Shown here: one piece after another, positions 1-64,000 of the stretch
How the letters are laid out: each line of letters starts with the position of its first letter
How positions within the stretch are numbered: the first letter of the stretch is position 1
Origin: Geomonas azotofigens
GTDB lineage: Bacteria > Desulfobacterota > Desulfuromonadia > Geobacterales > Geobacteraceae
Assembly (NCBI RefSeq): GCF_018919395.1
Contig: NZ_JAHLME010000003.1
Coordinates: 62,001-126,000, forward strand
DNA: 64,000 bases
Direction: 5' to 3'
Translations under genes and position numbers: made by a program
The notes under the pieces: model-generated
The model's database searches: none
Seen by the model: only the letters and a program-made list of their open reading frames with translations
What the model was told of the DNA's origin: nothing

Positions 1-4
1 GCTT

Positions 5-1222
5 CTAAACTATGGAAAAGTTGGTGTGGATGGTCTTTTGCAAATCCTCGATGAGGAGCAGCGCCTGTCTCATCCGTTCCCTCTCGTCACTGGGGAGCGA
101 GTACGGGTTCAGGTAGTAGGCGTCGTTCTGAATCCCCTTGATCACCTTGATCTGGAGCAGGATGCGGTGCTTGGTGAGGATACGGTAGGCGGCCACGAGC
201 CCGCGCGCCATGTTGGCGGAGAAGCTGTGCTCCTTTTCCAGGAGCTCGATCCGCGTCACCGTCGAGGTGGCGGGGATCCCCTGGTTGATGGCCAGGATGC
301 GCACGTTCATCACCAGGGGAGCCCAGGCCAATAGTTTCAGGTTGAAGGAGCCCTTGTGCTCGCCGCTTCCCTCGGTCCAGAACCGCTTCAGGAAACCAAG
401 GGCCAGCTTCATCTCGGTGGCGGCCTTGGCCATGCCCCAAAGGGCCATGAAGTAGTCCTGCAACAGGGCGCGGATCAGGGAGACCAGCTTGCCGGCCAGT
501 TCGGCGTCGCCGGCCACGAAGCGGGCGTCGGAGAGGACGATGAGGTCCATCATGTTCTTGCCGTAGTCCTCGGTCTCGTAGCGCACGATGGCGTGCAGAC
601 GGCGCTGCCACTGCGACAGTGAGCCGCGCCAGTTGTCGTTGACCGGCATGATCCCGCCGCTGCACTTCTTGAAGCCGATCTCGGCCAGCCGCTCCACCAG
701 GATCCGGCTGTACTCCTGGAAGTAACGGTCGGCCGCCTCGCCCCCGTCGTCGCTGTAGACGATCAGGTAGTCCTGGTCGGTGATGAGGGTCTGCTCCTCG
801 CGGCCGTCGCTCCCCATGCTGATGAGGGCGAAGGGGACCGGCGGGGGGGAGGGCATCTCCGCCGCGACCAGTTCCAGCGCCCGCCCGGCCAGGGCGTCGC
901 GGTACCAGGTGCAGTTCTCGTGCAGGGCGGTGACGGAGTAGAAGTTGAGGAAGCGCTCCATCTCGAGGAGGTTCAGTTCCTCGTGGAGCTTCAGGAGCGC
1001 CGCATAGTCGGTCTCGGCCGCCACCCGCTCGATGATGGCTTCTTCCCGCCCGGAGTACAGGCGCAGCTTGCCCAGCTCCTCGGAGGTGTGCCACACCAGC
1101 CCTTCCAGCAGCTTCTTCCCCTCGTCCCGGTCCAAAAGCGGCAAGAAGGCATGCACCTCCCCCAGCAACTCCGAAAGGAGTTCCCCGTCGCCTGGCTCCG
1201 GTGGGTAGATCTGATGGGGCAT
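5..1222 (-). CDS. DUF294-type nucleotidyltransferase-like protein
   Basis: 405 aa. The motif GSDGREEQTLITDQD at residues 137-151 is the GSxGRxEQ...TDxD signature of the DUF294 nucleotidyltransferase-like fold, related to the GlnD/GlnE catalytic domains. Residues 1-120 are helical and about 260-400 fit the companion C-terminal helical domain. Many family members also carry N-terminal cNMP-binding and CBS domains; this one has none. The ATG at 1220-1222 follows an AAGAGGTGG ribosome site. It lies downstream of the acetate symporter on the same strand but behind that gene's terminator. DUF294 proteins often neighbour acetate symporters in proteobacteria, so a signalling role tied to carboxylate uptake is plausible. 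Substrate unknown. Confidence 0.8.
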   Translation of the reverse strand: MPHQIYPPEPGDGELLSELLGEVHAFLPLLDRDEGKKLLEGLVWHTSEELGKLRLYSGREEAIIERVAAETDYAALLKLHEELNLLEMERFLNFYSVTALHENCTWYRDALAGRALELVAAEMPSPPPVPFALISMGSDGREEQTLITDQDYLIVYSDDGGEAADRYFQEYSRILVERLAEIGFKKCSGGIMPVNDNWRGSLSQWQRRLHAIVRYETEDYGKNMMDLIVLSDARFVAGDAELAGKLVSLIRALLQDYFMALWGMAKAATEMKLALGFLKRFWTEGSGEHKGSFNLKLLAWAPLVMNVRILAINQGIPATSTVTRIELLEKEHSFSANMARGLVAAYRILTKHRILLQIKVIKGIQNDAYYLNPYSLPSDERERMRQALLLIEDLQKTIHTNFSIV

Positions 1223-1370
1223 GCGCGGCCACCTCTTATTAAATCTGCTGGCGTTGATTCTACAGAAAAAAACGGTGATGTAAAACTGTTTTGCTGATAA
1301 CCAGAACGATTCGTTGACTTTTTTCCACTCGGTGCAGCTGGGAAGGGGAAGAAACGATTAGGCGCCGGAC

Positions 1371-1401
1371 AAAAAAATTGGGGAAGGTTTCCCTTCCCCA
1401 A
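1371..1401 (-). terminator. intrinsic terminator after actP
   Basis: Perfect 10-bp stem (TTGGGGAAGG / CCTTCCCCAA, loop TTTC) at 1378-1401. Seven A residues precede it on the plus strand, giving a T-run after the hairpin on the minus strand. It lies 25 nt beyond the actP stop. Confidence 0.85.
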
Positions 1402-1426
1402 TTCCATGCTGCCGTGTTGCTGGAGC

Positions 1427-3421
1427 TTAGTGCTCGACTGCCTTGGCCATACCCAAACCGGTGTTCTGGCGGACGTAGACCTCGTCGAACATCTCCTCCG
1501 AGCGCCTGTTCGGGAAGGCCAGGGCGCCCAGGATGGCGGCCATGAAGCCCAGCGGGATGGAGATGATGCCCGGGTTCTTCAGGGTGAAGAGCGGCTTGTC
1601 CAGGCCCACGATCGAGGTGCCGTCCTGCTGAGCGTCGACCTTCGCCTTGGCGAGCGCCTTGGCGTCCTTCTCGGAGAGGGTCTGGCCGGCAGGAAGTGCT
1701 GCCTGCTTCTTCTCCATGGCGGCTACCACCTTCTTGGCGCCGGCGGCTACCACTTTCGGGTAGGTCATGTTGGGGGATACCATCACCAGGCCGATGGAGG
1801 CGATGGTGCCTACCAGCAGGCCGGAGATGACGCCGCCGGTGTTGAACTTCCTCCAGAAGAGGGACAGGATGACGACCGGCAGGTTGCCGGAGGCGGCGAC
1901 GGCGAAGGCCAGTGCCACCAGGTGGGCGACGTTCTGCTTCTCGGCAGCGAGGCCGATCAGGATGCCGCAGGCGCCTACCACGAAGGAGGTGGCGCGGGCT
2001 GCGAAGACCTGCTCGTGCTGGTCGGCGTGGCCGTCCTTGATCACGTTCACGTAGATGTCGTGGGCGATGGCCGCGGAGGCTGCCAGTACCAGGCCGGAGA
2101 CCACGGCGAGGATGGTGGCGAAGGCGACGGCGCACAGGAAGGCGAGGAAGAGATCGCCGATGACCGGGGCGATGTCCGCGCCCATCTGCTGCGCCAGCAT
2201 CAGGGTAGCCATGTTGCCGCCCGGGTCGATGGCGGTGATCCCCTGCGGGGTCAGGTGGATGGCGGCGCCGAAGCCGAGCAGGGTGGTCAGGATGTAGAAG
2301 CCGCCGATGATGAACATGGCGATGATGACGGACTTACGTGCGGCCTGCGCGGTCGGCACGGTGAAGAAGCGCATCAGGATGTGCGGCATGCCGGCGGTGC
2401 CGAGCACGAGGGCCATGCCCAGGGAGATCTGGTCGAGCGGGTTCTTGAGGTACAGACCGGGCTCGAGGAAGCGCTGCCCGGCGTCCATGCCGGAGAGGAT
2501 GACGCCGTCTTTGAGCACCAGCTTGGAGACGTGGTCCTGGATGTCCGGGCTGGACACGATGGTGGAGAAGAAGCCGATCGGGTTGAAGCCCGCCTTGATC
2601 ATGACCAGGAAGGAGAGCAGGAAGGCGCCCGACATGAGCAGGCCCGCCTTGATGATCTGTACCCAGGTGGTGGCGACCATGCCGCCGAAGACGACGTAGC
2701 CGACCATGAGGACGCCGACGCCGATGATGGACATCTTGTAGGGGATGCCGACCAGAAGGGCCATCAGCTTGCCGGCACCGACCATCTGTGCGGTGAGGTA
2801 GAAGGTGGAGACCGCGACGGTGGAAATGGCGGCGAAGGCGCGTACCGGCTTGGGCGAGGTCCTGAAGGAGAGGATGTCGCCGAGGGTGTACTTGCCCGCG
2901 TTGCGGCAGGGTTCCGCCACGATCAGAAGCACCGTGATGTAGGCCACCAGCCAGCCGACCGAGTACATGAACCCGTCATAGCCGTAGAGCGAGATGAGGC
3001 CGGAAATACCCAGGAAGGAGGCCGCCGACATGTAGTCGCCCGCGATGGCCCAGCCGTTCTGGGTGCCGGTGATGCCGCCGCCCGCTGCGTAGAAGTCCGC
3101 TGCGGACTTGGTCTGCTTGGCTGCCCAGACCACGACGCCCATGGTGACGGCGATGATGATCATGAACATGCCGATGGTGATGGTCTTGTTGGTCTTGAGC
3201 TCTTTCTTGACCGGTGCGGGTGTCGCGGGGGCAGGGGCGGCCACGGCAGCGGCCGTGTTGGCCGCCGGTGCGGCTGCGGTCGCGGCGGGTGCTCCCTGGG
3301 CTGCCGGGGCACTCATCGCCGGCGCTGCGCCGGCTGCCGGCGCCTTCTGCTCATCTGCGTAGGCTGCTGCGGCTACCGAGAGGGCCAAGCTGGCTGCTAT
3401 GAATATCTTCTTGATGGTCAT
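1427..3421 (-). CDS. actP: sodium:solute symporter, acetate permease family (ActP-like)
   Basis: 664 aa, SSS-family sodium/solute symporter of the ActP branch, predicted to import acetate or similar short carboxylates. The SSS core starts near residue 80, with KSAADFYAAGGG at about 105 and GDYMSAASFLG at about 129, followed by many membrane helices. ActP of E. coli is about 550 aa. The extra length here is a signal-peptide-like N-terminus (1-22) plus an Ala/Pro-rich stretch (about 26-72) before the first core helix, and a charged Ala/Lys-rich insertion of about 60 residues before the last helix. AAAGGAGG precedes the ATG. The gene lies 16 nt downstream of its DUF485 partner, as in yjcH-actP. 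Substrate is inferred from family and context. Confidence 0.87.
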   Translation of the reverse strand: MTIKKIFIAASLALSVAAAAYADEQKAPAAGAAPAMSAPAAQGAPAATAAAPAANTAAAVAAPAPATPAPVKKELKTNKTITIGMFMIIIAVTMGVVVWAAKQTKSAADFYAAGGGITGTQNGWAIAGDYMSAASFLGISGLISLYGYDGFMYSVGWLVAYITVLLIVAEPCRNAGKYTLGDILSFRTSPKPVRAFAAISTVAVSTFYLTAQMVGAGKLMALLVGIPYKMSIIGVGVLMVGYVVFGGMVATTWVQIIKAGLLMSGAFLLSFLVMIKAGFNPIGFFSTIVSSPDIQDHVSKLVLKDGVILSGMDAGQRFLEPGLYLKNPLDQISLGMALVLGTAGMPHILMRFFTVPTAQAARKSVIIAMFIIGGFYILTTLLGFGAAIHLTPQGITAIDPGGNMATLMLAQQMGADIAPVIGDLFLAFLCAVAFATILAVVSGLVLAASAAIAHDIYVNVIKDGHADQHEQVFAARATSFVVGACGILIGLAAEKQNVAHLVALAFAVAASGNLPVVILSLFWRKFNTGGVISGLLVGTIASIGLVMVSPNMTYPKVVAAGAKKVVAAMEKKQAALPAGQTLSEKDAKALAKAKVDAQQDGTSIVGLDKPLFTLKNPGIISIPLGFMAAILGALAFPNRRSEEMFDEVYVRQNTGLGMAKAVEH

Positions 3422-3437
3422 GTCCTGTCCTCCTTTC

Positions 3438-3749
3438 CTAGAGATGTAATTCGTCGATCAGTTCCCTGGTCAACCGGTCAAAGTCCTTGTTGGCGACGTG
3501 CGAGTAGTAGAGTGCAATCCCCCAGGAGACGAAGAACTGGGAGAGTGCGAAGATGTACCCGAAATTGATGACGCCGATGATTTTGACCTTGAAGATTCCC
3601 GGTGTGTAGGCCGCCCCGATGGGGAGCAGGAAATAGTACACACAGGAGAAAATCCACCACCCGAAAAGGAAGGCCGTCTTCTTGTGATGTAGCTCCACGA
3701 ACTTGGGATTTTTTGCGATTGCTTTCCAGTCGTACTGTTTTTCTGCCAT
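3438..3749 (-). CDS. DUF485 membrane protein (YjcH-like symporter partner)
   Basis: 103 aa with two hydrophobic segments (about 29-47 and 62-82) and a charged N-terminus, the DUF485/YjcH pattern. These proteins almost always precede an ActP-type symporter and are presumed accessory subunits. An in-frame GTG nine bases upstream lies inside the AAAGGAGTG ribosome site, so the ATG at 3747-3749 (MAEKQY) is the better start. The gene is the first of a two-gene operon with actP, 16 nt apart. Its promoter must lie in the long AT-richer leader to the right. Function beyond the conserved pairing is not known to me. Confidence 0.88.
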   Translation of the reverse strand: MAEKQYDWKAIAKNPKFVELHHKKTAFLFGWWIFSCVYYFLLPIGAAYTPGIFKVKIIGVINFGYIFALSQFFVSWGIALYYSHVANKDFDRLTRELIDELHL

Positions 3750-4553
3750 GGTTGTCACTCCTTTCTCAGTAAGATGCGTTGCGGCGGCGTCCCGCCCCTC
3801 TGGTTTCAGTTCCCGATAAATCCCCCTTTCCGATCTCTAAATTTTGTTTCTAAAACCGTCTAAGCTGTTTTGCTGAAAATGGTTAAAGCGTTCTGTTTGG
3901 AGCGCTGCTTTGCAAGTTGCTGTTTTTGCGGAGTTGACTCGTTTGGGTGGCCCGTCGGTGCGTTCGGCGTCGGTCCTTGGCCCCCTCGCATTTTGCGTAT
4001 ACGTGAGTTTGTTGTATCACATGATTTTCAAATGTACAATAAAAATAAACAGCGTTCTAAATAAATTGATACCCAAAAAACGGGTTGTTCTACGATCTGG
4101 TTGCGTGCAACTATTTTAAATCACAACTCAAAAAAGAAAAGCACCCGTTAAATTATTTTTTATTATTGTTGGGCGGCGGCACGGGATGGCCGATTTTGGA
4201 GGTTTTCGTGGTGCCGTTTTGCGATCCGCTCAAACGCTGTCGCATTATTGTGTCAAACATTCCGGTTACTCAATTTCGTGGTCCGTCACGGCCGCCAACG
4301 CACTATTCCACGGTAAAGACGTTGTTCCTTGGAGCCAGCGGCAGGTTCCGGACTGGCTTTGGGAACTCCATGTATCTTAGTGAGGCCTGCTGATGCATGG
4401 CAATGAGTGGAAAGGTCGGGAGTGATGGGGAAATGGTACTGAAAAAGATGATCGTTGTGAGAGTACTGTGAATGTCGTGATGGTGAGATATTATGAAATA
4501 GATTTAAGTAGGTGACGGCGTTTTATTTGATAGGTATTTGGTGTGGAGAAATG
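3750..4553. other. long AT-richer intergenic region upstream of DUF485-actP
   Basis: About 800 bp without a convincing gene, clearly more AT-rich than the flanking DNA, especially 4000-4180. Open frames here (for example 4085-4393 plus) lack a ribosome site and have unusual composition. The actP promoter, on the minus strand, should lie here, but I see no clean -35/-10 or -24/-12. Single TTTTGC or TTTGCA half-sites occur near 3868-3930, resembling halves of the dyad at 6380-6566; no full dyad is present. Confidence 0.5.
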
Positions 4554-4590
4554 GAAAAACAAAGGGGAAGCCTGGATAGGCTTCCCCTTT
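4554..4590 (-). terminator. intrinsic terminator after the 350-aa membrane protein gene
   Basis: Perfect 12-bp stem (AAAGGGGAAGCC / GGCTTCCCCTTT, 6-nt loop) at 4561-4590, followed on the minus strand by GTTTTT. It closes the 6218-4617 operon. Confidence 0.88.
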
Positions 4591-4616
4591 CGGTACAGTC
4601 GCATGTCGAGAAATAA

Positions 4617-5669
4617 CTACACGTGTTTTTCCGTTGTCAGTCTGCGTGACGGTCCGTTCATCCGGATGGCCGCGGCGAACTCCATCCAGAAGATGAGATA
4701 GATGGAAACCATCAGGGAGAGCCCGATGTTGGCGTTCTCCGGCCCGAGCGCCTTGCTCAGGATGGGCGAGGCGAAGCCGGCGCCCAGGGTCCCGGTGGCC
4801 CGCTCCAGGAGGTAGAAGACGGGGAGGGTGATCAGAGTCCCGGCGAACATGATGGCGATGCCGCGTCCCCGTTTCACCCAGTACTTGGGCGAGAAGCCGA
4901 ACATGCGCATGAATATCACCACCAGGATGATCCAGACCGAGTAATCCACCGCCGCGTCCGGGAGCGCCAGCTTGTTCTTGACCAGGGCCACCTCGAGGAT
5001 GGTGACCGCGAAGAGCAGCACGAACATCCAGTTGAACTTCTCGTTGGCCTGGGTCTGCCAGTTGCGGCTGTCCGGTGCGGCGGTCTCGCGCATGGAGTGG
5101 TTCGGCGTCCCCAGCGCGGAGAAGAGGATGGCGAACCAGATGCCCGCGTTGTGGAACAACAGCGAGGCGTGGTTGCCGGCGACGTTGGCGATGCGGGACA
5201 TGGGGTCGCGGGCGAAGTCGGCGGCGATGCGCATCAGGAACAGGTTCACGATCACCGAACACATGATGATCACGGTCAGGGTGAAGATGCGTCGCGGCAG
5301 GAGGTACGGGTCGATGCGGTCCGGGAAGCCCAGGATGAAGGCGAACCAGATCAGGTACATGATGAGCGGGATGCCGAGACAGATGCCGTACACCGAGTTG
5401 CCGGCGAAGTCACCGTTTTGGGCGTAGATGATGTACTTCTCGTCGTTGTCCGGGTCGGTGTTGACCGCCTGGACCACTTCCTTGGGTACCTTCTTCACGT
5501 GGGGGAGGAGCCCCATGCCGTACCAGCCATGGTCGCCCTGCGTGGTATCCACCACCCAGTACTGGTCCCCCATCATCTCGTCGAGTCCCTGGAAGATCCT
5601 GAGCGAGAAGGTCGCGCAGAGAACGACGACGAGTAGCAGAAGAATCACGTTTGAAAATTTCATCGGCAT
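4617..5669 (-). CDS. uncharacterised multi-pass membrane protein
   Basis: 350 aa; I do not recognise the family. The N-terminus is a hydrophobic anchor (about 7-22). A soluble segment rich in D, W and G (about 28-90, with DQYWVVDTTQGDHGWYGMG) follows, then about six or seven membrane helices, and a basic C-terminus. A notable segment is GNHASLLFHNAGIWFAILFS, where His and Asn enter a membrane helix. The ATG at 5667-5669 is preceded by AGGAGG at 8-nt spacing. It is the last gene of a three-gene unit started by a sigma-54 promoter and closed by a strong terminator, and it lies between a double-Cache kinase/regulator pair and ActP. A transport or redox membrane role linked to carboxylate use is only an inference. 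Confidence 0.85.
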   Translation of the reverse strand: MPMKFSNVILLLLVVVLCATFSLRIFQGLDEMMGDQYWVVDTTQGDHGWYGMGLLPHVKKVPKEVVQAVNTDPDNDEKYIIYAQNGDFAGNSVYGICLGIPLIMYLIWFAFILGFPDRIDPYLLPRRIFTLTVIIMCSVIVNLFLMRIAADFARDPMSRIANVAGNHASLLFHNAGIWFAILFSALGTPNHSMRETAAPDSRNWQTQANEKFNWMFVLLFAVTILEVALVKNKLALPDAAVDYSVWIILVVIFMRMFGFSPKYWVKRGRGIAIMFAGTLITLPVFYLLERATGTLGAGFASPILSKALGPENANIGLSLMVSIYLIFWMEFAAAIRMNGPSRRLTTEKHV

Positions 5670-5700
5670 GTGATGTTCCTCCTAATCGGCGCCGGGCGCG

Positions 5701-5952
5701 TTATTCCTTGTGGGTGGTCCAGAACATGGAGACCGCGTTGGCGGCAAAGAGGCCGTAGAGCCACATGGTGTTCCAGGCAGGCCCGGACCAGTGGCTGCCG
5801 CGTCCGCCGCCGACCACACCGGAGGCGATCACGATGCCGATCATGGCGGTGAAGGCTACCATGGCGACGGCGCGCAGGATCGCCGAGTTGCGCCAGGTAT
5901 GCCGCTCCAGCTCCTCAAGCCTCGAGAGCAGTTCAAGTTCTTTTTCACTCAT
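5701..5952 (-). CDS. small two-helix membrane protein, hypothetical
   Basis: 83 aa. A short charged coiled region (MSEKELELLSRLEELERH) is followed by a hydrophobic helix (about 26-48), a Gly/Ser/Trp-rich turn (GGGRGSHWSGPAWN) and a second helix (about 60-77). AAAGGAG precedes the ATG. It is the middle gene of the sigma-54 unit, 31 nt upstream of the 350-aa membrane protein, so it may be a small subunit of the same complex. I do not recognise the family. Confidence 0.75.
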   Translation of the reverse strand: MSEKELELLSRLEELERHTWRNSAILRAVAMVAFTAMIGIVIASGVVGGGRGSHWSGPAWNTMWLYGLFAANAVSMFWTTHKE

Positions 5953-6020
5953 CGCCGTTCTCCTTTTCCATAGTAATGCAGGGCTGCTTTGATTCGCCCC
6001 CGCCCGGATTCACCCGTCGG

Positions 6021-6218
6021 CTACACCAGGCAGAGGTTGGAATCGAGTTGTCCCACCGGCACCCGGTCGGACAGCTCCTGGTATTTGAGGCACTCCCGGT
6101 GACGGCAACTGCAGAAGGTGATGATCTGCTTGACGTCGTGCGGCGAGATGTAGCCGCAACCCACGTCGCAGTAATCATCATTTTTGCCGAAGAAGGGGCA
6201 GACCGTTGCTTCCTGCAT
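6021..6218 (-). CDS. small cysteine-rich protein, hypothetical
   Basis: 65 aa with Cys at 7, 17, 21, 37, 39 and 44, in the order C-x9-C-x3-C, then CSCRHREC. This suggests a bound metal or Fe-S centre. No signal peptide. The start (MQEATVCPFF) has GAGG four bases upstream, rather close. It is the first gene behind the sigma-54 promoter at 6269-6284, with a leader of about 40 nt. A longer frame in another phase covers the same bases, but the Cys spacing and promoter position favour this one. No family recognised. Confidence 0.65.
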   Translation of the reverse strand: MQEATVCPFFGKNDDYCDVGCGYISPHDVKQIITFCSCRHRECLKYQELSDRVPVGQLDSNLCLV

Positions 6219-6268
6219 AGGACCTCATACCTTTTACAACGTAAAGAAAGGGTGACGTAGACAGTATT

Positions 6269-6284
6269 AGCAACTGCCGTACCA
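6269..6284 (-). promoter_or_regulatory. sigma-54 (-24/-12) promoter of the 6218-4617 operon
   Basis: On the minus strand the sequence reads TGGTACG-GCAG-TTGCT, one mismatch from the consensus TGGCACG-N4-TTGCW with exact GG-to-GC spacing. Expected start of transcription is near 6258, about 40 nt before the first gene. The gene for a sigma-54-dependent regulator ends 310 bp upstream on the same strand. Confidence 0.8.
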
Positions 6285-6379
6285 ATTTGCCGTTTACCTC
6301 CTTTATCGTTGTAAAGTGCAGTTAAAACAGCGCGTTGTGCGGCGGCCGTCGCGTGCTGCCACGAGCGCCGGGCGGGGGT

Positions 6380-6397
6380 TTTTGCAGAATCGCAAAG
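6380..6397. promoter_or_regulatory. activator-site dyad, copy 1
   Basis: TTTTGCA-GAAT-CGCAAAG, a 7-4-7 dyad centred about 130 bp upstream of the predicted sigma-54 transcription start. It shares its pattern with the three other copies. Confidence 0.6.
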
Positions 6398-6517
6398 AAA
6401 GATTAAAGGGGGATCCGGCGGGAGTTAACCTTCGAGGGGACACGGCGATTTCGGAGGGGCGGTTTAAAATGGCGTTAAAACGGTAGTTTGTGCGGTTGGT
6501 GCGGGGGGAGTGCCTGC

Positions 6518-6535
6518 ATTTGCACGCGTGCAACG
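6518..6535. promoter_or_regulatory. activator-site dyad, copy 2
   Basis: ATTTGCA-CGCG-TGCAACG, the same 7-4-7 dyad, centred about 270 bp upstream of the predicted start and 31 bp (about three helical turns) from copy 3. Confidence 0.55.
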
Positions 6536-6548
6536 ACGCGGCGCCGGT

Positions 6549-6566
6549 TTTTGCAATGCTGCAAAA
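6549..6566. promoter_or_regulatory. activator-site dyad, copy 3
   Basis: TTTTGCA-ATGC-TGCAAAA, a perfect 7-bp dyad with a 4-bp centre, lying 30 bp beyond the stop codon of the regulator gene. Confidence 0.62.
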
Positions 6567-6594
6567 GCGGGCGCCCTGTTTCCGGCACGCATTT

Positions 6595-7977
6595 TCAGCT
6601 GTTGTACTCGTCCTTCCTGATCCCGTATTTCTTGATCTTTCTATAGATGGTGGCCATGTTGGTGCCCGCTTCCTTGGCGGCCGCCTCCACGTTGCCCTGG
6701 TTCTTGCGCAGAAGCCCTCTCAGGTACTCGGTCTCGAAGCGCATCAGCGCCTTGGAGTATTCCCCCTCCTCGGAGAGCGGCTCGCCCGCCGTGTCGTTGG
6801 GGACCACCTCGATGAACTGGGACAGCACCGGCAGGGTGATGTAGTCGCTGCTTTCCATGGCGATGCACGCCTCGATCACGTTCTTGAGCTGCCGGATGTT
6901 GCCCGGCCAGGCAAAGTCCACCGCGGCCTCCATGGCGTCGTGGGTGAGCCCCTTGATGTGGGTGCCGAACTTGGAGTTTTGCAGCGAGATGAAGTGCGCG
7001 GCCAGCAAAGCGATGTCGTCCCGGCGCTGGCGCAGCGGGGGGAGGTGGATGTTGACCACGTTCAGGCGGTAGTAGAGGTCCTCGCGGAAGTCGCCCGCCT
7101 TGACGGCCTGCTTCATGTCGGCGTTGGTGGCCGAGAGGATGCGGACGTCGACCTTGGTCGGCGTGGGGTCCCCGAGCCGGTTGAACTCCTGCTCCTGGAG
7201 AAAGCGCAACAGGGTCTTTTGCACGGTCATGGGGAGGTTGCCCACCTCGTCCAGAAAGAGCGTCCCCCCGTCGGCGGTCTCCAGGAGGCCGCGCCGGTTC
7301 TCGGTGGCGCCGGTGAAGGCCCCCTTCTTGTAGCCGAAGAGCTCGCTCTCCAAAAGGGAAGCGGGGAGGGCGCCGCAGTTGATGGCGACGAACTTCTTCT
7401 CCTTCCTGGGGGAGTTGTAATGCACCGCCTGGGCGATCAGCTCCTTGCCGGTGCCTGACTCGCCGGTGATGAGCACCGAGGTGTCGCGCACGGCGAGCTT
7501 CTCGACCCGCTCCAGCACCTCCTTCAGCGCGGTCGAGGCGCCGATGATGTTGCCGAAGTTGAAGCGCCCCACCAGTTCCTCGCGCAGTTCGCGGTTCTCC
7601 TCCATGAGCCGGGTGTGCTGCAGGGCGTTCTTGACCCGGTACAGGAGCTCCTCGGGCTCGAAGGGCTTGGTGAGCATGTCGTAGGCGCCTTTTCTCAAGG
7701 CCTGGATGGACATCTCCACGGTGGCGTAGGCGGTCACCATGATCACCGGAATGGCGGGGTCCTTCTGCTTCACCTTCTGCAGCAGTTCCAGCCCGTCCAT
7801 CCCCGGCATCTTGATGTCGGTGACCAGGAGGTCCCACTGTCCGGCCTGGAAGCTCTCGGCGGCCTCGAAGCTCCTGGTGAACGCGGACACCGCGTACCCG
7901 TTATCCGAGAGGACCGCCTCCATCATCCGGCACAGCCCCTCCTCGTTGTCTACCAACATCACCCGTTTCTTGGTCAT
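6595..7977 (-). CDS. sigma-54-dependent response regulator (NtrC family)
   Basis: 460 aa with receiver, AAA+ and HTH domains. The receiver (1-120) has D10-N11 and phosphoacceptor D54 (LVTD). The AAA+ domain has Walker A GESGTGKE at 172-179, an intact GAFTGA sigma-54 contact loop at 219-224 and Walker [11 protein letters not shown] near 237. A Fis-type HTH is near 425-455 (GNVEAAAKEAG...TIYRKIKKYG). It lies 37 nt downstream of its kinase on the same strand. The sigma-54 promoter at 6269-6284 and the dyads at 6380-6566 lie directly downstream and are its likely target. Another dyad at 10164-10181 suggests control of its own operon. Confidence 0.93.
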   Translation of the reverse strand: MTKKRVMLVDNEEGLCRMMEAVLSDNGYAVSAFTRSFEAAESFQAGQWDLLVTDIKMPGMDGLELLQKVKQKDPAIPVIMVTAYATVEMSIQALRKGAYDMLTKPFEPEELLYRVKNALQHTRLMEENRELREELVGRFNFGNIIGASTALKEVLERVEKLAVRDTSVLITGESGTGKELIAQAVHYNSPRKEKKFVAINCGALPASLLESELFGYKKGAFTGATENRRGLLETADGGTLFLDEVGNLPMTVQKTLLRFLQEQEFNRLGDPTPTKVDVRILSATNADMKQAVKAGDFREDLYYRLNVVNIHLPPLRQRRDDIALLAAHFISLQNSKFGTHIKGLTHDAMEAAVDFAWPGNIRQLKNVIEACIAMESSDYITLPVLSQFIEVVPNDTAGEPLSEEGEYSKALMRFETEYLRGLLRKNQGNVEAAAKEAGTNMATIYRKIKKYGIRKDEYNS

Positions 7978-8014
7978 GGACCTACTCCGTCAGCCGCGCT
8001 CGGGCGGCGGTAAT

Positions 8015-9985
8015 TCAGCAGTAATCTTCCCTTTTCAAGGGGAGGCGCACCTCGACCGTGGTCCCGGCGCCGATCTCGCTCTCTATGCCGATCTTGCCGT
8101 GATGCTGCTCCACGATCTGCCTGGTGATGGCGAGCCCCAGCCCGGTCCCCTTGACCTTGGTGGTGAAGAAGGGTTCGAAGATCCGCTCCATGTGTTCCGG
8201 AGAGATGCCGGCGCCGTTGTCGCGGAACTTGAGGCTCACCCACTCCTCGCCCCCCGGCTCGGTGCTCACCACGAGCTCGCCCCCCTTCTGCATGGCCGCG
8301 CCGGCGTTGAGGATCAGGTTGATGGCCACCTGGCGCAACTGGTCGCCGTCCACCATGATCGGCGGCAGGGTGTGGTCGAAGCTTTTCTTCACGGTGACGT
8401 GGTGCATGTCGGTGTGGTTCGCGGCGAAGTCGACGATCTGCTCCAACAGCTCGTTGATGTTGGTCTCCTCCAGCACCGGCTGCGGCGTCCGGGCATAGGA
8501 GAGGAGGTCCTGGACGATCTTCTTGCAGCGCTTGCTCTCGCGCTTGATCTCGTGGATGAACTTGTAGTTCGGGTCCTCAGGCGTCAGCTTCTTCTCGATG
8601 TAGGCCGCGTATCCCAGGATGACCCCGAGCGGGTTGTTGATCTCGTGGGCGACGCCCGAGGAGAGGACGCCAAGCGAGGCCATCTTCCCCTGCTGGGCGA
8701 GGTTCGCCTCCAGCTCCTTGTTGTGCTTGATGATCCTGGTCATCCGGTTGAAGGCGTGGGCCAGCTCGCCCAACTCGTCCTCGCTCTCAACCGGCATGGT
8801 CTCGTCCAGCCTTCCCTGCTTGACCTTGCGGATCACCTCGATCATCCGGCTGATCGGCTCGGTCATCACGCGCGAGGCGAGCAGCACCATGAACACCGAC
8901 AGCACCGAGACCAGGATGGTGAGGACCACCATGCTCTCCAGGATGCGCCCCTTGATGGCGTTGGCCTCCTGGTAGAACTCCTCCTCGTAGGAGCCGACGG
9001 CGACGATCCAGTTCCAGGGTTCGAAGTACTCGTAGCGCACGATCTTCATGCGCGGCGCCTCGTCCCCCTTGTTTTTCCAGGGGTAGCGGATCCAGCCGTT
9101 TTTGCGCTCGCACATCTCCTTGATGAAGTGCTGCCCGTTGAAGTCGACGGCGTTGAGGAAGTTACGCCCCTCGCCGGTTGGGTGGATCATGAAGTTGCCC
9201 GAGCTGTCCATGGCGAAGATGTAGCCGGTCTTGCCCACCTTCTTGCTCTTGATCTTCTCCTTGAGCGCCTCGAAGGAGCGGCGCTCGAAGGCCAGGTCCT
9301 CGTAGGTCTCCTCGAGGTACCCGCCGGCGGCGATGATCCAGTCCCACTCCTTGAAGTAGCGGTAGGCCACCACCTTCTTCCTGAGCGACTTGTCGCCCAG
9401 CGCCGTGTTCTTCCAGGGATAGACGATGTAGAGGACCTCGCCCGGCTTGGCGTTGTGCGCCTTTTCGATCATCTCCTTGATGAAATAGCGGCCGGTCTCG
9501 TCCCGGCTGCCGGAGACGTTGGCGCCCTCCTGGGCCACGTGGACCTTCAGCTCGCCCCGGCTGTTCATGGCGTAGATGTAGCCGGTCTTGCCGACGTTCA
9601 CCTTGAGGAGCGCGTTTCTGGCCTCGCGCATGGCGGTCGCCAGGTCCATCCGCCCGGACTTTTGCAGGTTGTGCTGGCTCTTGACGACGTTGTAGGCCAG
9701 TTCACTCACCGTCTTCAGTTCTTCGTGGAAGGTCTTTTCCTTGTCCTGCTTGTAGACCTGGAACTGCTGGTAGTGTGAGTTCAACAGGTCGACCGTGAAC
9801 GAGGCCATGTGCTGCAGGTCGTCCTTGCTGGTCTGGGTGATGCCGAGGTAGGCCTGCTTGGTGGAGATGTAGCCGATGATGCCACCCACCAGGAAAATGG
9901 GGATGATCACCAGGGGGAGCACCAGGACCACCATCTTCCAGCGCAGTTTCAGGTTCTTTATGACATTGAAGAGATATCTCTGCAC
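8015..9985 (-). CDS. double-Cache sensor histidine kinase
   Basis: 656 aa. Transmembrane helix at about 18-40, then a periplasmic region with two tandem Cache modules, each with a GKTGYI(Y/F)AM segment (132-140 and 251-259) and a W-(D/N)-W-I motif (214-217, 324-327). A second membrane helix lies at about 350-370. HAMP (371-420) follows, then the dimerisation/phosphoacceptor motif SSGVAHEINNPLG with H447, and an ATPase domain with DNGAG and GTGLGLA. Cache domains commonly bind small carboxylates or amino acids, which suits the acetate-symporter context, but the ligand is not known. The start is a GTG with a purine-rich GGGGGAG very close upstream. Partner of the regulator at 6595-7977. Confidence 0.92.
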   Translation of the reverse strand: MQRYLFNVIKNLKLRWKMVVLVLPLVIIPIFLVGGIIGYISTKQAYLGITQTSKDDLQHMASFTVDLLNSHYQQFQVYKQDKEKTFHEELKTVSELAYNVVKSQHNLQKSGRMDLATAMREARNALLKVNVGKTGYIYAMNSRGELKVHVAQEGANVSGSRDETGRYFIKEMIEKAHNAKPGEVLYIVYPWKNTALGDKSLRKKVVAYRYFKEWDWIIAAGGYLEETYEDLAFERRSFEALKEKIKSKKVGKTGYIFAMDSSGNFMIHPTGEGRNFLNAVDFNGQHFIKEMCERKNGWIRYPWKNKGDEAPRMKIVRYEYFEPWNWIVAVGSYEEEFYQEANAIKGRILESMVVLTILVSVLSVFMVLLASRVMTEPISRMIEVIRKVKQGRLDETMPVESEDELGELAHAFNRMTRIIKHNKELEANLAQQGKMASLGVLSSGVAHEINNPLGVILGYAAYIEKKLTPEDPNYKFIHEIKRESKRCKKIVQDLLSYARTPQPVLEETNINELLEQIVDFAANHTDMHHVTVKKSFDHTLPPIMVDGDQLRQVAINLILNAGAAMQKGGELVVSTEPGGEEWVSLKFRDNGAGISPEHMERIFEPFFTTKVKGTGLGLAITRQIVEQHHGKIGIESEIGAGTTVEVRLPLKREDYC

Positions 9986-10163
9986 TGCTCCCCCGGAAAA
10001 ATCCGTTTTCTTTTTGCCGCGATTGTCGTAAGTCTGTTTGAGTAGCAGGGCGGTATTTTGCTTTGGCTTACCGGCTTTGCGTTAGCCAAACAGCTTTTTG
10101 CAAACACTATCGGTACAGTATGCGCGATACTACCGTATACGGTGTGGGAAATGCCAGCCCTTT

Positions 10164-10181
10164 TTTCGCAATTTTGCAAAA
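10164..10181. promoter_or_regulatory. activator-site dyad, copy 4, between the kinase gene and the DUF2156 gene
   Basis: TTTCGCA-ATTT-TGCAAAA, matching the 7-4-7 dyads at 6380-6566. It lies in the divergent region, about 180 bp upstream of the kinase start and about 42 bp upstream of the rightward gene, where it overlaps that gene's candidate -35 box. Confidence 0.55.
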
Positions 10182-10194
10182 AAATGAGTATACT
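10165..10194 (+). promoter_or_regulatory. candidate sigma-70 promoter for the DUF2156 gene
   Basis: TTCGCA, 18-bp spacer, TATACT at 10189-10194. The -10 is good and the -35 is weak (4 of 6). The expected start leaves a leader of about 20 nt. Confidence 0.4.
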
Positions 10195-10222
10195 GTGACA
10201 GATTTTTCCCGGGAGAAACTAG

Positions 10223-11128
10223 ATGGAGATTCCACGTTACCCGCAAAGCCGCGCCCTCGACCTGCAGGACAAGCCCCTGCTGGACCGGCTTTTCGCCGAG
10301 TTGCAGCCCCGCATTTCGGAACTGACCTTCGCGAACCTGTACCTGTTCCGCAAGGTGCACGAGTACCGGCTGACGCTTCTGGGTGACGCGGTGTTGGCGC
10401 TGGGGCGCGGCTATGACGGCTGCGCCTATTTTCTCCCTCCCTTTGGCGGCGACATCGCCGGCGCGACCGGTGAGCTTCTGGACCAGGGACTTACCTTGTA
10501 CGGCGCCGATGACGCGTTCCTGGCGCGCTACCTGGAGGGTGGGGACGGTGTCGAGGCGATCGCGGATCGCAACAACTTCGACTACCTGCACCTGAAGGAG
10601 GAGATGGCGCAGCTCAACGGGAAGCAGTACCACAAGAAGAAAAACCGGGTGAACTACTTTCTCAACCGCCACCGGCACCAGGTGGAGATACTGAACGACG
10701 GGCATCTCCCGGGGACGCTGGCCCTCCTGGAGGAGTGGGGGCGGGTCAGGACGGAGATCGTGCCGCGGGGGACGGGGCAGGGAGGCTCGGTGCAGGGGGA
10801 GATCGAGGGCGCGGCGGAGGCGCTCAGGCTGCACCGGGAGTTGGGGCTTTCCGGGGTGGTGATCCTGGTCGATGGTGTCGTGCGTGGCTTTGCGCTCGGG
10901 GAGAGGCTGAACCGGGAGACGGCGGTCTGTCACTTCGAGAAGGGGGATCTCTTCATGGAGGGGCTGTACCAGTTGCTGGACCGGGAGTTCTCCCGGCTGT
11001 TGTTCACCGACTGCAGCTACCTGAACCGGGAGCAGGACCTCGGCGAGGAGTCGCTGCGGCAGGCGAAGCTCTCCTACCACCCGGTGGAACTGGTGGTGAA
11101 GTATCGGGTGAGGAAAGGGAGGGGCTAG
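10223..11128 (+). CDS. DUF2156 (GNAT-fold) family protein
   Basis: 301 aa. The sequence fits DUF2156, a double GNAT-like fold related to the catalytic domain of aminoacyl-phosphatidylglycerol synthases. Supporting segments are the N-terminal ELTFANLYLFR (about 33-43), HYKKKNRVNYF-like QYHKKKNRVNYFL (about 137-149) and the C-terminal G-x2-LNRETAVCHFEKGD. There are no membrane helices, so it is a soluble acyl- or aminoacyltransferase-like protein of unknown substrate. The ATG has GGGAGA nine bases upstream. The stop codon lies in the heptamer AGGGGCT-AGGGGCC that also recurs at 25073. It is convergent with mnmH, 22 bp apart. Confidence 0.75.
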   Translation: MEIPRYPQSRALDLQDKPLLDRLFAELQPRISELTFANLYLFRKVHEYRLTLLGDAVLALGRGYDGCAYFLPPFGGDIAGATGELLDQGLTLYGADDAFLARYLEGGDGVEAIADRNNFDYLHLKEEMAQLNGKQYHKKKNRVNYFLNRHRHQVEILNDGHLPGTLALLEEWGRVRTEIVPRGTGQGGSVQGEIEGAAEALRLHRELGLSGVVILVDGVVRGFALGERLNRETAVCHFEKGDLFMEGLYQLLDREFSRLLFTDCSYLNREQDLGEESLRQAKLSYHPVELVVKYRVRKGRG

Positions 11129-11150
11129 GGGCCAGGGCGGCGGTAGTAAT

Positions 11151-12182
11151 TTATTGCGCCAGCCGCGCGGCCAGGACCTCTTCCAACTCCTCGGCGGCCC
11201 GGTCGAAGTCCTCCATGTCGAGGTCGAACTCCGCTTCCCAGGTCCGGTTCTTGTAATAGACCTTGTCGTAGTAGTCGCAGACCAGTCCCGTCATGAAAGC
11301 TTCCATCTCCCAGCGCTCCAGGTTTTCGGCCAGTTCCTCGCACCGCTTTCCGCCGAGCTTCTTCCTGATGCGCTGCAGCGCAACGCCCATCTCCTCCTTG
11401 TACTCGGGGAGGCCGTATTCCTCGATCAGCCTGCGTACCCGGGTCTCGAGGCTCGCGTGGCACCAGACCCGGATCCCCTGCGCCATTTTCTGGTAGAAAT
11501 CACCCGGCAGGGAGACGCGGCCGATGCGCTCGCTTTCCCCTTCCAGGATGAGCGGTCGCCCGGCGGGCGCCTTGCGGCAGGCGTCCCATAAGAGCGACTC
11601 GAAGCGCTTCTGGGTGAGGTCCTGGTTCAGGCCGAGCTGGCCGAAGGCGGAACCGCGGTGGCAGGCGAGCCCTTCCAGGTCGAGCACCGAGTTGCCCCGC
11701 TCCTTGAGGCGCTGCAAGAGGGTGGTCTTGCCGATGCCGGTCATGCCGTGCAGCACGACGAGCGGTGTCTTGGGGAGGTACGGGTTGAAATAGTCGCCGA
11801 CCACGTGGCGGTAGCTCTTGTAGCCGCCGATCAGCTGCACCGCCTTCAGTCCGGCGAGGTCGAGGATCGAGGTGACCGTCTTGCTGCGCAGCCCGCCGCG
11901 CCAGCAGTAGACCAGGATGGGGCGGCCGGTCGCGCTGTCGGCGATCTGCCGCACCATCTCCGGGAAGCGGTGCGCGGTGAGCTCGAGCCCGCGCCGGCGC
12001 GCGGCGTAGGGCCCGGCCTCCTTGTGCAGGATGCCGATCTCGACCCTTTCGTCGTTGTCGAGCAGCGGGACGTTGATCGCTCCGGGGATGTGGTCCTCCC
12101 GGTATTCCAGGGGGGAACGGACGTCCACCAGCAGGTGGCTGTCCAGAAGTTCTTCGTTGAAGGGGGTCGTTTCCACGTACAC
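11151..12182 (-). CDS. mnmH: tRNA 2-selenouridine synthase MnmH (SelU)
   Basis: 343 aa, close to the family norm. An N-terminal rhodanese domain has catalytic C93 in VYCWRGGLRS, and a P-loop domain has GMTGIGKT at 146-153. The enzyme geranylates and then selenates 2-thiouridine at the tRNA wobble position using selenophosphate. The annotated start is GTG (VYVETTP) three bases from AAAGGAG; the second GTG, two codons on, has better spacing and may be the true start. No selD or other selenium gene is in the window, so the selenophosphate source must lie elsewhere. Confidence 0.92.
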   Translation of the reverse strand: MYVETTPFNEELLDSHLLVDVRSPLEYREDHIPGAINVPLLDNDERVEIGILHKEAGPYAARRRGLELTAHRFPEMVRQIADSATGRPILVYCWRGGLRSKTVTSILDLAGLKAVQLIGGYKSYRHVVGDYFNPYLPKTPLVVLHGMTGIGKTTLLQRLKERGNSVLDLEGLACHRGSAFGQLGLNQDLTQKRFESLLWDACRKAPAGRPLILEGESERIGRVSLPGDFYQKMAQGIRVWCHASLETRVRRLIEEYGLPEYKEEMGVALQRIRKKLGGKRCEELAENLERWEMEAFMTGLVCDYYDKVYYKNRTWEAEFDLDMEDFDRAAEELEEVLAARLAQ

Positions 12183-12238
12183 AGGCTCCTTTTTGGCGGG
12201 CTCATTATAGAGATGCGCCGCCTCGATTGCAACAATGA

Positions 12239-12258
12239 GGGCGAATAATTATTCGCCC
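12239..12258. repeat. perfect 20-bp palindrome
   Basis: GGGCGAATAATTATTCGCCC in the divergent region between mnmH and secA. There is no T-run, so it is not a standard terminator. It resembles dispersed intergenic palindromes seen in many bacterial genomes. Confidence 0.75.
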
Positions 12259-12331
12259 CCACGGTAGTCTGCGCTCACGTCGCACCCATTCCTCGACCCC
12301 CGGAAGGCCCTCATAGCAGGCGCCTTTTCAG

Positions 12332-12360
12332 TTGAGGGTTTCTCACTTTTGTGGTAGCGT
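12332..12360 (+). promoter_or_regulatory. candidate secA promoter
   Basis: TTGAGG, 17-bp spacer, TAGCGT at 12355-12360. This gives a leader of about 40 nt ending in AAGGAG before the secA ATG. Confidence 0.4.
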
Positions 12361-12406
12361 ACACTGTTTTTTTTATCCTGTTTTTACTGCTAAGGAGATT
12401 TCATAG

Positions 12407-15289
<2,883 letters not shown>

Positions 15290-15298
15290 GGAGGTTCT

Positions 15299-16474
15299 AT
15301 GAAAGGTTTTCGCTTTGCCGCCGTCGAGGCGGCCATCAAGAAGCCGGGCCGGCTCGACCTGGCGCTGATATTCTCTGATCTCCCCGCCCAGGTGGCGGCG
15401 GTCTATACCACCAACAAGGTGCAGGCGGCTCCGGTCATCATCTCGCGCCAGCGCTCGCAAAACGGCACGTGCCGCGCGCTTTTGGTCAACAGTGGCAACG
15501 CCAACGCCTGCACCGGCGAACAGGGGATGACCGACGCCCTCGAGTGCGGCAGGAGAACGGCCGAGGCGCTGGGGCTTTCCGACGAGGAACTCCTGATCGC
15601 ATCCACCGGCGTCATCGGGCAGCCCCTCCCCATGGAGCGCTTCCGGAAGGGGATCCAGCCGCTCGTGGACGGGCTCGACCACGGCACGCTGGACGACGTG
15701 GCCAAGGCCATCATGACCACGGACACCTTCGAGAAGATCGAGCGCCGCAGCGGCGAGGCCGGCGGCAAGCCCTACAGCATCTGGGGGATCGCCAAGGGGG
15801 CCGGGATGATTCATCCCAACATGGCCACCATGCTCTCCTTCCTGGTCACCGACGCCGACGTGGACGGCGCCTTCCTGAAGAGTGCCTTCACCCAGGCGGT
15901 GGACGGCTCCTTCAACGCCATCACGGTGGACAACGACACCTCCACCAACGACACGGCCGTCATCTTCGCCAACGGCGCCGCGGGGAACCCCGCGATCAAG
16001 GGTGGGACCCCGGAAGGGGCCGCTTTCGCCGCGCTCTTGCACGACCTGCTCCTCTCCCTGGCCAAGCTGATCGTGAAGGACGGCGAGGGGGCGACCAAGT
16101 TCGTCGAGATCAGGGTGAAGGGGGGCGCGACCCAGGCCGACGCCAAGAAGGCGGCGCTCGCCGTCGCGAACTCCATGCTGGTCAAGACGGCCTTCTTCGG
16201 CCAGGACGCCAACTGGGGCAGGATCATCGCCGCCATCGGGTACTCCGGCGCGCAGGTGGAGCAGGAGCGGGTGGAGATCCGGTTCGACGACGTGGTGATG
16301 GCGACCGGCGGCATCTTCGCCGGCGGTGACGCCGAGGCGGCCGGCACCCGCGTGCTGCAGCAAAAGGAATTCAAGGTCTCCATCGACCTGAAGATCGGCG
16401 GCGGCGAGGCCGTGGTCTACACGAGCGACCTCTCCTACGACTACGTACGCATCAACGCCGACTACAGGACCTGA
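15299..16474 (+). CDS. argJ: bifunctional glutamate N-acetyltransferase / amino-acid N-acetyltransferase ArgJ
   Basis: 391 aa, the usual ArgJ length. It makes N-acetylglutamate and recycles the acetyl group from N-acetylornithine in arginine synthesis. The self-cleavage site is in KGAGMIHPNMATML, with T177 as the expected new N-terminal nucleophile separating alpha and beta chains. Other family segments are VNSGNANACTG (63-73) and the C-terminal DLSYDYVRINADYRT. AGGAGG lies 5 nt upstream of the ATG. It follows secA by 9 nt. Whether it has both activities (ArgJ class I) cannot be told from sequence alone. Confidence 0.97.
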   Translation: MKGFRFAAVEAAIKKPGRLDLALIFSDLPAQVAAVYTTNKVQAAPVIISRQRSQNGTCRALLVNSGNANACTGEQGMTDALECGRRTAEALGLSDEELLIASTGVIGQPLPMERFRKGIQPLVDGLDHGTLDDVAKAIMTTDTFEKIERRSGEAGGKPYSIWGIAKGAGMIHPNMATMLSFLVTDADVDGAFLKSAFTQAVDGSFNAITVDNDTSTNDTAVIFANGAAGNPAIKGGTPEGAAFAALLHDLLLSLAKLIVKDGEGATKFVEIRVKGGATQADAKKAALAVANSMLVKTAFFGQDANWGRIIAAIGYSGAQVEQERVEIRFDDVVMATGGIFAGGDAEAAGTRVLQQKEFKVSIDLKIGGGEAVVYTSDLSYDYVRINADYRT

Positions 16475-16561
16475 TCAGGCACCTAACGCTGCCGCCTCTC
16501 CTTTGGGGCGGCACCGGCGCAGGCCGGTATCCCACTCTCCGCAAATGATGCTGGAGGCACA

Positions 16562-16969
16562 ATGAGCCGTACCTCGATTCTTTCGATAGCAACCGCTGTA
16601 GTGTTGGGAACTCTCGCCGGCTGGAGTCAGTCGTGGGCGGGCGACCTGAAAATCACGGAGATGGCGGTCACCACCAAGATCGTCAAGGGAAACCCTATCG
16701 ACTCGGTGCGCCGCATATCGTCCACTTCGGTCAAGGCGCTCTACTGCTTCACCAGGTTCTCGGCCCCCGAGGACACCGACACCACCATCAAGCAGATCTG
16801 GTATCTCAACGACGAGGCGGTGGCGGAATACGAACTGCCGGTCAAGGGGGCGCACTGGCGCACCTACAGCCGCAAGGTGGTCGAGAAGGGGCTTTCGGGC
16901 GAATGGCGCTGCGACGCGGTCGACACCGATGGGAAGGTCCTCAAATCGGTCACTTTCAGAATGAATTAA
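16562..16969 (+). CDS. secreted DUF2914 protein
   Basis: 135 aa. A signal peptide (1-26, ending SQSWA-GD) is followed by a single domain with the DUF2914 pattern: VKALYCFTRF (about 58-67), IKQIWYLNDEAVAEYEL, WRTYSRKVV and GEWRCDAVD near the end. DUF2914 domains are beta-rich and extracytoplasmic, with no established function. TGGAGG precedes the ATG. It starts 88 bp after argJ, and a serine hydrolase gene follows 37 bp downstream on the same strand. Confidence 0.8.
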   Translation: MSRTSILSIATAVVLGTLAGWSQSWAGDLKITEMAVTTKIVKGNPIDSVRRISSTSVKALYCFTRFSAPEDTDTTIKQIWYLNDEAVAEYELPVKGAHWRTYSRKVVEKGLSGEWRCDAVDTDGKVLKSVTFRMN

Positions 16970-17005
16970 ACAGGACAGCATCCAGCCAGGACCGAGAGAG
17001 TCACA

Positions 17006-18184
17006 TTGAGATTGAACACGTATTTTAGGGGGCGCGTGCGCACCCTGTTGAGCAGTATCTGCGGCTGTCTGCTGGTCATCCTCCTCGTCTCCGCCGCCCG
17101 CGCCGCCGACCAGCCCCGCATCGATTCCCTGATGAACGAGGCCATGGCGCGCAACCTCATCGCCGGCGGAGTGGTCCTCATCGGCAACCGCGACAAGATC
17201 CTCTTCGAGAAGGCCTACGGGCGCCTCTCACCCTTTCCCGACGCACCTCCCATGGCCACCGACACCATCTTCGACGTCGCCTCGCTGACCAAGGTCATCG
17301 CGACGACTCCCTCGATCCTCAAACTCGCGGAAGAGGGGAGGATCTCGCTGCTCGACCCCGTGACCAAGTGGTTCCCGGAACTGGCAGGGAAGGGGAAGGA
17401 GGCCATCCTCGTGATGAACCTGCTCACCCATACCTCCGGGCTGGACGACGTCCCGCTCTCCAGCGTGAATCCCATGCAGAGCGCCATCGAGGGGGCCGCC
17501 GCCCAGAAGCTCAAGGGGGAGGTGGGGAGCCGCTTTCGCTACGCCGACCTCAACTTCATCCTGCTTGCCGAACTGGTGCGCCGTGCCACCGGGGCTCCCC
17601 TCGACCTCTACGCCCAGGTCTCCTTCTACCGTCCGCTGGGCATGGGCGACACGGCCTTTCATCCCAAGGAGGCCATGCGCTGTTCGGGGACCATCAGCGA
17701 CGACCGCATCCTCTTCGGAGAGCCCCAGGACTACCTCTGCCGCCAGTTGGGTGGGGTGGCCGGGCACGCCGGACTCTTCGCCACCGCCCGCGACCTGTCC
17801 CGCTTCTGCCGCATGATGCTCTCCGGCGGCACCCTGGACGGCAGGCGCGTGCTCGCCAAGCGCACCGTCGACCAGATGACGGCTCCCTACTTCTCGCGCG
17901 GCGGGACCGTGGTCCGAGGCCTTGGCTGGGACATCTCTTCTCCCTTTTCCGCCCCCCGCGGCCAGGGATTCTCCCGGGTCTCGTTCGGCCACACCGGGTA
18001 CTCCGGAGGCTCGATCTGGATCGATCCGGCCACCGACACCTTCGTCATCCTGCTCACGTCGCGCCTGGAGTACAAAAAGGTGCATGAGATCAACAAGTTG
18101 CGCGGCGATATCTCGACGCTTGCCGCGCAGATCTTCGGCATCCCGGTGGAGTTCGGGGACATGGCCCGTTTCAATGACGAGTGA
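17006..18184 (+). CDS. exported serine hydrolase (beta-lactamase / class C penicillin-binding fold)
   Basis: 392 aa. Signal peptide at 1-33. The catalytic SxxK motif is S93-L-T-K96 in FDVASLTKV, the second motif is Y179-A-D in RFRYADLNFILL, and the third region is FGHTGYSGGS near residue 330. It belongs to the broad class C beta-lactamase/esterase family (PF00144); substrates of this family range from D-amino acid peptides to esters, so resistance should not be assumed. The start is TTG with GAGAG seven bases upstream; the next in-frame TTG is two codons later. Confidence 0.88.
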   Translation: MRLNTYFRGRVRTLLSSICGCLLVILLVSAARAADQPRIDSLMNEAMARNLIAGGVVLIGNRDKILFEKAYGRLSPFPDAPPMATDTIFDVASLTKVIATTPSILKLAEEGRISLLDPVTKWFPELAGKGKEAILVMNLLTHTSGLDDVPLSSVNPMQSAIEGAAAQKLKGEVGSRFRYADLNFILLAELVRRATGAPLDLYAQVSFYRPLGMGDTAFHPKEAMRCSGTISDDRILFGEPQDYLCRQLGGVAGHAGLFATARDLSRFCRMMLSGGTLDGRRVLAKRTVDQMTAPYFSRGGTVVRGLGWDISSPFSAPRGQGFSRVSFGHTGYSGGSIWIDPATDTFVILLTSRLEYKKVHEINKLRGDISTLAAQIFGIPVEFGDMARFNDE

Positions 18185-18206
18185 TTAATAAGAAAGGGCA
18201 AAAACC

Positions 18207-18235
18207 TTGACACCCTACGCCCTTTATGCTAGCTT
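18207..18235 (+). promoter_or_regulatory. candidate sigma-70 promoter upstream of the receiver-domain gene
   Basis: Perfect TTGACA at 18207-18212, 17-bp spacer, TAGCTT at 18230-18235. The predicted leader to the ATG at 18421 is about 180 nt, long for a simple gene. I saw no recognisable riboswitch in it. Confidence 0.5.
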
Positions 18236-18420
18236 TTTTTACCATTTTCAGTGTCATACTGGATATATTTGCGCCTGATTACGAACTGCCATTTCTGTCT
18301 GTCCTATGCCGAGAAATCTGTGAGCTTCTTTCCTGATCATCTCTGTCACAGCCGGGCGGCTCGAATTTGTCGTGGCAACATAAACTCCTGCAGAAAGCTT
18401 CCTAAGTAGAGGGGGGATAG

Positions 18421-19716
18421 ATGGGCAATAGACTGCTCCTCGCCGATGACAGCATCACCATCCAGAAGGTCGTGGCGATCATCTTCGCCAATGAGGAGTT
18501 TGAACTGACCGTTGTCGACAACGGTACTGCTGCCCTTGACAAGGCGCGGGAGACCAAGCCGGACGTGATGCTGGTCGACGCGCTCATGCCCGGCAAGACC
18601 GGCTACGAGGTCTGCGCGGAAATCCGCCGCGACCCCGTGCTTGGCGCGGTCCCTATCCTCCTCCTGATCGGCGCGTTCGAACCGCTGGACGAGGAGAAGG
18701 CGCGGGAGTGCGGCGCCGACGCCACCATATCGAAGCCTTTTGAATCGCAGCAGCTGATCGACCGGGTCAAGGAGATGCTTGAGCTGGGCAAGACCCGTAA
18801 AACCGCCCCCCCCGTGGTTCAACCGGCAGCGCCGGCCCCCGCCGCCGAGGAAATCTGGGGCGATCTTTCCGCCATGGACGCCATGGCCCCGGCAGCAGCT
18901 CCCGCAGCTCCCGCACCGGCAGCCGCTCCGGCGGCCGATGCCGAGGACATCTGGGGGAGCGTCGGCCTCGAGACCGAACCCGCCTGGGAGGCTCCCGCGG
19001 CCGCGCAAGAGCCGGCGTGGGAGATCCCCTCGGCCCCGGCACAGCCCGCAGCCGTTCCCTCCGCGCAGGTGGAGCCGGTCGAGGCGAGCTTGGAGGACGA
19101 TCTTTGGGGCGCCTTCGAACTGGAGGAGGAGAGCCCCGCGGCTGCCGTCGAAGCGCCGTCCGAACTGTTCGGCGTGGTTGAGCCGGAGGCGGGCTCCGAG
19201 GGCGAGTTCGAGGCCGAAGAGGTGTTCAGCTTCGACGAGTCCGAAGAGATCGAAGAGACCGGCCCGGCGCTCGACCTTGAAGAGCCGGCGGTTGATTCCT
19301 CGCTTGCCGTTTCCGAGGAGGAGTTCTTCGCCTTCAGCGAAGAGTCGGAAACACCAGCGGCAGCGGTGCCGGCAAAGGCGGAGACCGAGGCTGAGGCCGA
19401 GGCCTTCGGCGTACCCGAGTACGAGCCGTTCGAGTTCGAGGCGGAGGAGTCCGCACCGCAGGCCGCAGCACCGGCAGCACCGGCAGCACCGGCAGCACCG
19501 GCAGCACCGGCAGCGGCCGCGCCCGTCGAGCCTGCCCCTGCCGCAGCCGCGCAGCCGGCCGCAGTCGCCGAGCTTACCGAGGACCAGCTGGTGGCCGCCC
19601 TCTCCAAGGTGTCCCGCGAGGTGATCGAGCGGATCGTCTGGGAAGTGGTGCCCGACCTGGCCGAGGTGCTCATCAAGGAAGAGATCCGGAAACTGAAGAG
19701 CGGCGTACGCGGCTAA
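18421..19716 (+). CDS. receiver-domain protein with long disordered tail and C-terminal helical motif
   Basis: 431 aa. CheY-like receiver at 1-120, with D9-D10, phosphoacceptor D53 (VMLVDALMPG) and K in ISKPF. It is followed by about 260 residues of Ala/Pro/Glu-rich low complexity, then a conserved-looking C-terminal helix pair (about 383-431, ELTEDQLVAALSKVSREVIERIVWEVVPDLAEVLIKEE without a DNA-binding motif). The tail holds three short motifs: EEIWGD at 143-148, EDIWGS at 175-180 and DDLWGA at 226-231. The overall plan resembles FrzS-like motility/polarity regulators of deltaproteobacteria. A tandem 9-mer (gcaccggca) at about 19467-19512 encodes an Ala-Pro-Ala run. Adjacent to no kinase; partner unknown. 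Confidence 0.85.
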   Translation: MGNRLLLADDSITIQKVVAIIFANEEFELTVVDNGTAALDKARETKPDVMLVDALMPGKTGYEVCAEIRRDPVLGAVPILLLIGAFEPLDEEKARECGADATISKPFESQQLIDRVKEMLELGKTRKTAPPVVQPAAPAPAAEEIWGDLSAMDAMAPAAAPAAPAPAAAPAADAEDIWGSVGLETEPAWEAPAAAQEPAWEIPSAPAQPAAVPSAQVEPVEASLEDDLWGAFELEEESPAAAVEAPSELFGVVEPEAGSEGEFEAEEVFSFDESEEIEETGPALDLEEPAVDSSLAVSEEEFFAFSEESETPAAAVPAKAETEAEAEAFGVPEYEPFEFEAEESAPQAAAPAAPAAPAAPAAPAAAAPVEPAPAAAAQPAAVAELTEDQLVAALSKVSREVIERIVWEVVPDLAEVLIKEEIRKLKSGVRG

Positions 19717-19747
19717 CGCGGGCGTCGCTCCCATCCGCTTATGAAAC

Positions 19748-19772
19748 AGGGGATTTCACGATCCCCTTTTTT
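19748..19772 (+). terminator. intrinsic terminator after the receiver-domain gene
   Basis: AGGGGAT / ATCCCCT stem with a 6-nt loop, followed by TTTTT; 31 nt past the stop codon. Confidence 0.85.
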
Positions 19773-19821
19773 CATAGCTGAGGCAGCAGCTGCAGGCAGC
19801 AATCTTTCCCGCAAGCGTTCC

Positions 19822-19910
19822 CGCCCCCGGAGGGGGAGGGACAGGGAGGGGGATGTCGTCTCACAGCTACAGCCTTCCCCCCTCCCAACCTCCCCCCTCC
19901 AGGGGGAGGA
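19822..19910. repeat. inverted pair of G-rich intergenic elements
   Basis: A purine-rich element (19822-19853, core GGAGGGGGAGGGACAGGGAG) and an imperfect reverse complement (19873-19910) face each other across 19 bp. They could fold into a long G/C stem. It looks like a dispersed REP-type element, not a gene. Confidence 0.6.
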
Positions 19911-19975
19911 GTTGCGATACTAGTTTTGCAGGGGCGCCCCCCCTGCTAAAGCATTTTTCCTATGAGGTAGATTAG

Positions 19976-22642
19976 ATGGCAAACAAAGAGCTGGAAAAGG
20001 TTTACGAGCCGAAAAGCGTTGAGCAGAAGTGGTACCAGGAGTGGGAAGGGAAGGGGTACTTCCACGCCACCGTCCCCTCGGATAAGCCGAGCTACTCCAT
20101 CGTCATCCCCCCCCCGAACATCACCGGCGTGCTGCACATGGGGCACGCCCTCAACAATACCCTGCAGGACATCCTGTGCCGCTGGAAGCGGATGAGCGGC
20201 TACAACGTGCTCTGGATGCCGGGTACCGACCACGCGGGCATCGCGACCCAGAACGTGGTCGAGCGCCAGCTGGCCGCCGAAGGGAAGGATCGCTTCGAGC
20301 TCGGCCGTGAGGGTTTCATCGAGCGCGTCTGGCAGTGGAAGGGCGAGTCCGGCGGGCAGATCATCGGCCAGCTTAAAAGGCTCGGCGCCTCCTGCGACTG
20401 GGAGCGCGAGCGCTTCACCATGGACGCCGGTCTCTCCAAGGCGGTGCGCGAGGTCTTCGTGCGCCTGTACGATGAGAAGCTGATCTACCGCGACAATCGC
20501 CTGATCAACTGGTGCCCGCGCTGTCACACCGCGCTTTCCGACATCGAGGTGGAACACGAGGACAAGGCAGGCAACCTCTGGCACCTGCGCTACCCGGTGG
20601 TCGGGAGCGACGAGTACGTGGTGGTCGCCACCACCCGTCCCGAGACCATGCTGGGCGATACCGCCGTCGCCGTCCACCCCGAGGACGAGCGCTACAGCCA
20701 CCTGATCGGCAAGAAGGTCCTGCTGCCACTGGTGAACCGCGAGATCCCGGTCATCGGCGACGACTACGTCGACCGCGAATTCGGTACCGGCGTGGTGAAA
20801 ATCACCCCGGCGCACGACTTCAACGACTTCGAGATGGGGCTCAGGCACAACCTGGACCGCATCAACGTGTTCGACGAGTCCGGCGTGGTCAACGCCGCCG
20901 GCAAGCAGTACGAGGGGATGGACCGCTTCGCCGCCAGGAAGCAGGTGGTGGCCGACCTCGAAGCGGCCGGGCTTTTGGAGAAGATCCAGGATCACGCCCT
21001 CTCCGTCGGCGGCTGCTACCGCTGCAAGACCGTGGTCGAGCCGTACATGTCGCTGCAGTGGTACGTGAAGGTGGGACCTTTGGCCGAGCGCGCCCTGGGC
21101 GCCGTCAAGGACGGGCGCACCAAGATCGTGCCGCAGCAGTGGGAAAACACCTACTACGACTGGATGGAGAACATCCGCGACTGGTGCATCTCGCGTCAGA
21201 TCTGGTGGGGACACCGGATTCCCGCCTGGTACTGCGACCACTGCGGGCACATCACCGTGGCCAAGGAAGATCCGACCGCGTGCAGCCAGTGCGGCTCCGA
21301 CGAGATCCGCCAGGAAACCGACGTGCTCGACACCTGGTTCTCCTCGGCGCTGTGGCCCTTCTCCACCATGGGGTGGCCGGAAAAGACCCCGGAACTCTCC
21401 GCCTTCTACCCGACCTCCTGCCTGGTCACCGGCTTCGACATCCTCTTCTTCTGGGTGGCCCGCATGATGATGATGGGGCTGCACTTCATGGACGAGGTCC
21501 CCTTCACCGACGTCTACATCCACGCCCTGGTGCGCGACGCGCAGGGGCAGAAGATGTCCAAGTCCAAGGGGAACGTGATCGATCCGCTCACCGTGATCGA
21601 CGCCTACGGCACCGACGCCTTCCGCTTCACCCTGGCCGCCTTCGCCGCGCAGGGGCGCGACATCAAGCTCGCCGAGGAGCGGATCGCCGGCTACCGTAAC
21701 TTCGCCAACAAGATCTGGAACGCCTCCCGTTTCGCCATGATGAACCTGGAAGGGTTCGATCCTGACCAGGTCGACGCGGCATCGCTCAAGCTCTCCAATG
21801 CCGACCGCTGGATCCTGTATCGCCTGAACGAGGCGGCCACCTCGATCGACTCGGCGCTGACCGGGTTCCGTTTCAACGAGGCGGCCAGCGAGCTATACCG
21901 CTTCACCTGGAGCGAGTTCTGCGACTGGTACATCGAGCTCGCCAAGGACGACCTCTACAAGGGTGACGCCGAGCGCCAGGCTGCTACGAAGTACGTGCTC
22001 TGGCTGGTGCTGGAGAACCTCCTGCGCCTCCTGCATCCGTTCATGCCGTTCATCACCGAGGAGATCTGGCAGGCCCTGCCCAAGAAGAAGGGCGCCGCCG
22101 ATTCCATCATGATCGCCGACTTCCCGACCCCGTGCGAGCAGTGGGCGGGCTACGCCTCCGCGGCCGCCGAGATGGAACTGGTCATGGAAGTCATCAAGGG
22201 GATCAGGAACATCCGGGGGGAGATGGAAGTCGCCCCGAGCAAGCAGATCGCCGCCATCCTCGACTGCAAGTCCCAGGCGAGCCTCGCGCTCTTGAAGAAG
22301 AACGAGGTGTACGTCATGAGCCTGGCCCGTCTCTCCGACCTCGCCATCGGGCAGGGTATCGAGCGTCCCGCCGAGGCCTCGCTGCAGGTGGCCGGCGACG
22401 TCGAGATCATCGTGCCGCTCAAGGGCCTCGTGAACGTCGAGGAAGAAGAGAAGCGTCTGGGCAAGGAGATCGCCAAGATCGAGAAGGACATCGAGTTCCT
22501 GTCCAAGAAGCTTGAGAACCCGAGCTTCATCGAGCGTGCCCCCGCCGACGTGGTCGAGAAGGAGCGCGAGAAGATCGCGGAGTTTGGCAACAAGAAACAG
22601 CTCCTCCAGGAGAGCCTGGAGAAGATTTTGAGGCTGAAGTAG
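19976..22642 (+). CDS. valS: valyl-tRNA synthetase
   Basis: 888 aa, class Ia. HIGH motif HMGH at 54-57 within PPPNITGVLHMGH, CP1 editing domain (about 195-335), KMSKS at 526-530, anticodon-binding domain (about 610-760) and the ValS-type C-terminal coiled-coil arm (about 820-888, rich in K and E). Charges tRNA-Val and edits Thr-tRNA-Val. TGAGGT precedes the ATG. It is monocistronic by appearance, preceded by a terminator and a GC-rich repeat and followed by a heptamer-built hairpin. Confidence 0.98.
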   Translation: MANKELEKVYEPKSVEQKWYQEWEGKGYFHATVPSDKPSYSIVIPPPNITGVLHMGHALNNTLQDILCRWKRMSGYNVLWMPGTDHAGIATQNVVERQLAAEGKDRFELGREGFIERVWQWKGESGGQIIGQLKRLGASCDWERERFTMDAGLSKAVREVFVRLYDEKLIYRDNRLINWCPRCHTALSDIEVEHEDKAGNLWHLRYPVVGSDEYVVVATTRPETMLGDTAVAVHPEDERYSHLIGKKVLLPLVNREIPVIGDDYVDREFGTGVVKITPAHDFNDFEMGLRHNLDRINVFDESGVVNAAGKQYEGMDRFAARKQVVADLEAAGLLEKIQDHALSVGGCYRCKTVVEPYMSLQWYVKVGPLAERALGAVKDGRTKIVPQQWENTYYDWMENIRDWCISRQIWWGHRIPAWYCDHCGHITVAKEDPTACSQCGSDEIRQETDVLDTWFSSALWPFSTMGWPEKTPELSAFYPTSCLVTGFDILFFWVARMMMMGLHFMDEVPFTDVYIHALVRDAQGQKMSKSKGNVIDPLTVIDAYGTDAFRFTLAAFAAQGRDIKLAEERIAGYRNFANKIWNASRFAMMNLEGFDPDQVDAASLKLSNADRWILYRLNEAATSIDSALTGFRFNEAASELYRFTWSEFCDWYIELAKDDLYKGDAERQAATKYVLWLVLENLLRLLHPFMPFITEEIWQALPKKKGAADSIMIADFPTPCEQWAGYASAAAEMELVMEVIKGIRNIRGEMEVAPSKQIAAILDCKSQASLALLKKNEVYVMSLARLSDLAIGQGIERPAEASLQVAGDVEIIVPLKGLVNVEEEEKRLGKEIAKIEKDIEFLSKKLENPSFIERAPADVVEKEREKIAEFGNKKQLLQESLEKILRLK

Positions 22643-22653
22643 ACCCAAAACAG

Positions 22654-22757
22654 GTTCTACGTTCTATGTTCTACGTTCTACGTTGACCTCGCCACTGCCA
22701 CAGGAGCAGTTGGCAAGTTCGCTTTTAACGTAGAACCTAGAACGTAGAACGTAGAAC
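22654..22757. repeat. inverted heptamer arrays forming a 31-bp hairpin
   Basis: Left arm 22654-22684 is four heptamers (GTTCTAC, GTTCTAT, GTTCTAC, GTTCTAC) plus GTT. The right arm 22727-22757 is the reverse complement arrangement (AAC, GTAGAAC, CTAGAAC, GTAGAAC, GTAGAAC). The 42-bp loop has a minor TGCCA/TGGCA dyad. The array sits between valS and the prepilin peptidase gene. Confidence 0.85.
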
Positions 22758-22775
22758 GGCCGTTAAGAGGTTTCC

Positions 22776-23600
22776 TTGACTCCTTACATCACCTACGCCG
22801 TATTCGCTTTCCTCTTCGGGGCCGTGGTCGGCTCTTTCCTGAACGTCTGCATCTGCCGGATGCCGAGCGACGAGTCGGTGGTGTCGCCTCCGTCGCACTG
22901 CCCCAAGTGTGACTACCAGATCCGCTGGTATGACAATATCCCCATCGTGAGCTACCTGCTGCTTGGCGGCAAATGCCGCTCCTGCGGGACATCCATCTCG
23001 ATGCAGTACCCGCTGGTCGAACTTCTGAACGGCCTGCTTTCGCTCGCCCTTTTCTTCAAGTTCTTCCCGCTGCGCCTGTTCGAGGATGGGGCTCCGACCC
23101 AGTACCTGCTCACCGGCCTTTTCTACTTCGGCGTGCTCTTCGTGTTCTGCAGCGCCCTGGTCGTGGTCACCTTCATCGACCTGGAGCACCAGATCATCCC
23201 CGACCGGATCACCCTGCCGGGCATCGTCATGGGCTTCGTCGTCTCCTTCTTCATCCCGCAGTTGGGATGGCTCAACTCCCTGATCGGCATCGTGGCCGGA
23301 GGCGGGAGCCTGCTGCTGATCGCCTGGCTGTACCAGGCGGCCACCAAGAAAGAGGGCATGGGAGGGGGGGACGTCAAACTCCTGGCCATGATGGGTGCCT
23401 TCCTCGGGTGGAAGCCGATCCTGTTCATCATCTTCGTTTCCTCGCTCCTTGGGTCCATCATCGGCATTACCCTGATGCTGATCCGCAAGAAAGACTCCAC
23501 GCTCGCCATCCCGTTCGGACCGTTTCTGGCGGCGGCCGCCGTGCTCTACGTCTTCTACGGCAGGCGCATCATCACCTGGTACCTGGCCATGGGAAGCTGA
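22776..23600 (+). CDS. pilD: type IV prepilin peptidase / N-methyltransferase
   Basis: 274 aa, bifunctional PilD/GspO type. An N-terminal membrane helix is followed by a zinc-ribbon methyltransferase domain with C42-P-K-C45 and C67-R-S-C70, then membrane helices carrying the aspartyl peptidase residues D135 (FIDLEHQIIPD) and D199 (GGGDVKL). It removes prepilin leaders and methylates the new N-terminus at the inner membrane. The start is TTG with AAGAGG upstream. It heads a rightward stretch of pilus genes, followed after 10 nt by a histidine kinase, and would process the minor pilins at 33283-38870. Confidence 0.95.
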   Translation: MTPYITYAVFAFLFGAVVGSFLNVCICRMPSDESVVSPPSHCPKCDYQIRWYDNIPIVSYLLLGGKCRSCGTSISMQYPLVELLNGLLSLALFFKFFPLRLFEDGAPTQYLLTGLFYFGVLFVFCSALVVVTFIDLEHQIIPDRITLPGIVMGFVVSFFIPQLGWLNSLIGIVAGGGSLLLIAWLYQAATKKEGMGGGDVKLLAMMGAFLGWKPILFIIFVSSLLGSIIGITLMLIRKKDSTLAIPFGPFLAAAAVLYVFYGRRIITWYLAMGS

Positions 23601-23610
23601 ACCGGCACCT

Positions 23611-25095
23611 ATGAAACCTTTCCGTTTCAGCCTCACCTTCTACATCCTCTCCGCAGTCAGCATGCTGCTCGTGCTCACTTGGCTCCTCCTCTCTCTCATC
23701 TCCTTCAAAACCGCCGAAAACGACCTGCTGGCCCAGAACGCGGACGAGGCGCGCGTGCTCGCTTCCAGCATCATGCTGCTCCTGCCGCGGCCGGTCGTCC
23801 CCCCGGAGGTCGGCACCGCCACCTTTAGGTACATCGAAAACCTGCGCAGGCACCAACGTTTCGAGGGACTGCTGGTCGTCGACAGGGTGGGGCAACCGCT
23901 GTACACGGTCTCCGAGCGAGGAGGGGCCGACGCCACCTTGCTGGAGGTCATGCGCAACGGGCGCGGGACCTTCCTGGTCTCCGCTGACGGGAGTACCGGA
24001 CGCAGTTACCAGCCGGTCATGGAGCAGGGCAAGGTGGTGGGAGGGGTCCGCCTGACGGTCTCCCTGGCCTCGGCGCGTGAGCGGCTCAGGAGCTCCCGGC
24101 ACTTCTTTCTCGCCTACTTCGTCCTGGATTTTCTGCTCCTGCTGGCTTTCGGTTCTTACCTGCTGTCGCGCTCCGTGGTGCAACCAATCAGGAAGCTCCT
24201 CGGGGCCACGCGTCGGATCACCGCCGGTGACCTTGGGGTGACCGTGCCGATCCAGGGGAGCACGGAGGTTGCCGAGCTTTCCGAAGCCTTCAACACCATG
24301 ACCATTGCCCTCAGGGGGAAGCGGGTGGAAGTCGAGGAGAAGGTGGCGTCGCTGAAGTGGGCCAACAAGGAACTGGTCGAAGCCAGAAACGAGACAGTTC
24401 GTTCCGAGAAGATGGCGTCCGTGGGGCTATTGGCCGCGGGAATGGCCCATGAGATCGGCACGCCGCTTGCCGCCATCATGGGGTACAGCGCGCTCCTTGC
24501 GGAAGACCTGGCCGCCGATCCGGAGAAGTCCGACTACCTGCGTCGCATCGACGAGGAATCCAGGCGCATTGACCGCATCGTGCGAGGGCTCTTGGACTAT
24601 GCCCGGCCTAAGCGCGTGCAGTGGGAGGAGGTGGCGATACGCCCCTTGCTGGAGAAGGTGGTGGAGTTGCTGGCTGACCAGGGCGTGCTGAAGCACCTCG
24701 AGGTATCCATCGAGGTCGAGTCCGGGCTTGCCACGGTGCATGCCGATCCGCACCAGCTCGAGCAGTTGCTGATCAACCTCATTGTCAATGCGCGCGACGC
24801 CATGCCGAAAGGTGGGGAGCTGTTGCTAAAGGGGAGCCGTTCCGGAGCCGAAGTGGTCATCGAGGTGGTGGATAACGGTGAGGGAATGCCTCCGGAACTT
24901 CTCGGCAAGGTTTTCGATCCGTTTTTCACCACCAAGGAGCCGGGGAAGGGGACCGGTCTCGGGTTGGCCATAGCGGCGCGGATAGCTGAATCCTGTGGCG
25001 GGCGGCTTGACGTGCAGAGTGAGCTTGGCAAAGGGAGTCGCTTCACCCTGACCCTCCCCGCGAGTGAGAAACAGGGGCTAGGGGCTAGGGGCTAG
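23611..25095 (+). CDS. membrane sensor histidine kinase
   Basis: 494 aa. Two membrane helices (about 9-31 and 165-188) flank a periplasmic sensor of about 130 residues. HAMP (about 185-240) follows, then the HisKA motif LLAAGMAHEIGTPLAAIMGY with H280, and an HATPase domain (DNGEGMP, FFTTKEPGKGTGLGLA). The topology differs from six-helix PilS, so I do not name it pilS, but its position between pilD and a sigma-54 regulator next to pilus genes suggests the same job. The C-terminal residues and the TAG stop are encoded inside a run of AGGGGCT heptamers, so slippage there would alter the last few residues. Confidence 0.92.
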   Translation: MKPFRFSLTFYILSAVSMLLVLTWLLLSLISFKTAENDLLAQNADEARVLASSIMLLLPRPVVPPEVGTATFRYIENLRRHQRFEGLLVVDRVGQPLYTVSERGGADATLLEVMRNGRGTFLVSADGSTGRSYQPVMEQGKVVGGVRLTVSLASARERLRSSRHFFLAYFVLDFLLLLAFGSYLLSRSVVQPIRKLLGATRRITAGDLGVTVPIQGSTEVAELSEAFNTMTIALRGKRVEVEEKVASLKWANKELVEARNETVRSEKMASVGLLAAGMAHEIGTPLAAIMGYSALLAEDLAADPEKSDYLRRIDEESRRIDRIVRGLLDYARPKRVQWEEVAIRPLLEKVVELLADQGVLKHLEVSIEVESGLATVHADPHQLEQLLINLIVNARDAMPKGGELLLKGSRSGAEVVIEVVDNGEGMPPELLGKVFDPFFTTKEPGKGTGLGLAIAARIAESCGGRLDVQSELGKGSRFTLTLPASEKQGLGARG

Positions 25096-25168
25096 GGGCT
25101 GGCTGCTGGCTGCTGGCAGGGTTTCAGGTTTTAAGCTTTCCGACCAGTCCGACGTCCGACCGTCCGAC
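25073..25168. repeat. cluster of three heptamer repeats between kinase and regulator genes
   Basis: Four exact AGGGGCT copies (25073-25100), then GGCTGCT twice (25101-25114), then GTCCGAC three times (25147-25168, with one inserted base). The first run overlaps the end of the kinase gene and supplies its stop codon. Confidence 0.85.
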
Positions 25169-25182
25169 CAAGGAGCACAAGA

Positions 25183-26550
25183 GTGACCCAAAAGAAAAAA
25201 ATCCTGGTGGTGGACGACGAGGCGAACCTGCGCCACATGCTCCAGGTCCTGCTGGAAAAACAGGGGTACCTGGTCCAGCAGTCATCCGACGGCGCCGACG
25301 CCCTGGCCAAGGCGCGCGAGGGAAGCTACGCCTTCATCCTGTGCGACATCCGTATGCCGGTCATGGACGGCAAGAAGTTCCTGACCGCCTGCACCGAATC
25401 CGGCATCGGCGCCACCATCATCATGATGTCCGCCTACGGCACCGTCGACGACGCCATCGACTGCATGAAACTGGGTGCCTACGACTACATCTCCAAGCCC
25501 TTCAACAGCGACGAGATCTCGCTGGTGCTGAAGAAGGCGGAGGAGCGGGAGCGGCTCAAGGACGAGAACCGCAGGCTGCGCGAGGCGGTGCGGGGGCGGT
25601 CCTTCCCTGACATCATCAGCAGAAACGAGCGCATGGCCCAGATCATGGACCTGGTAAAAAAACTCTCCGAGCACAAGACCACGGTCCTGATCCAGGGGGA
25701 ATCCGGGACGGGCAAGGAACTGGTGGCGCGGGCGCTGCATAACGGCGGCGTGCGCCGCAAGGGGCCTTTTGTCGCCGTCAACTGCGGGGCCATCCCCGCG
25801 TCCCTGCTGGAGAGCGAGCTTTTCGGGCACGTCAAGGGGGCCTTCACCGATGCCGGTCACGACAAGATCGGCCTCTTCGAGGAGGCTAACGGCGGCACCC
25901 TGTTCCTGGACGAGATCGGCGAGCTGCCGCTGCCACTGCAGGTCAAGCTGCTGCGGGTGCTGCAGGAGGAAGAGATCCGCCGGCTCGGCGCGGCCGCCGC
26001 GCAAAAGGTCGACGTCAGGGTGGTATCCGCCACCAGCAGGGACCTGACCCGGGAAGTGGCGGCGGGTAGGTTCCGCGAGGACCTCTACTTCCGCATCAAC
26101 GTCTTCGCCTTGTCCCTGCCCGCCCTGCGTGAGCGGGTGGAGGACATCCCCCTTCTGGTGAACCACTTTCTCGAGAAACACGGCGAGCGCATGGGGGTGC
26201 CGGGGGTGCGCCCCACGCCCGAAGCGCTGCAGGCGCTGGTGCGCTACGGCTGGCCCGGCAACGTGCGGGAGCTGGAAAACTGCGTCGAACGCGGTCTGGT
26301 GCTCTGCGACGGTGACACCCTGGGACTTGCCTGCCTGCCGGAGGCGGTGCGCAGGATGGCGGGACAGGATCGGGGCGAAGTGAACCTCCCCGATTCCCTC
26401 TCGATAAAGAAGGGGGCCGAGGCGCTGGAGCGGCAACTGATCGTGCGCGCCCTGGAACAGACGGCGGGAAACCGGACCCACGCGGCGCGGCTTTTGGAGA
26501 TCAGCCACCGGGCCCTGCTCTACAAGCTCAAGGAGTACGACCTCGGCTGA
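25183..26550 (+). CDS. sigma-54-type response regulator with variant GAFTDA loop
   Basis: 455 aa with receiver, AAA+ and Fis-type HTH domains. Phosphoacceptor D55 (ILCDIRMP), Walker A GESGTGKE at 172-179, Walker [14 protein letters not shown]. The sigma-54 contact loop reads GAFTDA at 219-224 instead of GAFTGA; the codon is GAT, read clearly. The HTH is near 425-453 ([26 protein letters not shown] split over two helices). GTG start with AAGGAG upstream. It follows its kinase and directly precedes a strong sigma-54 promoter at 26722-26737, so it is the obvious candidate activator of the DsbC/PilY1/minor-pilin operon. Confidence 0.92.
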
Positions 26551-26592
26551 TTTCCAGGTCGCCTCCGGCGCCAGGTACCCTCCAGGTGCCAA

Positions 26593-26645
26593 TTTTTTGC
26601 GGAGTGGGGTCCCCTGCTATGAAAAAAATGCGTAGTTTTTTGCGG
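26593..26645. promoter_or_regulatory. direct repeats, candidate upstream activator sites
   Basis: TTTTTTGCGG at 26593-26602 and again at 26636-26645, 43 bp (about four helical turns) apart. They are centred about 150 and 108 bp upstream of the predicted sigma-54 transcription start. They lie just after the regulator gene. Confidence 0.45.
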
Positions 26646-26721
26646 TGCCACCGTGCTATGGTATGCCACAACTAACCGTATTGACGCTAAAACCGCCGCC
26701 TGAGGGTCGCGGATGGGCGCA

Positions 26722-26737
26722 GGGCACGGTTGTTGCT
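26722..26737 (+). promoter_or_regulatory. sigma-54 promoter of the DsbC-PilY1-minor pilin operon
   Basis: GGGCACG-GTTG-TTGCT matches the consensus TGGCACG-N4-TTGCW except for the first base, with exact spacing. The expected start is near 26748, 30 nt before the ATG at 26778. Confidence 0.82.
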
Positions 26738-26777
26738 CGCCATGTCGGAGCAGTGAAATCATCCACGAGGTAGCTGA

Positions 26778-27575
26778 ATGTCCATCGCAAGAAATCTCAC
26801 CCGCATCTTCGCAGCCTGCTTCACCCTGGTTGTCATCGCTTTCGCCGCACCCGCCTTCGCCATGTCCGAAGGCTGCAGCGGGGAGTGCGCTTCCTGCCAC
26901 TCCATCACCCTGCAGGAGGCCAGTGGTCTCCTCAAGGGGATAGGACCGGTGACGGATGTGAAGCCGGCGCTGGTTCGCGGGTTGTACGAGGTGACCTTCG
27001 AGCAGGGTGGCAAAAGCGGCGTGGCCTACCTCGATTACGCCAAGAAACACATCATCGCCGGACAGGTGTTCGACATAGCGACCCGGCAGCCGGTGGCGAA
27101 CTCGGCCCAGGCGAAGCAGGAACAGAAGACGTCCAAGGAGCGGCTTGATCCCGCGACGATCAGCACCGATCACGCGCTGGTCATGGGCAACCCCAAGGGG
27201 AAGAAGAAGCTTTTCGTCTTCACCGACCCCGAGTGCCCCTTCTGCGCCAAGGCGCACATCGAGCTCAAAAAATTGGCGTCTCTTGAACCGGATCTTTGCA
27301 TCTACATAAAGCTCTATCCGCTCAAGATACATCCCAGGTCTTTTGACAAGTCGCGGGTGATCCTTTCCAGGAATGCGGTGGAACTGCTGGAGAAGTCGCT
27401 TGCCGGGCAGGCGCTGCCGGCCGCTACGGAAAAGGACGCCAGAAAGCCTGTGGATGACACCATCAAGTTCGCCGAAAGTAACGGCATCTATTCCACGCCG
27501 ACCCTGGTGCTTCCGGACGGCCGCATCATGGTGGGATACCGGGACGCGAAGGCGATGCAGGAGTTGTTGCGGTAG
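26778..27575 (+). CDS. exported DsbC-like thiol:disulfide protein with a CxxCH motif
   Basis: 265 aa. Signal peptide at 1-28 (APAFA-MS). A DsbC-like N-terminal domain (about 45-105) precedes a thioredoxin-fold domain with C153-P-F-C156 and the cis-Pro segment STPTLVLPDG near 240. Unusual: a C33-x3-C37-A-S-C40-H41 stretch right after the signal peptide contains the c-type heme motif CxxCH. It could be a heme site or an extra thiol pair. The GAGGT ribosome site and sigma-54 promoter place it first in the PilY1 operon. The very Cys-rich PilY1 next door (about 90 nt downstream) is an obvious disulfide-isomerisation client. Confidence 0.85.
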   Translation: MSIARNLTRIFAACFTLVVIAFAAPAFAMSEGCSGECASCHSITLQEASGLLKGIGPVTDVKPALVRGLYEVTFEQGGKSGVAYLDYAKKHIIAGQVFDIATRQPVANSAQAKQEQKTSKERLDPATISTDHALVMGNPKGKKKLFVFTDPECPFCAKAHIELKKLASLEPDLCIYIKLYPLKIHPRSFDKSRVILSRNAVELLEKSLAGQALPAATEKDARKPVDDTIKFAESNGIYSTPTLVLPDGRIMVGYRDAKAMQELLR

Positions 27576-27664
27576 AAGCCGCGCAGCTTTCTCCACTGGC
27601 CGTTGTCGAGAGCCTGGAGAACATGATGGACCCTATTCCAGATGAATTTCACCGAGGTGCGCCC

Positions 27665-30600
27665 ATGAGACTTGCAACAAAGATCCTGTCACAGTGTTTG
27701 TTCTTGATGCTGCTGTCGCCGTTGGCATCCCAGTCGGCTACTTTGAACGATTACTGCGTGGTCCCGCCGTTCATCCAGGAGATAGCCAAGCCAAACCTGC
27801 TGATGATCATCGACAACTCGGCGAGCATGTACGACTTGGCCTACGTCGACAAGGGGAGAAAGACCTGTTCGGGCGACACCTCGTACGCCTGCGACTCGGA
27901 CGCGACCTGCGCCGCGGTCGGCAAGGGGACCTGCACCCACTTCCTGAGGGAGCCGTACTACTGCTACGACCAGACCTTCTCCAGCGCCAACAGCTACGTC
28001 GGCTATTTCGACAGTACCAAATACTACCAGTACGATTTTGATGCAAATCAGTTCAGTGAAGTCGGCAGCATTCCGACATCCTGCGCCGTTGCCGCATCGA
28101 GCACCTCGACCGGCAGTGTCATCTGCAAGATCAGGCCCGGCGTGCTCCACGTGAACATGGGCAAGGGGGACGCCTCCGGCACCCACTATTTCTACGCCTC
28201 GGGGAAATACCTGAACTGGATCACCGCCTCCAAATTCGACGTGGAAAAGCAGGTGCTGACCGGCGGGAAATACGTAGCCAAGGTCTGCTCGAAAGACACC
28301 AACAAGTCATGCCTCGCCGACGGCGACTGCACGGTCAATGGCAACACCGACACCTGCGTCAACGCGTCGAGCTTCATGCAGCCCGAGTCGCGCGGGTGCG
28401 TCGGACGCGGGTTCGTAAAAGAGGCGCTGACGAACGACTTCGTCAACTACACCACTGACGCGGACAACACCAACACGTCGTTGCAGATCGCCTTCACCGT
28501 CCAGGGGCCGCCCAATCCCGTCCCCACCGCGCCGACCCCCGGCGGACAGACCTACATCAGCGTCTTCGGCGGCAAAGACTACGACTTCGGAAAGTGCCAG
28601 GCGGCTATCGACGCTATCGCGACGGGCACAAACGCCACCATCAAAAGCACCGTGGCCGACTGCCTTACCTCCTCTGCGCCCACCACGGGGTACTGCCAGC
28701 AAAAAACCACCCAGAGCTGCACGACGTCTTCCCAGTGCGTGCAGAACAGCACCTACTCCACGACCACCAACGTGTGCAGCGGTGCCACCAACCTCTCCTG
28801 TACCAGCAACGCGAACTGCTCGATCCCGGAAACCAAAACCTGCGCGAAGGTACCTTCCCAGGTCTGCAACCTTGACAGTGACTGTCAGATTAGCATCCCG
28901 GAAAAACTCGGGACCTGCGGTAGTTATTCACCCGGCCTTTCGCAAGGGGCATCGAACCAGTATCCCACCAGTTGCCGGACCAACGCGAACTGCAGCTTCA
29001 GTCATGGCAACACCAACTATACCGGTACGTGCAGCGGCTATGTCGCAGCCCAGGCCATTAATAACGGCCCCTGCCAATCCACCTTGGCCCAGAACTTCGG
29101 CACCTGTGTTTCGAACTACACCGGTCCCTGCGTCCTGGAGGATGCCGCAACCAAAACCAAGGTCTCCTTCCAGCAGTCCATGCAGGCCTGCTGGCAGCTA
29201 AGGGAAGGGCACGCCATCGGCAGTGACGACATCAATACCGTCATCAACCAGTGCTCCGATATCTACGGCAACTTCTATACCTGCTCCAACAACACCCTGC
29301 AGACCTGCGGCGGCACCAACGATACCACCACGTGCGGGTCCGGGACCTGTGTCGGCGGGCCGCTGGCGATCGGGCCGGGCAGCCCGGCGCTCCTCTGCGG
29401 GCAGGGGTGGGAAGGGCAGTACTACGAGAAAAACTCCGCCGGCGCCTGGGTCCTCAAGGCCGGCTACGACAAATTCAGCCAGGCGATGCTGGACACCCAT
29501 ACCGCGTTCTGCAACTCGTTGAATACGCCGGTGGTCACCGACCCCACCGACTCCCCGTCGGACACTTCCGTCTCCGACAACCTCCCGGCCATCCTGAGCG
29601 GCATCGGTGTCGAGGCCCAGATGGGGGCTCCCTTCGCAACCATGCGGGTCCGAATCGCCGCGAACACCCCTCCGAGCGGGCTGGTGCAGGAATTCGAAAA
29701 CAAGATACGCATCGGCTTGATGACCTTCAACGCGGTCGGCTCCAAGACCGAGGTTGACAACAGCCTGCTCCCGGCGACCAAGGTCTGCTCCAACGCGCCC
29801 GAAAGGACCTGCGCTACCGCTGCGGACTGCGGAACCGGCAACAGCTGCAATGCCGTGACCGACAAGGACGGGGCGCAGGTTCTCTCCCTGGTCGGGAAGG
29901 GGCACTGCAAAGTCACCACGGGCACCGCGTGCACCAAGAGCGCACACTGCCCCACAGGCGAAGTGTGCGTAAGCGACGGCGCCGGTACGCACACCTCGAC
30001 CGGCCTCGTCAACAGCATCGACGCCCTGCGCGCCTCCACCTGGACCCCATTCTCCGAGGCCTTCTACGATGCCATAGGCTACTTCGCCATGTCCCCCAGC
30101 GACACCACGGGCAAGAGCAGCCGCACAGACCTCAGGCTGAACAGCGACGATTTCCCCTCCGACATGAACCCTTCGGAGTACGTCTGCCAATCCAACAACA
30201 TCCTGCTGGTCACCGACGGCGCCTCCACGGCCGACCAGAACGGCGACGTCGGGGACGTGGTGAATACCTATAAAGGTGTCTCCGGCAATGTCACCGGGAC
30301 CTGCCCCAAATATGCGGGGAGCAAGAACCTCGACGACTTGGCCTGGCTGGCCCGCCACCGCAACATCAACGCGTTCTCCAGGACCTCGGCCTCGACCGAA
30401 GTGCCGGTCAAGAAGAACCAGATGATCTCCACCTACGTCGTCTTCAACGGCGCCGACAACGGCGAATCCGGCGAGTGCGACAACCTGAGCCTGCTCAGCA
30501 ACACGGCGAGCAAGGGGGGAACCGACCTCCTGAGAGCCGACATTCCGGACCAGTACCAGGAGACCCTGCGCAAGGCGTTCGAAGCCGTCGCCGGCGGTAC

Positions 30601-33280
30601 CGCATCGGGTACCGCGGCGTCGATCCTCAGTAACAGCGAGGGGAGCGGGGCCAACATCCTCCAGGCGGTGTTCTACCCCTCCAAGGATTTCGAAACCCCG
30701 ACCGGACAGACCACGCCCACCTTCGCGAGATGGATCGGAGAGGTGCAAAATCTCTGGTACTACGTGGATCCCTTCATCGGCAACAGCACCGTGCGCGAGG
30801 ACACCAACACCAACAATGACCTCGACATCGTCAACGACTACGTGGTCGACTTCCAGTTCAAAGGGGGCGAGACGCTGGCGGTGCTGACCAAGGACACCAA
30901 CGGCGACGGCGCCGGTGACACCGTCGTCACCACGGCGATGGACTCCAGGGTGAAAAACCAGGGATTCTGCACCAACAGCACCACCCCCACCAGTTCGTCT
31001 TATAGCAAATGCGCCACGGATGCCGGCTGCATTACAGGTGAGACCTGCGTGGTCCAGGGCGTGGTCAACGCGGACGACGTGCACAGCCTGTGGCGTGCCG
31101 GCAGGACGCTGTGGGAGCGCAACCTCGATAACAGCCACCGCACGCTCTTCACCTACCTGTACGGCACCACTGCTTCTGGTTGCACGGGAGCCTTCTCCGG
31201 CAGCGGATTGTACGACCTGGCCGCCGCCGCCAGAAACTGGGACACCATCAACGCCAACGACAAGTGCATCCTGAAGAGCGTCCTGCAGGCATCCAGCGAT
31301 GACGAGGCCAAGAACATCCTCAAGTTCGCCGAGGGGTACGACTACAAGGACTACGATTCCTCCACCAACAGCATTCCCGGGACCATCGACAACAAGATAC
31401 CCAGGAAGCGCACCGTGCAGAGAAACGGCCTCAGTAAGGTCTGGAAACTGGGTGACGTCATCACCTCCACCCCCCGCATCCAGTCCTTCAACAAGCTGAA
31501 CAACTATCACCTTGACGTGCCGGCGGGGTACGCCGACACCACGTATGCCAACGACGCCACCCAAACCGGTTTCGCCAACTCCACCACGTACAAGGAAAGA
31601 GGGATGGCTTACGCCGGGGCCAACGACGGCATGCTGCACGCCTTCAACCTCGGTTCGCTGACCGTCTCCGGTACCGGTCCCGTCAAGGCCACTCTGAACG
31701 ACAACGGCTCCACCCTGGGCAAGGAGATGTGGGCCTTCCTGCCGAAGCACGTGCTTCCGTACCTGAAGTACCTGGCGGACCCCGACTACAGCCATCTCTA
31801 CCTCGTTGACGGCCCCACGCGCCTGGTCGACGCCAGCATCGGCACCGATTATGCCAACGCCACCGCGCCCTACGTTGCCGCGGGATGCAACTCCACCGAC
31901 GACAAATACTGGGCCTGCAAGAGGGACGGGGCCACCACCAACAACAAGAGCTGGCGTACCATCCTGATCGGCAGCATGGGGGTGGGGGGCGCTTCCGCAA
32001 ATGCAGGCGCGACCTGCACCGACTGCATCAAGACCCCGGTCGACGGCGTGGGGTACTCGTCCTACTATGCCCTCGATATCACCAATCCCGCCAATCCGAC
32101 CTATCTCTGGGAGTTCTCGGATGCCAACCTCGGGGCTGCCACAACCGGCGCCGCCGTGGTCCGTATCGCCCACACCTTCACCGCATCCGACGGGGTTTAC
32201 GGCAAGGAAGGGAGCACCCCGACCAACGGCCGCTGGTTCGCGGTCATCGGCAACGGACCGAGCGGACCGATCGACACCACCTACCATCAGTTCAAAGGGA
32301 AATCCAACGGTCCGCTGCGGCTGTTCATCCTGGACCTGAAAACCGGCAGTGCTTTCGATCCGATCGTCACCTCGATCAATAACGCCTTCGCCGGGGCCAT
32401 CGGCCCGGGGCCGATCGACACCGACCGCAGCAAGAGGACCGACCCCGGGTTCTATTCGGACGATGCCGTCTACTTCGGCTACGCCAACTGCAGCGGGAAC
32501 TGCGGCACGGACACCCCCACCTGGGACGGCGGCATCATGAGGCTTTTGACCAACGAGAGCTCAGACGTGAGCACGTGGTCCCTCAGCACCCTGGTAAGCG
32601 GTATCGGCCCGGTAACGACCGCGGTCAGCAAGATTCAGGACCGCAAAAACCACAACCTCTGGCTCTACTCCGGTTCCGGCCGTTACTTCTTCAAAGGGGA
32701 TGATTCGTCCGCCGCCGGGAAGATCTTCGCGGTGAAGGAACCGTGTTACGACACGGTCAACGATGACATCTACAAGAAGAACATCATCGATGGGCAGTCT
32801 CCCAAATGCACCGCCGCAATCGCCTTCTCGACCTCCGATTTCGCCAACCAGACCAGCGACATCAACTCGGTGACCGGAAAGAAGGGGTGGTACATCGACC
32901 TTGGGGCGGAAGACACCACCAACAAGTACGGCGCCGAGCGGATCATCACCGAACCTGTGGCCATGGGCAACGGGGCGGTCTTCTTCACCTCGTTCATGCC
33001 CTCCACCGACATCTGCAACTATGGCGGCAACTCGTACCTGTGGGGTATGCGTTACGACACCGGGGGGGCCGCTTCCGCGGGGCAGTTGAAGGGAAAGGCC
33101 CTGGTCCAGGTTTCAACCGGCAGCTTCGAGGAAATCGACCTCTCCACCGCTCTCACCTCGAACCTGAACAGGAGGATGGCGGTGCCGATGGTCGGTAAAC
33201 CGCCGACCGACCCTCCGCCGATCGTGTCCAGTTCCGGCAATAAGCCACTGAGAAGGATTCTGCACATACAGGAAAAATAA
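27665..33280 (+). CDS. pilY1: giant cysteine-rich PilY1-type tip adhesin
   Basis: 1871 aa from the ATG at 27665, where a signal peptide (1-25) and a GAGGTG site begin; an ATG 42 bases upstream lacks both. A VWA-like domain starts with D50-N-S52-A-S54 (MIDAS). Residues about 65-1130 hold nine modules of the form C-x5-C-x(4-11)-C, for example SCLADGDC, TCATAADC and ACTKSAHC. A DTNGDGAGD calcium-type loop lies near 1077. The C-terminal half has the PilY1/PilC beta-propeller with YAGANDGMLHAFN near 1315. PilY1 proteins sit at the pilus tip and aid assembly, adhesion and surface sensing. The known PilY1 is about 1160 aa, so this one is much longer. FimT follows 2 nt later. Confidence 0.93.
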   Translation: MRLATKILSQCLFLMLLSPLASQSATLNDYCVVPPFIQEIAKPNLLMIIDNSASMYDLAYVDKGRKTCSGDTSYACDSDATCAAVGKGTCTHFLREPYYCYDQTFSSANSYVGYFDSTKYYQYDFDANQFSEVGSIPTSCAVAASSTSTGSVICKIRPGVLHVNMGKGDASGTHYFYASGKYLNWITASKFDVEKQVLTGGKYVAKVCSKDTNKSCLADGDCTVNGNTDTCVNASSFMQPESRGCVGRGFVKEALTNDFVNYTTDADNTNTSLQIAFTVQGPPNPVPTAPTPGGQTYISVFGGKDYDFGKCQAAIDAIATGTNATIKSTVADCLTSSAPTTGYCQQKTTQSCTTSSQCVQNSTYSTTTNVCSGATNLSCTSNANCSIPETKTCAKVPSQVCNLDSDCQISIPEKLGTCGSYSPGLSQGASNQYPTSCRTNANCSFSHGNTNYTGTCSGYVAAQAINNGPCQSTLAQNFGTCVSNYTGPCVLEDAATKTKVSFQQSMQACWQLREGHAIGSDDINTVINQCSDIYGNFYTCSNNTLQTCGGTNDTTTCGSGTCVGGPLAIGPGSPALLCGQGWEGQYYEKNSAGAWVLKAGYDKFSQAMLDTHTAFCNSLNTPVVTDPTDSPSDTSVSDNLPAILSGIGVEAQMGAPFATMRVRIAANTPPSGLVQEFENKIRIGLMTFNAVGSKTEVDNSLLPATKVCSNAPERTCATAADCGTGNSCNAVTDKDGAQVLSLVGKGHCKVTTGTACTKSAHCPTGEVCVSDGAGTHTSTGLVNSIDALRASTWTPFSEAFYDAIGYFAMSPSDTTGKSSRTDLRLNSDDFPSDMNPSEYVCQSNNILLVTDGASTADQNGDVGDVVNTYKGVSGNVTGTCPKYAGSKNLDDLAWLARHRNINAFSRTSASTEVPVKKNQMISTYVVFNGADNGESGECDNLSLLSNTASKGGTDLLRADIPDQYQETLRKAFEAVAGGTASGTAASILSNSEGSGANILQAVFYPSKDFETPTGQTTPTFARWIGEVQNLWYYVDPFIGNSTVREDTNTNNDLDIVNDYVVDFQFKGGETLAVLTKDTNGDGAGDTVVTTAMDSRVKNQGFCTNSTTPTSSSYSKCATDAGCITGETCVVQGVVNADDVHSLWRAGRTLWERNLDNSHRTLFTYLYGTTASGCTGAFSGSGLYDLAAAARNWDTINANDKCILKSVLQASSDDEAKNILKFAEGYDYKDYDSSTNSIPGTIDNKIPRKRTVQRNGLSKVWKLGDVITSTPRIQSFNKLNNYHLDVPAGYADTTYANDATQTGFANSTTYKERGMAYAGANDGMLHAFNLGSLTVSGTGPVKATLNDNGSTLGKEMWAFLPKHVLPYLKYLADPDYSHLYLVDGPTRLVDASIGTDYANATAPYVAAGCNSTDDKYWACKRDGATTNNKSWRTILIGSMGVGGASANAGATCTDCIKTPVDGVGYSSYYALDITNPANPTYLWEFSDANLGAATTGAAVVRIAHTFTASDGVYGKEGSTPTNGRWFAVIGNGPSGPIDTTYHQFKGKSNGPLRLFILDLKTGSAFDPIVTSINNAFAGAIGPGPIDTDRSKRTDPGFYSDDAVYFGYANCSGNCGTDTPTWDGGIMRLLTNESSDVSTWSLSTLVSGIGPVTTAVSKIQDRKNHNLWLYSGSGRYFFKGDDSSAAGKIFAVKEPCYDTVNDDIYKKNIIDGQSPKCTAAIAFSTSDFANQTSDINSVTGKKGWYIDLGAEDTTNKYGAERIITEPVAMGNGAVFFTSFMPSTDICNYGGNSYLWGMRYDTGGAASAGQLKGKALVQVSTGSFEEIDLSTALTSNLNRRMAVPMVGKPPTDPPPIVSSSGNKPLRRILHIQEK

Positions 33281-33282
33281 TT

Positions 33283-33750
33283 ATGGATCGACGCGGATTC
33301 ACAGTGATCGAACTGATAGTCGTGGTCGCCCTGATGGGGTTTTTGGCGGCGCTGGGAACCGTTCAGTTCAACGTCTATATGAAGAAATCACAGATCACCT
33401 CCCAGACCAGGACGCTCTACGGTGAGTTGATGCAGTACCGTTTAAAGGCGTTCCACGAGAAGAGGAACTGGACGTTCAAATTTACAGACTCCGGCTACGG
33501 GATCTATTCATCGGTCAACGTGGCGGTGTCGCCGGTACGGTCGGTTGAACTGAAGCATCACGTGACGAGCAGCGACACCGCGAATGTGACCTTCGACGGC
33601 CAAGGGGGGAGCACCGCCGCGGCGAAGGCCATCTGCGTCGACACCCAAAACGAGGCCACGGTCGATTCGGTTGTCATTTCCACATCAAGGGTTTTGATCG
33701 GGAAAAAAGGTGAAGGGAGTTGTGATAGTGCACATATTACCGCGCAATGA
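33283..33750 (+). CDS. minor pilin, FimT/GspH type (set 1)
   Basis: 155 aa. Short leader MDRRG then the prepilin site G/FTVIELIVVVALMGFLAALGT, with Glu at +5 and a hydrophobic helix. This is a type IV class III signal cut by PilD. A C-terminal beta-rich domain (STSRVLIGKKG near the end) is typical of GspH/FimT. The ATG is 2 nt after pilY1. The last 23 bases overlap the next gene. It starts a FimT-PilV-PilW-PilX series that is repeated at 36208-38870. Confidence 0.88.
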   Translation: MDRRGFTVIELIVVVALMGFLAALGTVQFNVYMKKSQITSQTRTLYGELMQYRLKAFHEKRNWTFKFTDSGYGIYSSVNVAVSPVRSVELKHHVTSSDTANVTFDGQGGSTAAAKAICVDTQNEATVDSVVISTSRVLIGKKGEGSCDSAHITAQ

Positions 33751-34117
33751 ATCCGGGTTCACACTGGTAGAACTGATGGTGGCCATGCTGATCATGATGG
33801 TCGGCCTGGTGGGGCTTTTACAGACGGTCAACATCGCCATCGAGTACAACCTGAAAAACCAGATGCGCAACGAGGTAGCCCGCGTCGCGCAAGACCAGAT
33901 GAACGGGATGCGCGCACGCGCATTCGACGCGGTCTCCGCGGTCGCCACCACCAGTGTCAATACCAGCCTGAGAAACATCAACAGGCAGTACGTGGTCACC
34001 AGGACCAAGTCTCCGATCAACTCCACCACTGACAGCTACCAGGTGGACGTGAGATGGAAGTACAAGAACGTTTCCACGACCTACTCGATAGCTTCTACAA
34101 GGAGTCGCACCGAATGA
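33728..34117 (+). CDS. pilV: minor pilin, PilV type (set 1)
   Basis: 129 aa from the GTG at 33728, chosen because AAGGGAG lies 8 nt upstream; an earlier GTG (33710) would add six residues. Leader MHILPRNESG then FTLVELMVAMLIMMVGLVGLLQ, the PilV-type N-terminal helix (MxVGLxGLLQ). It overlaps FimT by 23 nt, and its stop overlaps the next ATG (ATGA). PilV-type minor pilins prime pilus assembly and help surface-expose PilY1 in other systems. Confidence 0.85.
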   Translation: MHILPRNESGFTLVELMVAMLIMMVGLVGLLQTVNIAIEYNLKNQMRNEVARVAQDQMNGMRARAFDAVSAVATTSVNTSLRNINRQYVVTRTKSPINSTTDSYQVDVRWKYKNVSTTYSIASTRSRTE

Positions 34118-35313
34118 GCCCCCTGCGTCGTCCAGGTTTTCTCGTGCGCCACGTCCTCCGTTCCAGGAAGGGGTTCACCCTGGTTGAGTTGATCGTGGTC
34201 ATGGGCATCTTCATGTTCATCATCATCATCAGCAGTGAAGCCTTCAACAAGCTCCTGACCCTCTCCACCCAGCAGACCAAGTCCGCGGAGAGCGACACGC
34301 AAGGCATCTTGGGGCTGGAGATGCTGCGGATCGACCTGCAGCACGCCGGCTATGGACTGCCGTGGGAACTCACCTTCCAGGACAACTTTGAGGAGGCGCA
34401 GGCCGCGTCGGGGTCGCTGGCGCCGGGTGTCGATCCCAAGGACTACAACGACAACCACAACACCAGCACCGACACCAACAAGGTGCCCCGCGCGGTGCAG
34501 GCCGGGACCTCGCCATCCGGAAGCGATTACCTGGTGCTCAAATCGACCCTGATCAACACCAGCGACACCAGTAAGAAATGGGCCTACGTGGAGGGTGTCG
34601 GCTCCACCAGCACGCTCAAGGCGTGGGGGAACAACAATTTCGCCAGCGGCGAAAAGGTGGTGACCCTCAACTCCAAGAACAAGCAGTTGATTACCAGGCC
34701 GGTGGTCCCTCCCGCAGTGATGACCGCTGACGATTTCTCCTATGGGATCACCTCCGCCACCATGACCCCGCCGGATGGTTTTCAGCCCCCGTCCGAGTCG
34801 ACGGTCTACCTGGTGTACGGCGTATCCAGCGCCGGCAGCCTGCGCGTCCCCTACAACAGGGTCGACTACTACGTCAAGCGCCCCGCCTCCACCTCGGAGA
34901 TGCCGGCACGCTGCGCCCCCGGGACCGGCATCCTCTACAAGGCGGTCATGAACCACCCGGCCGGGGACTTCACCGAGCTGCCGCTATTGGAATGCGTGGC
35001 GGACATGCAGGTCGTCTTCCAACTCGATACCAACGGCGACGGCGGCGCGGACTCCTTCGCGACGCACACCGGCCTCAGCAGCCTCTCGGCGCGCGACATC
35101 AGGCAGCAGCTGAAGACCGTGAACGTCTACGTGGTGGCCCACGAGGGGGGCAAGGATGCCAACTTCAGTTACAACAAGGGGAAGGACCTGGCCGTCGGGG
35201 AAGGGTACGGCAGGACGCTGGACCTGCAGGCGCTGGTTGGCGGTGCCGACTACAAAAACTATCGTTGGAAAACGTACAAGATCAGCGTCAACCCGAAGAA
35301 CATCAATTATTGA
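34114..35313 (+). CDS. pilW: minor pilin, PilW type (set 1)
   Basis: 399 aa from the ATG at 34114 (AAGGAG upstream, 4-nt overlap with pilV); a longer frame starting 60 bases earlier lacks these. The leader is unusually long (about 19 residues) before the RKG/FTLVELIVVMGIFMFIIIIS prepilin helix. Residues after about 45 form a large soluble domain with LRIDLQHAGYGLPW (about 72-85), the segment shared by PilW proteins, and QLDTNGDGG near 325. Followed 21 nt later by pilX. Confidence 0.86.
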   Translation: MSPLRRPGFLVRHVLRSRKGFTLVELIVVMGIFMFIIIISSEAFNKLLTLSTQQTKSAESDTQGILGLEMLRIDLQHAGYGLPWELTFQDNFEEAQAASGSLAPGVDPKDYNDNHNTSTDTNKVPRAVQAGTSPSGSDYLVLKSTLINTSDTSKKWAYVEGVGSTSTLKAWGNNNFASGEKVVTLNSKNKQLITRPVVPPAVMTADDFSYGITSATMTPPDGFQPPSESTVYLVYGVSSAGSLRVPYNRVDYYVKRPASTSEMPARCAPGTGILYKAVMNHPAGDFTELPLLECVADMQVVFQLDTNGDGGADSFATHTGLSSLSARDIRQQLKTVNVYVVAHEGGKDANFSYNKGKDLAVGEGYGRTLDLQALVGGADYKNYRWKTYKISVNPKNINY

Positions 35314-35334
35314 TCCTCATAAACAGGTACCGTC

Positions 35335-35991
35335 ATGTCAACAGTCAGGAACGAAAATGGTATAGCTTTGGTGACGGCGCTGCTGTTCACCCTCATATCC
35401 CTCGGCATCATGATGGCGCTTCTGACCATCGTCATCCAGGGGACGCAGGTGAGCGCCGCGAACAAGATATACAAAAACGCCACGGAAGCGGGATACGGCG
35501 CCGTGGACCTGGTGACCAAAGACGTCTTCCCCGCCATCCTGAGCTCCGCGTTCGACTCGACCTATCAGGAGACCATGCAGAACAAGGTCGGGATGGTGCT
35601 GTCGTCGACCAATGCCTGCCTGACGCAGAAGATGACTACGTCCACCTCTTCGGTCAACTGGTCCTCCTGTTCCACCCTGGCGACCACCCCCTTGCCCAAG
35701 GAAGCTCCCGATTTGACGTTCACGCTTAAGGCGGCCAACGACCCTACAGGCTTCAAGATCTTCACCAAGATAGTAGATACCAAGTGCGGCGGCGATACCT
35801 CTGCCGGCCAGCCCTGCACCAATTCCGATACCTCCGGCGTCGACTACCTCGATGCGGGCGGAGGCGTGACCGCTGGCAGCGGTTCGGTGACGCCGCAGCA
35901 CAAGCCCGCGTATTTCCGCCTGGAAGTGCAGAGCGAACGTGCCGTGAACCCATCGGAAAAGGCCCAGATGTCGGTGCTGTACGGTTACTGA
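35335..35991 (+). CDS. pilX: minor pilin, PilX type (set 1)
   Basis: 218 aa. N-terminus MSTVRNENG-IALVTALLFTLISLGIMMALL, the PilX-type helix (GxALVTALL) that has no Glu at +5. PilX-like minor pilins cap the tip complex. The soluble part has few Cys and ends KAQMSVLYGY, nearly the same ending as the second copy (KARLSFLYAY), supporting their common origin. It ends the first minor-pilin set; a strong hairpin follows at 36031. Confidence 0.85.
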   Translation: MSTVRNENGIALVTALLFTLISLGIMMALLTIVIQGTQVSAANKIYKNATEAGYGAVDLVTKDVFPAILSSAFDSTYQETMQNKVGMVLSSTNACLTQKMTTSTSSVNWSSCSTLATTPLPKEAPDLTFTLKAANDPTGFKIFTKIVDTKCGGDTSAGQPCTNSDTSGVDYLDAGGGVTAGSGSVTPQHKPAYFRLEVQSERAVNPSEKAQMSVLYGY

Positions 35992-36030
35992 TCTCTGTGT
36001 AGCCGTCTCAGCGTCTCCCTAACCTCCCTA

Positions 36031-36058
36031 CGCCCCTCCGCCCGCCGGCGGAGGGGCG
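36031..36058 (+). terminator. strong hairpin between the two minor-pilin sets
   Basis: Perfect 12-bp GC-rich stem CGCCCCTCCGCC / GGCGGAGGGGCG with loop CGCC, followed by only ATTTCT. It may act as a partial terminator or processing site; the T-run is weak. Confidence 0.5.
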
Positions 36059-36207
36059 CATTTCTCCGCGGCAGGCCGTCCGCCCCGGTCCTCTCTTCAA
36101 TCCTCCCCACAGCTTTATTTTCTTCCGCGCTTTGCTAGTATTGGAAAGTTCAAATTTAAACGTGGCGACCGCGTAAGGCACCTCTACGTGCACCAGCGGG
36201 GGGAGCT

Positions 36208-36702
36208 ATGCGATCTGAAGGTTTTTCGCTGGTGGAGATGATGTTTATCGTGGCCATCGTCTCCATTTTGGCTGCCATAGGAACCCTGAGGTTCCGGGAA
36301 TACCAGCAGCGTTACCGCACGGAGGCCCAGACGCGGCAACTCTTCACGGAACTGCTCAACGTGCGGACCCAGGCCATCTACCAAAGAAGAGGGAAGCGAG
36401 TCAAGCTCTACGCCAACCGTTTCGAGGTGTACTCCTCGCTGCAGGACGGCGGCACCGTCAACCCGCTTCAAACACACCCGCTCCCCTATCCCGTTACCGC
36501 CACCAGCAACCTCAACCTCGTTGAAGGCGCCAACATCGATTTCGACGAGACCGGGGTCACCAACAGCTGGGGCTCCATCTGCGTTGAATCAGTCGACGGC
36601 AACGGCGGCTTCGACAGCGTGGTCCTTTCCACCACGAGGGTCAGCATCGGCAAGAGGGACAAAGGTGATGCCTGTGAAACTGATAGCATCACGCTCTGGT
36701 AG
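36208..36702 (+). CDS. minor pilin, FimT/GspH type (set 2)
   Basis: 164 aa. Leader MRSEG, then FSLVEMMFIVAIVSILAAIGTLRF with Glu at +5, a class III prepilin. The end of the protein (STTRVSIGKRDKGDAC) parallels STSRVLIGKKGEGSC of the first FimT, so the two are diverged paralogues. GGGGAG lies 5 nt upstream of the ATG. A 216-bp gap with a hairpin separates it from set 1; it may have its own promoter, but I see none that is convincing. Its 3' end overlaps pilV by 29 nt. Confidence 0.87.
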   Translation: MRSEGFSLVEMMFIVAIVSILAAIGTLRFREYQQRYRTEAQTRQLFTELLNVRTQAIYQRRGKRVKLYANRFEVYSSLQDGGTVNPLQTHPLPYPVTATSNLNLVEGANIDFDETGVTNSWGSICVESVDGNGGFDSVVLSTTRVSIGKRDKGDACETDSITLW

Positions 36703-37081
36703 GGGCGGCTTCACCCTGGTCGAGATGCTCATGGCGATGTTGGTCATGACGGTCGGTCTCTTGGGGTTGTTGCAGTCGGTCAACGTCGCCTACCAGCAAA
36801 GCCTCAGGGATAAACTGCGCAAGGAGGCGACCTCTTTGGCAGAGGCACGCATGCATGACTGGTGCAGGCAACCCTTTGCAAGCATAGTCGGCACTGAGCC
36901 CACGGTCGAGCGAGGCGAGAAAGTGGTCGGCGGAGCATCCTGGCGCTACGAGGTCCGCCGTGAACGGCAGGCGGTGGGATCAGACACGGTGAAACTGCAG
37001 CTGGTCGTGACCTGGTCGGTCAGGGGGGTGTCGAACAATCATGAAATTTTCGCGCTGCGGACAAGGAGGGACGGGGAATGA
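36674..37081 (+). CDS. pilV: minor pilin, PilV type (set 2)
   Basis: 135 aa from GTG 36674 (MKLIASRSGRGG/FTLVEM), chosen because AAAGG is 8 nt upstream; the ATG at 36668 sits directly on that ribosome site. The helix FTLVEMLMAMLVMTVGLLGLLQSVN matches the set 1 PilV almost position by position. It overlaps fimT upstream, and pilW downstream by ATGA. Second copy of the tip-complex subunit. Confidence 0.85.
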   Translation: MKLIASRSGRGGFTLVEMLMAMLVMTVGLLGLLQSVNVAYQQSLRDKLRKEATSLAEARMHDWCRQPFASIVGTEPTVERGEKVVGGASWRYEVRRERQAVGSDTVKLQLVVTWSVRGVSNNHEIFALRTRRDGE

Positions 37082-38235
37082 TCTCTTTCAGGGGGGCGCG
37101 AGGATACAGTCTCGTAGAGTTGATCGTCGTCATGCTGGTCTTCGCGGTCGTGATGTCGCTGATCAGCATCTCCTTCAACAACATCGTTCGCAGCGCGGGG
37201 CAACTGGGCAAACGGGTCGAGACAGACATCGGCGGGCTGATCGGCTTGGAACTGATGCGCGGCGACCTGGAACTGGCCGGCTTTGGTCTCCCCTACACCT
37301 TGCCTTCTGGAATGAACTATACGGAAGCGCCGGACGACCTGCAGCTCGTGCCAGGGTACCCGGAGGCGAAAGCGTATAACTACAATGACAGTCCCTCGGC
37401 CGCTCCGACGGCGTATCGCATCGGGAGCAACGTCGGTTTCAACGGCTCCGACTACCTGGTGCTCAAGGGGACGCCGCTGGGCGCCAGCACGGTGTGCCGC
37501 AGTTGGTGCTACCTGAACTACAGCGCAACCACCAGGGCCTCGCGCGTCGATCCGGAGCTGAAGATCGGCGAGAAGGACCGCGCCATCGTGTTGCGCACCG
37601 GGGCCGACCGCGACGGCAAACCGGTCCGCAAGCTGGTGGCCAGCGGCAACAATTTCACCTTCTTTCTGGACCGGGAGCTCGATAAAAACTTTGCCCCAGC
37701 TGACAGGACCGGCAGCTACCTGGTCTATGGCGTGGCGCGCAAGGACGATGCAGACGCGTGGCTCAACTTCCCCTTCAACCGCTCCGACTATCACATCACC
37801 CGCAAAACAGACATTTCAACCACCTGTAACGCAGGAACTGGGACTCTTTACAAAACCGTCATAGCCCAGTCCGGAAAAACTCCGGTTAAATATCCCATCC
37901 TCGACTGCGCGGCTGACATGCAGGTCGTGCTCTATATGGACACCGACCAGGACGGGGACATCGACTACCACCCCGACCCGGCGGACCACGTGTTCACCGC
38001 AAAGGAACTGCGCGAAGAGTTGAAGGAGATCCGGGTCTACATCCTCGCCCAGGAGGGCAAGAAGGACCCGACCTACCAGTACCCGGATCCCGCCATCCGG
38101 GTAGGGGACAAGGAGTTGGAGGATCGTCTCGGACATGTCTGGACCTCAACCATGATGAGCGCGACCTTCGGCGCGGACTGGCGCAACTACCGCTGGAAAC
38201 TGTACACGATCGTGGTGCAGCCCAAAAACCTGTAG
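37078..38235 (+). CDS. pilW: minor pilin, PilW type (set 2)
   Basis: 385 aa. Short leader MISFRGARG, then YSLVELIVVMLVFAVVMSLIS (Tyr instead of Phe at +1, a tolerated variation). The shared segment LMRGDLELAGFGLPY (about 58-72) corresponds to LRIDLQHAGYGLPW in set 1. The C-terminus NYRWKLYTIVVQPKNL matches NYRWKTYKISVNPKNINY. The ATG overlaps the pilV stop; AAGGAGGG lies upstream. The leader is much shorter than in the set 1 PilW. Confidence 0.86.
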   Translation: MISFRGARGYSLVELIVVMLVFAVVMSLISISFNNIVRSAGQLGKRVETDIGGLIGLELMRGDLELAGFGLPYTLPSGMNYTEAPDDLQLVPGYPEAKAYNYNDSPSAAPTAYRIGSNVGFNGSDYLVLKGTPLGASTVCRSWCYLNYSATTRASRVDPELKIGEKDRAIVLRTGADRDGKPVRKLVASGNNFTFFLDRELDKNFAPADRTGSYLVYGVARKDDADAWLNFPFNRSDYHITRKTDISTTCNAGTGTLYKTVIAQSGKTPVKYPILDCAADMQVVLYMDTDQDGDIDYHPDPADHVFTAKELREELKEIRVYILAQEGKKDPTYQYPDPAIRVGDKELEDRLGHVWTSTMMSATFGADWRNYRWKLYTIVVQPKNL

Positions 38236-38249
38236 CAGGGGAGGGGGAG

Positions 38250-38870
38250 ATGGCGGCTCTTCGTTCCGAAAGGGGTGCAGCCCTGATTACCGCTTTGATG
38301 CTGACGACGCTCTCCCTGGTGATCGCGATGGCGCTTCTCACCACCATCATCACGGGGACGCACGTGGCCGCGAGCCAGAAGCGCTACCGCAGTTCTCTCA
38401 CCGCTGCCCAGGGAGGGGTCGACCTGTTCACCCGCGAGATCATGCCCAGGCTGTTTCAGTCGGACTACGGGGCGACCAGCTTCGCCACCGATTTCCCGGG
38501 CTTGGAGCTGAAGGTGACTCTGAGTCCATGCCTGCGTCAGAAACTTACCCTGCCGGGTTCTTCCTGGACCAGCTGCGACCCGGCCCAAGCCAGTTCCGAT
38601 CCGACGCAGGCGCCTGACGTCTCCTTCCGTCTTGCCGGGCTCCCCGCTGCGGCCGGTTTCAGCATCGGCACCAAGATCGTGAATACCGTTCCGGGAAATA
38701 CCGACCGCAGCGGCTATCACCTGTTGGACGCCGGGGGCGCTGTGGCAGCGCAGGACGACGTGATCCATCCGCAGCACGTTCCCACCATGTACCATATCCG
38801 CGTGCAGGGGGTGCGCGAGGAGCCGGGGACGCAGGAAAAGGCCCGTCTTTCGTTTCTCTACGCCTACTGA
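38250..38870 (+). CDS. pilX: minor pilin, PilX type (set 2)
   Basis: 206 aa. N-terminus MAALRSERG-AALITALMLTTLSLVIAMALLTTIITGTHVAAS closely follows the set 1 PilX (IALVTALLF...MALLTIVIQGTQVSAA). GGAGGGGGAG precedes the ATG. Last gene of the PilY1/minor-pilin locus, closed by the intrinsic terminator at 38902. PilX-type pilins form the pilus tip with PilY1 in other species. Confidence 0.86.
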   Translation: MAALRSERGAALITALMLTTLSLVIAMALLTTIITGTHVAASQKRYRSSLTAAQGGVDLFTREIMPRLFQSDYGATSFATDFPGLELKVTLSPCLRQKLTLPGSSWTSCDPAQASSDPTQAPDVSFRLAGLPAAAGFSIGTKIVNTVPGNTDRSGYHLLDAGGAVAAQDDVIHPQHVPTMYHIRVQGVREEPGTQEKARLSFLYAY

Positions 38871-38901
38871 AATACCTGCTCCCCGTAGGGGATTCACCGA
38901 T

Positions 38902-38937
38902 GGCGCGTTGCGGAAAAATTGCAACGCGCCTTTTTAT
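38902..38937 (+). terminator. intrinsic terminator after minor-pilin set 2
   Basis: Perfect 10-bp stem GGCGCGTTGC / GCAACGCGCC with a 9-nt loop, followed by TTTTTATT. Confidence 0.92.
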
Positions 38938-38970
38938 TGGTATGATCTCCCCATCCCACCCATTAGAATC

Positions 38971-39106
38971 CGCGTGAGACAGTAGTGGCCACGTCTAAAG
39001 GTAATCACTTAGACATATAATTAAAGGTAATTGGAATTAAAATGTTGACATTCCTTTTTAATGGTGTAAATGTGTGCAAAAATTTGCAATGTCTGTCTCA
39101 CACGCG
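38971..39106. promoter_or_regulatory. control region of the XRE gene and pilMNOPQ
   Basis: AT-rich island bounded by an inverted repeat: CGCGTGAGACAG (38971-38982) and CTGTCTCACACGCG (39093-39106, with two extra bases). Inside lie a perfect dyad GTCTAA-N10-TTAGAC (38993-39014), two direct copies of TAAAGGTAAT, and a sigma-70-like TTGACA (39045-39050) with TAAATG 16 bp later. Likely operator/promoter for the downstream regulator and pilus assembly genes. Confidence 0.5.
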
Positions 39107-39116
39107 GTGCCTACTT

Positions 39117-39314
39117 ATGATCATGAACAGCGTCAAGAAACTTCGGGAAGAACGACTGATGAGCAAGGCCGAGCTGGCGCGGTTGGCCGGGGTATCGCCC
39201 ATCACCATCGACCGGATCGAACGGGGTGAGGACTGCAGGATGGAGACCAAGCGCAAGATCCTGCTTGCTCTTGGATTTTCCCTCTCCGACAAAAACAAGG
39301 TATTCCAGGACTAG
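39117..39314 (+). CDS. XRE-family helix-turn-helix regulator
   Basis: 65 aa from ATG 39117; an ORF reading back to 39042 would begin on the -35 box, so I reject it, while the ATG at 39123 is an equal alternative. A single HTH domain has KLREERLMSKAELARLAGVSPITIDRIERG (about 6-35), the Cro/CI pattern. It binds DNA, probably as a dimer, perhaps the inverted repeats just upstream. It is 15 nt before pilM and likely co-transcribed, so it may autoregulate pilMNOPQ. No clear ribosome site is visible. Confidence 0.83.
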   Translation: MIMNSVKKLREERLMSKAELARLAGVSPITIDRIERGEDCRMETKRKILLALGFSLSDKNKVFQD

Positions 39315-39329
39315 GGATAGGACCACGCG

Positions 39330-40382
39330 ATGCTTTTCTCCAAGAAGAAGGACATAGTAGGGGTCGACATCGGATCGAGCGCGGTTAAGCTCGTGCAGTT
39401 GCGCCCGGCCAAAGGGGGGTTCCAGCTGGTGAAGATCGGGATCCTGCCGCTGCCGGCCGAGGCCATCGTCGACAACACCCTGATGGACAGCTCCTCGATC
39501 GTCGAGACGGTCAAGCAGCTAATGGACACCCTGGGAGTGAAGGCCAAAGAAGCCGTCTGCTCCATCTCGGGTAATTCCGTCATCATCAGAAAGATCTCAC
39601 TGCCGGTGATGCCGGTCGAGGAACTGGAAGACCAGATCCACTGGGAGGCCGAGCAGTACATCCCCTTCGACATCAACGACGTCAACGTCGACTTCCAAAT
39701 CCTCTCCCCCGACGACCAGGACCCTTCCAAGATGAACGTTCTGCTGGTCGCCAGCAAAAAAGACATCATCAACGACTATATCTCCGTCTTCGCCGAGGCC
39801 GGGCTGAAGCTGGTGGTGGTCGATGTGGACTCCTTCGCCGTGCAAAACGCCTTCGAGCTCAACTACCCCATCGACCCTGACCAGGTGGTGGCGCTGGTCA
39901 ACATAGGCGCCAGTATCTTCAACCTGAACATCGTCAGGGACGGCGTCTCCCTGTTCACCCGCGACGTGCAGATGGGTGGCAACCTCTATACCGAGGAGAT
40001 CCAGAAGCAGTTCGGCATCAGCAGCGCCGAGGCCGAGGAGATGAAGCTTGGCGCCGGGCACTCAGAGAACCCGCGCCTGGACGAGGTGCTGCAGCGGGTC
40101 AACGACACCATCGCCCTTGAGATGCGCCGCTCCCTGGACTTCTACAACTCCACCGCCGGCGAGGAGCGGATCACCAAGGTCTTCCTGAGCGGCGGCGCGG
40201 CGAAGACGCAGCACCTGATCGAGGCGGTGCAGCAGAGACTGACACTACCGGTGGAGATCCTGAACCCGCTGGCCCAGGTGGCCGTGAACGACAAGGAGTT
40301 CGATCCCAGGTACCTTGACGAGATCGCCCCGCTCATGTCCGTTGCGGTGGGGCTCGCCACGAGGAGGGCTGGAGACAAATGA
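39330..40382 (+). CDS. pilM: type IV pilus assembly ATPase-like protein PilM
   Basis: 350 aa. Actin/FtsA-like fold: VGVDIGSSAVKLVQL phosphate-1 motif (about 8-22), ALVNIGAS phosphate-2 (about 188-195) and LSGGAAKTQHL adenosine motif (about 286-296). Cytoplasmic; it binds the N-terminal tail of PilN and links the inner-membrane platform to the motor. Its TGA overlaps the pilN ATG. The pilMNOPQ order is standard. Confidence 0.97.
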   Translation: MLFSKKKDIVGVDIGSSAVKLVQLRPAKGGFQLVKIGILPLPAEAIVDNTLMDSSSIVETVKQLMDTLGVKAKEAVCSISGNSVIIRKISLPVMPVEELEDQIHWEAEQYIPFDINDVNVDFQILSPDDQDPSKMNVLLVASKKDIINDYISVFAEAGLKLVVVDVDSFAVQNAFELNYPIDPDQVVALVNIGASIFNLNIVRDGVSLFTRDVQMGGNLYTEEIQKQFGISSAEAEEMKLGAGHSENPRLDEVLQRVNDTIALEMRRSLDFYNSTAGEERITKVFLSGGAAKTQHLIEAVQQRLTLPVEILNPLAQVAVNDKEFDPRYLDEIAPLMSVAVGLATRRAGDK

Positions 40383-40927
40383 TCAAGATAAACCTCCTCC
40401 CGCTGAGAACATCTAAAAAGCAGGAAACGATGCGGCAGCAGATCACCATCGGGGTGGTGAGCCTGGTTCTCGTGCTCGTCGTCGGGGTGGCCGCGTGGGG
40501 ATATCTGCGCAGCGAGATCAGCACCCTCAAGACCGGCATCGCCTCCTCCGAGGCGGAACTCGCGGCCCTGAAAACAAAGATCGGCGCCATCGACAACCTC
40601 AAGAGGCTGCAGGCCGACGTGAAAAAGAAGCTCGACGTCCTGAACCGGCTGCGGCGCGGCAAGTCCGGCCCCGCCGCCAGGCTCGCCGCGCTCTCCGAAA
40701 CTACGCCTGACAAGGTGTGGCTCACCAAGTACAGCGAGAATGGGGAGAAAGTGTCGCTAAGTGGTGGCGCCATGAGTGAGGAGCTCATCGCCATCTTCAT
40801 GAAGAGCCTGCAGGCGTCCGGTGCGTTCTCCAACGTGGAGCTGGTGGTCAGCGAGCAGGCCGAGATCACCGGCGTGAAGTACAAGCGTTTCGATCTGGCC
40901 CTCCAGATCCTGGACCAGAAGCCGTAG
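40379..40927 (+). CDS. pilN: type IV pilus inner-membrane protein PilN
   Basis: 182 aa. The N-terminal cytoplasmic motif IKINLLPLR (2-10) is the PilM-binding INLLP signature, followed by a membrane helix at about 22-44, a periplasmic coiled coil (about 48-85) and a ferredoxin-like domain. Forms heterodimers with PilO. ATG in 4-nt overlap with pilM; pilO follows after 37 nt. Confidence 0.95.
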   Translation: MIKINLLPLRTSKKQETMRQQITIGVVSLVLVLVVGVAAWGYLRSEISTLKTGIASSEAELAALKTKIGAIDNLKRLQADVKKKLDVLNRLRRGKSGPAARLAALSETTPDKVWLTKYSENGEKVSLSGGAMSEELIAIFMKSLQASGAFSNVELVVSEQAEITGVKYKRFDLALQILDQKP

Positions 40928-40964
40928 CCGGCGAAGCCCGGCGCGTACAAGCAGAGGCATAGTC

Positions 40965-41570
40965 ATGGATCCACAGATAGAAAAATTGCTGAAGCTGCCG
41001 ACCAAGGAAAAGGTCGCGCTCCTGGTACTGCTGCTGCTCCTGGAGGGGGTGGGGCTCTACTACAGTCTGCTTCTCCCTCGCATCAACGAGCAGAAGGAGC
41101 TCAAGACCAGGCACGAGGAGTTGCAAAAGCAGATCGACGAGAACCGGCGCATCGCCAACAACCTGCCGCGCTTCAAGGCGGAGTACGAGCAGCTCAAGCG
41201 CGACCTCGACAACGCCCTGACCGAGCTGCCCAATCAGAAAGAGATCCCTTCGCTTCTGACCAGCATATCCTCCCTGGGCAAAGGGGCCGGTCTCGACTTT
41301 CTCCTGTTTAGACCCAAGCCGGAGGTCCCCAAGGACTTTTACGCGGAGGTGCCTGTCGATATCTCCGTATCCGGGACCTTCTTCAGCGTTGCCGACTTCT
41401 TCGTCGCGGTGGGCAAGCTGCCGCGCATCGTCAACATCACCAACGTGAATTTCACCGAAGTAAAGGAACTTGGTGGCCGCAGCAGCCTCAAGGTCAACTG
41501 CCTGGCCACGACCTTCCGGTTCCTTGACGCGAAAGAGGCGAAAAATGCCAATGCCAATAAACCGAAATAG
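40965..41570 (+). CDS. pilO: type IV pilus inner-membrane protein PilO
   Basis: 201 aa. Short cytoplasmic N-terminus (MDPQIEKLLKLPTKEK), a membrane helix at about 17-35, a coiled coil (about 40-85) and a C-terminal ferredoxin-like domain (about 105-190). Pairs with PilN and contacts PilP in the periplasm. The last 26 nt overlap pilP, which supports translational coupling. Confidence 0.94.
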   Translation: MDPQIEKLLKLPTKEKVALLVLLLLLEGVGLYYSLLLPRINEQKELKTRHEELQKQIDENRRIANNLPRFKAEYEQLKRDLDNALTELPNQKEIPSLLTSISSLGKGAGLDFLLFRPKPEVPKDFYAEVPVDISVSGTFFSVADFFVAVGKLPRIVNITNVNFTEVKELGGRSSLKVNCLATTFRFLDAKEAKNANANKPK

Positions 41571-42075
41571 CGCCGCTTTGTTGCTGCTGCTGGCGCTTTT
41601 GGCCGGCTGCAAGAAGGAAGAGGCTCCAGCGCCCGCGCCCCCCGCGCCTCAAGCGCAGCGCAAGCCTGCACCCAAACCTGCCGCGCCGGTGCAGCGGCAG
41701 CTTTCCTCGGCGACGAGGCTTGGCACGGGGCTCACCTTCAAGAAGGATCCCTTCAAGCCGTTCCTGGTTCCGGTCGCGCCCGTCGCGCCGGCGACTGGCG
41801 CCGCGCGACCCAGCGGCTCCCGCGCCGGGGACCTGCTCCCGATCCAGAGCTTCGAGACGAACAAGTTCAAGGTGGCCGGGATCATCGCCGGGCTCAGGGA
41901 GAACAAGGCTCTCGTGGTAGATCCCACCGGCAAGGGATACGTTGTGCAGGTTGGCATGCAGATTGGCAACGCCAACGGCAGGATCTCCAAAATCACGGCT
42001 TCGTCTGTGGAGGTCGTGGAGAAGAATGGTCGCAAGAGTAAAACCACCGTGCTCACGCTGGCCAAGAAAAGGTAA
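41545..42075 (+). CDS. pilP: type IV pilus lipoprotein PilP
   Basis: 176 aa from ATG 41545 (GAGG six bases upstream); the frame extends 75 bases further back without a ribosome site. A lipoprotein signal LLLALLAGC gives a lipidated Cys near residue 21, followed by an Ala/Pro-rich linker and the PilP beta-sandwich (about 95-170, FKVAGIIAG...ALVVDPTGKGYVVQVGMQIG). Bridges PilNO in the inner membrane to the PilQ secretin. Confidence 0.94.
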   Translation: MPMPINRNSAALLLLLALLAGCKKEEAPAPAPPAPQAQRKPAPKPAAPVQRQLSSATRLGTGLTFKKDPFKPFLVPVAPVAPATGAARPSGSRAGDLLPIQSFETNKFKVAGIIAGLRENKALVVDPTGKGYVVQVGMQIGNANGRISKITASSVEVVEKNGRKSKTTVLTLAKKR

Positions 42076-42087
42076 GGAGCGTTTCAG

Positions 42088-44862
42088 ATGACCATGTACC
42101 AGAGCAGAATTCTTTGTCATGCCATGGCCCTCATCGTCCTGTTGACGGTTTCTGCTGGCTGCGTCAAGAGGATGAGCGCCGTAAACGAGCCTGCTCCGGC
42201 GGAGGCCGCGGCTTTTGCGACGCTGCGCTCCGTGACCGTGTCGCCCGACGGCGCCAGCGTGGAGTTGACCAGCGACAAGCCCTTGACCTACACCTCCTAC
42301 AAGGGAGGCGAGCCGGCGAAAATCGTCGTCGATATCTCGCAGGCCGAGCCCGGCGCGGTGACTTCGCCGATCGAGGTGAACCGCGGCAGCGTGAAGCGCA
42401 TCGACGTGGAACGTCAGCCGATAGGCGGCAGCGTGCTGACCCGGGTTTCCATCGTGCTCGCCCGTGACGTCGACTTTTCGGTTGCCACCGACCCCGCCAA
42501 CAAGAACAAGCTGGTGGTCTCCCTGCCGCGCGAGCCCGAGGCGAAGACCGAGCCGGTCGAGTCGAAAGAGGCGCCTATCGCGGAACCGCGCATCGAGGAG
42601 AAGACGCTGGTAGCGGACGCGGCAGCCAAGAGCCAGCCCCCGCAGGGGACCGACGCCAAGGCCGCCGTCCCGGAACCGCCCGCACCGGCCGTCGAAAAGC
42701 CGGCCGCCAAGGCGGCTCCGGCTCCCCAAAAGGATGCCGACAACGGCGCCGGTTCGCGGCTCAACGCCGTGCTCACGGCCGTCGACGGCGTCGAACTGTC
42801 GATCCAGGGGGGAGTGGAGACCTTCAACTCCTTCAAGCTCGCCAAGCCCGATCGCATCGTGGTCGACCTCTTCAAGGTTAAAAACGCGCTTGCCCAGAAC
42901 GTGATCCCCATCGGGGCCTTCGGCGTTGCCAACGCGCGGGTCGGCTCCACCCCCGACAAGGTGCGCGTGGTGCTCGATGCGTCCGGCGAGGGACTGCCCG
43001 GCTTCGAGGTGGTCAAAAGCGACCTCGGCGTCAAGATAAAGCTGAAAGGGAAGGGACCGGCGGTAGCCGCCCCCGCGCCTGCCCCGGTTGCCGCTCCCGT
43101 ACCGGCCCCGGTTCCTGCTCCGGCACCCGCGCCGGCGGCCAAACCCGCGCCGGTCGCCAAGATGAAGGCCGAGGTCCCGCCGGGTCGCCACGTGAAGGGT
43201 GCACTTGAGGCGGTCGACTTCAAGATCGTGGACGGTGTCTCGCGCATCTCGCTGAAACTCTTCGGCACCTGTGAGCCGGGAGAGCCGGTGCGCGCGGCCC
43301 AGGGGCTCACCCTGACCATCAATAACTGCCAGGTGCCCAAGCCGCTGCAGCGCGCCATGGATACCTCCAAGTTCGGTTCCCCTGTCCTTTCCGTGACGCC
43401 GTACCAGGTGAAGGTCAAAGGCGGCTACGTTACCAAGATCGCCGTCAAGATGCAGGGGAGCCCCGAGTACACGACCAGCCGCAAGGGTGACGTGCTCACC
43501 TGGGACTTCGTTAACCCGGGACCCGCTGTGCCGGCCAAGCTCCCCCCCGCACCGGCTGCCAAGCCCAAGGTGGCGGAAGTATCCGACGAACTGGCCGCTG
43601 CTCCCCCCGCGCGCTCCGAGGAGCAGATGACCGACGTTTCCGGAAACGTCGAGAAGCGAGGGGTGAAAAAGGCGTACAAGGGGAGGAGGGTCACCCTCGA
43701 GTTCTCCGACGCGGACATCAGGAAGATCTTCCAGCTGATCGCGGAGGTGAGCAATCTCAACTTCCTCATTGCCGACGATGTCACCGGCACCATCAGCATC
43801 AAGCTCGTCAACGTCCCCTGGGACCAGGCGCTCGACGTGATCCTCGACGCCAAGGGGCTCGCCATGGTGCAGCAGGGCAACATCGTCCAGATCAAGCCCC
43901 GCAACAAGATGCAAAACCAGGCCGACGAGGAGCTCGCGGCCAAGAAGGCCGCCGAGCGTATGATGGAGCTCAGGACTGCCGTCTTCGAGGTCAACTATGC
44001 CTCCGTCAGCGACGTCGCCATGCAGTTCAACATGCTGAAGAGCGACCGCGGCGTGATCACCAAGGACGAGCGCACCAGCCGCGTCATCGTCAAGGACATT
44101 CAGCCTGCCCTGGACGACATGCGGGCGTTGCTGAAAAACCTGGATTCGCCCGAGAAACAGGTACAGATCGAGGCGCGCATCGTGGAAGCGACCTCGACCT
44201 TCACCCGCGATCTCGGCGTGCAGTGGGGGCTTAAGTACGCGGACGGTGCAGCCTCGATCGCAGGTGTCAACTCTCTTGAAACGACTTTCGGTGGCGTGGT
44301 TTCCTCCGCTGGTCCGGGCTCAAGCGGTGCCGGCGGTATCGGGATGGGTGTCTCCTTCGGCAAGCTCACCAGCAATGTTCAATTGGACATGAGGCTCGCC
44401 GCAGCTGCCACTATCGGGCAGGTGAAGATCATCTCCACGCCCAAAGTGGTCACGCTGAACAACAAGGCGGCCAAGATCTCCCAGGGGCAGTCGATCCCGT
44501 ACCAGACGACTTCCGCAGAGGGGACCAAGACCGAGTTCGTCGAAGCGGCTCTCACCCTCGAGGTGACCCCGCACATCACCGCCGACGGCTCCGTCAGCAT
44601 GAAAATCAAGGCGAGCAACAACTCCCCGGGGACCGGTTCCCCGCCGCCGATCAACAAGAAGGAAGCGACCACCGAACTCGTCGTCTCCAACGGCGACACC
44701 ACGGTCATCGGTGGCATCTACGTCGACAATGAAACCGTTTCCGATACCGGCATTCCCTTCCTGGCCGACATCCCGCTGCTGGGGTGGTTGTTCAAGTCGA
44801 ACTCCAAGCAAAAGACAAAGACAGAGTTGCTCATTTTCATAACGCCTAAAATTGTTCTGTAA
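42088..44862 (+). CDS. pilQ: type IV pilus secretin PilQ
   Basis: 924 aa. A lipoprotein-type signal (VSAGC) near residue 25 is followed by an AMIN domain at about 40-140, an Ala/Pro linker, a second AMIN at about 220-320, another linker (long AP runs near 330-355) and a third AMIN-like segment (about 365-470). Next come the secretin N0/STN domain (about 530-600), N1/NolW and the C-terminal secretin domain (about 700-924, VEARIVEA, ITPKIVL end). Forms the outer-membrane pore. Larger than the E. coli/Pseudomonas forms because of its long linkers. 12 nt later a lipoprotein gene follows. Confidence 0.97.
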   Translation: MTMYQSRILCHAMALIVLLTVSAGCVKRMSAVNEPAPAEAAAFATLRSVTVSPDGASVELTSDKPLTYTSYKGGEPAKIVVDISQAEPGAVTSPIEVNRGSVKRIDVERQPIGGSVLTRVSIVLARDVDFSVATDPANKNKLVVSLPREPEAKTEPVESKEAPIAEPRIEEKTLVADAAAKSQPPQGTDAKAAVPEPPAPAVEKPAAKAAPAPQKDADNGAGSRLNAVLTAVDGVELSIQGGVETFNSFKLAKPDRIVVDLFKVKNALAQNVIPIGAFGVANARVGSTPDKVRVVLDASGEGLPGFEVVKSDLGVKIKLKGKGPAVAAPAPAPVAAPVPAPVPAPAPAPAAKPAPVAKMKAEVPPGRHVKGALEAVDFKIVDGVSRISLKLFGTCEPGEPVRAAQGLTLTINNCQVPKPLQRAMDTSKFGSPVLSVTPYQVKVKGGYVTKIAVKMQGSPEYTTSRKGDVLTWDFVNPGPAVPAKLPPAPAAKPKVAEVSDELAAAPPARSEEQMTDVSGNVEKRGVKKAYKGRRVTLEFSDADIRKIFQLIAEVSNLNFLIADDVTGTISIKLVNVPWDQALDVILDAKGLAMVQQGNIVQIKPRNKMQNQADEELAAKKAAERMMELRTAVFEVNYASVSDVAMQFNMLKSDRGVITKDERTSRVIVKDIQPALDDMRALLKNLDSPEKQVQIEARIVEATSTFTRDLGVQWGLKYADGAASIAGVNSLETTFGGVVSSAGPGSSGAGGIGMGVSFGKLTSNVQLDMRLAAAATIGQVKIISTPKVVTLNNKAAKISQGQSIPYQTTSAEGTKTEFVEAALTLEVTPHITADGSVSMKIKASNNSPGTGSPPPINKKEATTELVVSNGDTTVIGGIYVDNETVSDTGIPFLADIPLLGWLFKSNSKQKTKTELLIFITPKIVL

Positions 44863-44874
44863 TCTGAGGAGAAA

Positions 44875-45279
44875 ATGTATATGTTAAGACGTTTGAGCGG
44901 TATTTTGGTCCTGGTAGTTTTTCTTTTTGCTATCGGCGGGTGCGGTAGCGGCGGGGACAGCGGGACCAATGGAACCCTAACTCTTGCTGCCAGTTCAAAT
45001 TTGGTTGCTGGCACGCATGTCGTCACCGCGAGTGCTGTGTACAGCAATACCACCGCAAAAAAATTTCAAGGCATCCCAATAACCTTTACCTATACGGCAC
45101 GTAGCGCTTCAGGTGTAGTTCAGACAGCCTCGTATACGGCTATTACTGATGACAGCGGCACCGCCTATGATCTGCCGAGATCCTTCACCCAAATCAACGA
45201 AGCGATAGCTGTGACTATCATTGCAACCGTCGACGGGCTTAGAAGTGCACCAACTATTATCGAGCTATCTGCTCTGTAA
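44875..45279 (+). CDS. small Ig-like lipoprotein
   Basis: 134 aa. Signal peptide ending in the lipobox FAIGGC (Cys about residue 23), then GSGGDSGTNGTLTL and a single beta-rich domain (about 35-134) that resembles one Ig-like/Big domain (GIPITFTYTAR, DDSGTAYDLP). GAGGAG precedes the ATG. It is 12 nt after pilQ, so likely in the same transcript. Its mature N-terminus resembles that of the next gene (SG-x-SGTNG), pointing to paralogy. Function unknown; perhaps a surface or secretin-associated protein. Confidence 0.78.
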   Translation: MYMLRRLSGILVLVVFLFAIGGCGSGGDSGTNGTLTLAASSNLVAGTHVVTASAVYSNTTAKKFQGIPITFTYTARSASGVVQTASYTAITDDSGTAYDLPRSFTQINEAIAVTIIATVDGLRSAPTIIELSAL

Positions 45280-45292
45280 AGGAACATACTTT

Positions 45293-47206
45293 ATGATAAC
45301 GCGCCAGTTGTTAAGATTGTCATTGCTTGTGCTCGTGGCCCTGGTGCCCCTGTTTTCAGGCTGTTCCGGTTCCGGCAACTCTGGTACCAACGGTTCGACT
45401 ATTACCATCGGGTCGTCCAACGCAAACATGGTCCTGGACAGTTCCTCCCTTGACATCGGGGGCAGCACCACGGCAACCGTTACTTTCAAGAAGGTCGACG
45501 GAAGCCCCGCCGCTGGCTATGCAGTAAATTTTTCCACCACCAACGGGACTCTTACGCCGGCTTCCGGCATTCGGACCGACCAAAACGGTGTAGCCACTGT
45601 TAAACTCACTGCTGGATCTACATCGGGGCAAGGGCAAATAACTGCCTCCGCCATGATTGATAACAAACTGGTTTCCAACACCGCGCTGTTCAGCGTTAAC
45701 CTTCCGCCGCTGCACCTTGCCAACCTCAGGCTCGTCGATAACGTCGGCGGCTCGATCAACTACGGCAGCAGTCAGGGTGTCGCCGTAGACGTGCTCGACG
45801 TTAATAACAACCCTTATACTGCGCAGGCCGTTGACGTGGTCTTCACGTCGACCATGACAGGTCAGGGCAAGGCCACCATCAACTCTCCGGTCTCGACCGT
45901 GAATGGTGTAGCCTCTACGACCTATACTGCCGTGACTGCAGCCGGTGATGACACCATTACCGCCTCGATAGCCGGTTCGTCGAAGACGATAACCCTTAAT
46001 GTCATTCCTTTGACGGCCGCATCTATCTCTTTTGTCTCCGCGACGCCCTCTGCCATAGGTCTGAAAGGAATGGGGGGAGTCGGGGTGCAAGACAGCTCCC
46101 TTGTCACGTTCAAGGTTCTTGATACCGTTGGTAACCCCAAAGCAAACCAGGCAGTGACCTTCTCGCTCAATACCAATGTCGGCGGGCTGGCGCTATCCAC
46201 CACAACTGGCAGCACCGATACCAATGGCCTGGTCAGCACCAGAGTCCAGTCAGGTGTTATTGCGACACCGGTCCGTGTTACGGCTTCCACCACTGTCGGG
46301 ACTGCCACACTTACCACGCAGTCGGACAAACTCACCGTGTCCACCGGTGTTCCCGCGCAGGATGGCTTCTCTGTTTCCCTGGGCAACATGAACGCGGAGG
46401 CGTTCAACTACGATGGGGTCACCTCCACGGTCACCGCTCGTCTCTCAGACCATTTCCACAACCCGGTCCCGGACGGTACGGCCGTTTCCTTCACCACTTC
46501 CGGCGGTTCCATCGAACCTTCCTGCGTCACCGTCAAGGGCGCCTGCACCGTCACCTGGACCAGCCAGAATCCACGTCCGAGCATCGCTGGTGGCGCCTTG
46601 GGTGAAGGCCGTGCTGTGATACTTGCCTATGCAGTCGGTGAGGAATACTTCCTTGATCTCAACGGCAACGGGCTTGCCGACGTGGGCATCGACACCCTCC
46701 AGGACGACCCGGAGGCCTTCCGGGATGACAACGAAAATGGAGTCCACGATGCCAACGAAACCTTCATCGATTTCAACAACGATGGCATTTACAACACTGG
46801 TGACGGGAAATACAACGGTGTCCTCCAGGGTAGCGGCAACAGTGGCGCGCCGATCTCCAAAAACGTTTTCAGCAACTCCGTTCTGGTCATGTCGACTTCA
46901 GGCGCGAACATAACGACCTCAACCAATACGCTGCTGGCGCCGGGAACTTTCACGGTTACCGTTAGGGATCTCAACGGCAACACCATGCCTTCGGGAACTA
47001 CCATCGTAACCTCAGCTCCTTTCGGCACGCTCACGGGTAACACCAGCTACACGGTCCCCATGAACGTAGGGTACGGGGTCACTCTCTCCTTCAACCTTGC
47101 CGGTTCGGATACGCCCAAGGCGCAATCCGGCTACATCACCATAACTGTAACAACACCGAAGGGGCTTCAGACCACAAAACTGATAGCAGTGTCAGGTAAC
47201 TTCTAA
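45293..47206 (+). CDS. large multi-domain Ig-like (Big_1/invasin-type) lipoprotein
   Basis: 637 aa from ATG 45293 (AAAGGAA upstream); a longer frame starts inside the previous gene and is rejected. Lipobox LFSGC near residue 18, then CSGSGNSGTNGS. Several bacterial Ig-like domains of about 100 residues follow, each with the strand pattern VTFS...TTNGTLTPA...T-D-xNGxA-x-VKL. Near 452-510 lies an insert with three D-x-N-x-(D/N)-G loops (DLNGNGLADVG, DDNENGVHDANE, DFNNDGIYNTGD), which look like calcium sites. Probably displayed on the outer surface and perhaps an adhesin. A perfect terminator hairpin follows. Confidence 0.85.
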   Translation: MITRQLLRLSLLVLVALVPLFSGCSGSGNSGTNGSTITIGSSNANMVLDSSSLDIGGSTTATVTFKKVDGSPAAGYAVNFSTTNGTLTPASGIRTDQNGVATVKLTAGSTSGQGQITASAMIDNKLVSNTALFSVNLPPLHLANLRLVDNVGGSINYGSSQGVAVDVLDVNNNPYTAQAVDVVFTSTMTGQGKATINSPVSTVNGVASTTYTAVTAAGDDTITASIAGSSKTITLNVIPLTAASISFVSATPSAIGLKGMGGVGVQDSSLVTFKVLDTVGNPKANQAVTFSLNTNVGGLALSTTTGSTDTNGLVSTRVQSGVIATPVRVTASTTVGTATLTTQSDKLTVSTGVPAQDGFSVSLGNMNAEAFNYDGVTSTVTARLSDHFHNPVPDGTAVSFTTSGGSIEPSCVTVKGACTVTWTSQNPRPSIAGGALGEGRAVILAYAVGEEYFLDLNGNGLADVGIDTLQDDPEAFRDDNENGVHDANETFIDFNNDGIYNTGDGKYNGVLQGSGNSGAPISKNVFSNSVLVMSTSGANITTSTNTLLAPGTFTVTVRDLNGNTMPSGTTIVTSAPFGTLTGNTSYTVPMNVGYGVTLSFNLAGSDTPKAQSGYITITVTTPKGLQTTKLIAVSGNF

Positions 47207-47244
47207 CCGGATCCAACGCCTGATACAGCTAGACCTTGACCAAT

Positions 47245-47274
47245 GAATGCCAGGGGAACCCCTGGCATTCGTTT
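47245..47274 (+). terminator. terminator after the pilMNOPQ-lipoprotein operon
   Basis: Perfect 12-bp stem GAATGCCAGGGG / CCCCTGGCATTC with loop AA, followed by GTTTA. The T-run is short but the stem is very strong. Confidence 0.7.
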
Positions 47275-47358
47275 ACCTAAGTCCTCAACTACGATCCCAT
47301 TACGACAGTAACTGATTCAGTTCGCAGCACCGCTACTTTACCAATTGTAGGAGCAGGC

Positions 47359-48540
47359 ATGTTCAGATACCTTACCGCGGGCGAATCCCACGGACCGCAG
47401 TTGACCGCCATCATCGAAGGGATCCCCTCCGGGTTGAAGCTCACCGAAAGCGACATCAACGCCGACCTGTTGCGCAGGCAGGGGGGGTACGGCCGTGGCG
47501 GCCGCATGAAGATTGAAACCGACCGGGCCAGCATCCGCTCCGGCGTGCGCTGGGGCGAGACCCTCGGCTCACCCATCACGCTGGTGGTGGAAAACTCGGA
47601 TTGGGTGAACTGGGAACAGCGCATGTCGGTCAACGCGGAGCACCGAGACGATTCCATCCGCGTCACCCGCGCACGCCCGGGACACGCCGACCTGCCCGGC
47701 GCCATGAAATACGCCCACAAGGACGTGCGCAACATCCTGGAGCGCTCCAGCGCGAGGGAAACCGCGGTTCGTGTCGCGGTAGGTGCCGTCGCCAAGGCTT
47801 ACCTGGCCCGCTTCGGCATCGCCGTGACCGGCTGCGTGGTGGAATTGGGCGGGGTGAAGGCGGAGCGTCCCGATCTCTCCGTAAAGGCGCTGCAGGACGC
47901 CATCGCGTCCTCGCCGGTTTATACCTATGACGCCAGGGCCGAGATCGAGATGGTCGAGGCCATCGACCGCGCCAAGGCAGCGGGCGACACCCTGGGTGGT
48001 GTGGTCGAGGTGAGGGTGACCGGTGTGCCGGTGGGTCTTGGCAGCCATGTCCAGTGGGACCGCAGGCTGGACGCGCGTTTAGCCGCGGCCGTCATGAGCA
48101 TCCAGGCATTCAAGGGGGTAGAGATCGGCGCGGGTTTCGAGACGGCGCGACTCCCGGGATCCCAGGTGCACGACGAGATCTACTTCGACGAGCAGCGCAT
48201 GGCGCGCGGCGAGAAGACCGGCTTCTACCGCAACACCAACCGGGCCGGCGGCCTGGAGGGCGGGATCACCAACGGCGAGGAGATCGTGGTTTTCGGCGCC
48301 ATGAAGCCGATCCCGACCCTGTACACGCCGCTCAAGTCGGTCGACATCCTCACCAAGGAGCCGTTCGAGGCGACCGTTGAGCGCTCGGACTGCTGCGCGG
48401 TGCCCGCCGCTTCGGTAGTCGCCGAAGCCGTGGTCGCCGTCGAAATCGCCAACGCCTTCATGGAGAAGTTCGGCGGCGATTCCGTCGCAGAGACCGCCAG
48501 GAACTACTCGTCCTACATCGAGTACCTGCGGGAGTTTTAA
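47359..48540 (+). CDS. aroC: chorismate synthase
   Basis: 393 aa. AroC signatures are [18 protein letters not shown] (8-25), [13 protein letters not shown] (about 110-122) and the [17 protein letters not shown] stretch near 290-306. Uses reduced FMN to turn 5-enolpyruvylshikimate-3-phosphate into chorismate. TAGGAG precedes the ATG. First of the aro cluster aroC-aroK-aroB-...-aroQ; the cluster feeds both aromatic amino acids and MqnA (55775). Confidence 0.98.
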
Positions 48541-48554
48541 AGACAAAGTTATTA

Positions 48555-48700
48555 ACGCAAAGCCGCAAAGGCGCAAAGAACACAGATAATCAGGGTCTTA
48601 ACCCAAAATGTTTTTGTCTTTTGTTCTGTCTTAGCGTCTCTGCGTCTTTGCGTTACCCAATATGCCTTTTGCTTGATGTCTTTTGGGTCTTTGCGTTAGA
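48555..48700. repeat. CGCAAAG octamer repeats with inverted copies between aroC and aroK
   Basis: Three octamers ACGCAAAG, CCGCAAAG, GCGCAAAG at 48555-48578. Reverse-complement copies CTTTGCGT lie at 48646-48653 and again near 48689-48697, next to related TCTTTTGGGTCTTTGCG stretches. The region could fold into a long hairpin. Similar 'cgcaaag' runs are common intergenic repeats in environmental bacteria. Confidence 0.6.
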
Positions 48701-48708
48701 GGTTTTTT

Positions 48709-49224
48709 GTGAGTTTCGAAAATATTTTTCTCACCGGCTTCATGGGGTGCGGCAAGACCAGCGTAGGCCAAGTGCTGGCGCAGCGGCTGGGGTGGTCCTT
48801 CGTCGATCTGGACCAAGTCATCGTCCAGGAGGCGGGGCGGAGCATCAAAGAGATCTTTGCCGAAGAGGGCGAGCCCTCCTTCCGGGCGCTGGAGTCCAAA
48901 ACGCTGGCACGGGTGGCCAACGGTTCGGCTCAGGTGGTTTCTACCGGGGGCGGCGTGGTGATCGCGCCCGCCAATCGCGCCGTGATGCGCAGCCATGGCT
49001 GCATCGTTAACCTGACCGCAACCGTGGAGTCCATCGCGCAGCGGGTGAGCGGTGACAGCGAGCGGCCCTTGCTGGCCGATGACGCATCGGCATTGAAAAT
49101 TCGCACCATGCTGGACGGCCGCGAGCAATTCTACGCCGACGCCGATGTCCGGATCGACACCACCGGCAAGGAGATCGCGACGGTTGCCGATGAAGTACTA
49201 GATTTCTGCAAGGGGTCCTTGTGA
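48709..49224 (+). CDS. aroK: shikimate kinase
   Basis: 171 aa. Walker A GFMGCGKTSVG (10-20), DLDQVIVQ (about 31-38), ISTGGG-like VVSTGGGVVI (about 76-85). Phosphorylates shikimate in the fifth step of the pathway. GTG start; its ribosome site is the AGAGG nine bases upstream. The TGA overlaps the aroB GTG, so aroK and aroB are translationally coupled. Confidence 0.96.
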   Translation: MSFENIFLTGFMGCGKTSVGQVLAQRLGWSFVDLDQVIVQEAGRSIKEIFAEEGEPSFRALESKTLARVANGSAQVVSTGGGVVIAPANRAVMRSHGCIVNLTATVESIAQRVSGDSERPLLADDASALKIRTMLDGREQFYADADVRIDTTGKEIATVADEVLDFCKGSL

Positions 49225-50300
49225 ACGTCCAACAGATCAAAGTTGCTCTCGGAGAGCGGAGCTACGACATACAACTTGGCGCCGGCATCCTCGGAACCGT
49301 CGGCACCCTCTGCCGCGAACTGGGACTGACGGGCACCGCGGCCGTCGTATCCAATACCACCGTCGCACCGCTTTACTACGAGTCGGTGCGCGCCTCCATG
49401 GAAGCGGCGGGGTACCAGGTGCTCCTGGTATCGCTTCCCGACGGTGAGGCGTACAAGAACAGCGCCACGCTGAACCAGATCTACGACGCCCTCGTCGACG
49501 CCTCGCTCGATCGCGGCTCCTTCATTATCGCCCTGGGGGGCGGCGTGATCGGGGACATGGCCGGCTTCGCCGCGGCGAGTTACCTGCGCGGCATCCCCTT
49601 CGTGCAGCTCCCCACCACGCTCTTGTCCCAGGTCGACTCGAGCGTCGGGGGGAAGACCGGCATCAACCACCCCCGTGGCAAGAACCTGATTGGCGCCTTC
49701 TACCAGCCCAAGGCGGTACTGATCGACGTGATGACCCTGGACACGCTGCCGGAGCGGGAGTTCCGCGCCGGGTTGGGGGAGATCGTCAAGTACGGCGCCG
49801 TGCTGGACGGCGACTTCTTCAGGTTCCTCGAGGCGAACGTCGCCGCGCTGCTCGCCCGCGACAAGGACGCCCTGATCGAGGCCGTCGCCCGCAGTTGCTC
49901 CATCAAGGCCAAGGTGGTGGCGGTGGACGAGAGGGAAGGGGGGGTACGCGCGGTCCTGAACTACGGCCACACCCTCGGGCATGCCGTCGAGACCCTCACC
50001 GAATACACCAGCTACCTGCACGGGGAGGCGGTGGCCATCGGCATGGTTCAGGCCGCCAAGATCTCCCAGCATTTCGGCTACTGCAGCCAGGCCGACCGTG
50101 ACCGGATCGAGGCGCTCATCGCAGCGCTGGGGCTGCCGGCCGAGCTCCCCTTGTTCCCGTGCGAAAAGTACGTGGAGGCTCTCTCCCACGACAAGAAGGT
50201 GCGCGACAAGGGACTGCTCTTCATTTGCAACCGCGGCATCGGCGCCTACAAGATGGAAAGGGTCACCGACCTCAAGGCACTTCTGGAGATCTGCGCATAG
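49221..50300 (+). CDS. aroB: 3-dehydroquinate synthase
   Basis: 359 aa. NAD-binding and metal-binding segments characteristic of AroB: GGGVIGDMAGFAA (about 109-121), QVDSSVGGKTGINHPRGKNLIGAFYQP (about 137-163) and NYGHTLGHAVE (about 252-262). Converts DAHP to 3-dehydroquinate. GTG start in a 4-nt overlap with aroK. The TPR protein gene starts 9 nt later. Confidence 0.97.
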   Translation: MNVQQIKVALGERSYDIQLGAGILGTVGTLCRELGLTGTAAVVSNTTVAPLYYESVRASMEAAGYQVLLVSLPDGEAYKNSATLNQIYDALVDASLDRGSFIIALGGGVIGDMAGFAAASYLRGIPFVQLPTTLLSQVDSSVGGKTGINHPRGKNLIGAFYQPKAVLIDVMTLDTLPEREFRAGLGEIVKYGAVLDGDFFRFLEANVAALLARDKDALIEAVARSCSIKAKVVAVDEREGGVRAVLNYGHTLGHAVETLTEYTSYLHGEAVAIGMVQAAKISQHFGYCSQADRDRIEALIAALGLPAELPLFPCEKYVEALSHDKKVRDKGLLFICNRGIGAYKMERVTDLKALLEICA

Positions 50301-50309
50301 GAGCGTGAC

Positions 50310-51482
50310 ATGGTAGAGGACGCGTTATCGTTTTGGACTGAGATTCAGCGCTACGAAGACATGCTGGCGGCGGACGGGAAATCCCTCTGCTTCGCACCGC
50401 TCTCCGACCTGTACCGGAAGCTCGGCCTCTTGGACGACGCCGTCTCCGTGGCCCAGAAGGGATGCGCGGCGCACCCGGAGTACGCCCTCGGATTCGTCGC
50501 CCTGGGCAACGCCTGTTACGCGAAGGGGATGACGCAGGAGGCACGGCTCGCCTTGGAGAAGGCGATCGCCCTCAAGCCCGACCACCTCCAGGCAATGAAA
50601 TTGCTGAGCCAGCTCTACGTCGAGGTGGGTGAACTGTCGCGCGCGCGCGAGGTGCTGGGGCAGTTGCTGGAGAGCGATCCCGAGGACCTGGAGAGCACCA
50701 TGCTGCTCAATTCCATTGCCTCGGCTCCGGCTCCCATCCCCGCGGCGGCGCCCGAGGAGGAAGTGCTCGAAGAGCTTGAGATCATCGAGGAGCTGGAAGT
50801 ACTCGACGAGGAGCCGGATGATGAGCCGGTAGCCGCGACCGCTCCCCCCCGGGCCGTCCCGGCCCCGACCGCCGCGCCCTCCGCGGCAGCGACAGATGAC
50901 GCCATGGAGGACATCTGGGCCATCGAAGACCTGGAAGAGCTCTCCGACGTGCCCGCCCCCGCCGCGTCCCAACCGCGTGCTGCCGTTCCGGATCCCCTCA
51001 CCACGGCGACGTTGGCGGAACTCTACGTCTCCCAGGGCTTCCTGGACAAGGCTATCGGGATCTACCGCGAGCTGATCGCGGCGCACCCTGAAAACCAGCA
51101 GTACTGGCTCCGGTGCGAGGAGCTCCTGGAACAAAAACAGTCGCAGCAGGTGGCACCGGCGCACGCGGCGTCCGCCGAGACTGCGGCTGTCACGGCGGCT
51201 CCCGCGCCCCCCGCCGCTGTGGTCACACCCGCGGCACCGGCAGCACCGGCCGCGCCTGCAGCTTTCGATGTCATTGACGAGCCGGTGGCCATGGAGGTGC
51301 CCATCACCGTGGAGCGGACCGCCGCTCCCATCACTGCCGGCGGGATGGAATCGCCCGCGCAGTTGGAATCGGCGCCGCTCGAGCGGCCCCACGAGTTGGG
51401 GGAGCCGGATGAGGGCGCAGACCTGGAGAGCTCGCTGCAACGCTGGCTGGAAAACATAAGGAGAAGAAAAGATGGGGTTTAA
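50310..51482 (+). CDS. TPR protein with disordered acidic linker
   Basis: 390 aa. N-terminal TPR array (about 25-125: LSDLYRKLGLLDDAVSVAQKG, ALGNACYAKGMTQEARLALEKA, LSQLYVEVGELSRAREVLGQLL). An acidic stretch EVLEELEIIEELEVLDEE (about 149-166) follows, then Ala/Pro linker, then EDIWAIEDLEEL at 200-211, one more TPR (about 231-265), further low complexity and a C-terminal helix. EDIWA closely resembles the three EDIWG-type motifs of the receiver protein at 18421. No enzyme domain. Overlaps the Roadblock gene by 11 nt, so the two products probably work together. Not involved in shikimate chemistry as far as sequence shows. Confidence 0.82.
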   Translation: MVEDALSFWTEIQRYEDMLAADGKSLCFAPLSDLYRKLGLLDDAVSVAQKGCAAHPEYALGFVALGNACYAKGMTQEARLALEKAIALKPDHLQAMKLLSQLYVEVGELSRAREVLGQLLESDPEDLESTMLLNSIASAPAPIPAAAPEEEVLEELEIIEELEVLDEEPDDEPVAATAPPRAVPAPTAAPSAAATDDAMEDIWAIEDLEELSDVPAPAASQPRAAVPDPLTTATLAELYVSQGFLDKAIGIYRELIAAHPENQQYWLRCEELLEQKQSQQVAPAHAASAETAAVTAAPAPPAAVVTPAAPAAPAAPAAFDVIDEPVAMEVPITVERTAAPITAGGMESPAQLESAPLERPHELGEPDEGADLESSLQRWLENIRRRKDGV

Positions 51483-51831
51483 GGGAATTCTCAAGGGGAT
51501 CGTCGAGGAGAGTGGCGGCCTGGGTGGCGTCATCATGGGGTACGACGGCATCGCCATCGACGAGTACCTGCGCGAGGCCGCAGGTCTCGACGTGCAGACC
51601 ATGACCATCGAGTACGCTTCCGTCCTGAAGGAGATCAAACGGACCGTGGGCGTGCTCAAGACCGGTGAGCTGGAGGAAGTTTCCATCATCACGGAGAAGT
51701 GCTGCATCATCGTGCGCGGCATCAGCGACGACTTCTTCGCCGCACTGGTGCTCCCCTCCGACGGCAACTTCGGCAAGGCCCGCTTCCTCCTGAAACGCGC
51801 GGCCCCCGGTTTCCGGGAGTCGCTGCAATGA
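51472..51831 (+). CDS. Roadblock/LC7-domain protein
   Basis: 119 aa, a single Roadblock/LC7 domain ([28 protein letters not shown] at 6-33, beta strands [17 protein letters not shown] and [23 protein letters not shown]). Such proteins dimerise and in bacteria often act with small GTPases such as MglA or as signalling scaffolds. No GTPase gene is in the window. The ATG lies 11 nt before the end of the TPR gene, and the stop overlaps the aroQ ATG, so TPR, LC7 and AroQ are translated as a coupled run. Confidence 0.88.
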
Positions 51832-52271
51832 GCGCCGCCAGGATCCTGGTCCTGCACGGGCCGAACCTTAACCTTTTGGGGATCCGGGAACCGGGGGTCT
51901 ACGGCACCACCACCCTGGAGGGGATCAACCAGGCGCTCACTGAGCTTGCCTGCGAGCTGTCGCTGGAGCTCGACATCGTGCAGAGCAACAGCGAAGGTGC
52001 CCTCGTGGACGCCATCCAGGGGGCCATGGGGAAATGCCAGGGCATCCTGATCAACCCCGCAGCCTACACCCACACCAGCGTCGCCATCCGTGACGCCATC
52101 GCCGCCACAGCGCTCCCCGCCGTCGAGGTCCACCTCTCCAACGTGCACGCCCGGGAGCCCTTCCGAAGCCACAGTTTCATAGCCCCGGTAGCGGTCGGTC
52201 AGATCTGCGGTTTCGGCCCTGACAGCTACCTTTTGGGGCTGCGCGCCCTCGCCAAACGGCTGGGAAAATAA
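51828..52271 (+). CDS. aroQ: type II 3-dehydroquinate dehydratase
   Basis: 147 aa from ATG 51828 (4-nt ATGA overlap); the frame runs further upstream without a ribosome site. [18 protein letters not shown] (about 8-25, catalytic Tyr in the VYG segment), [16 protein letters not shown] (about 76-91) and [14 protein letters not shown] (about 102-115) are AroQ signatures. Third step of the shikimate pathway. M24 peptidase gene follows 21 nt later. Confidence 0.97.
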
Positions 52272-52292
52272 GATTGTCTTACGGACGGAATT

Positions 52293-53360
52293 ATGATAGG
52301 TAACAGAATCCTTGCGGCCCGAGAATGCCTGAAACGACTGGATGCCGATCTGTTGCTGGTCCTCAATTTGAGCAACATACGGTACCTGACCGGGTTCACC
52401 GGCAGCGAGGGGCTGCTGCTACTCTCTCCAGACGACGGGTGGTTTCTCACCGACTCCCGTTACACCTCACAGGCTGGCGCCGAGGTCACGGGCGCGAAGG
52501 TTATCGAGTTCTCGAACCGGATGGAGACACTGGTCGAACTGCTGCAACAAAGCGGCGCGACCAAGGTGGCCTTCGAAGCCGGCTCCACCACAGTCGCTTT
52601 CTACCAGGAGCTTTGCGGCAAGACGCCGAAGATCGAGTACCTGTCCGCCGACACCGAGATGGTGGGGTTGAGGACGGTGAAGGACGCCGGCGAACTGGAG
52701 ATCCTCGAGCGGGTGGCGGCGATCGCCTCGGAAGCGCTCCTCGAGACCGTGGCGCGATTAAAGCCGGGGATGATCGAAAACGAAGTGGCCTGGATGCTGG
52801 AAGTCGCCATGCGGGAGCGGGGGGCGGAGGGGAAATCCTTCGACTTCATCGTCGCGTCAGGCGAGCGCGGCGCACTGCCGCACGGCCGGGCCTCCGATAA
52901 GAAGCTGGTGGCGGGAGAGCTGGTCACCATCGACTACGGCGCCATCTACCGCGGCTACTGCTCGGACGAGACGGTGACGGTCTGCCTGGGACAGCCCGAC
53001 GCGAAACAGCGCGAGGTGTACGAGACGGTTTTGGCGGCCCAGCGGGCGGCCCTGGATGCGGTGCATCCGGGCCTCAGTTTCCGTGACCTGGACGCCAAGG
53101 CGCGCGACCACATCGGGGCAAAAGGGTACGGCGACTATTTCGGGCACGGCCTCGGACACGGAGTCGGCATCGACATCCACGAGCATCCCACGGCCTCGCC
53201 GCGCAGCAAACAGGTGATCCAGGAAGGGATGGTGTTCACCATCGAGCCCGGGATCTACATCCCCGGGTGGGGCGGGGTGCGCATCGAGGACACCGTGGTG
53301 GTCGAGCATAACTGCTGCCGGCCCATCACCAGGGTCCCCAAGGAATTGATGATCCTCTGA
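52293..53360 (+). CDS. M24-family aminopeptidase (Xaa-Pro aminopeptidase type)
   Basis: 355 aa. Creatinase-like N-terminal domain (1-125) and a pita-bread catalytic domain with metal ligands in TIDYGAIYRGYCSDETVT (about 211-228, two Asp), HGLGHGVGIDIHEHP (about 286-300, His) and EPGIYIPGWGGVRIEDTV (about 313-330, two Glu). Releases N-terminal residues preceding proline. The neighbourhood aroQ-pepP-accB-accC is widespread, often with efp between the peptidase and accB; no efp is present here. Confidence 0.92.
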   Translation: MIGNRILAARECLKRLDADLLLVLNLSNIRYLTGFTGSEGLLLLSPDDGWFLTDSRYTSQAGAEVTGAKVIEFSNRMETLVELLQQSGATKVAFEAGSTTVAFYQELCGKTPKIEYLSADTEMVGLRTVKDAGELEILERVAAIASEALLETVARLKPGMIENEVAWMLEVAMRERGAEGKSFDFIVASGERGALPHGRASDKKLVAGELVTIDYGAIYRGYCSDETVTVCLGQPDAKQREVYETVLAAQRAALDAVHPGLSFRDLDAKARDHIGAKGYGDYFGHGLGHGVGIDIHEHPTASPRSKQVIQEGMVFTIEPGIYIPGWGGVRIEDTVVVEHNCCRPITRVPKELMIL

Positions 53361-53436
53361 GAGTTTTAGGCGGGCCTGGCCGGCGTAGATCGGTGGGCCT
53401 TTAACCATGCAATAAAGTGAAGAAAAGGAGAATGAT

Positions 53437-53910
53437 GTGGATATAAAAGACCTGAAGATGCTGATCAAGATGGTAACGGAGACCGACATCACCGAGTTCG
53501 AGCTGGAGAACGCTGATGACAAGGTAGTCATCAAGAGGGGCTGCAGCGCGCCCCAGTTCCAGATGCAGGCGCCCGTCGCCTACCAGTACGCTCCGGCCGC
53601 TCCCGCCGCTCCCGCAGCTCCGGCTGCCGCACCCGCCGCAGCCGCTCCGGCTGCTGCCGAGAAGGAGCAGGGCGACGTCATCACCTCCCCCATCGTCGGC
53701 ACCTTCTACCGCGCTCCGGCTCCGGACGCCGCTCCCTTCGTGGAAGTAGGCCAGGTTGTCGAGAAAGGGCAGGTCCTCTGCATCGTCGAGGCGATGAAGC
53801 TCATGAACGAGATCGAGGCCGAGTTCAAGTGCAAGATCCTCAAGATCTGCAAGGAGAACGCGCAGCCGGTCGAGTACGGCGACACCCTGTTCGTGGTGGA
53901 GAAGCTTTAA
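53437..53910 (+). CDS. accB: biotin carboxyl carrier protein of acetyl-CoA carboxylase
   Basis: 157 aa. N-terminal helical region, an Ala/Pro hinge (about 45-75), and a biotinyl domain with [12 protein letters not shown], biotin attached at K121. Carries carboxybiotin between AccC and the carboxyltransferase in fatty acid synthesis. GTG start with GGAG upstream. accC follows after 46 nt; the pair is the standard accBC operon. Confidence 0.97.
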
Positions 53911-53956
53911 GGCAGATTGAGATAACCTCAACCTCAACCTGTTTTTCGGAGACATC

Positions 53957-55297
<1,341 letters not shown>

Positions 55298-55300
55298 GCT

Positions 55301-55690
55301 ATGGACTTTCCAGAAGAGCTTAAGTACAGCAAAGAGCACCTGTGGGTCCGCGTCGAGGGCGATCGTGCCGTCATCGGCGTCACCGATTACGCGCAGGTCG
55401 AGTTGGGCAACGTAACCTCGGTCGAGCTTCCCGAGCCGGGAGACGAACTGGAGCAGGACGATTCCTTCGGCTCCATCGAGGCGAGAAAGACCGTGGCGGA
55501 CCTCTACGCGCCGTTGTCCGGCACCGTGCTCGAGGTGAATTCGGAGCTTGGCACCGCACCCGAGTTCGTCAACGACGATCCCTACGACGCAGGCTGGCTG
55601 GTCGTCATCGAGATGGCCGACGCCGAGGAGCTGAACCTCCTCATGTCCGCGGAGCTGTACGAGGACACCGTTTCCGTTTCCGAAGAATAA
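55301..55690 (+). CDS. gcvH: glycine cleavage system H protein
   Basis: 129 aa, the usual GcvH length. Lipoyl domain with attachment Lys63 in FGSIEARKTVADLYAPLSG and GVTDYAQVELGNVTSVELPE (26-45). Carries the aminomethyl group in glycine cleavage. It sits 3 nt after accC, away from any gcvT or gcvP in this window, so it may instead act as a lipoyl shuttle as shown for some lone H proteins; that is an inference. A strong terminator closes the accB-accC-gcvH unit. Confidence 0.93.
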   Translation: MDFPEELKYSKEHLWVRVEGDRAVIGVTDYAQVELGNVTSVELPEPGDELEQDDSFGSIEARKTVADLYAPLSGTVLEVNSELGTAPEFVNDDPYDAGWLVVIEMADAEELNLLMSAELYEDTVSVSEE

Positions 55691-55715
55691 CAACTGGTTG
55701 TTCGAGATATACCTG

Positions 55716-55742
55716 AAAAGGCGAGAGTTCCTCTCGCCTTTT
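55716..55742 (+). terminator. intrinsic terminator after gcvH
   Basis: Stem AAAAGGCGAGAG / CTCTCGCCTTTT with loop TTC, then CCTTTT. Begins 26 nt past the gcvH stop codon. Confidence 0.9.
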
Positions 55743-55774
55743 CCTTTTGCCTCAGTCTCATCCCGGAGTTTGCC

Positions 55775-56596
55775 GTGACCATCAACATAGGACACATCAA
55801 GTACGCTAACTGCACCCCCATCTTCACCGCTCTCGCTTCCCATTTCGACTGCACCGGCTACCGCTTCGTGGACGGTGTCCCGGCGCGCCTGAACGCCATG
55901 CTGCGCGCCGGCGAGATCGACCTTAGTCCTTCCTCCTCCATCGAGTACGCCATGGCGCACGAGCAGTATTGCCTGCTTCCGGAGCTCTCCATCAGCGCCA
56001 TCGGTCCCGTTAAGAGCGTGTTCCTCTTCTCCCGGGTCCCGGTCGAGGATTTGGACGGCGCCTCCATCGGCCTCACCGCCGAGTCCGACACCTCGGTTAA
56101 CCTCTTGAAGGTGCTGCTGGCCAGGAAATTCGGCTTCGCCAACAGCTTCGAGCGGACCACGCTGCCGCTCTCCGAGGCGCTGGAGCAGTACCCCGGCCTG
56201 CTGCTGATTGGCGATGCCGCCCTAAAGGGCGCCGCCTCCGGTTCCGGATACTTCTGTTACGACCTGGGGCAGCTCTGGCACGAGTTCACCGGACTCCCCT
56301 TCGTCTTCGCCCTCTGGATCGTGAGACGCGAGGCTGCGCTGGAAAAGCGCGCCGAACTGGCGGCGCTGGCCCATGACCTGGTGGCGGCGAAGAAACTCGC
56401 TTATGCAAGTTATGACCAAATCGCGGCACAGTGCGAGGAGCGCGCCTGGCTCAGCGAGGAGGCGCTGGTGGATTACTGGCAGACTATCTCGTACGAGTTG
56501 ACCGAAGCGCATCTCGAAGGGGCGCGGCTGTTCTTCAGGTACGCCTTCGAAATGGGACTCATCCCGAGCTTGCCGAAACTGCGGTTTTTCGAATAG
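55775..56596 (+). CDS. mqnA: chorismate dehydratase MqnA (futalosine menaquinone pathway)
   Basis: 273 aa. The MqnA/MqnD fold (periplasmic-binding-protein-like) with the N-terminal IGHIKYANCTPIF (5-17), GVPARLNAMLRAGEIDLSPSSSIEYA (about 34-59) and SVFLFSRVP (about 81-89). Dehydrates chorismate to 3-enolpyruvylbenzoate, the first step to futalosine. GTG start with CCGGAG upstream. It follows the gcvH terminator by 32 bp, so it may rely on readthrough or a hidden promoter. It draws on chorismate from aroC/K/B/Q in the same window. The six hairpin repeats follow directly downstream. Confidence 0.95.
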   Translation: MTINIGHIKYANCTPIFTALASHFDCTGYRFVDGVPARLNAMLRAGEIDLSPSSSIEYAMAHEQYCLLPELSISAIGPVKSVFLFSRVPVEDLDGASIGLTAESDTSVNLLKVLLARKFGFANSFERTTLPLSEALEQYPGLLLIGDAALKGAASGSGYFCYDLGQLWHEFTGLPFVFALWIVRREAALEKRAELAALAHDLVAAKKLAYASYDQIAAQCEERAWLSEEALVDYWQTISYELTEAHLEGARLFFRYAFEMGLIPSLPKLRFFE

Positions 56597-56666
56597 GAAG
56601 GGGGAATCGGACCGAGGGTGGGGCGCGCTATCGCTTTTTTTTTCGGGCGTGAACGTCTCTTTTCGG

Positions 56667-57181
56667 CGTTCGAAAAAACCTTTTTGAAATTCAAACTCCG
56701 GTCCGAGAAGTTCTCGCCAACTTTTTGGGCGAGAACTTTTCTTTCCGGCGTTTGAAAAAATCTTTTTGGAATTCAAACTCCGGTCCGTGAAGTTCTCGCC
56801 AACTTTTTGGGCGAGAACTTTTCTTTCCGACGTTTGAAAAAATCTTTTTGAAATTCAAACTCCGGTCCGTGAAGTTCTCGCCAACTTTTTGAGCGAGAAC
56901 TTTTCTTTCCGGCGTTTGAAAAAATCTTTTTGGAATTCAAACTCCGGTCCGTGAAGTTCTCGCCAACTTTTTGGGCGAGAACTTTTCTTTCCGACGTTTG
57001 AAAAAATCTTTTTGGAATTCAAACTCCGGTCCGAGAAGTTCTCGCCAACTTTTTGGGCGAGAACTTTTCTTTCCGACGTTTGAAAAAATCTTTTTGAAAT
57101 TCAAACTCCGGTCCGAGAAGTTCTCGCCAACTTTTTGGACGAGAACTTTTCTTTCCGACGTTTGAAAAAATCTTTTTGGAA
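56667..57181 (+). repeat. array of six 82-bp tandem repeats with terminator-like hairpins
   Basis: Units start at 56667, 56749, 56831, 56913, 56995 and 57077, all exactly 82 bp, with a partial seventh at 57159-57181 and a degenerate start before the first. Each unit has a GTTTGAA...TTCAAAC dyad and an 11-bp perfect stem AAGTTCTCGCC / GGCGAGAACTT (loop of 9) followed on the plus strand by TTCTTTCC. Units 3 and 6 each lose one stem pair (G to A). Differences among units fall at only a few positions. 82 is not a multiple of three, so any reading frame shifts each unit; the array is noncoding. Confidence 0.95.
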
Positions 57182-57262
57182 GTTGAGCGCAACTTTCCGC
57201 GATTCAGATATCGCTTCTGGAAGTTGAAGGGCTTCTTCGTTGAATTCCGCCGTCGGCTGCTT

Positions 57263-57721
57263 TTAAATTGCTCCCGCTTCTTTTTTCCTGCGATAGTCGG
57301 ACAGTATCCTGGCGTGGTCGAAGCAGAGCGGCTGGGGGAGGGCATCAATGGGGAAAATGGCGAACGCCGCCGCGTCGTCGCCCGCCTTGGGCGTGCCGGT
57401 AGCCTTGGCGACGTAGACGGTCGAGATGTTGTGGCTGCGCTTGTCGCGGGCGGGGTCGGAATAGCATCCCAACAGCCTTAAATCCTTCTCTGCCAACTCG
57501 ACGGAGATCTCTTCCTGTATCTCCCGCACCGCCGCATGCTCCAGCGTTTCACCATAATCGACGAAGCCGCCGGGGATGGCCCAACCAAAGGGCTCGTTCT
57601 TGCGCTCGATGAGCACGATCCCGTCCGGGAGTTCGACGATCACGTCCACGGTCGGCAGAGGATTCTTGTACTGTTTCACCTTGGCCCCGCAGGCGGGGCA
57701 GGCCAGGAAGTCGAAAGGCAT
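57263..57721 (-). CDS. Nudix hydrolase
   Basis: 152 aa. Nudix box at 52-74 ([20 protein letters not shown] with the last Gly of the consensus replaced by Ser73). An N-terminal CPAC pair (8-11) is a remnant zinc-knuckle. Such enzymes hydrolyse nucleoside diphosphate derivatives; the ADP-ribose/NADH type is possible because of the N-terminal CxxC and the [13 protein letters not shown] segment, but substrate cannot be read from sequence. It is convergent with mqnA, with the 82-bp array between. AGGTGCG precedes the ATG. Confidence 0.9.
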
Positions 57722-57748
57722 CGCGCACCTCCAGAACTGAAGTTGTGG

Positions 57749-57780
57749 GTAAAAAAAAGGGAGGACCTGAGTCCTCCCTT
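57749..57780 (-). terminator. intrinsic terminator after the PxxKW gene
   Basis: Stem AAGGGAGGAC / GTCCTCCCTT with loop CTGA at 57757-57780; six T residues follow on the minus strand. Confidence 0.88.
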
Positions 57781-57808
57781 CTTAGGGTACAGCAAATTAC
57801 TGTGGGTA

Positions 57809-58102
57809 CTACTTCTTCTTCTTGGCGCCTGCGGCTTTCTTGGAAGCCTTGAGCGGGTTGATCTTGGCGTCGTCGGTCTTGATCTCGACCTTGACGTGGG
57901 AAGCGAAGTTGCAGATACCGCCGACCCACTTCTTCTCGGGAGCCGGGTATGCGCTGCAAACCTTCCCGATGGAGCCGTCTACGATCCTGTCACAACCCTC
58001 GCAGTTCTCCACGATCGGCTGGCAGGAACCTTCGGTGAATACACAACCCTGTTTACCCCAGAAAGTGCACTCTGCACCAGGAAGTACGGTTTGACATTGC
58101 AT
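57809..58102 (-). CDS. PxxKW-family cysteine-rich protein
   Basis: 97 aa with 9 Cys: C3, C12, C20, C27, C34, C37, C49 and C64 stand in spacings such as ENCEGCDRI and GKVCSAYPAPEKKWVGGICNF. The PEKKW segment (54-58) gives the PxxKW family name. No signal peptide; the C-terminus is a Lys-rich tail (KASKKAAGAKKKK). The function is unknown to me; metal or Fe-S binding is likely. GAGGAGG lies upstream of the ATG, a sigma-70-like promoter at 58146-58175, and a terminator after it, so it is a single-gene unit that looks well expressed. Confidence 0.85.
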   Translation of the reverse strand: MQCQTVLPGAECTFWGKQGCVFTEGSCQPIVENCEGCDRIVDGSIGKVCSAYPAPEKKWVGGICNFASHVKVEIKTDDAKINPLKASKKAAGAKKKK

Positions 58103-58145
58103 GTTTAAGCCTCCTCAATTGCTTCGTAATCGGTTGATAGAGAAC

Positions 58146-58175
58146 ACTCTACCAATTTCGAAAGAAAAATGTCAA
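58146..58175 (-). promoter_or_regulatory. candidate promoter of the PxxKW gene
   Basis: On the minus strand: TTGACA (58175-58170), 18-bp spacer, TAGAGT (58151-58146). Predicted leader of about 37 nt containing GAGGAGG. Confidence 0.55.
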
Positions 58176-58263
58176 CCCACTTTTTTCGCGAAAACTTGAC
58201 TCTACAGGATGTCTGGATTAATCTCTAGTAATTATTTTATCGGGCCGCCTGGTACTCCTGTTT

Positions 58264-58278
58264 TCGATAGGTTATCGA
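58264..58278. promoter_or_regulatory. TCGATA dyad upstream of the phosphohexomutase gene
   Basis: TCGATA-GGT-TATCGA, perfect 6-3-6 dyad; another TATCGA occurs at 58318-58323, just before the ribosome site. Possible operator. Confidence 0.35.
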
Positions 58279-58338
58279 TGTCAAGCGGGGGATCTGCCAG
58301 ATTGAAGCGACCTTACTATCGATTATCCTGGAGGGTTT

Positions 58339-59763
58339 ATGCAGCGGATCACTTTTGGCACTTCCGGCTGGCGCGGTATCTTGTGTGAAGATTTCATCTT
58401 TGAGAATGTCAAGGTCGTCACCCAGGCCATCGCCGACCACGTTAAGAGTAACGGTGAGGGGGGCAAGGGGATCATTGTCGGGTACGACTCCCGCTTCATG
58501 GGCGAGGCCTTTGCCCGGGAGGCAGCCCGCGTCCTTACCGGCTCAGGCATCACCACCTTCCTCTGTGTCCGCGATACCCCCACACCGGTCATCTCCTTCG
58601 AGATCCTCCGGCGCAAGACCGCCGGCGCCATCAATTTCACCGCCAGCCATAACCCTCCCGAGTACAACGGCATCAAGTTCTCTCCCTCCTGGGGGGGACC
58701 CGCCCTGCCGGAGACCACCAATGACATCGAACGCCGCGCCAACGAGATGCTGGGGGAAATCTGCTACAACGAGTGCTCCATTGACGAAGCCATGAAGAAG
58801 GGGCTCCTGGTGGAGATCGACCCGATGCAGGATTACCTGGACGACCTGGCCAAGAAGGTGGATTTCGCCGCCATAGCAAAGCTCGGCACTATCGCGGTCA
58901 ACCCGCTCTACGGAACGGCGCGCGGGTACCTCGCTGAGCCGCTCAGGGCGCACGGGGTGAAGGTGGTGCAGATGAACGCCAACCGCGACCCGTATTTCGG
59001 CGGATTTCCGCCCGAGCCGAGCGAGAAGTACATCCAGGATTTCATCAAGCTGGTGCAGCAGGATCCCGAGATTGCCCTCGGCATCGCCACCGATGGCGAC
59101 GCGGACCGCTTCGGCATCGTGGACGGCGACGGCACCTTCATCGAGCCCAATTACATCATCGCGCTGCTGCTCGATTACCTGGTCCGGGTCAAGGGGATGA
59201 AGGGGGGCGTCGGACGCTCGGTCGCCACCTCGCACCTGGTGGACGCGGTTGCCAAGATGCACGACATCAAGGTTTACGAGACGCCGGTCGGCTTCAAGTT
59301 CGTCGGTGAACTGATCGCCCAGGACAAGATCATCATCGGCGGCGAAGAGAGCGCCGGTCTCACCATCAAGGGGCACGTCCCGGAGAAGGACGGCATCCTC
59401 GCCTGCCTGCTGGTCGCCGAGATGGTGGCCCGCGAAGGTATGCCGGTCAAGGCGCTCTTGGAGCGTCTTTACAGCAAGGTCGGCCGCTACCTCACCAAGA
59501 GGGTCAACTTGACCCTTTCGCCGGAGCTGGAAGAGGTGTTCCCGGATCGGATCGCCGCGACCCCGGCGAGCTTCGCCGGAGAGCCGGTCAAGGAGAAGAT
59601 CACCGTCGACGGCAACAAGTTCATCCTCGAGGACGGCAGTTGGCTGTTGTTCCGCAAGTCGGGGACCGAGCCGGTGGTGCGTCTGTACTGCGAGGCTTCC
59701 AGCGAGGAGCGCTTGCAGGCGCTGGTGGATGCCGGCCGGGAGTTTATTGTCGGCAAGGGGTAA
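58339..59763 (+). CDS. phosphoglucomutase/phosphomannomutase family enzyme
   Basis: 474 aa. Phosphohexomutase fold: FGTSGWRG start (6-13), active-site phosphoserine S103 in TASHNPPEYNG (101-111), metal loop DGDAD at 252-256, sugar-binding GGEESAG (about 335-341) and phosphate-binding RKSGTEPVVRLY (about 440-451). Interconverts hexose 1- and 6-phosphates; glucose or mannose preference is not decided by sequence. GGAGGG precedes the ATG. Single gene. Confidence 0.93.
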   Translation: MQRITFGTSGWRGILCEDFIFENVKVVTQAIADHVKSNGEGGKGIIVGYDSRFMGEAFAREAARVLTGSGITTFLCVRDTPTPVISFEILRRKTAGAINFTASHNPPEYNGIKFSPSWGGPALPETTNDIERRANEMLGEICYNECSIDEAMKKGLLVEIDPMQDYLDDLAKKVDFAAIAKLGTIAVNPLYGTARGYLAEPLRAHGVKVVQMNANRDPYFGGFPPEPSEKYIQDFIKLVQQDPEIALGIATDGDADRFGIVDGDGTFIEPNYIIALLLDYLVRVKGMKGGVGRSVATSHLVDAVAKMHDIKVYETPVGFKFVGELIAQDKIIIGGEESAGLTIKGHVPEKDGILACLLVAEMVAREGMPVKALLERLYSKVGRYLTKRVNLTLSPELEEVFPDRIAATPASFAGEPVKEKITVDGNKFILEDGSWLLFRKSGTEPVVRLYCEASSEERLQALVDAGREFIVGKG

Positions 59764-60176
59764 AAAGGCAAATCCCCAGTCAATACACCCTTCGCAAAGA
59801 GGGGACTCTAGTTCACGGGCAACGCTATCGGGCGACGTTCTCCTTGTTTGCAGTAGTTGCTGAGGAACCTCTTCTCCACCGGGACGCAGTTCCGCGCAGG
59901 GCTCCACTGGCCTTGCGGTGACTGCGTCCCATTTTATTACAGATGCTCTTTTGTGTGGCACCCGGCGGTCGCACTGCCCGCACCGGGGAGAAGCTCCTGC
60001 AATAGCCGCTCATCGGCGTGTCAGAACTTTCGCCGCTAATTCCCGCAGTTATCGCTTCGTGATTGCCTGCTCGCCGAAGGGGCCGCAAGACGGAGCGAGA
60101 ATTGCAATTACTGCCGGAAACGTTAGGTAAATCCCGGTACCCTACCGCGCCGCTGTGTATTGTGGTCGTTTAGGGG
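59764..60176. other. intergenic region with no gene found
   Basis: About 410 bp of mixed composition between the phosphohexomutase gene and nifU. Open frames present lack ribosome sites and read as low-quality Ser/Arg-rich peptides. No tRNA-like or terminator-like structure was clear to me. Confidence 0.45.
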
Positions 60177-60206
60177 TTGTTCTTTGCGCTAGCTTTGCGC
60201 TATGAT
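60177..60206 (+). promoter_or_regulatory. candidate nifU promoter
   Basis: TTGTTC, 18-bp spacer, TATGAT at 60201-60206, with a direct repeat of TTTGCGCTA inside the spacer. The leader is about 15-20 nt with AAGGGAGGG before the ATG. Confidence 0.4.
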
Positions 60207-60233
60207 AACCGGACTAATTAGAAGGGAGGGTCT

Positions 60234-61094
60234 ATGTGGGACTACACCGATAAAGTAAAAGAACATTTCCTCAACCCTAGGAACGTGGGCGAGATAACGG
60301 ATGCTGATGCGGTCGGCGAGGTTGGCAGCCTTGCCTGCGGCGATGCCCTTAAGCTGTTTATAAAGCTGGACGAGAACAAAGAGCGCATCGTCGACGCCAA
60401 ATTCCAGACCTTTGGCTGCGGCAGCGCCATCGCGTCGTCTTCGGCTTTGACCGAGATGGTGAAGGGCAAGACCCTGGACGAGGCGCTCGAAATCACCAAC
60501 CAGCAGATCGCCGATTTCCTGGGCGGGCTTCCGGAAGAAAAGATGCACTGCTCGGTCATGGGGCAGGAGGCGCTGGAAGTCGCCATCGCCAAGTACCGCG
60601 GCGTCGACGCGCCGGCGCACGGCCACGGCCATGACCACGTCGAGACCGAGGGCGAACTGGTCTGCAAATGCTTCGGCCTGACCGACGTCTTCCTCAAGAA
60701 GGTGATCGCCTCCAACAAGCTGACCACCGCCGAGCAGGTCACCCACTTCACCAAGGCGGGCGGCGCCTGCGGCGGCTGCATCCCGAAGATCAAGGAGCTG
60801 ATCGCCGAGGTGCTGGGCGAAGAGAAGAAGGTGGCTGCCGAGAAACCGGCGAAACTCACCAACCTCAGGAAGATGCAGTTGATCCAGGAGACCCTGGAGA
60901 ACGAGGTCCGTCCGCAGCTGTGGGCTGACGGCGGCGACCTCGAACTGATCGACATCGACGGCTCCAACGTCCAGGTCGCCTTCAGGAAAGCATGCGCCGG
61001 TTGCGCCTCCTCCGGCTACACCGCCAAGTTCGTCGAGCAGAAGCTGCGCGAGCTGGTTTCCCCCGACATCACGGTACAGGAGGTTCAGGGATGA
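60234..61094 (+). CDS. nifU: NifU-type Fe-S cluster scaffold
   Basis: 286 aa, all three NifU domains. IscU-like domain with C35, C62 and C106, the three ligands conserved in NifU. Central [2Fe-2S] domain with C144, C146, C179 and C182 (CKCFG...GACGGC). C-terminal Nfu domain with C254-A-G-C257. A His-rich stretch (HGHGHDH, about 129-135) lies between the first two. Builds Fe-S clusters with the sulfur from NifS. AAGGGAGGG precedes the ATG; its stop overlaps the nifS start. No nitrogenase genes are nearby, so the pair probably serves general Fe-S assembly, in place of an isc operon. Confidence 0.96.
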   Translation: MWDYTDKVKEHFLNPRNVGEITDADAVGEVGSLACGDALKLFIKLDENKERIVDAKFQTFGCGSAIASSSALTEMVKGKTLDEALEITNQQIADFLGGLPEEKMHCSVMGQEALEVAIAKYRGVDAPAHGHGHDHVETEGELVCKCFGLTDVFLKKVIASNKLTTAEQVTHFTKAGGACGGCIPKIKELIAEVLGEEKKVAAEKPAKLTNLRKMQLIQETLENEVRPQLWADGGDLELIDIDGSNVQVAFRKACAGCASSGYTAKFVEQKLRELVSPDITVQEVQG

Positions 61095-62260
61095 GAGAGA
61101 TCTATCTTGACAACAACGCCACCACGAAGGTGGACGAGCGGGTTTTCGAGGAGATGCGTCCCTACTTCTGCGAGCTGTACGGCAACCCGAGTTCCATGCA
61201 CTTCTTCGGCGGCCAGGTGCAAAAGAAGGTGGATGAGGCCCGTGCCCGGGTCGCCTCGCTTCTGGGCGCGCTGCCGGACGAAATCGTCTTCACCGCCTGC
61301 GGCACCGAGAGCGACAACGCCGCTATTCGTTCCGCGCTCGAGGTATTCCCGGAGAAGCGTCACATCATCACCAGCCGCGTCGAGCACCCGGCGGTCTTGA
61401 CCCAGTGCCGCAACCTCTCCAAGCGCGGCTACCGCATCACCGAGTTGAACGTGGACGGTAACGGTCAACTCGACCTGAGCGAACTGGAGAGGATGGTCGA
61501 CGAAGATACCGCTATCGTCTCGCTCATGTACGCCAACAACGAAACCGGCGTCATCTTCCCGATCGAGGAAGCGGCCAAGATCGTCAAGAAGAAGGGCGCC
61601 CTGTTCCACACCGATGCGGTGCAGGCGGTAGGGAAGATCCCGCTGAACATGGCGGAGTCCGCCATCGACATGCTCTCCCTGTCCGGGCACAAGCTGCATG
61701 CCCCCAAAGGGGTCGGCGTCCTTTTTGTGCGCCGGGGCACCCCGTTCCGCCCTATGCTGGTCGGCGGGCACCAGGAGCGCGGCCGCAGGGCGGGTACCGA
61801 GAACACCGCTTCCATCATCGCCATGGGCAAGGCCTGTCAGTTGGCTGAGCAGTACATGGCGGAGGAGGCCGGGCGCGTGCGCGAGATGCGCGACCGCCTG
61901 GAGCGTGAACTGACCGCGCTGATCCCGAACACCAGGATCAACGGCGGCGGCACTGAGCGCCTTCCCAACACCCTCTCCATCGCCATGGAGTTCGTGGAAG
62001 GGGAGGGGATCCTGCTGCTCCTCTCCGAGAAGGGGATCTGCGCCTCTTCCGGGAGCGCCTGCACCTCCGGGTCGCTGGAGCCGTCGCACGTGCTGCGCGC
62101 CATGGGCGTCCCGTTCACCTGCGCCCACGGTTCCATCCGCTTCTCGCTGTCCAGGTTCACCACCGATGACGACATCGATGCCGTGATCAGGGAACTGCCG
62201 CCCATCATCTCCCGTCTGCGCGCGATGTCGCCGTTCGGGCGCGAGTTCCTGAACAAGTAA
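61091..62260 (+). CDS. nifS: cysteine desulfurase NifS
   Basis: 389 aa from ATG 61091 (ATGA overlap with nifU); the frame extends upstream inside nifU without a ribosome site. Class V PLP enzyme: YLDNNATTK (5-13), HTDAVQAVGK (about 173-182), PLP Lys201 in SGHKLHAPKG, and catalytic C324 in CASSGSACTSG (317-327). Supplies sulfur to NifU. Followed by a strong terminator. Confidence 0.97.
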   Translation: MREIYLDNNATTKVDERVFEEMRPYFCELYGNPSSMHFFGGQVQKKVDEARARVASLLGALPDEIVFTACGTESDNAAIRSALEVFPEKRHIITSRVEHPAVLTQCRNLSKRGYRITELNVDGNGQLDLSELERMVDEDTAIVSLMYANNETGVIFPIEEAAKIVKKKGALFHTDAVQAVGKIPLNMAESAIDMLSLSGHKLHAPKGVGVLFVRRGTPFRPMLVGGHQERGRRAGTENTASIIAMGKACQLAEQYMAEEAGRVREMRDRLERELTALIPNTRINGGGTERLPNTLSIAMEFVEGEGILLLLSEKGICASSGSACTSGSLEPSHVLRAMGVPFTCAHGSIRFSLSRFTTDDDIDAVIRELPPIISRLRAMSPFGREFLNK

Positions 62261-62297
62261 TAACGTCTGCCGCTGTAAGGCAGAGTGAGCAAAAGAA

Positions 62298-62334
62298 AAG
62301 GGGTGAGCATGTTCTGCTCACCCCTTGTTTTGTT
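62298..62334 (+). terminator. intrinsic terminator after nifS
   Basis: Stem AAGGGGTGAGCA / TGCTCACCCCTT with loop TGTTC, followed by GTTTTGTT. Confidence 0.92.
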
Positions 62335-62344
62335 GATTTCTGAG

Positions 62345-62602
62345 CTAACGGTACACGTCCCGTCGGTGCGCGACCTTGACAACCCACACTGTTAGCTCCA
62401 GATCGTGAATGGAGTAGAGGATCCTGTATTTCCCTTGGCGGATCCGATACCGATCCTGCCCCGTCAGTTTTTCGCTGCCTACAGGTCGGGGATTGGTGGC
62501 AAGGGAGCCGATGCGGTTCATGATCCTTTGCAAGTCGCCTTTGGGGACCGACTCCAGATCCTTTCGCACCGAATCCTTTACCAGGATGCTATAGACGGCC
62601 AT
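62345..62602 (-). CDS. RelE/ParE-family toxin
   Basis: 85 aa. Basic, compact RelE-fold pattern: YSILVKDSVRKDLESVP (4-20), then RIGSLATNPRPVGSEKL (30-46), then YRIRQGKYRILYSIHD (52-67) and a C-terminal VAHRRDVYR. RelE toxins cleave mRNA on the ribosome; the catalytic residues (Arg, Tyr near the C-terminus) are consistent. It overlaps the antitoxin gene by 14 nt, giving the order antitoxin-toxin. The terminator of nifS lies 11 bp beyond. Confidence 0.9.
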   Translation of the reverse strand: MAVYSILVKDSVRKDLESVPKGDLQRIMNRIGSLATNPRPVGSEKLTGQDRYRIRQGKYRILYSIHDLELTVWVVKVAHRRDVYR

Positions 62603-62822
62603 CTGCCTTCAGCTCTTTTAAGAGGCTTTCGTAGGTGACCAGCGGCTCGTTAACTCGTTCATCAAACGCAGCCAAGTCTTCGGCATCCTCGGCAAGAGTG
62701 TTGCGAACAGCATCGTTGACGAGGTCGGATAGAGAACGAGAGGTTTCCAGCGCTTTGTGCTGCAGCGCCCTGTGCATGGCAGGGTCCAGGTAAATGGTTG
62801 TTCTTTTTGTTAATGCACACAT
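62589..62822 (-). CDS. ribbon-helix-helix antitoxin
   Basis: 77 aa from ATG 62822 (MCALTKRTTIYLDPAMHRAL), preceded by CGGAGG; a frame reaching to 62903 has no ribosome site and crosses the operator. N-terminal RHH/CopG-like DNA-binding strand KRTTIYLDPAMHRALQHKAL (6-25) followed by SRSLSDLVNDAV, then an acidic C-terminus (EDAEDLAAFDERVNEP) that would mask the toxin. Partner of the RelE toxin. Autorepression at the dyads 62843-62867 is likely. Confidence 0.87.
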   Translation of the reverse strand: MCALTKRTTIYLDPAMHRALQHKALETSRSLSDLVNDAVRNTLAEDAEDLAAFDERVNEPLVTYESLLKELKADGRL

Positions 62823-62842
62823 ATCTGTACCTCCGCACCGAG

Positions 62843-62867
62843 CATAGCGCCATGACGCTATGGCGTC
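62843..62867. promoter_or_regulatory. probable operator of the toxin-antitoxin operon
   Basis: Overlapping dyads CATAGCG-N6-CGCTATG (62843-62862) and GACGC-TATG-GCGTC (62854-62867), 21 bp upstream of the antitoxin start. Also about 50 bp from the divergent ABC gene. Confidence 0.55.
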
Positions 62868-62917
62868 AAGAGGGCCGTCTGGTGATACCCACTTACCGGG
62901 CATGAAAGGGCAAAACT

Positions 62918-64000
62918 TTGGTAGAGATCAGTTTAGAGAAGGTAAAAGCAAAGATAACGGAAGGAAAGCACCTCGAGGATATCTCGTTTGAGATAACCGC
63001 GGGGGAGCACTGGGCCGTGGTCGGGGCGAACGGGTCGGGGAAGTCGGCGTTGGGGAAACTGCTCTGCAACGGGTTGCCCGTGCACTCGGGGACCTGCCGC
63101 CTCCCGAGCCGGTCCGGCTTCGTCTCTTTCGAAAAGATCGACGAGATCCTGGAGCAGGAGCGCTACAACGACGACTCCGATTTCCTGGGATACGTGACCG
63201 AAGGAACCCGCGTCGACAAGTTCATCCTCTCCGGCACCGACGCCGACGAAACGAGACTGGCCGAACTGGCACAGGAACTGGGTTTCACCAAGATCCTGGA
63301 GCGCGGCATCAAGTTCCTCTCCACGGGCGAGATGCGCAAGACGCTCATCTGCAAGGCGCTCTTGCAGGAGCCGGAACTGCTGGTATTGGACGAACCGTTC
63401 GACGGGCTGGACCGGGAATCGTCCGAAGTGCTTCGGCAACTGATCAGCCGCTGCATCGAACGCGGCATCCAGGTGGTGCTCCTCCTGAACCGCTTCAGCG
63501 AAATCATGCCGGAAACGACCCACATCGCCTACCTGCAGGAGTGCCGCATCCTCAGGTCCGGCACCAGGGACGAGATGCTGGGCTCGGAGGCGCTACGCCG
63601 CTTCCATGCCTTCCACTACACCTTGCCGGATACCTTGCCCGAGGTCGACACGGCGCGTAGCGCTCCGCCGCTCGTTCCGGGCCAGCCGCTCATCGAGATG
63701 AAGGACGTGACGGTGCGCTACGGCGAAAAGTCCGTGCTGAACGGTGTCAACTGGACGGTGAAAGCCGGGGAACACTGGAAGATCAGCGGCCCCAACGGTT
63801 CGGGGAAGTCGACCCTGCTGAGCCTGATCAGCGGCGACAACCCGCAGGCCTACGCCAACGACATCAGCCTGTTCGGCCGCAAGAAGGGGAGCGGGGAGAG
63901 CGTCTGGGACATCAAGAAGCGCATCGGCCTCGTCTCCACCTCGCTGCAGCAGGAGTACCGGGTCGGCGGGACGGTGAAGGTCGTGGTCATTTCCGGGATG
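62918..64000 (+). CDS. modF: ModF-like double ABC ATPase (cut by window end)
   Basis: 361 codons to the window end, no stop reached. The start is a TTG at 62918 with AAAGGG seven bases upstream; an in-frame TGA lies at 62903. Two ABC ATPase domains in tandem, as in ModF (PhrA). The first has Walker A GANGSGKS at 36-43, a degenerate signature LSTGEMRK and Walker B LLVLDEPFDGLD. The second begins near residue 240 with GPNGSGKST near 288. ModF is linked to molybdate transport in E. coli but its precise role is unsettled; no modABC is visible here. Divergent from the toxin-antitoxin operon. Confidence 0.85.
   Translation, partial: MVEISLEKVKAKITEGKHLEDISFEITAGEHWAVVGANGSGKSALGKLLCNGLPVHSGTCRLPSRSGFVSFEKIDEILEQERYNDDSDFLGYVTEGTRVDKFILSGTDADETRLAELAQELGFTKILERGIKFLSTGEMRKTLICKALLQEPELLVLDEPFDGLDRESSEVLRQLISRCIERGIQVVLLLNRFSEIMPETTHIAYLQECRILRSGTRDEMLGSEALRRFHAFHYTLPDTLPEVDTARSAPPLVPGQPLIEMKDVTVRYGEKSVLNGVNWTVKAGEHWKISGPNGSGKSTLLSLISGDNPQAYANDISLFGRKKGSGESVWDIKKRIGLVSTSLQQEYRVGGTVKVVVISGM

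Follow-up and report, generated by a model that had tools for sequence, protein, structure and literature searches.

A probable sigma-54 regulon for C2-C3 monocarboxylate uptake, marked by repeated dyads, in Geomonas azotofigens and its relatives

Our analysis of a 64,000-nucleotide stretch of the Geomonas azotofigens genome (the window) makes a strong case for a widespread sigma-54 regulon dedicated to the uptake of C2-C3 monocarboxylates, namely acetate, L-lactate and possibly propionate or pyruvate. In the mechanism we propose, a dual-Cache kinase would bind the acid outside the membrane and then phosphorylate an NtrC-type regulator, which would occupy two or three TTTYGCA-N4-TGCRAAA dyads and activate the sigma-54 polymerase by looping; relative to the -24/-12 promoter, these dyads lie roughly 90-120 and 200-290 bp upstream. 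The predicted targets are an L-lactate-type MFS transporter, a SatP-family acetate transporter and an operon for three proteins, here called C65, M83 and M350, of which C65 would work together with the MFS and SatP transporters.

The kinase/regulator pair and the sites at the locus

The sensor histidine kinase (8015..9985, minus strand) combines two Cache modules (dCache_2) with HAMP, HisKA and HATPase_c domains. The neighbouring sigma-54 response regulator (6595..7977, minus strand) has the composition of an NtrC-family activator: a receiver, a sigma-54 interaction AAA+ domain with GAFTGA present in its translation, and a Fis-type HTH. Domain matches and translation agree with an earlier note on this DNA, which had described a minus-strand double-Cache kinase beside an NtrC-type regulator with intact GAFTGA. 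The best NCBIfam models are AtoS for the kinase and AtoC for the regulator, both scoring below the equivalog cut-offs (252.8 vs 646 and 448.7 vs 714 bits).

The Cache region of the kinase matches 4k08, 5g4y and 4exo in sequence, and each of its two modules possesses all four residues of the Tyr-His-Tyr-Lys tetrad, the hydrogen-bonding residues of Cache sensors for C2-C3 carboxylates. In the alignment of kinase orthologs the tetrad is retained in 59/59 sequences for module 1 and in 58/59 for module 2, the remaining one being a gap. Homology and these invariant residues support the prediction, already made in the note, that the kinase senses a small carboxylate.

Two of the three dyads that had been placed before the operon match TTTYGCA-N4-YGCAAAR exactly: the distal TTTTGCA-ATGC-TGCAAAA (6549..6566) and the proximal TTTTGCA-GAAT-CGCAAAG (6380..6397), which has two mismatches to the symmetric TTTYGCA-N4-TGCRAAA. 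The middle one, ATTTGCA-CGCG-TGCAACG (6518..6535), has two mismatches and so counts as weak. In several relatives (L054, L058, L064, L065, L067) a weak dyad again stands some 30-32 bp away from the distal one. With up to one mismatch and on both strands, TTTYGCA-N4-YGCAAAR gave five matches against 0.12 expected, a number reached in 0/100 shuffles. The -24/-12 element TGGTACG-GCAG-TTGCT was confirmed at 6269..6284 (minus strand), upstream of C65 and, as in NtrC-family systems, downstream of paired sites; from the start of the proximal dyad to the start of the -24 element the distance is 113 bp. From its position, transcription would be expected to start near 6258.

Downstream of this promoter the predicted series of genes is borne out in full. 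It comprises C65 (6021..6218), a 65-aa protein with four Cys (7, 17, 36, 43); M83 (5701..5952), an 83-aa membrane protein; and M350 (4617..5669), a 350-aa membrane protein, all on the minus strand. The operon is closed by a terminator-like stem-loop with a T tail (4561..4590, minus strand), a call resting on stem length and position because the scan found fewer stems of this kind in the region (3) than in shuffled sequence (5.9).

The fourth dyad, TTTCGCA-ATTT-TGCAAAA (10164..10181), is likewise exact; it lies 179 bp ahead of where the kinase gene starts and is overlapped by a sigma-70-like hexamer pair facing a divergent gene at 10223. Its position suggests feedback on the kinase's own expression. 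In line with the autoregulation claimed earlier, which could be of either sign, 19 of the 24 kinase rows have a dyad upstream (one row, L082, being a short spurious match), as does G022, where the contig ends 139 bp behind the kinase; no -24/-12 element was found near dyad 10164 or upstream of these kinase genes, however.

Dyads and promoters in the genome and in relatives

Within the genome the exact symmetric dyad occurs four times and its mirrored pattern not at all. Two copies are in the window, one precedes SatP and one precedes MFS; with weaker sites included, SatP has two dyads and MFS three, both with a -24/-12 element (that of SatP with two mismatches). At two mismatches the genome holds 36 dyads, near the 29 of the mirror control. 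A 1-mismatch site between secG- and tpiA-like genes without a -24/-12 element (C12:519546) and a 2-mismatch site (C4:21590) were set aside as chance. The neighbouring symporter cluster (5-3758) was rejected as a target: related loci have no dyad there, and no -24/-12 element lies upstream of DUF485.

Across 39 genomes, our own included, 80 exact dyads were found against 4 mirror controls, and 77 of the 80 (73/75 listed places and 4/5 unlisted) precede the operon, the kinase, MFS or SatP. The three strays lie near a paralogous NtrC gene in G033, which lacks the pair, inside a coding frame in G038, and in G023, again without the pair. The failure of dyads to be conserved in relatives, which the note had named as evidence against a regulon, was not seen. 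Upstream regions tabulated by gene (rows below 58% identity or without the gene dropped) have at least two dyads in 32 and a -24/-12 element in 32 of the 33 rows for C65, and both features in 15/15 for SatP in the genus. MFS genes outside the M350 operon carry dyads in 27/27 cases and a -24/-12 element in 23, the other four promoters having no recognised element; this count leaves out G026 and G029, whose gene lies directly behind M350, as well as G032, and includes G020. In G014 the MFS gene is broken.

In the proposed search for dyads accompanied by a -24/-12 element, both features occur in 71 of 73 upstream regions of genome-contig loci, compared with 2/4716 control windows, which may themselves include kinase or MFS upstream regions; the 73 were kept from 80 loci after those without C65, those shorter than 300 bp and duplicates had been left out. 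The exceptions are L118, with a promoter but no dyad, and L124, with dyads but no promoter. Spacing from proximal dyad to -24 element clusters near 92, 103 and 114 bp, about one helical turn apart, among 110 promoters reduced to 98 by k-mer similarity (MFS genes inside operons left out); the phase test covered 88 of the 98 (85-130 bp), tried nine periods and ignored kinship, and related genomes are not independent of one another.

Sites and pair are also absent together. G024, G030 and G033 keep M83-M350 without orthologs of kinase or regulator, and their M83-M350 loci (fetched at 14-17.5 kb) contain no dyad, -24/-12 element or C65, while G027 of the same genus has the pair, dyads, promoter and C65. 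G032, which retains SatP and MFS, has neither the pair nor a good site. G020 has no kinase or regulator ortholog, yet a single exact dyad persists before its MFS gene, together with a -24/-12 element. The operon count excludes G035, where the contig ends. Among the 31 of 395 phylum genomes searched (16 C65-positive from outside the order, G100, G320 and 13 C65-negative), a regulator ortholog is present in 15/16 C65-positive against 1/13 C65-negative genomes (Fisher p ~3e-6), the latter having been chosen from a listing and not at random. G046 has the regulator and no C65 match; G217, counted as C65-positive, has a partial weak C65 match and no regulator.

That another dimeric regulator binds the dyads, the neighbouring pair being incidental, seems to us highly improbable. 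Sites of Crp/Fnr-type proteins, for example, can also have an N4 centre, and the dyads without the pair in G020 and beside another NtrC-type gene in G033, like the kinase dyad without a -24/-12 element, would fit such a protein. It would leave unexplained why pair, dyads and promoter are missing together in members of a single genus, the presence of the pair beside 12 of 15 dyad-bearing C65 loci, the turn-wise spacing of sites that for the most part stand 90-117 bp ahead of -24/-12 elements, and a recognition segment of the regulator that varies little among 76 orthologs and is distinct in 11 paralogs. We favor binding by the paired NtrC-type regulator.

C65, the transporters and the M83-M350 pair

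C65 is a cysteine domain not described before, which associates with transporters and extends far outside the order. Its four cysteines are invariant in all sequences aligned and probably bind a metal. A separate protein in Geobacterales, it occurs elsewhere as an N-terminal domain fused to lactate-type MFS or SatP transporters, and some fusions also carry HisKA; the C65-HisKA-MFS proteins place a histidine phospho-acceptor domain without an ATPase on a transporter. In the 10 proteins scanned, the C65 part is matched by no model of Pfam or NCBIfam. Fused or extra C65 loci have at least two dyads in 15/15 cases against 0/152 control windows, with 34 dyad sites and no mirror sites. The reappearance of the dyads before C65-fused transporters that a protein search alone had picked out, together with site conservation and the joint absence of sites and pair, strongly supports the earlier view of a single regulon. 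The match of L325 to C65 is weak (E 9e-4).

In our genome MFS exceeds the NCBIfam cut-off for SfMCT (NF049980; 404.9 vs 320 bits) and matches the solved L-lactate transporter (6g9x, 6hcl), and SatP exceeds that for AceTr_1 (NF038013; 139.1 vs 50 bits). No dyad or -24/-12 element accompanies six SatP-type genes of greater divergence (36-47% identity), of which one is in the pair-bearing G027. Counting against our explanation, the G. sulfurreducens oxalate-formate antiporter gene GSU2490, which may or may not be an ortholog of the regulon MFS, was mapped to an RpoD promoter (PMC2725144).

For C65, M83 and M350 no Pfam family was found at gathering score, and weak sub-cut-off matches at E up to 5 were taken as chance; nor was an NCBIfam family found for M83 or M350, or a match at E up to 10 for the M350 profile against PDB sequences. 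AlphaFold2 models of C65 (62 sequences, score 60.4) and M350 (78 sequences, mean pLDDT 52.7) were judged too poor for a fold search. By its low-confidence model, M350 probably has eight TM helices and an extracytoplasmic loop at about 34-90; M83 is 84-100% identical across 21 sequences. As judged by Pfam, NCBIfam and, for M350, PDB sequences, the description of the whole as an undescribed membrane system holds for M83 and M350, but the regulon also includes monocarboxylate transporters of familiar types, and the Cys-rich protein is a domain associated with transporters.

The undescribed membrane pair M83-M350 most likely transports carboxylates or helps to do so. It could well be a module for energy, stress or the envelope whose expression simply accompanies carboxylate sensing, although we lean somewhat against this. 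Its retention in G024, G030 and G033 without pair, C65 or MFS, the lack of a family assignment and a structure model too poor to classify are all compatible with such a module, whereas a lactate-type MFS directly behind M350 in 29/80 loci, SatP beside the operon in 3/80 and several invariant charged residues within predicted membrane helices point to transport. We consider it unlikely that the pair is a repressor system, answers another ligand such as a dicarboxylate or amino acid, or controls export. The -24/-12 promoters require an activator, the tetrad in both modules is that of C2-C3 carboxylate sensors, and AceTr_1 is named as an uptake family; on the other side, the nearest NCBIfam models belong to a system that answers acetoacetate (PMC3118216).

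It is tempting to speculate, as a rather doubtful extension of the activator circuit, that C65 is a third component beside sensor-regulator and transporter, a metal- or redox-dependent domain reporting transporter flux or cell redox to the pair. C65-HisKA-MFS would then be its covalent form, with the transporter as co-sensor, and M83-M350 would represent an undescribed type of permease for monocarboxylates within this circuit.

Relation to known systems

Acetate is a main source of electrons when Geobacter-type bacteria reduce metals or produce electricity. With the site defined, the regulator and ligand likely and the targets few, the control of acetate uptake is accessible to direct experiment. 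The regulon also provides a first functional context for three conserved proteins of no known family.

A membrane sensor kinase, an NtrC-type regulator and a sigma-54 promoter control use of the carboxylate sensed in DctB-DctD with DctA, and MifS-MifR follows the same scheme. To our knowledge, neither has a counterpart of C65 or M83-M350. DctBD and MifSR serve C4 dicarboxylates or alpha-ketoglutarate, whereas pocket residues and targets here are of the monocarboxylate type. AtoS-AtoC of E. coli resembles our pair as its best NCBIfam match, in its use of sigma-54 and in short-chain acid metabolism, but the AtoC sites given in PMC3118216, GCTATGCAGAAATTTGCACA and an inverted partner, differ from our dyads. 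LurS-LurR of Desulfovibrio, as described in PMC6456213, is a sigma-54 pair that controls lactate genes and permeases from two or three sites lying upstream; compared with that description, our system has neither the 16-bp LurR site, GTCCGCTTTTTCAGAC, which is unrelated to our dyads, nor a hybrid kinase with three PAS domains, its kinase being of the dual-Cache type. The Cache sensors PscD, McpP and Adeh_3718 use Tyr-His-Tyr-Lys to bind acetate, propionate, pyruvate or glycolate (PMC5062169); these are chemoreceptors with one Cache module, in contrast to the two on our kinase. Of the transporters, our MFS and SatP fall within the SfMCT and SatP/AceTr_1 families, to which relatives add the N-terminal C65 domain. 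Among the open-access literature matches listed, no paper treats these dyads or this pair. Taken together, the control scheme is known in kind, being DctBD/AtoSC-like, and the regulon, the C65 domain and the two membrane proteins are new.

Kinase, regulator and operon in the window

Every element listed in the earlier note is present in the sequence. The minus-strand kinase (8015-9985) comprises two Cache modules, HAMP, HisKA and HATPase_c, whilst the minus-strand regulator (6595-7977) carries receiver, sigma-54 activation and Fis-type HTH domains, all identified by domain search, with GAFTGA visible in its translation. The operon encodes, in order, a 65-residue cysteine protein (C65, 6021-6218) and two membrane proteins of 83 and 350 residues (M83, 5701-5952; M350, 4617-5669), and is closed by a terminator-like stem; none of the three matched Pfam or NCBIfam at E 0.01. 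Its -24/-12 element, TGGTACG-GCAG-TTGCT (6269-6284), lies 113 bp downstream of the proximal dyad, start to start. Of the three TTTYGCA-N4-YGCAAAR dyads claimed for this promoter, a pattern scan found those at 6380 and 6549 to be exact, but that at 6518 is weak, with two mismatches; the fourth claimed dyad, at 10164, is exact. At no more than one mismatch, a scan of both strands of the window gives five matches against an expected 0.12.

The kinase dyad overlaps a sigma-70-like hexamer pair (the two together at 10164-10194) facing a divergent LPG_synthase_C gene; in loci L054, L067 and L069 the dyad still lies 80-104 bp from the kinase, and the LPG_synthase_C gene is farther off or outside the locus. 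Next to the operon, at 5-3758, are genes for an SSF symporter of acetate type and for DUF485 and DUF294 proteins; most loci of the genus have these neighbours, with neither dyads nor a -24/-12 element at them.

The kinase was found in 32/39 genomes, this one included. Its second Cache module matches sensor domains 4exo, 4k08 and 5g4y in sequence. In this group, according to PMC5062169, a carboxylate is held by PscD Tyr90, His103, Tyr143 and Lys156, the PscD ligands being glycolate, acetate, propionate and pyruvate. All four residues occur in both Cache modules of this kinase, and among distinct orthologs the tetrad is kept in 59/59 for module 1 and, with one gap, in 58/59 for module 2 (a separate comparison covered 40 sequences). 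Because of this conservation, C2-C3 monocarboxylates are the predicted ligands, and the small-carboxylate sensing proposed in the earlier note is supported as a prediction. Across 76 orthologs most of the recognition segment of the regulator is conserved (Tyr445, Arg446 and Lys447 in 73/76), and 11 paralogs have a different one.

A shared site and its promoters

The symmetric form TTTYGCA-N4-TGCRAAA has four exact sites in the whole genome, against none for the mirrored control pattern. Two lie in the window (6549 and 10164). The third sits ahead of SatP, a GPR1/FUN34/YaaH-family transporter for acetate uptake, and the fourth ahead of an MFS transporter whose score exceeds the L-lactate MFS (SfMCT) cut-off of NCBIfam. 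At two mismatches the genome-wide count of 36 is near the mirror control of 29, so weak sites were counted in upstream regions only. There, SatP has two dyads (two mismatches at most) with a -24/-12 element (2 mismatches) 101 bp from the proximal one, and the MFS gene has three, with the element at 113 bp. The regulon of this genome is accordingly C65-M83-M350, SatP and the lactate-type MFS, and probably the kinase and regulator genes themselves.

The search of genome and relatives proposed in the earlier note found dyads recurring before the same genes, mostly with -24/-12 elements. Across 39 genomes, this one included, there are 80 exact dyads against four mirror controls, and 77 precede the operon, kinase, MFS or SatP (73 of 75 listed positions and four of five unlisted ones, the latter before the G007 MFS, the G020 MFS, and the G022 kinase and MFS). 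The other three fall in G033 and G023, which have no pair, and within a coding frame of G038. The G033 dyad (L247 4874-4891; G033:C440:9873) sits about 480 bp past the gene of a paralogous NtrC-type regulator, and a similar site may perhaps serve a different regulator there.

Upstream of C65, at least two dyads (two mismatches at most) were present in 32/33 rows (L242 has one) and a -24/-12 element likewise in 32/33 (exception L075). Both features precede SatP of the genus in 15/15 cases; for MFS, a count omitting two genes directly behind M350 and that of G032, the dyad was found in 27/27 and the element in 23/27. Neither feature was present upstream of six SatP-type genes that are less closely related (36-47% identical). 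The MFS of G014 (G014:C1:1322358-1323660) matches as two overlapping pieces in different frames and looks frameshifted. Among 73 operon-upstream regions from Geomonas, Citrifermentans, Geotalea, Trichlorobacter, Pelotalea and Geomobilimonas, including many MAGs, dyad and element co-occur in 71 (L118 lacks a dyad, L124 a recognised promoter), compared with a dyad upstream of an element in 2/4716 control windows of the same loci.

In 98 promoters, a set thinned to limit similarity, the gap between the proximal dyad and the -24 element falls into clusters of 89-94, 100-104 and 111-117 bp, each roughly one helical turn from the next; all three clusters occur at the operon, whilst MFS has mostly 111-114 and SatP mostly 101-104. 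Ten of the 98 fall outside 85-130 bp, and a phase test on the other 88 gave p <1e-17 for periods 10.5-11.5, with nine periods tried and relatedness uncorrected. Such turn-wise spacing fits a regulator that has to face polymerase by looping.

Genomes that lack the pair bear on whether it acts on these dyads. Among 33 M350 genomes with readable upstream DNA, kinase and dyads occur together in 30 and neither in three (Fisher p ~2e-4), the three negatives sharing one genus and possibly reflecting one event. In these three (G024, G030 and G033) no regulator ortholog was found, nor C65 or a -24/-12 element at the locus, and M83-M350 lies ~100-236 bp behind a topA-like gene; G027, of the same genus, has pair, dyads, promoter and C65. 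Without the pair, G032 retains SatP (87% identical) and MFS (64%), with no dyad at the former and a single 2-mismatch site at the latter. G020 is a counter-case: the pair is absent, yet its MFS retains a single exact dyad together with a -24/-12 element.

Distribution of C65, M83 and M350

A C65 profile search of 395 phylum genomes gave 24 positives, 8 within the order Geobacterales and 16 outside, where most matches form the N-terminus of larger frames. C65 is fused to L-lactate-type MFS in 11 loci (L311, L314-L322 and L325, the last a weak C65 match) and to SatP in L312 and L313; these fusions are open frames as translated from their first start codon, within which separate internal starts may exist, and the transporter part was identified by NCBIfam and Pfam in the 10 proteins scanned and by tblastn in the rest. 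In L316, L318, L320 and L322, Pfam places HisKA without an ATPase between C65 and MFS, and L319 and L321 share the same H-box; in these fusions a histidine phospho-acceptor domain with no ATPase domain sits on a lactate-type transporter. In L323 a C65-type protein adjoins a SatP-like gene, and in G025 another stand-alone C65, the second in that genome, lies next to the pair (L324, 4535-4723) and is preceded by dyads and a -24/-12 element of its own. Cys 7, 17, 36 and 43, but not Cys21, are unchanged throughout 62 stand-alone and 14 other sequences.

Protein searching alone had led to the 15 fused or extra C65 loci, and every one carries two or more dyads (two mismatches at most) near the gene start, against 0/152 control windows; the mirror pattern gave 0 hits there vs 34 dyads. 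A -24/-12 element is present at 10/15, none being seen in L318-L322. The pair adjoins the C65 gene in 12/15, and outside the order a regulator ortholog occurs in 15/16 C65-positive genomes vs 1/13 C65-negative genomes tested. C65 therefore co-travels with the pair and transporters more than with M83-M350.

M350 is present in 34/39 genomes (relatives 72-99% identical), 106/141 of the order and 10/395 of the phylum sample, and is absent from all 8 genomes listed for the family's genus g261; M83 is 84-100% identical across 21 sequences. Some genomes of the order hold only pieces of M350, which is fragmented in G443:C5 and reduced to one short piece in G487:C53, possibly a sign of gene decay in certain lineages. 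Eight membrane helices and one extracytoplasmic loop near 34-90 are suggested by the secondary structure of a low-confidence M350 model when basic residues are placed inside. Gene context ties M83-M350 to monocarboxylate transport, since MFS lies immediately behind M350 in 29/80 loci and SatP adjoins the operon in 3/80. Three genomes retain M83-M350 alone, which shows that it can serve even where MFS, C65 and the pair are missing.

Comparison with known systems

Two known identities were considered and rejected. For AtoSC, NCBIfam scores are far below cut-off and the AtoC site, as given in PMC3118216, differs; for LurSR, both site and kinase, as given in PMC6456213, differ from those of the window.

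That this is a real regulon, of a known kind, is well supported. The earlier note's single regulon is strongly supported in that dyads, promoter and targets are conserved with the pair; the predicted targets also include transporters of known kinds. Its undescribed membrane system holds for M83 and M350, which match no Pfam or NCBIfam family, but not for the whole: C65 appears to be a transporter-associated domain, and transporters of known kinds are predicted to be co-regulated. New in this regulon are the site, the transporter-associated cysteine domain C65 and the two undescribed membrane proteins. Its predicted targets are of monocarboxylate type. The window's pair and sigma-54 promoter would work in the manner of DctBD, MifSR and AtoSC, in which the kinase responds to an acid outside the cell and an NtrC-type activator serves a sigma-54 promoter for uptake or use of that acid.
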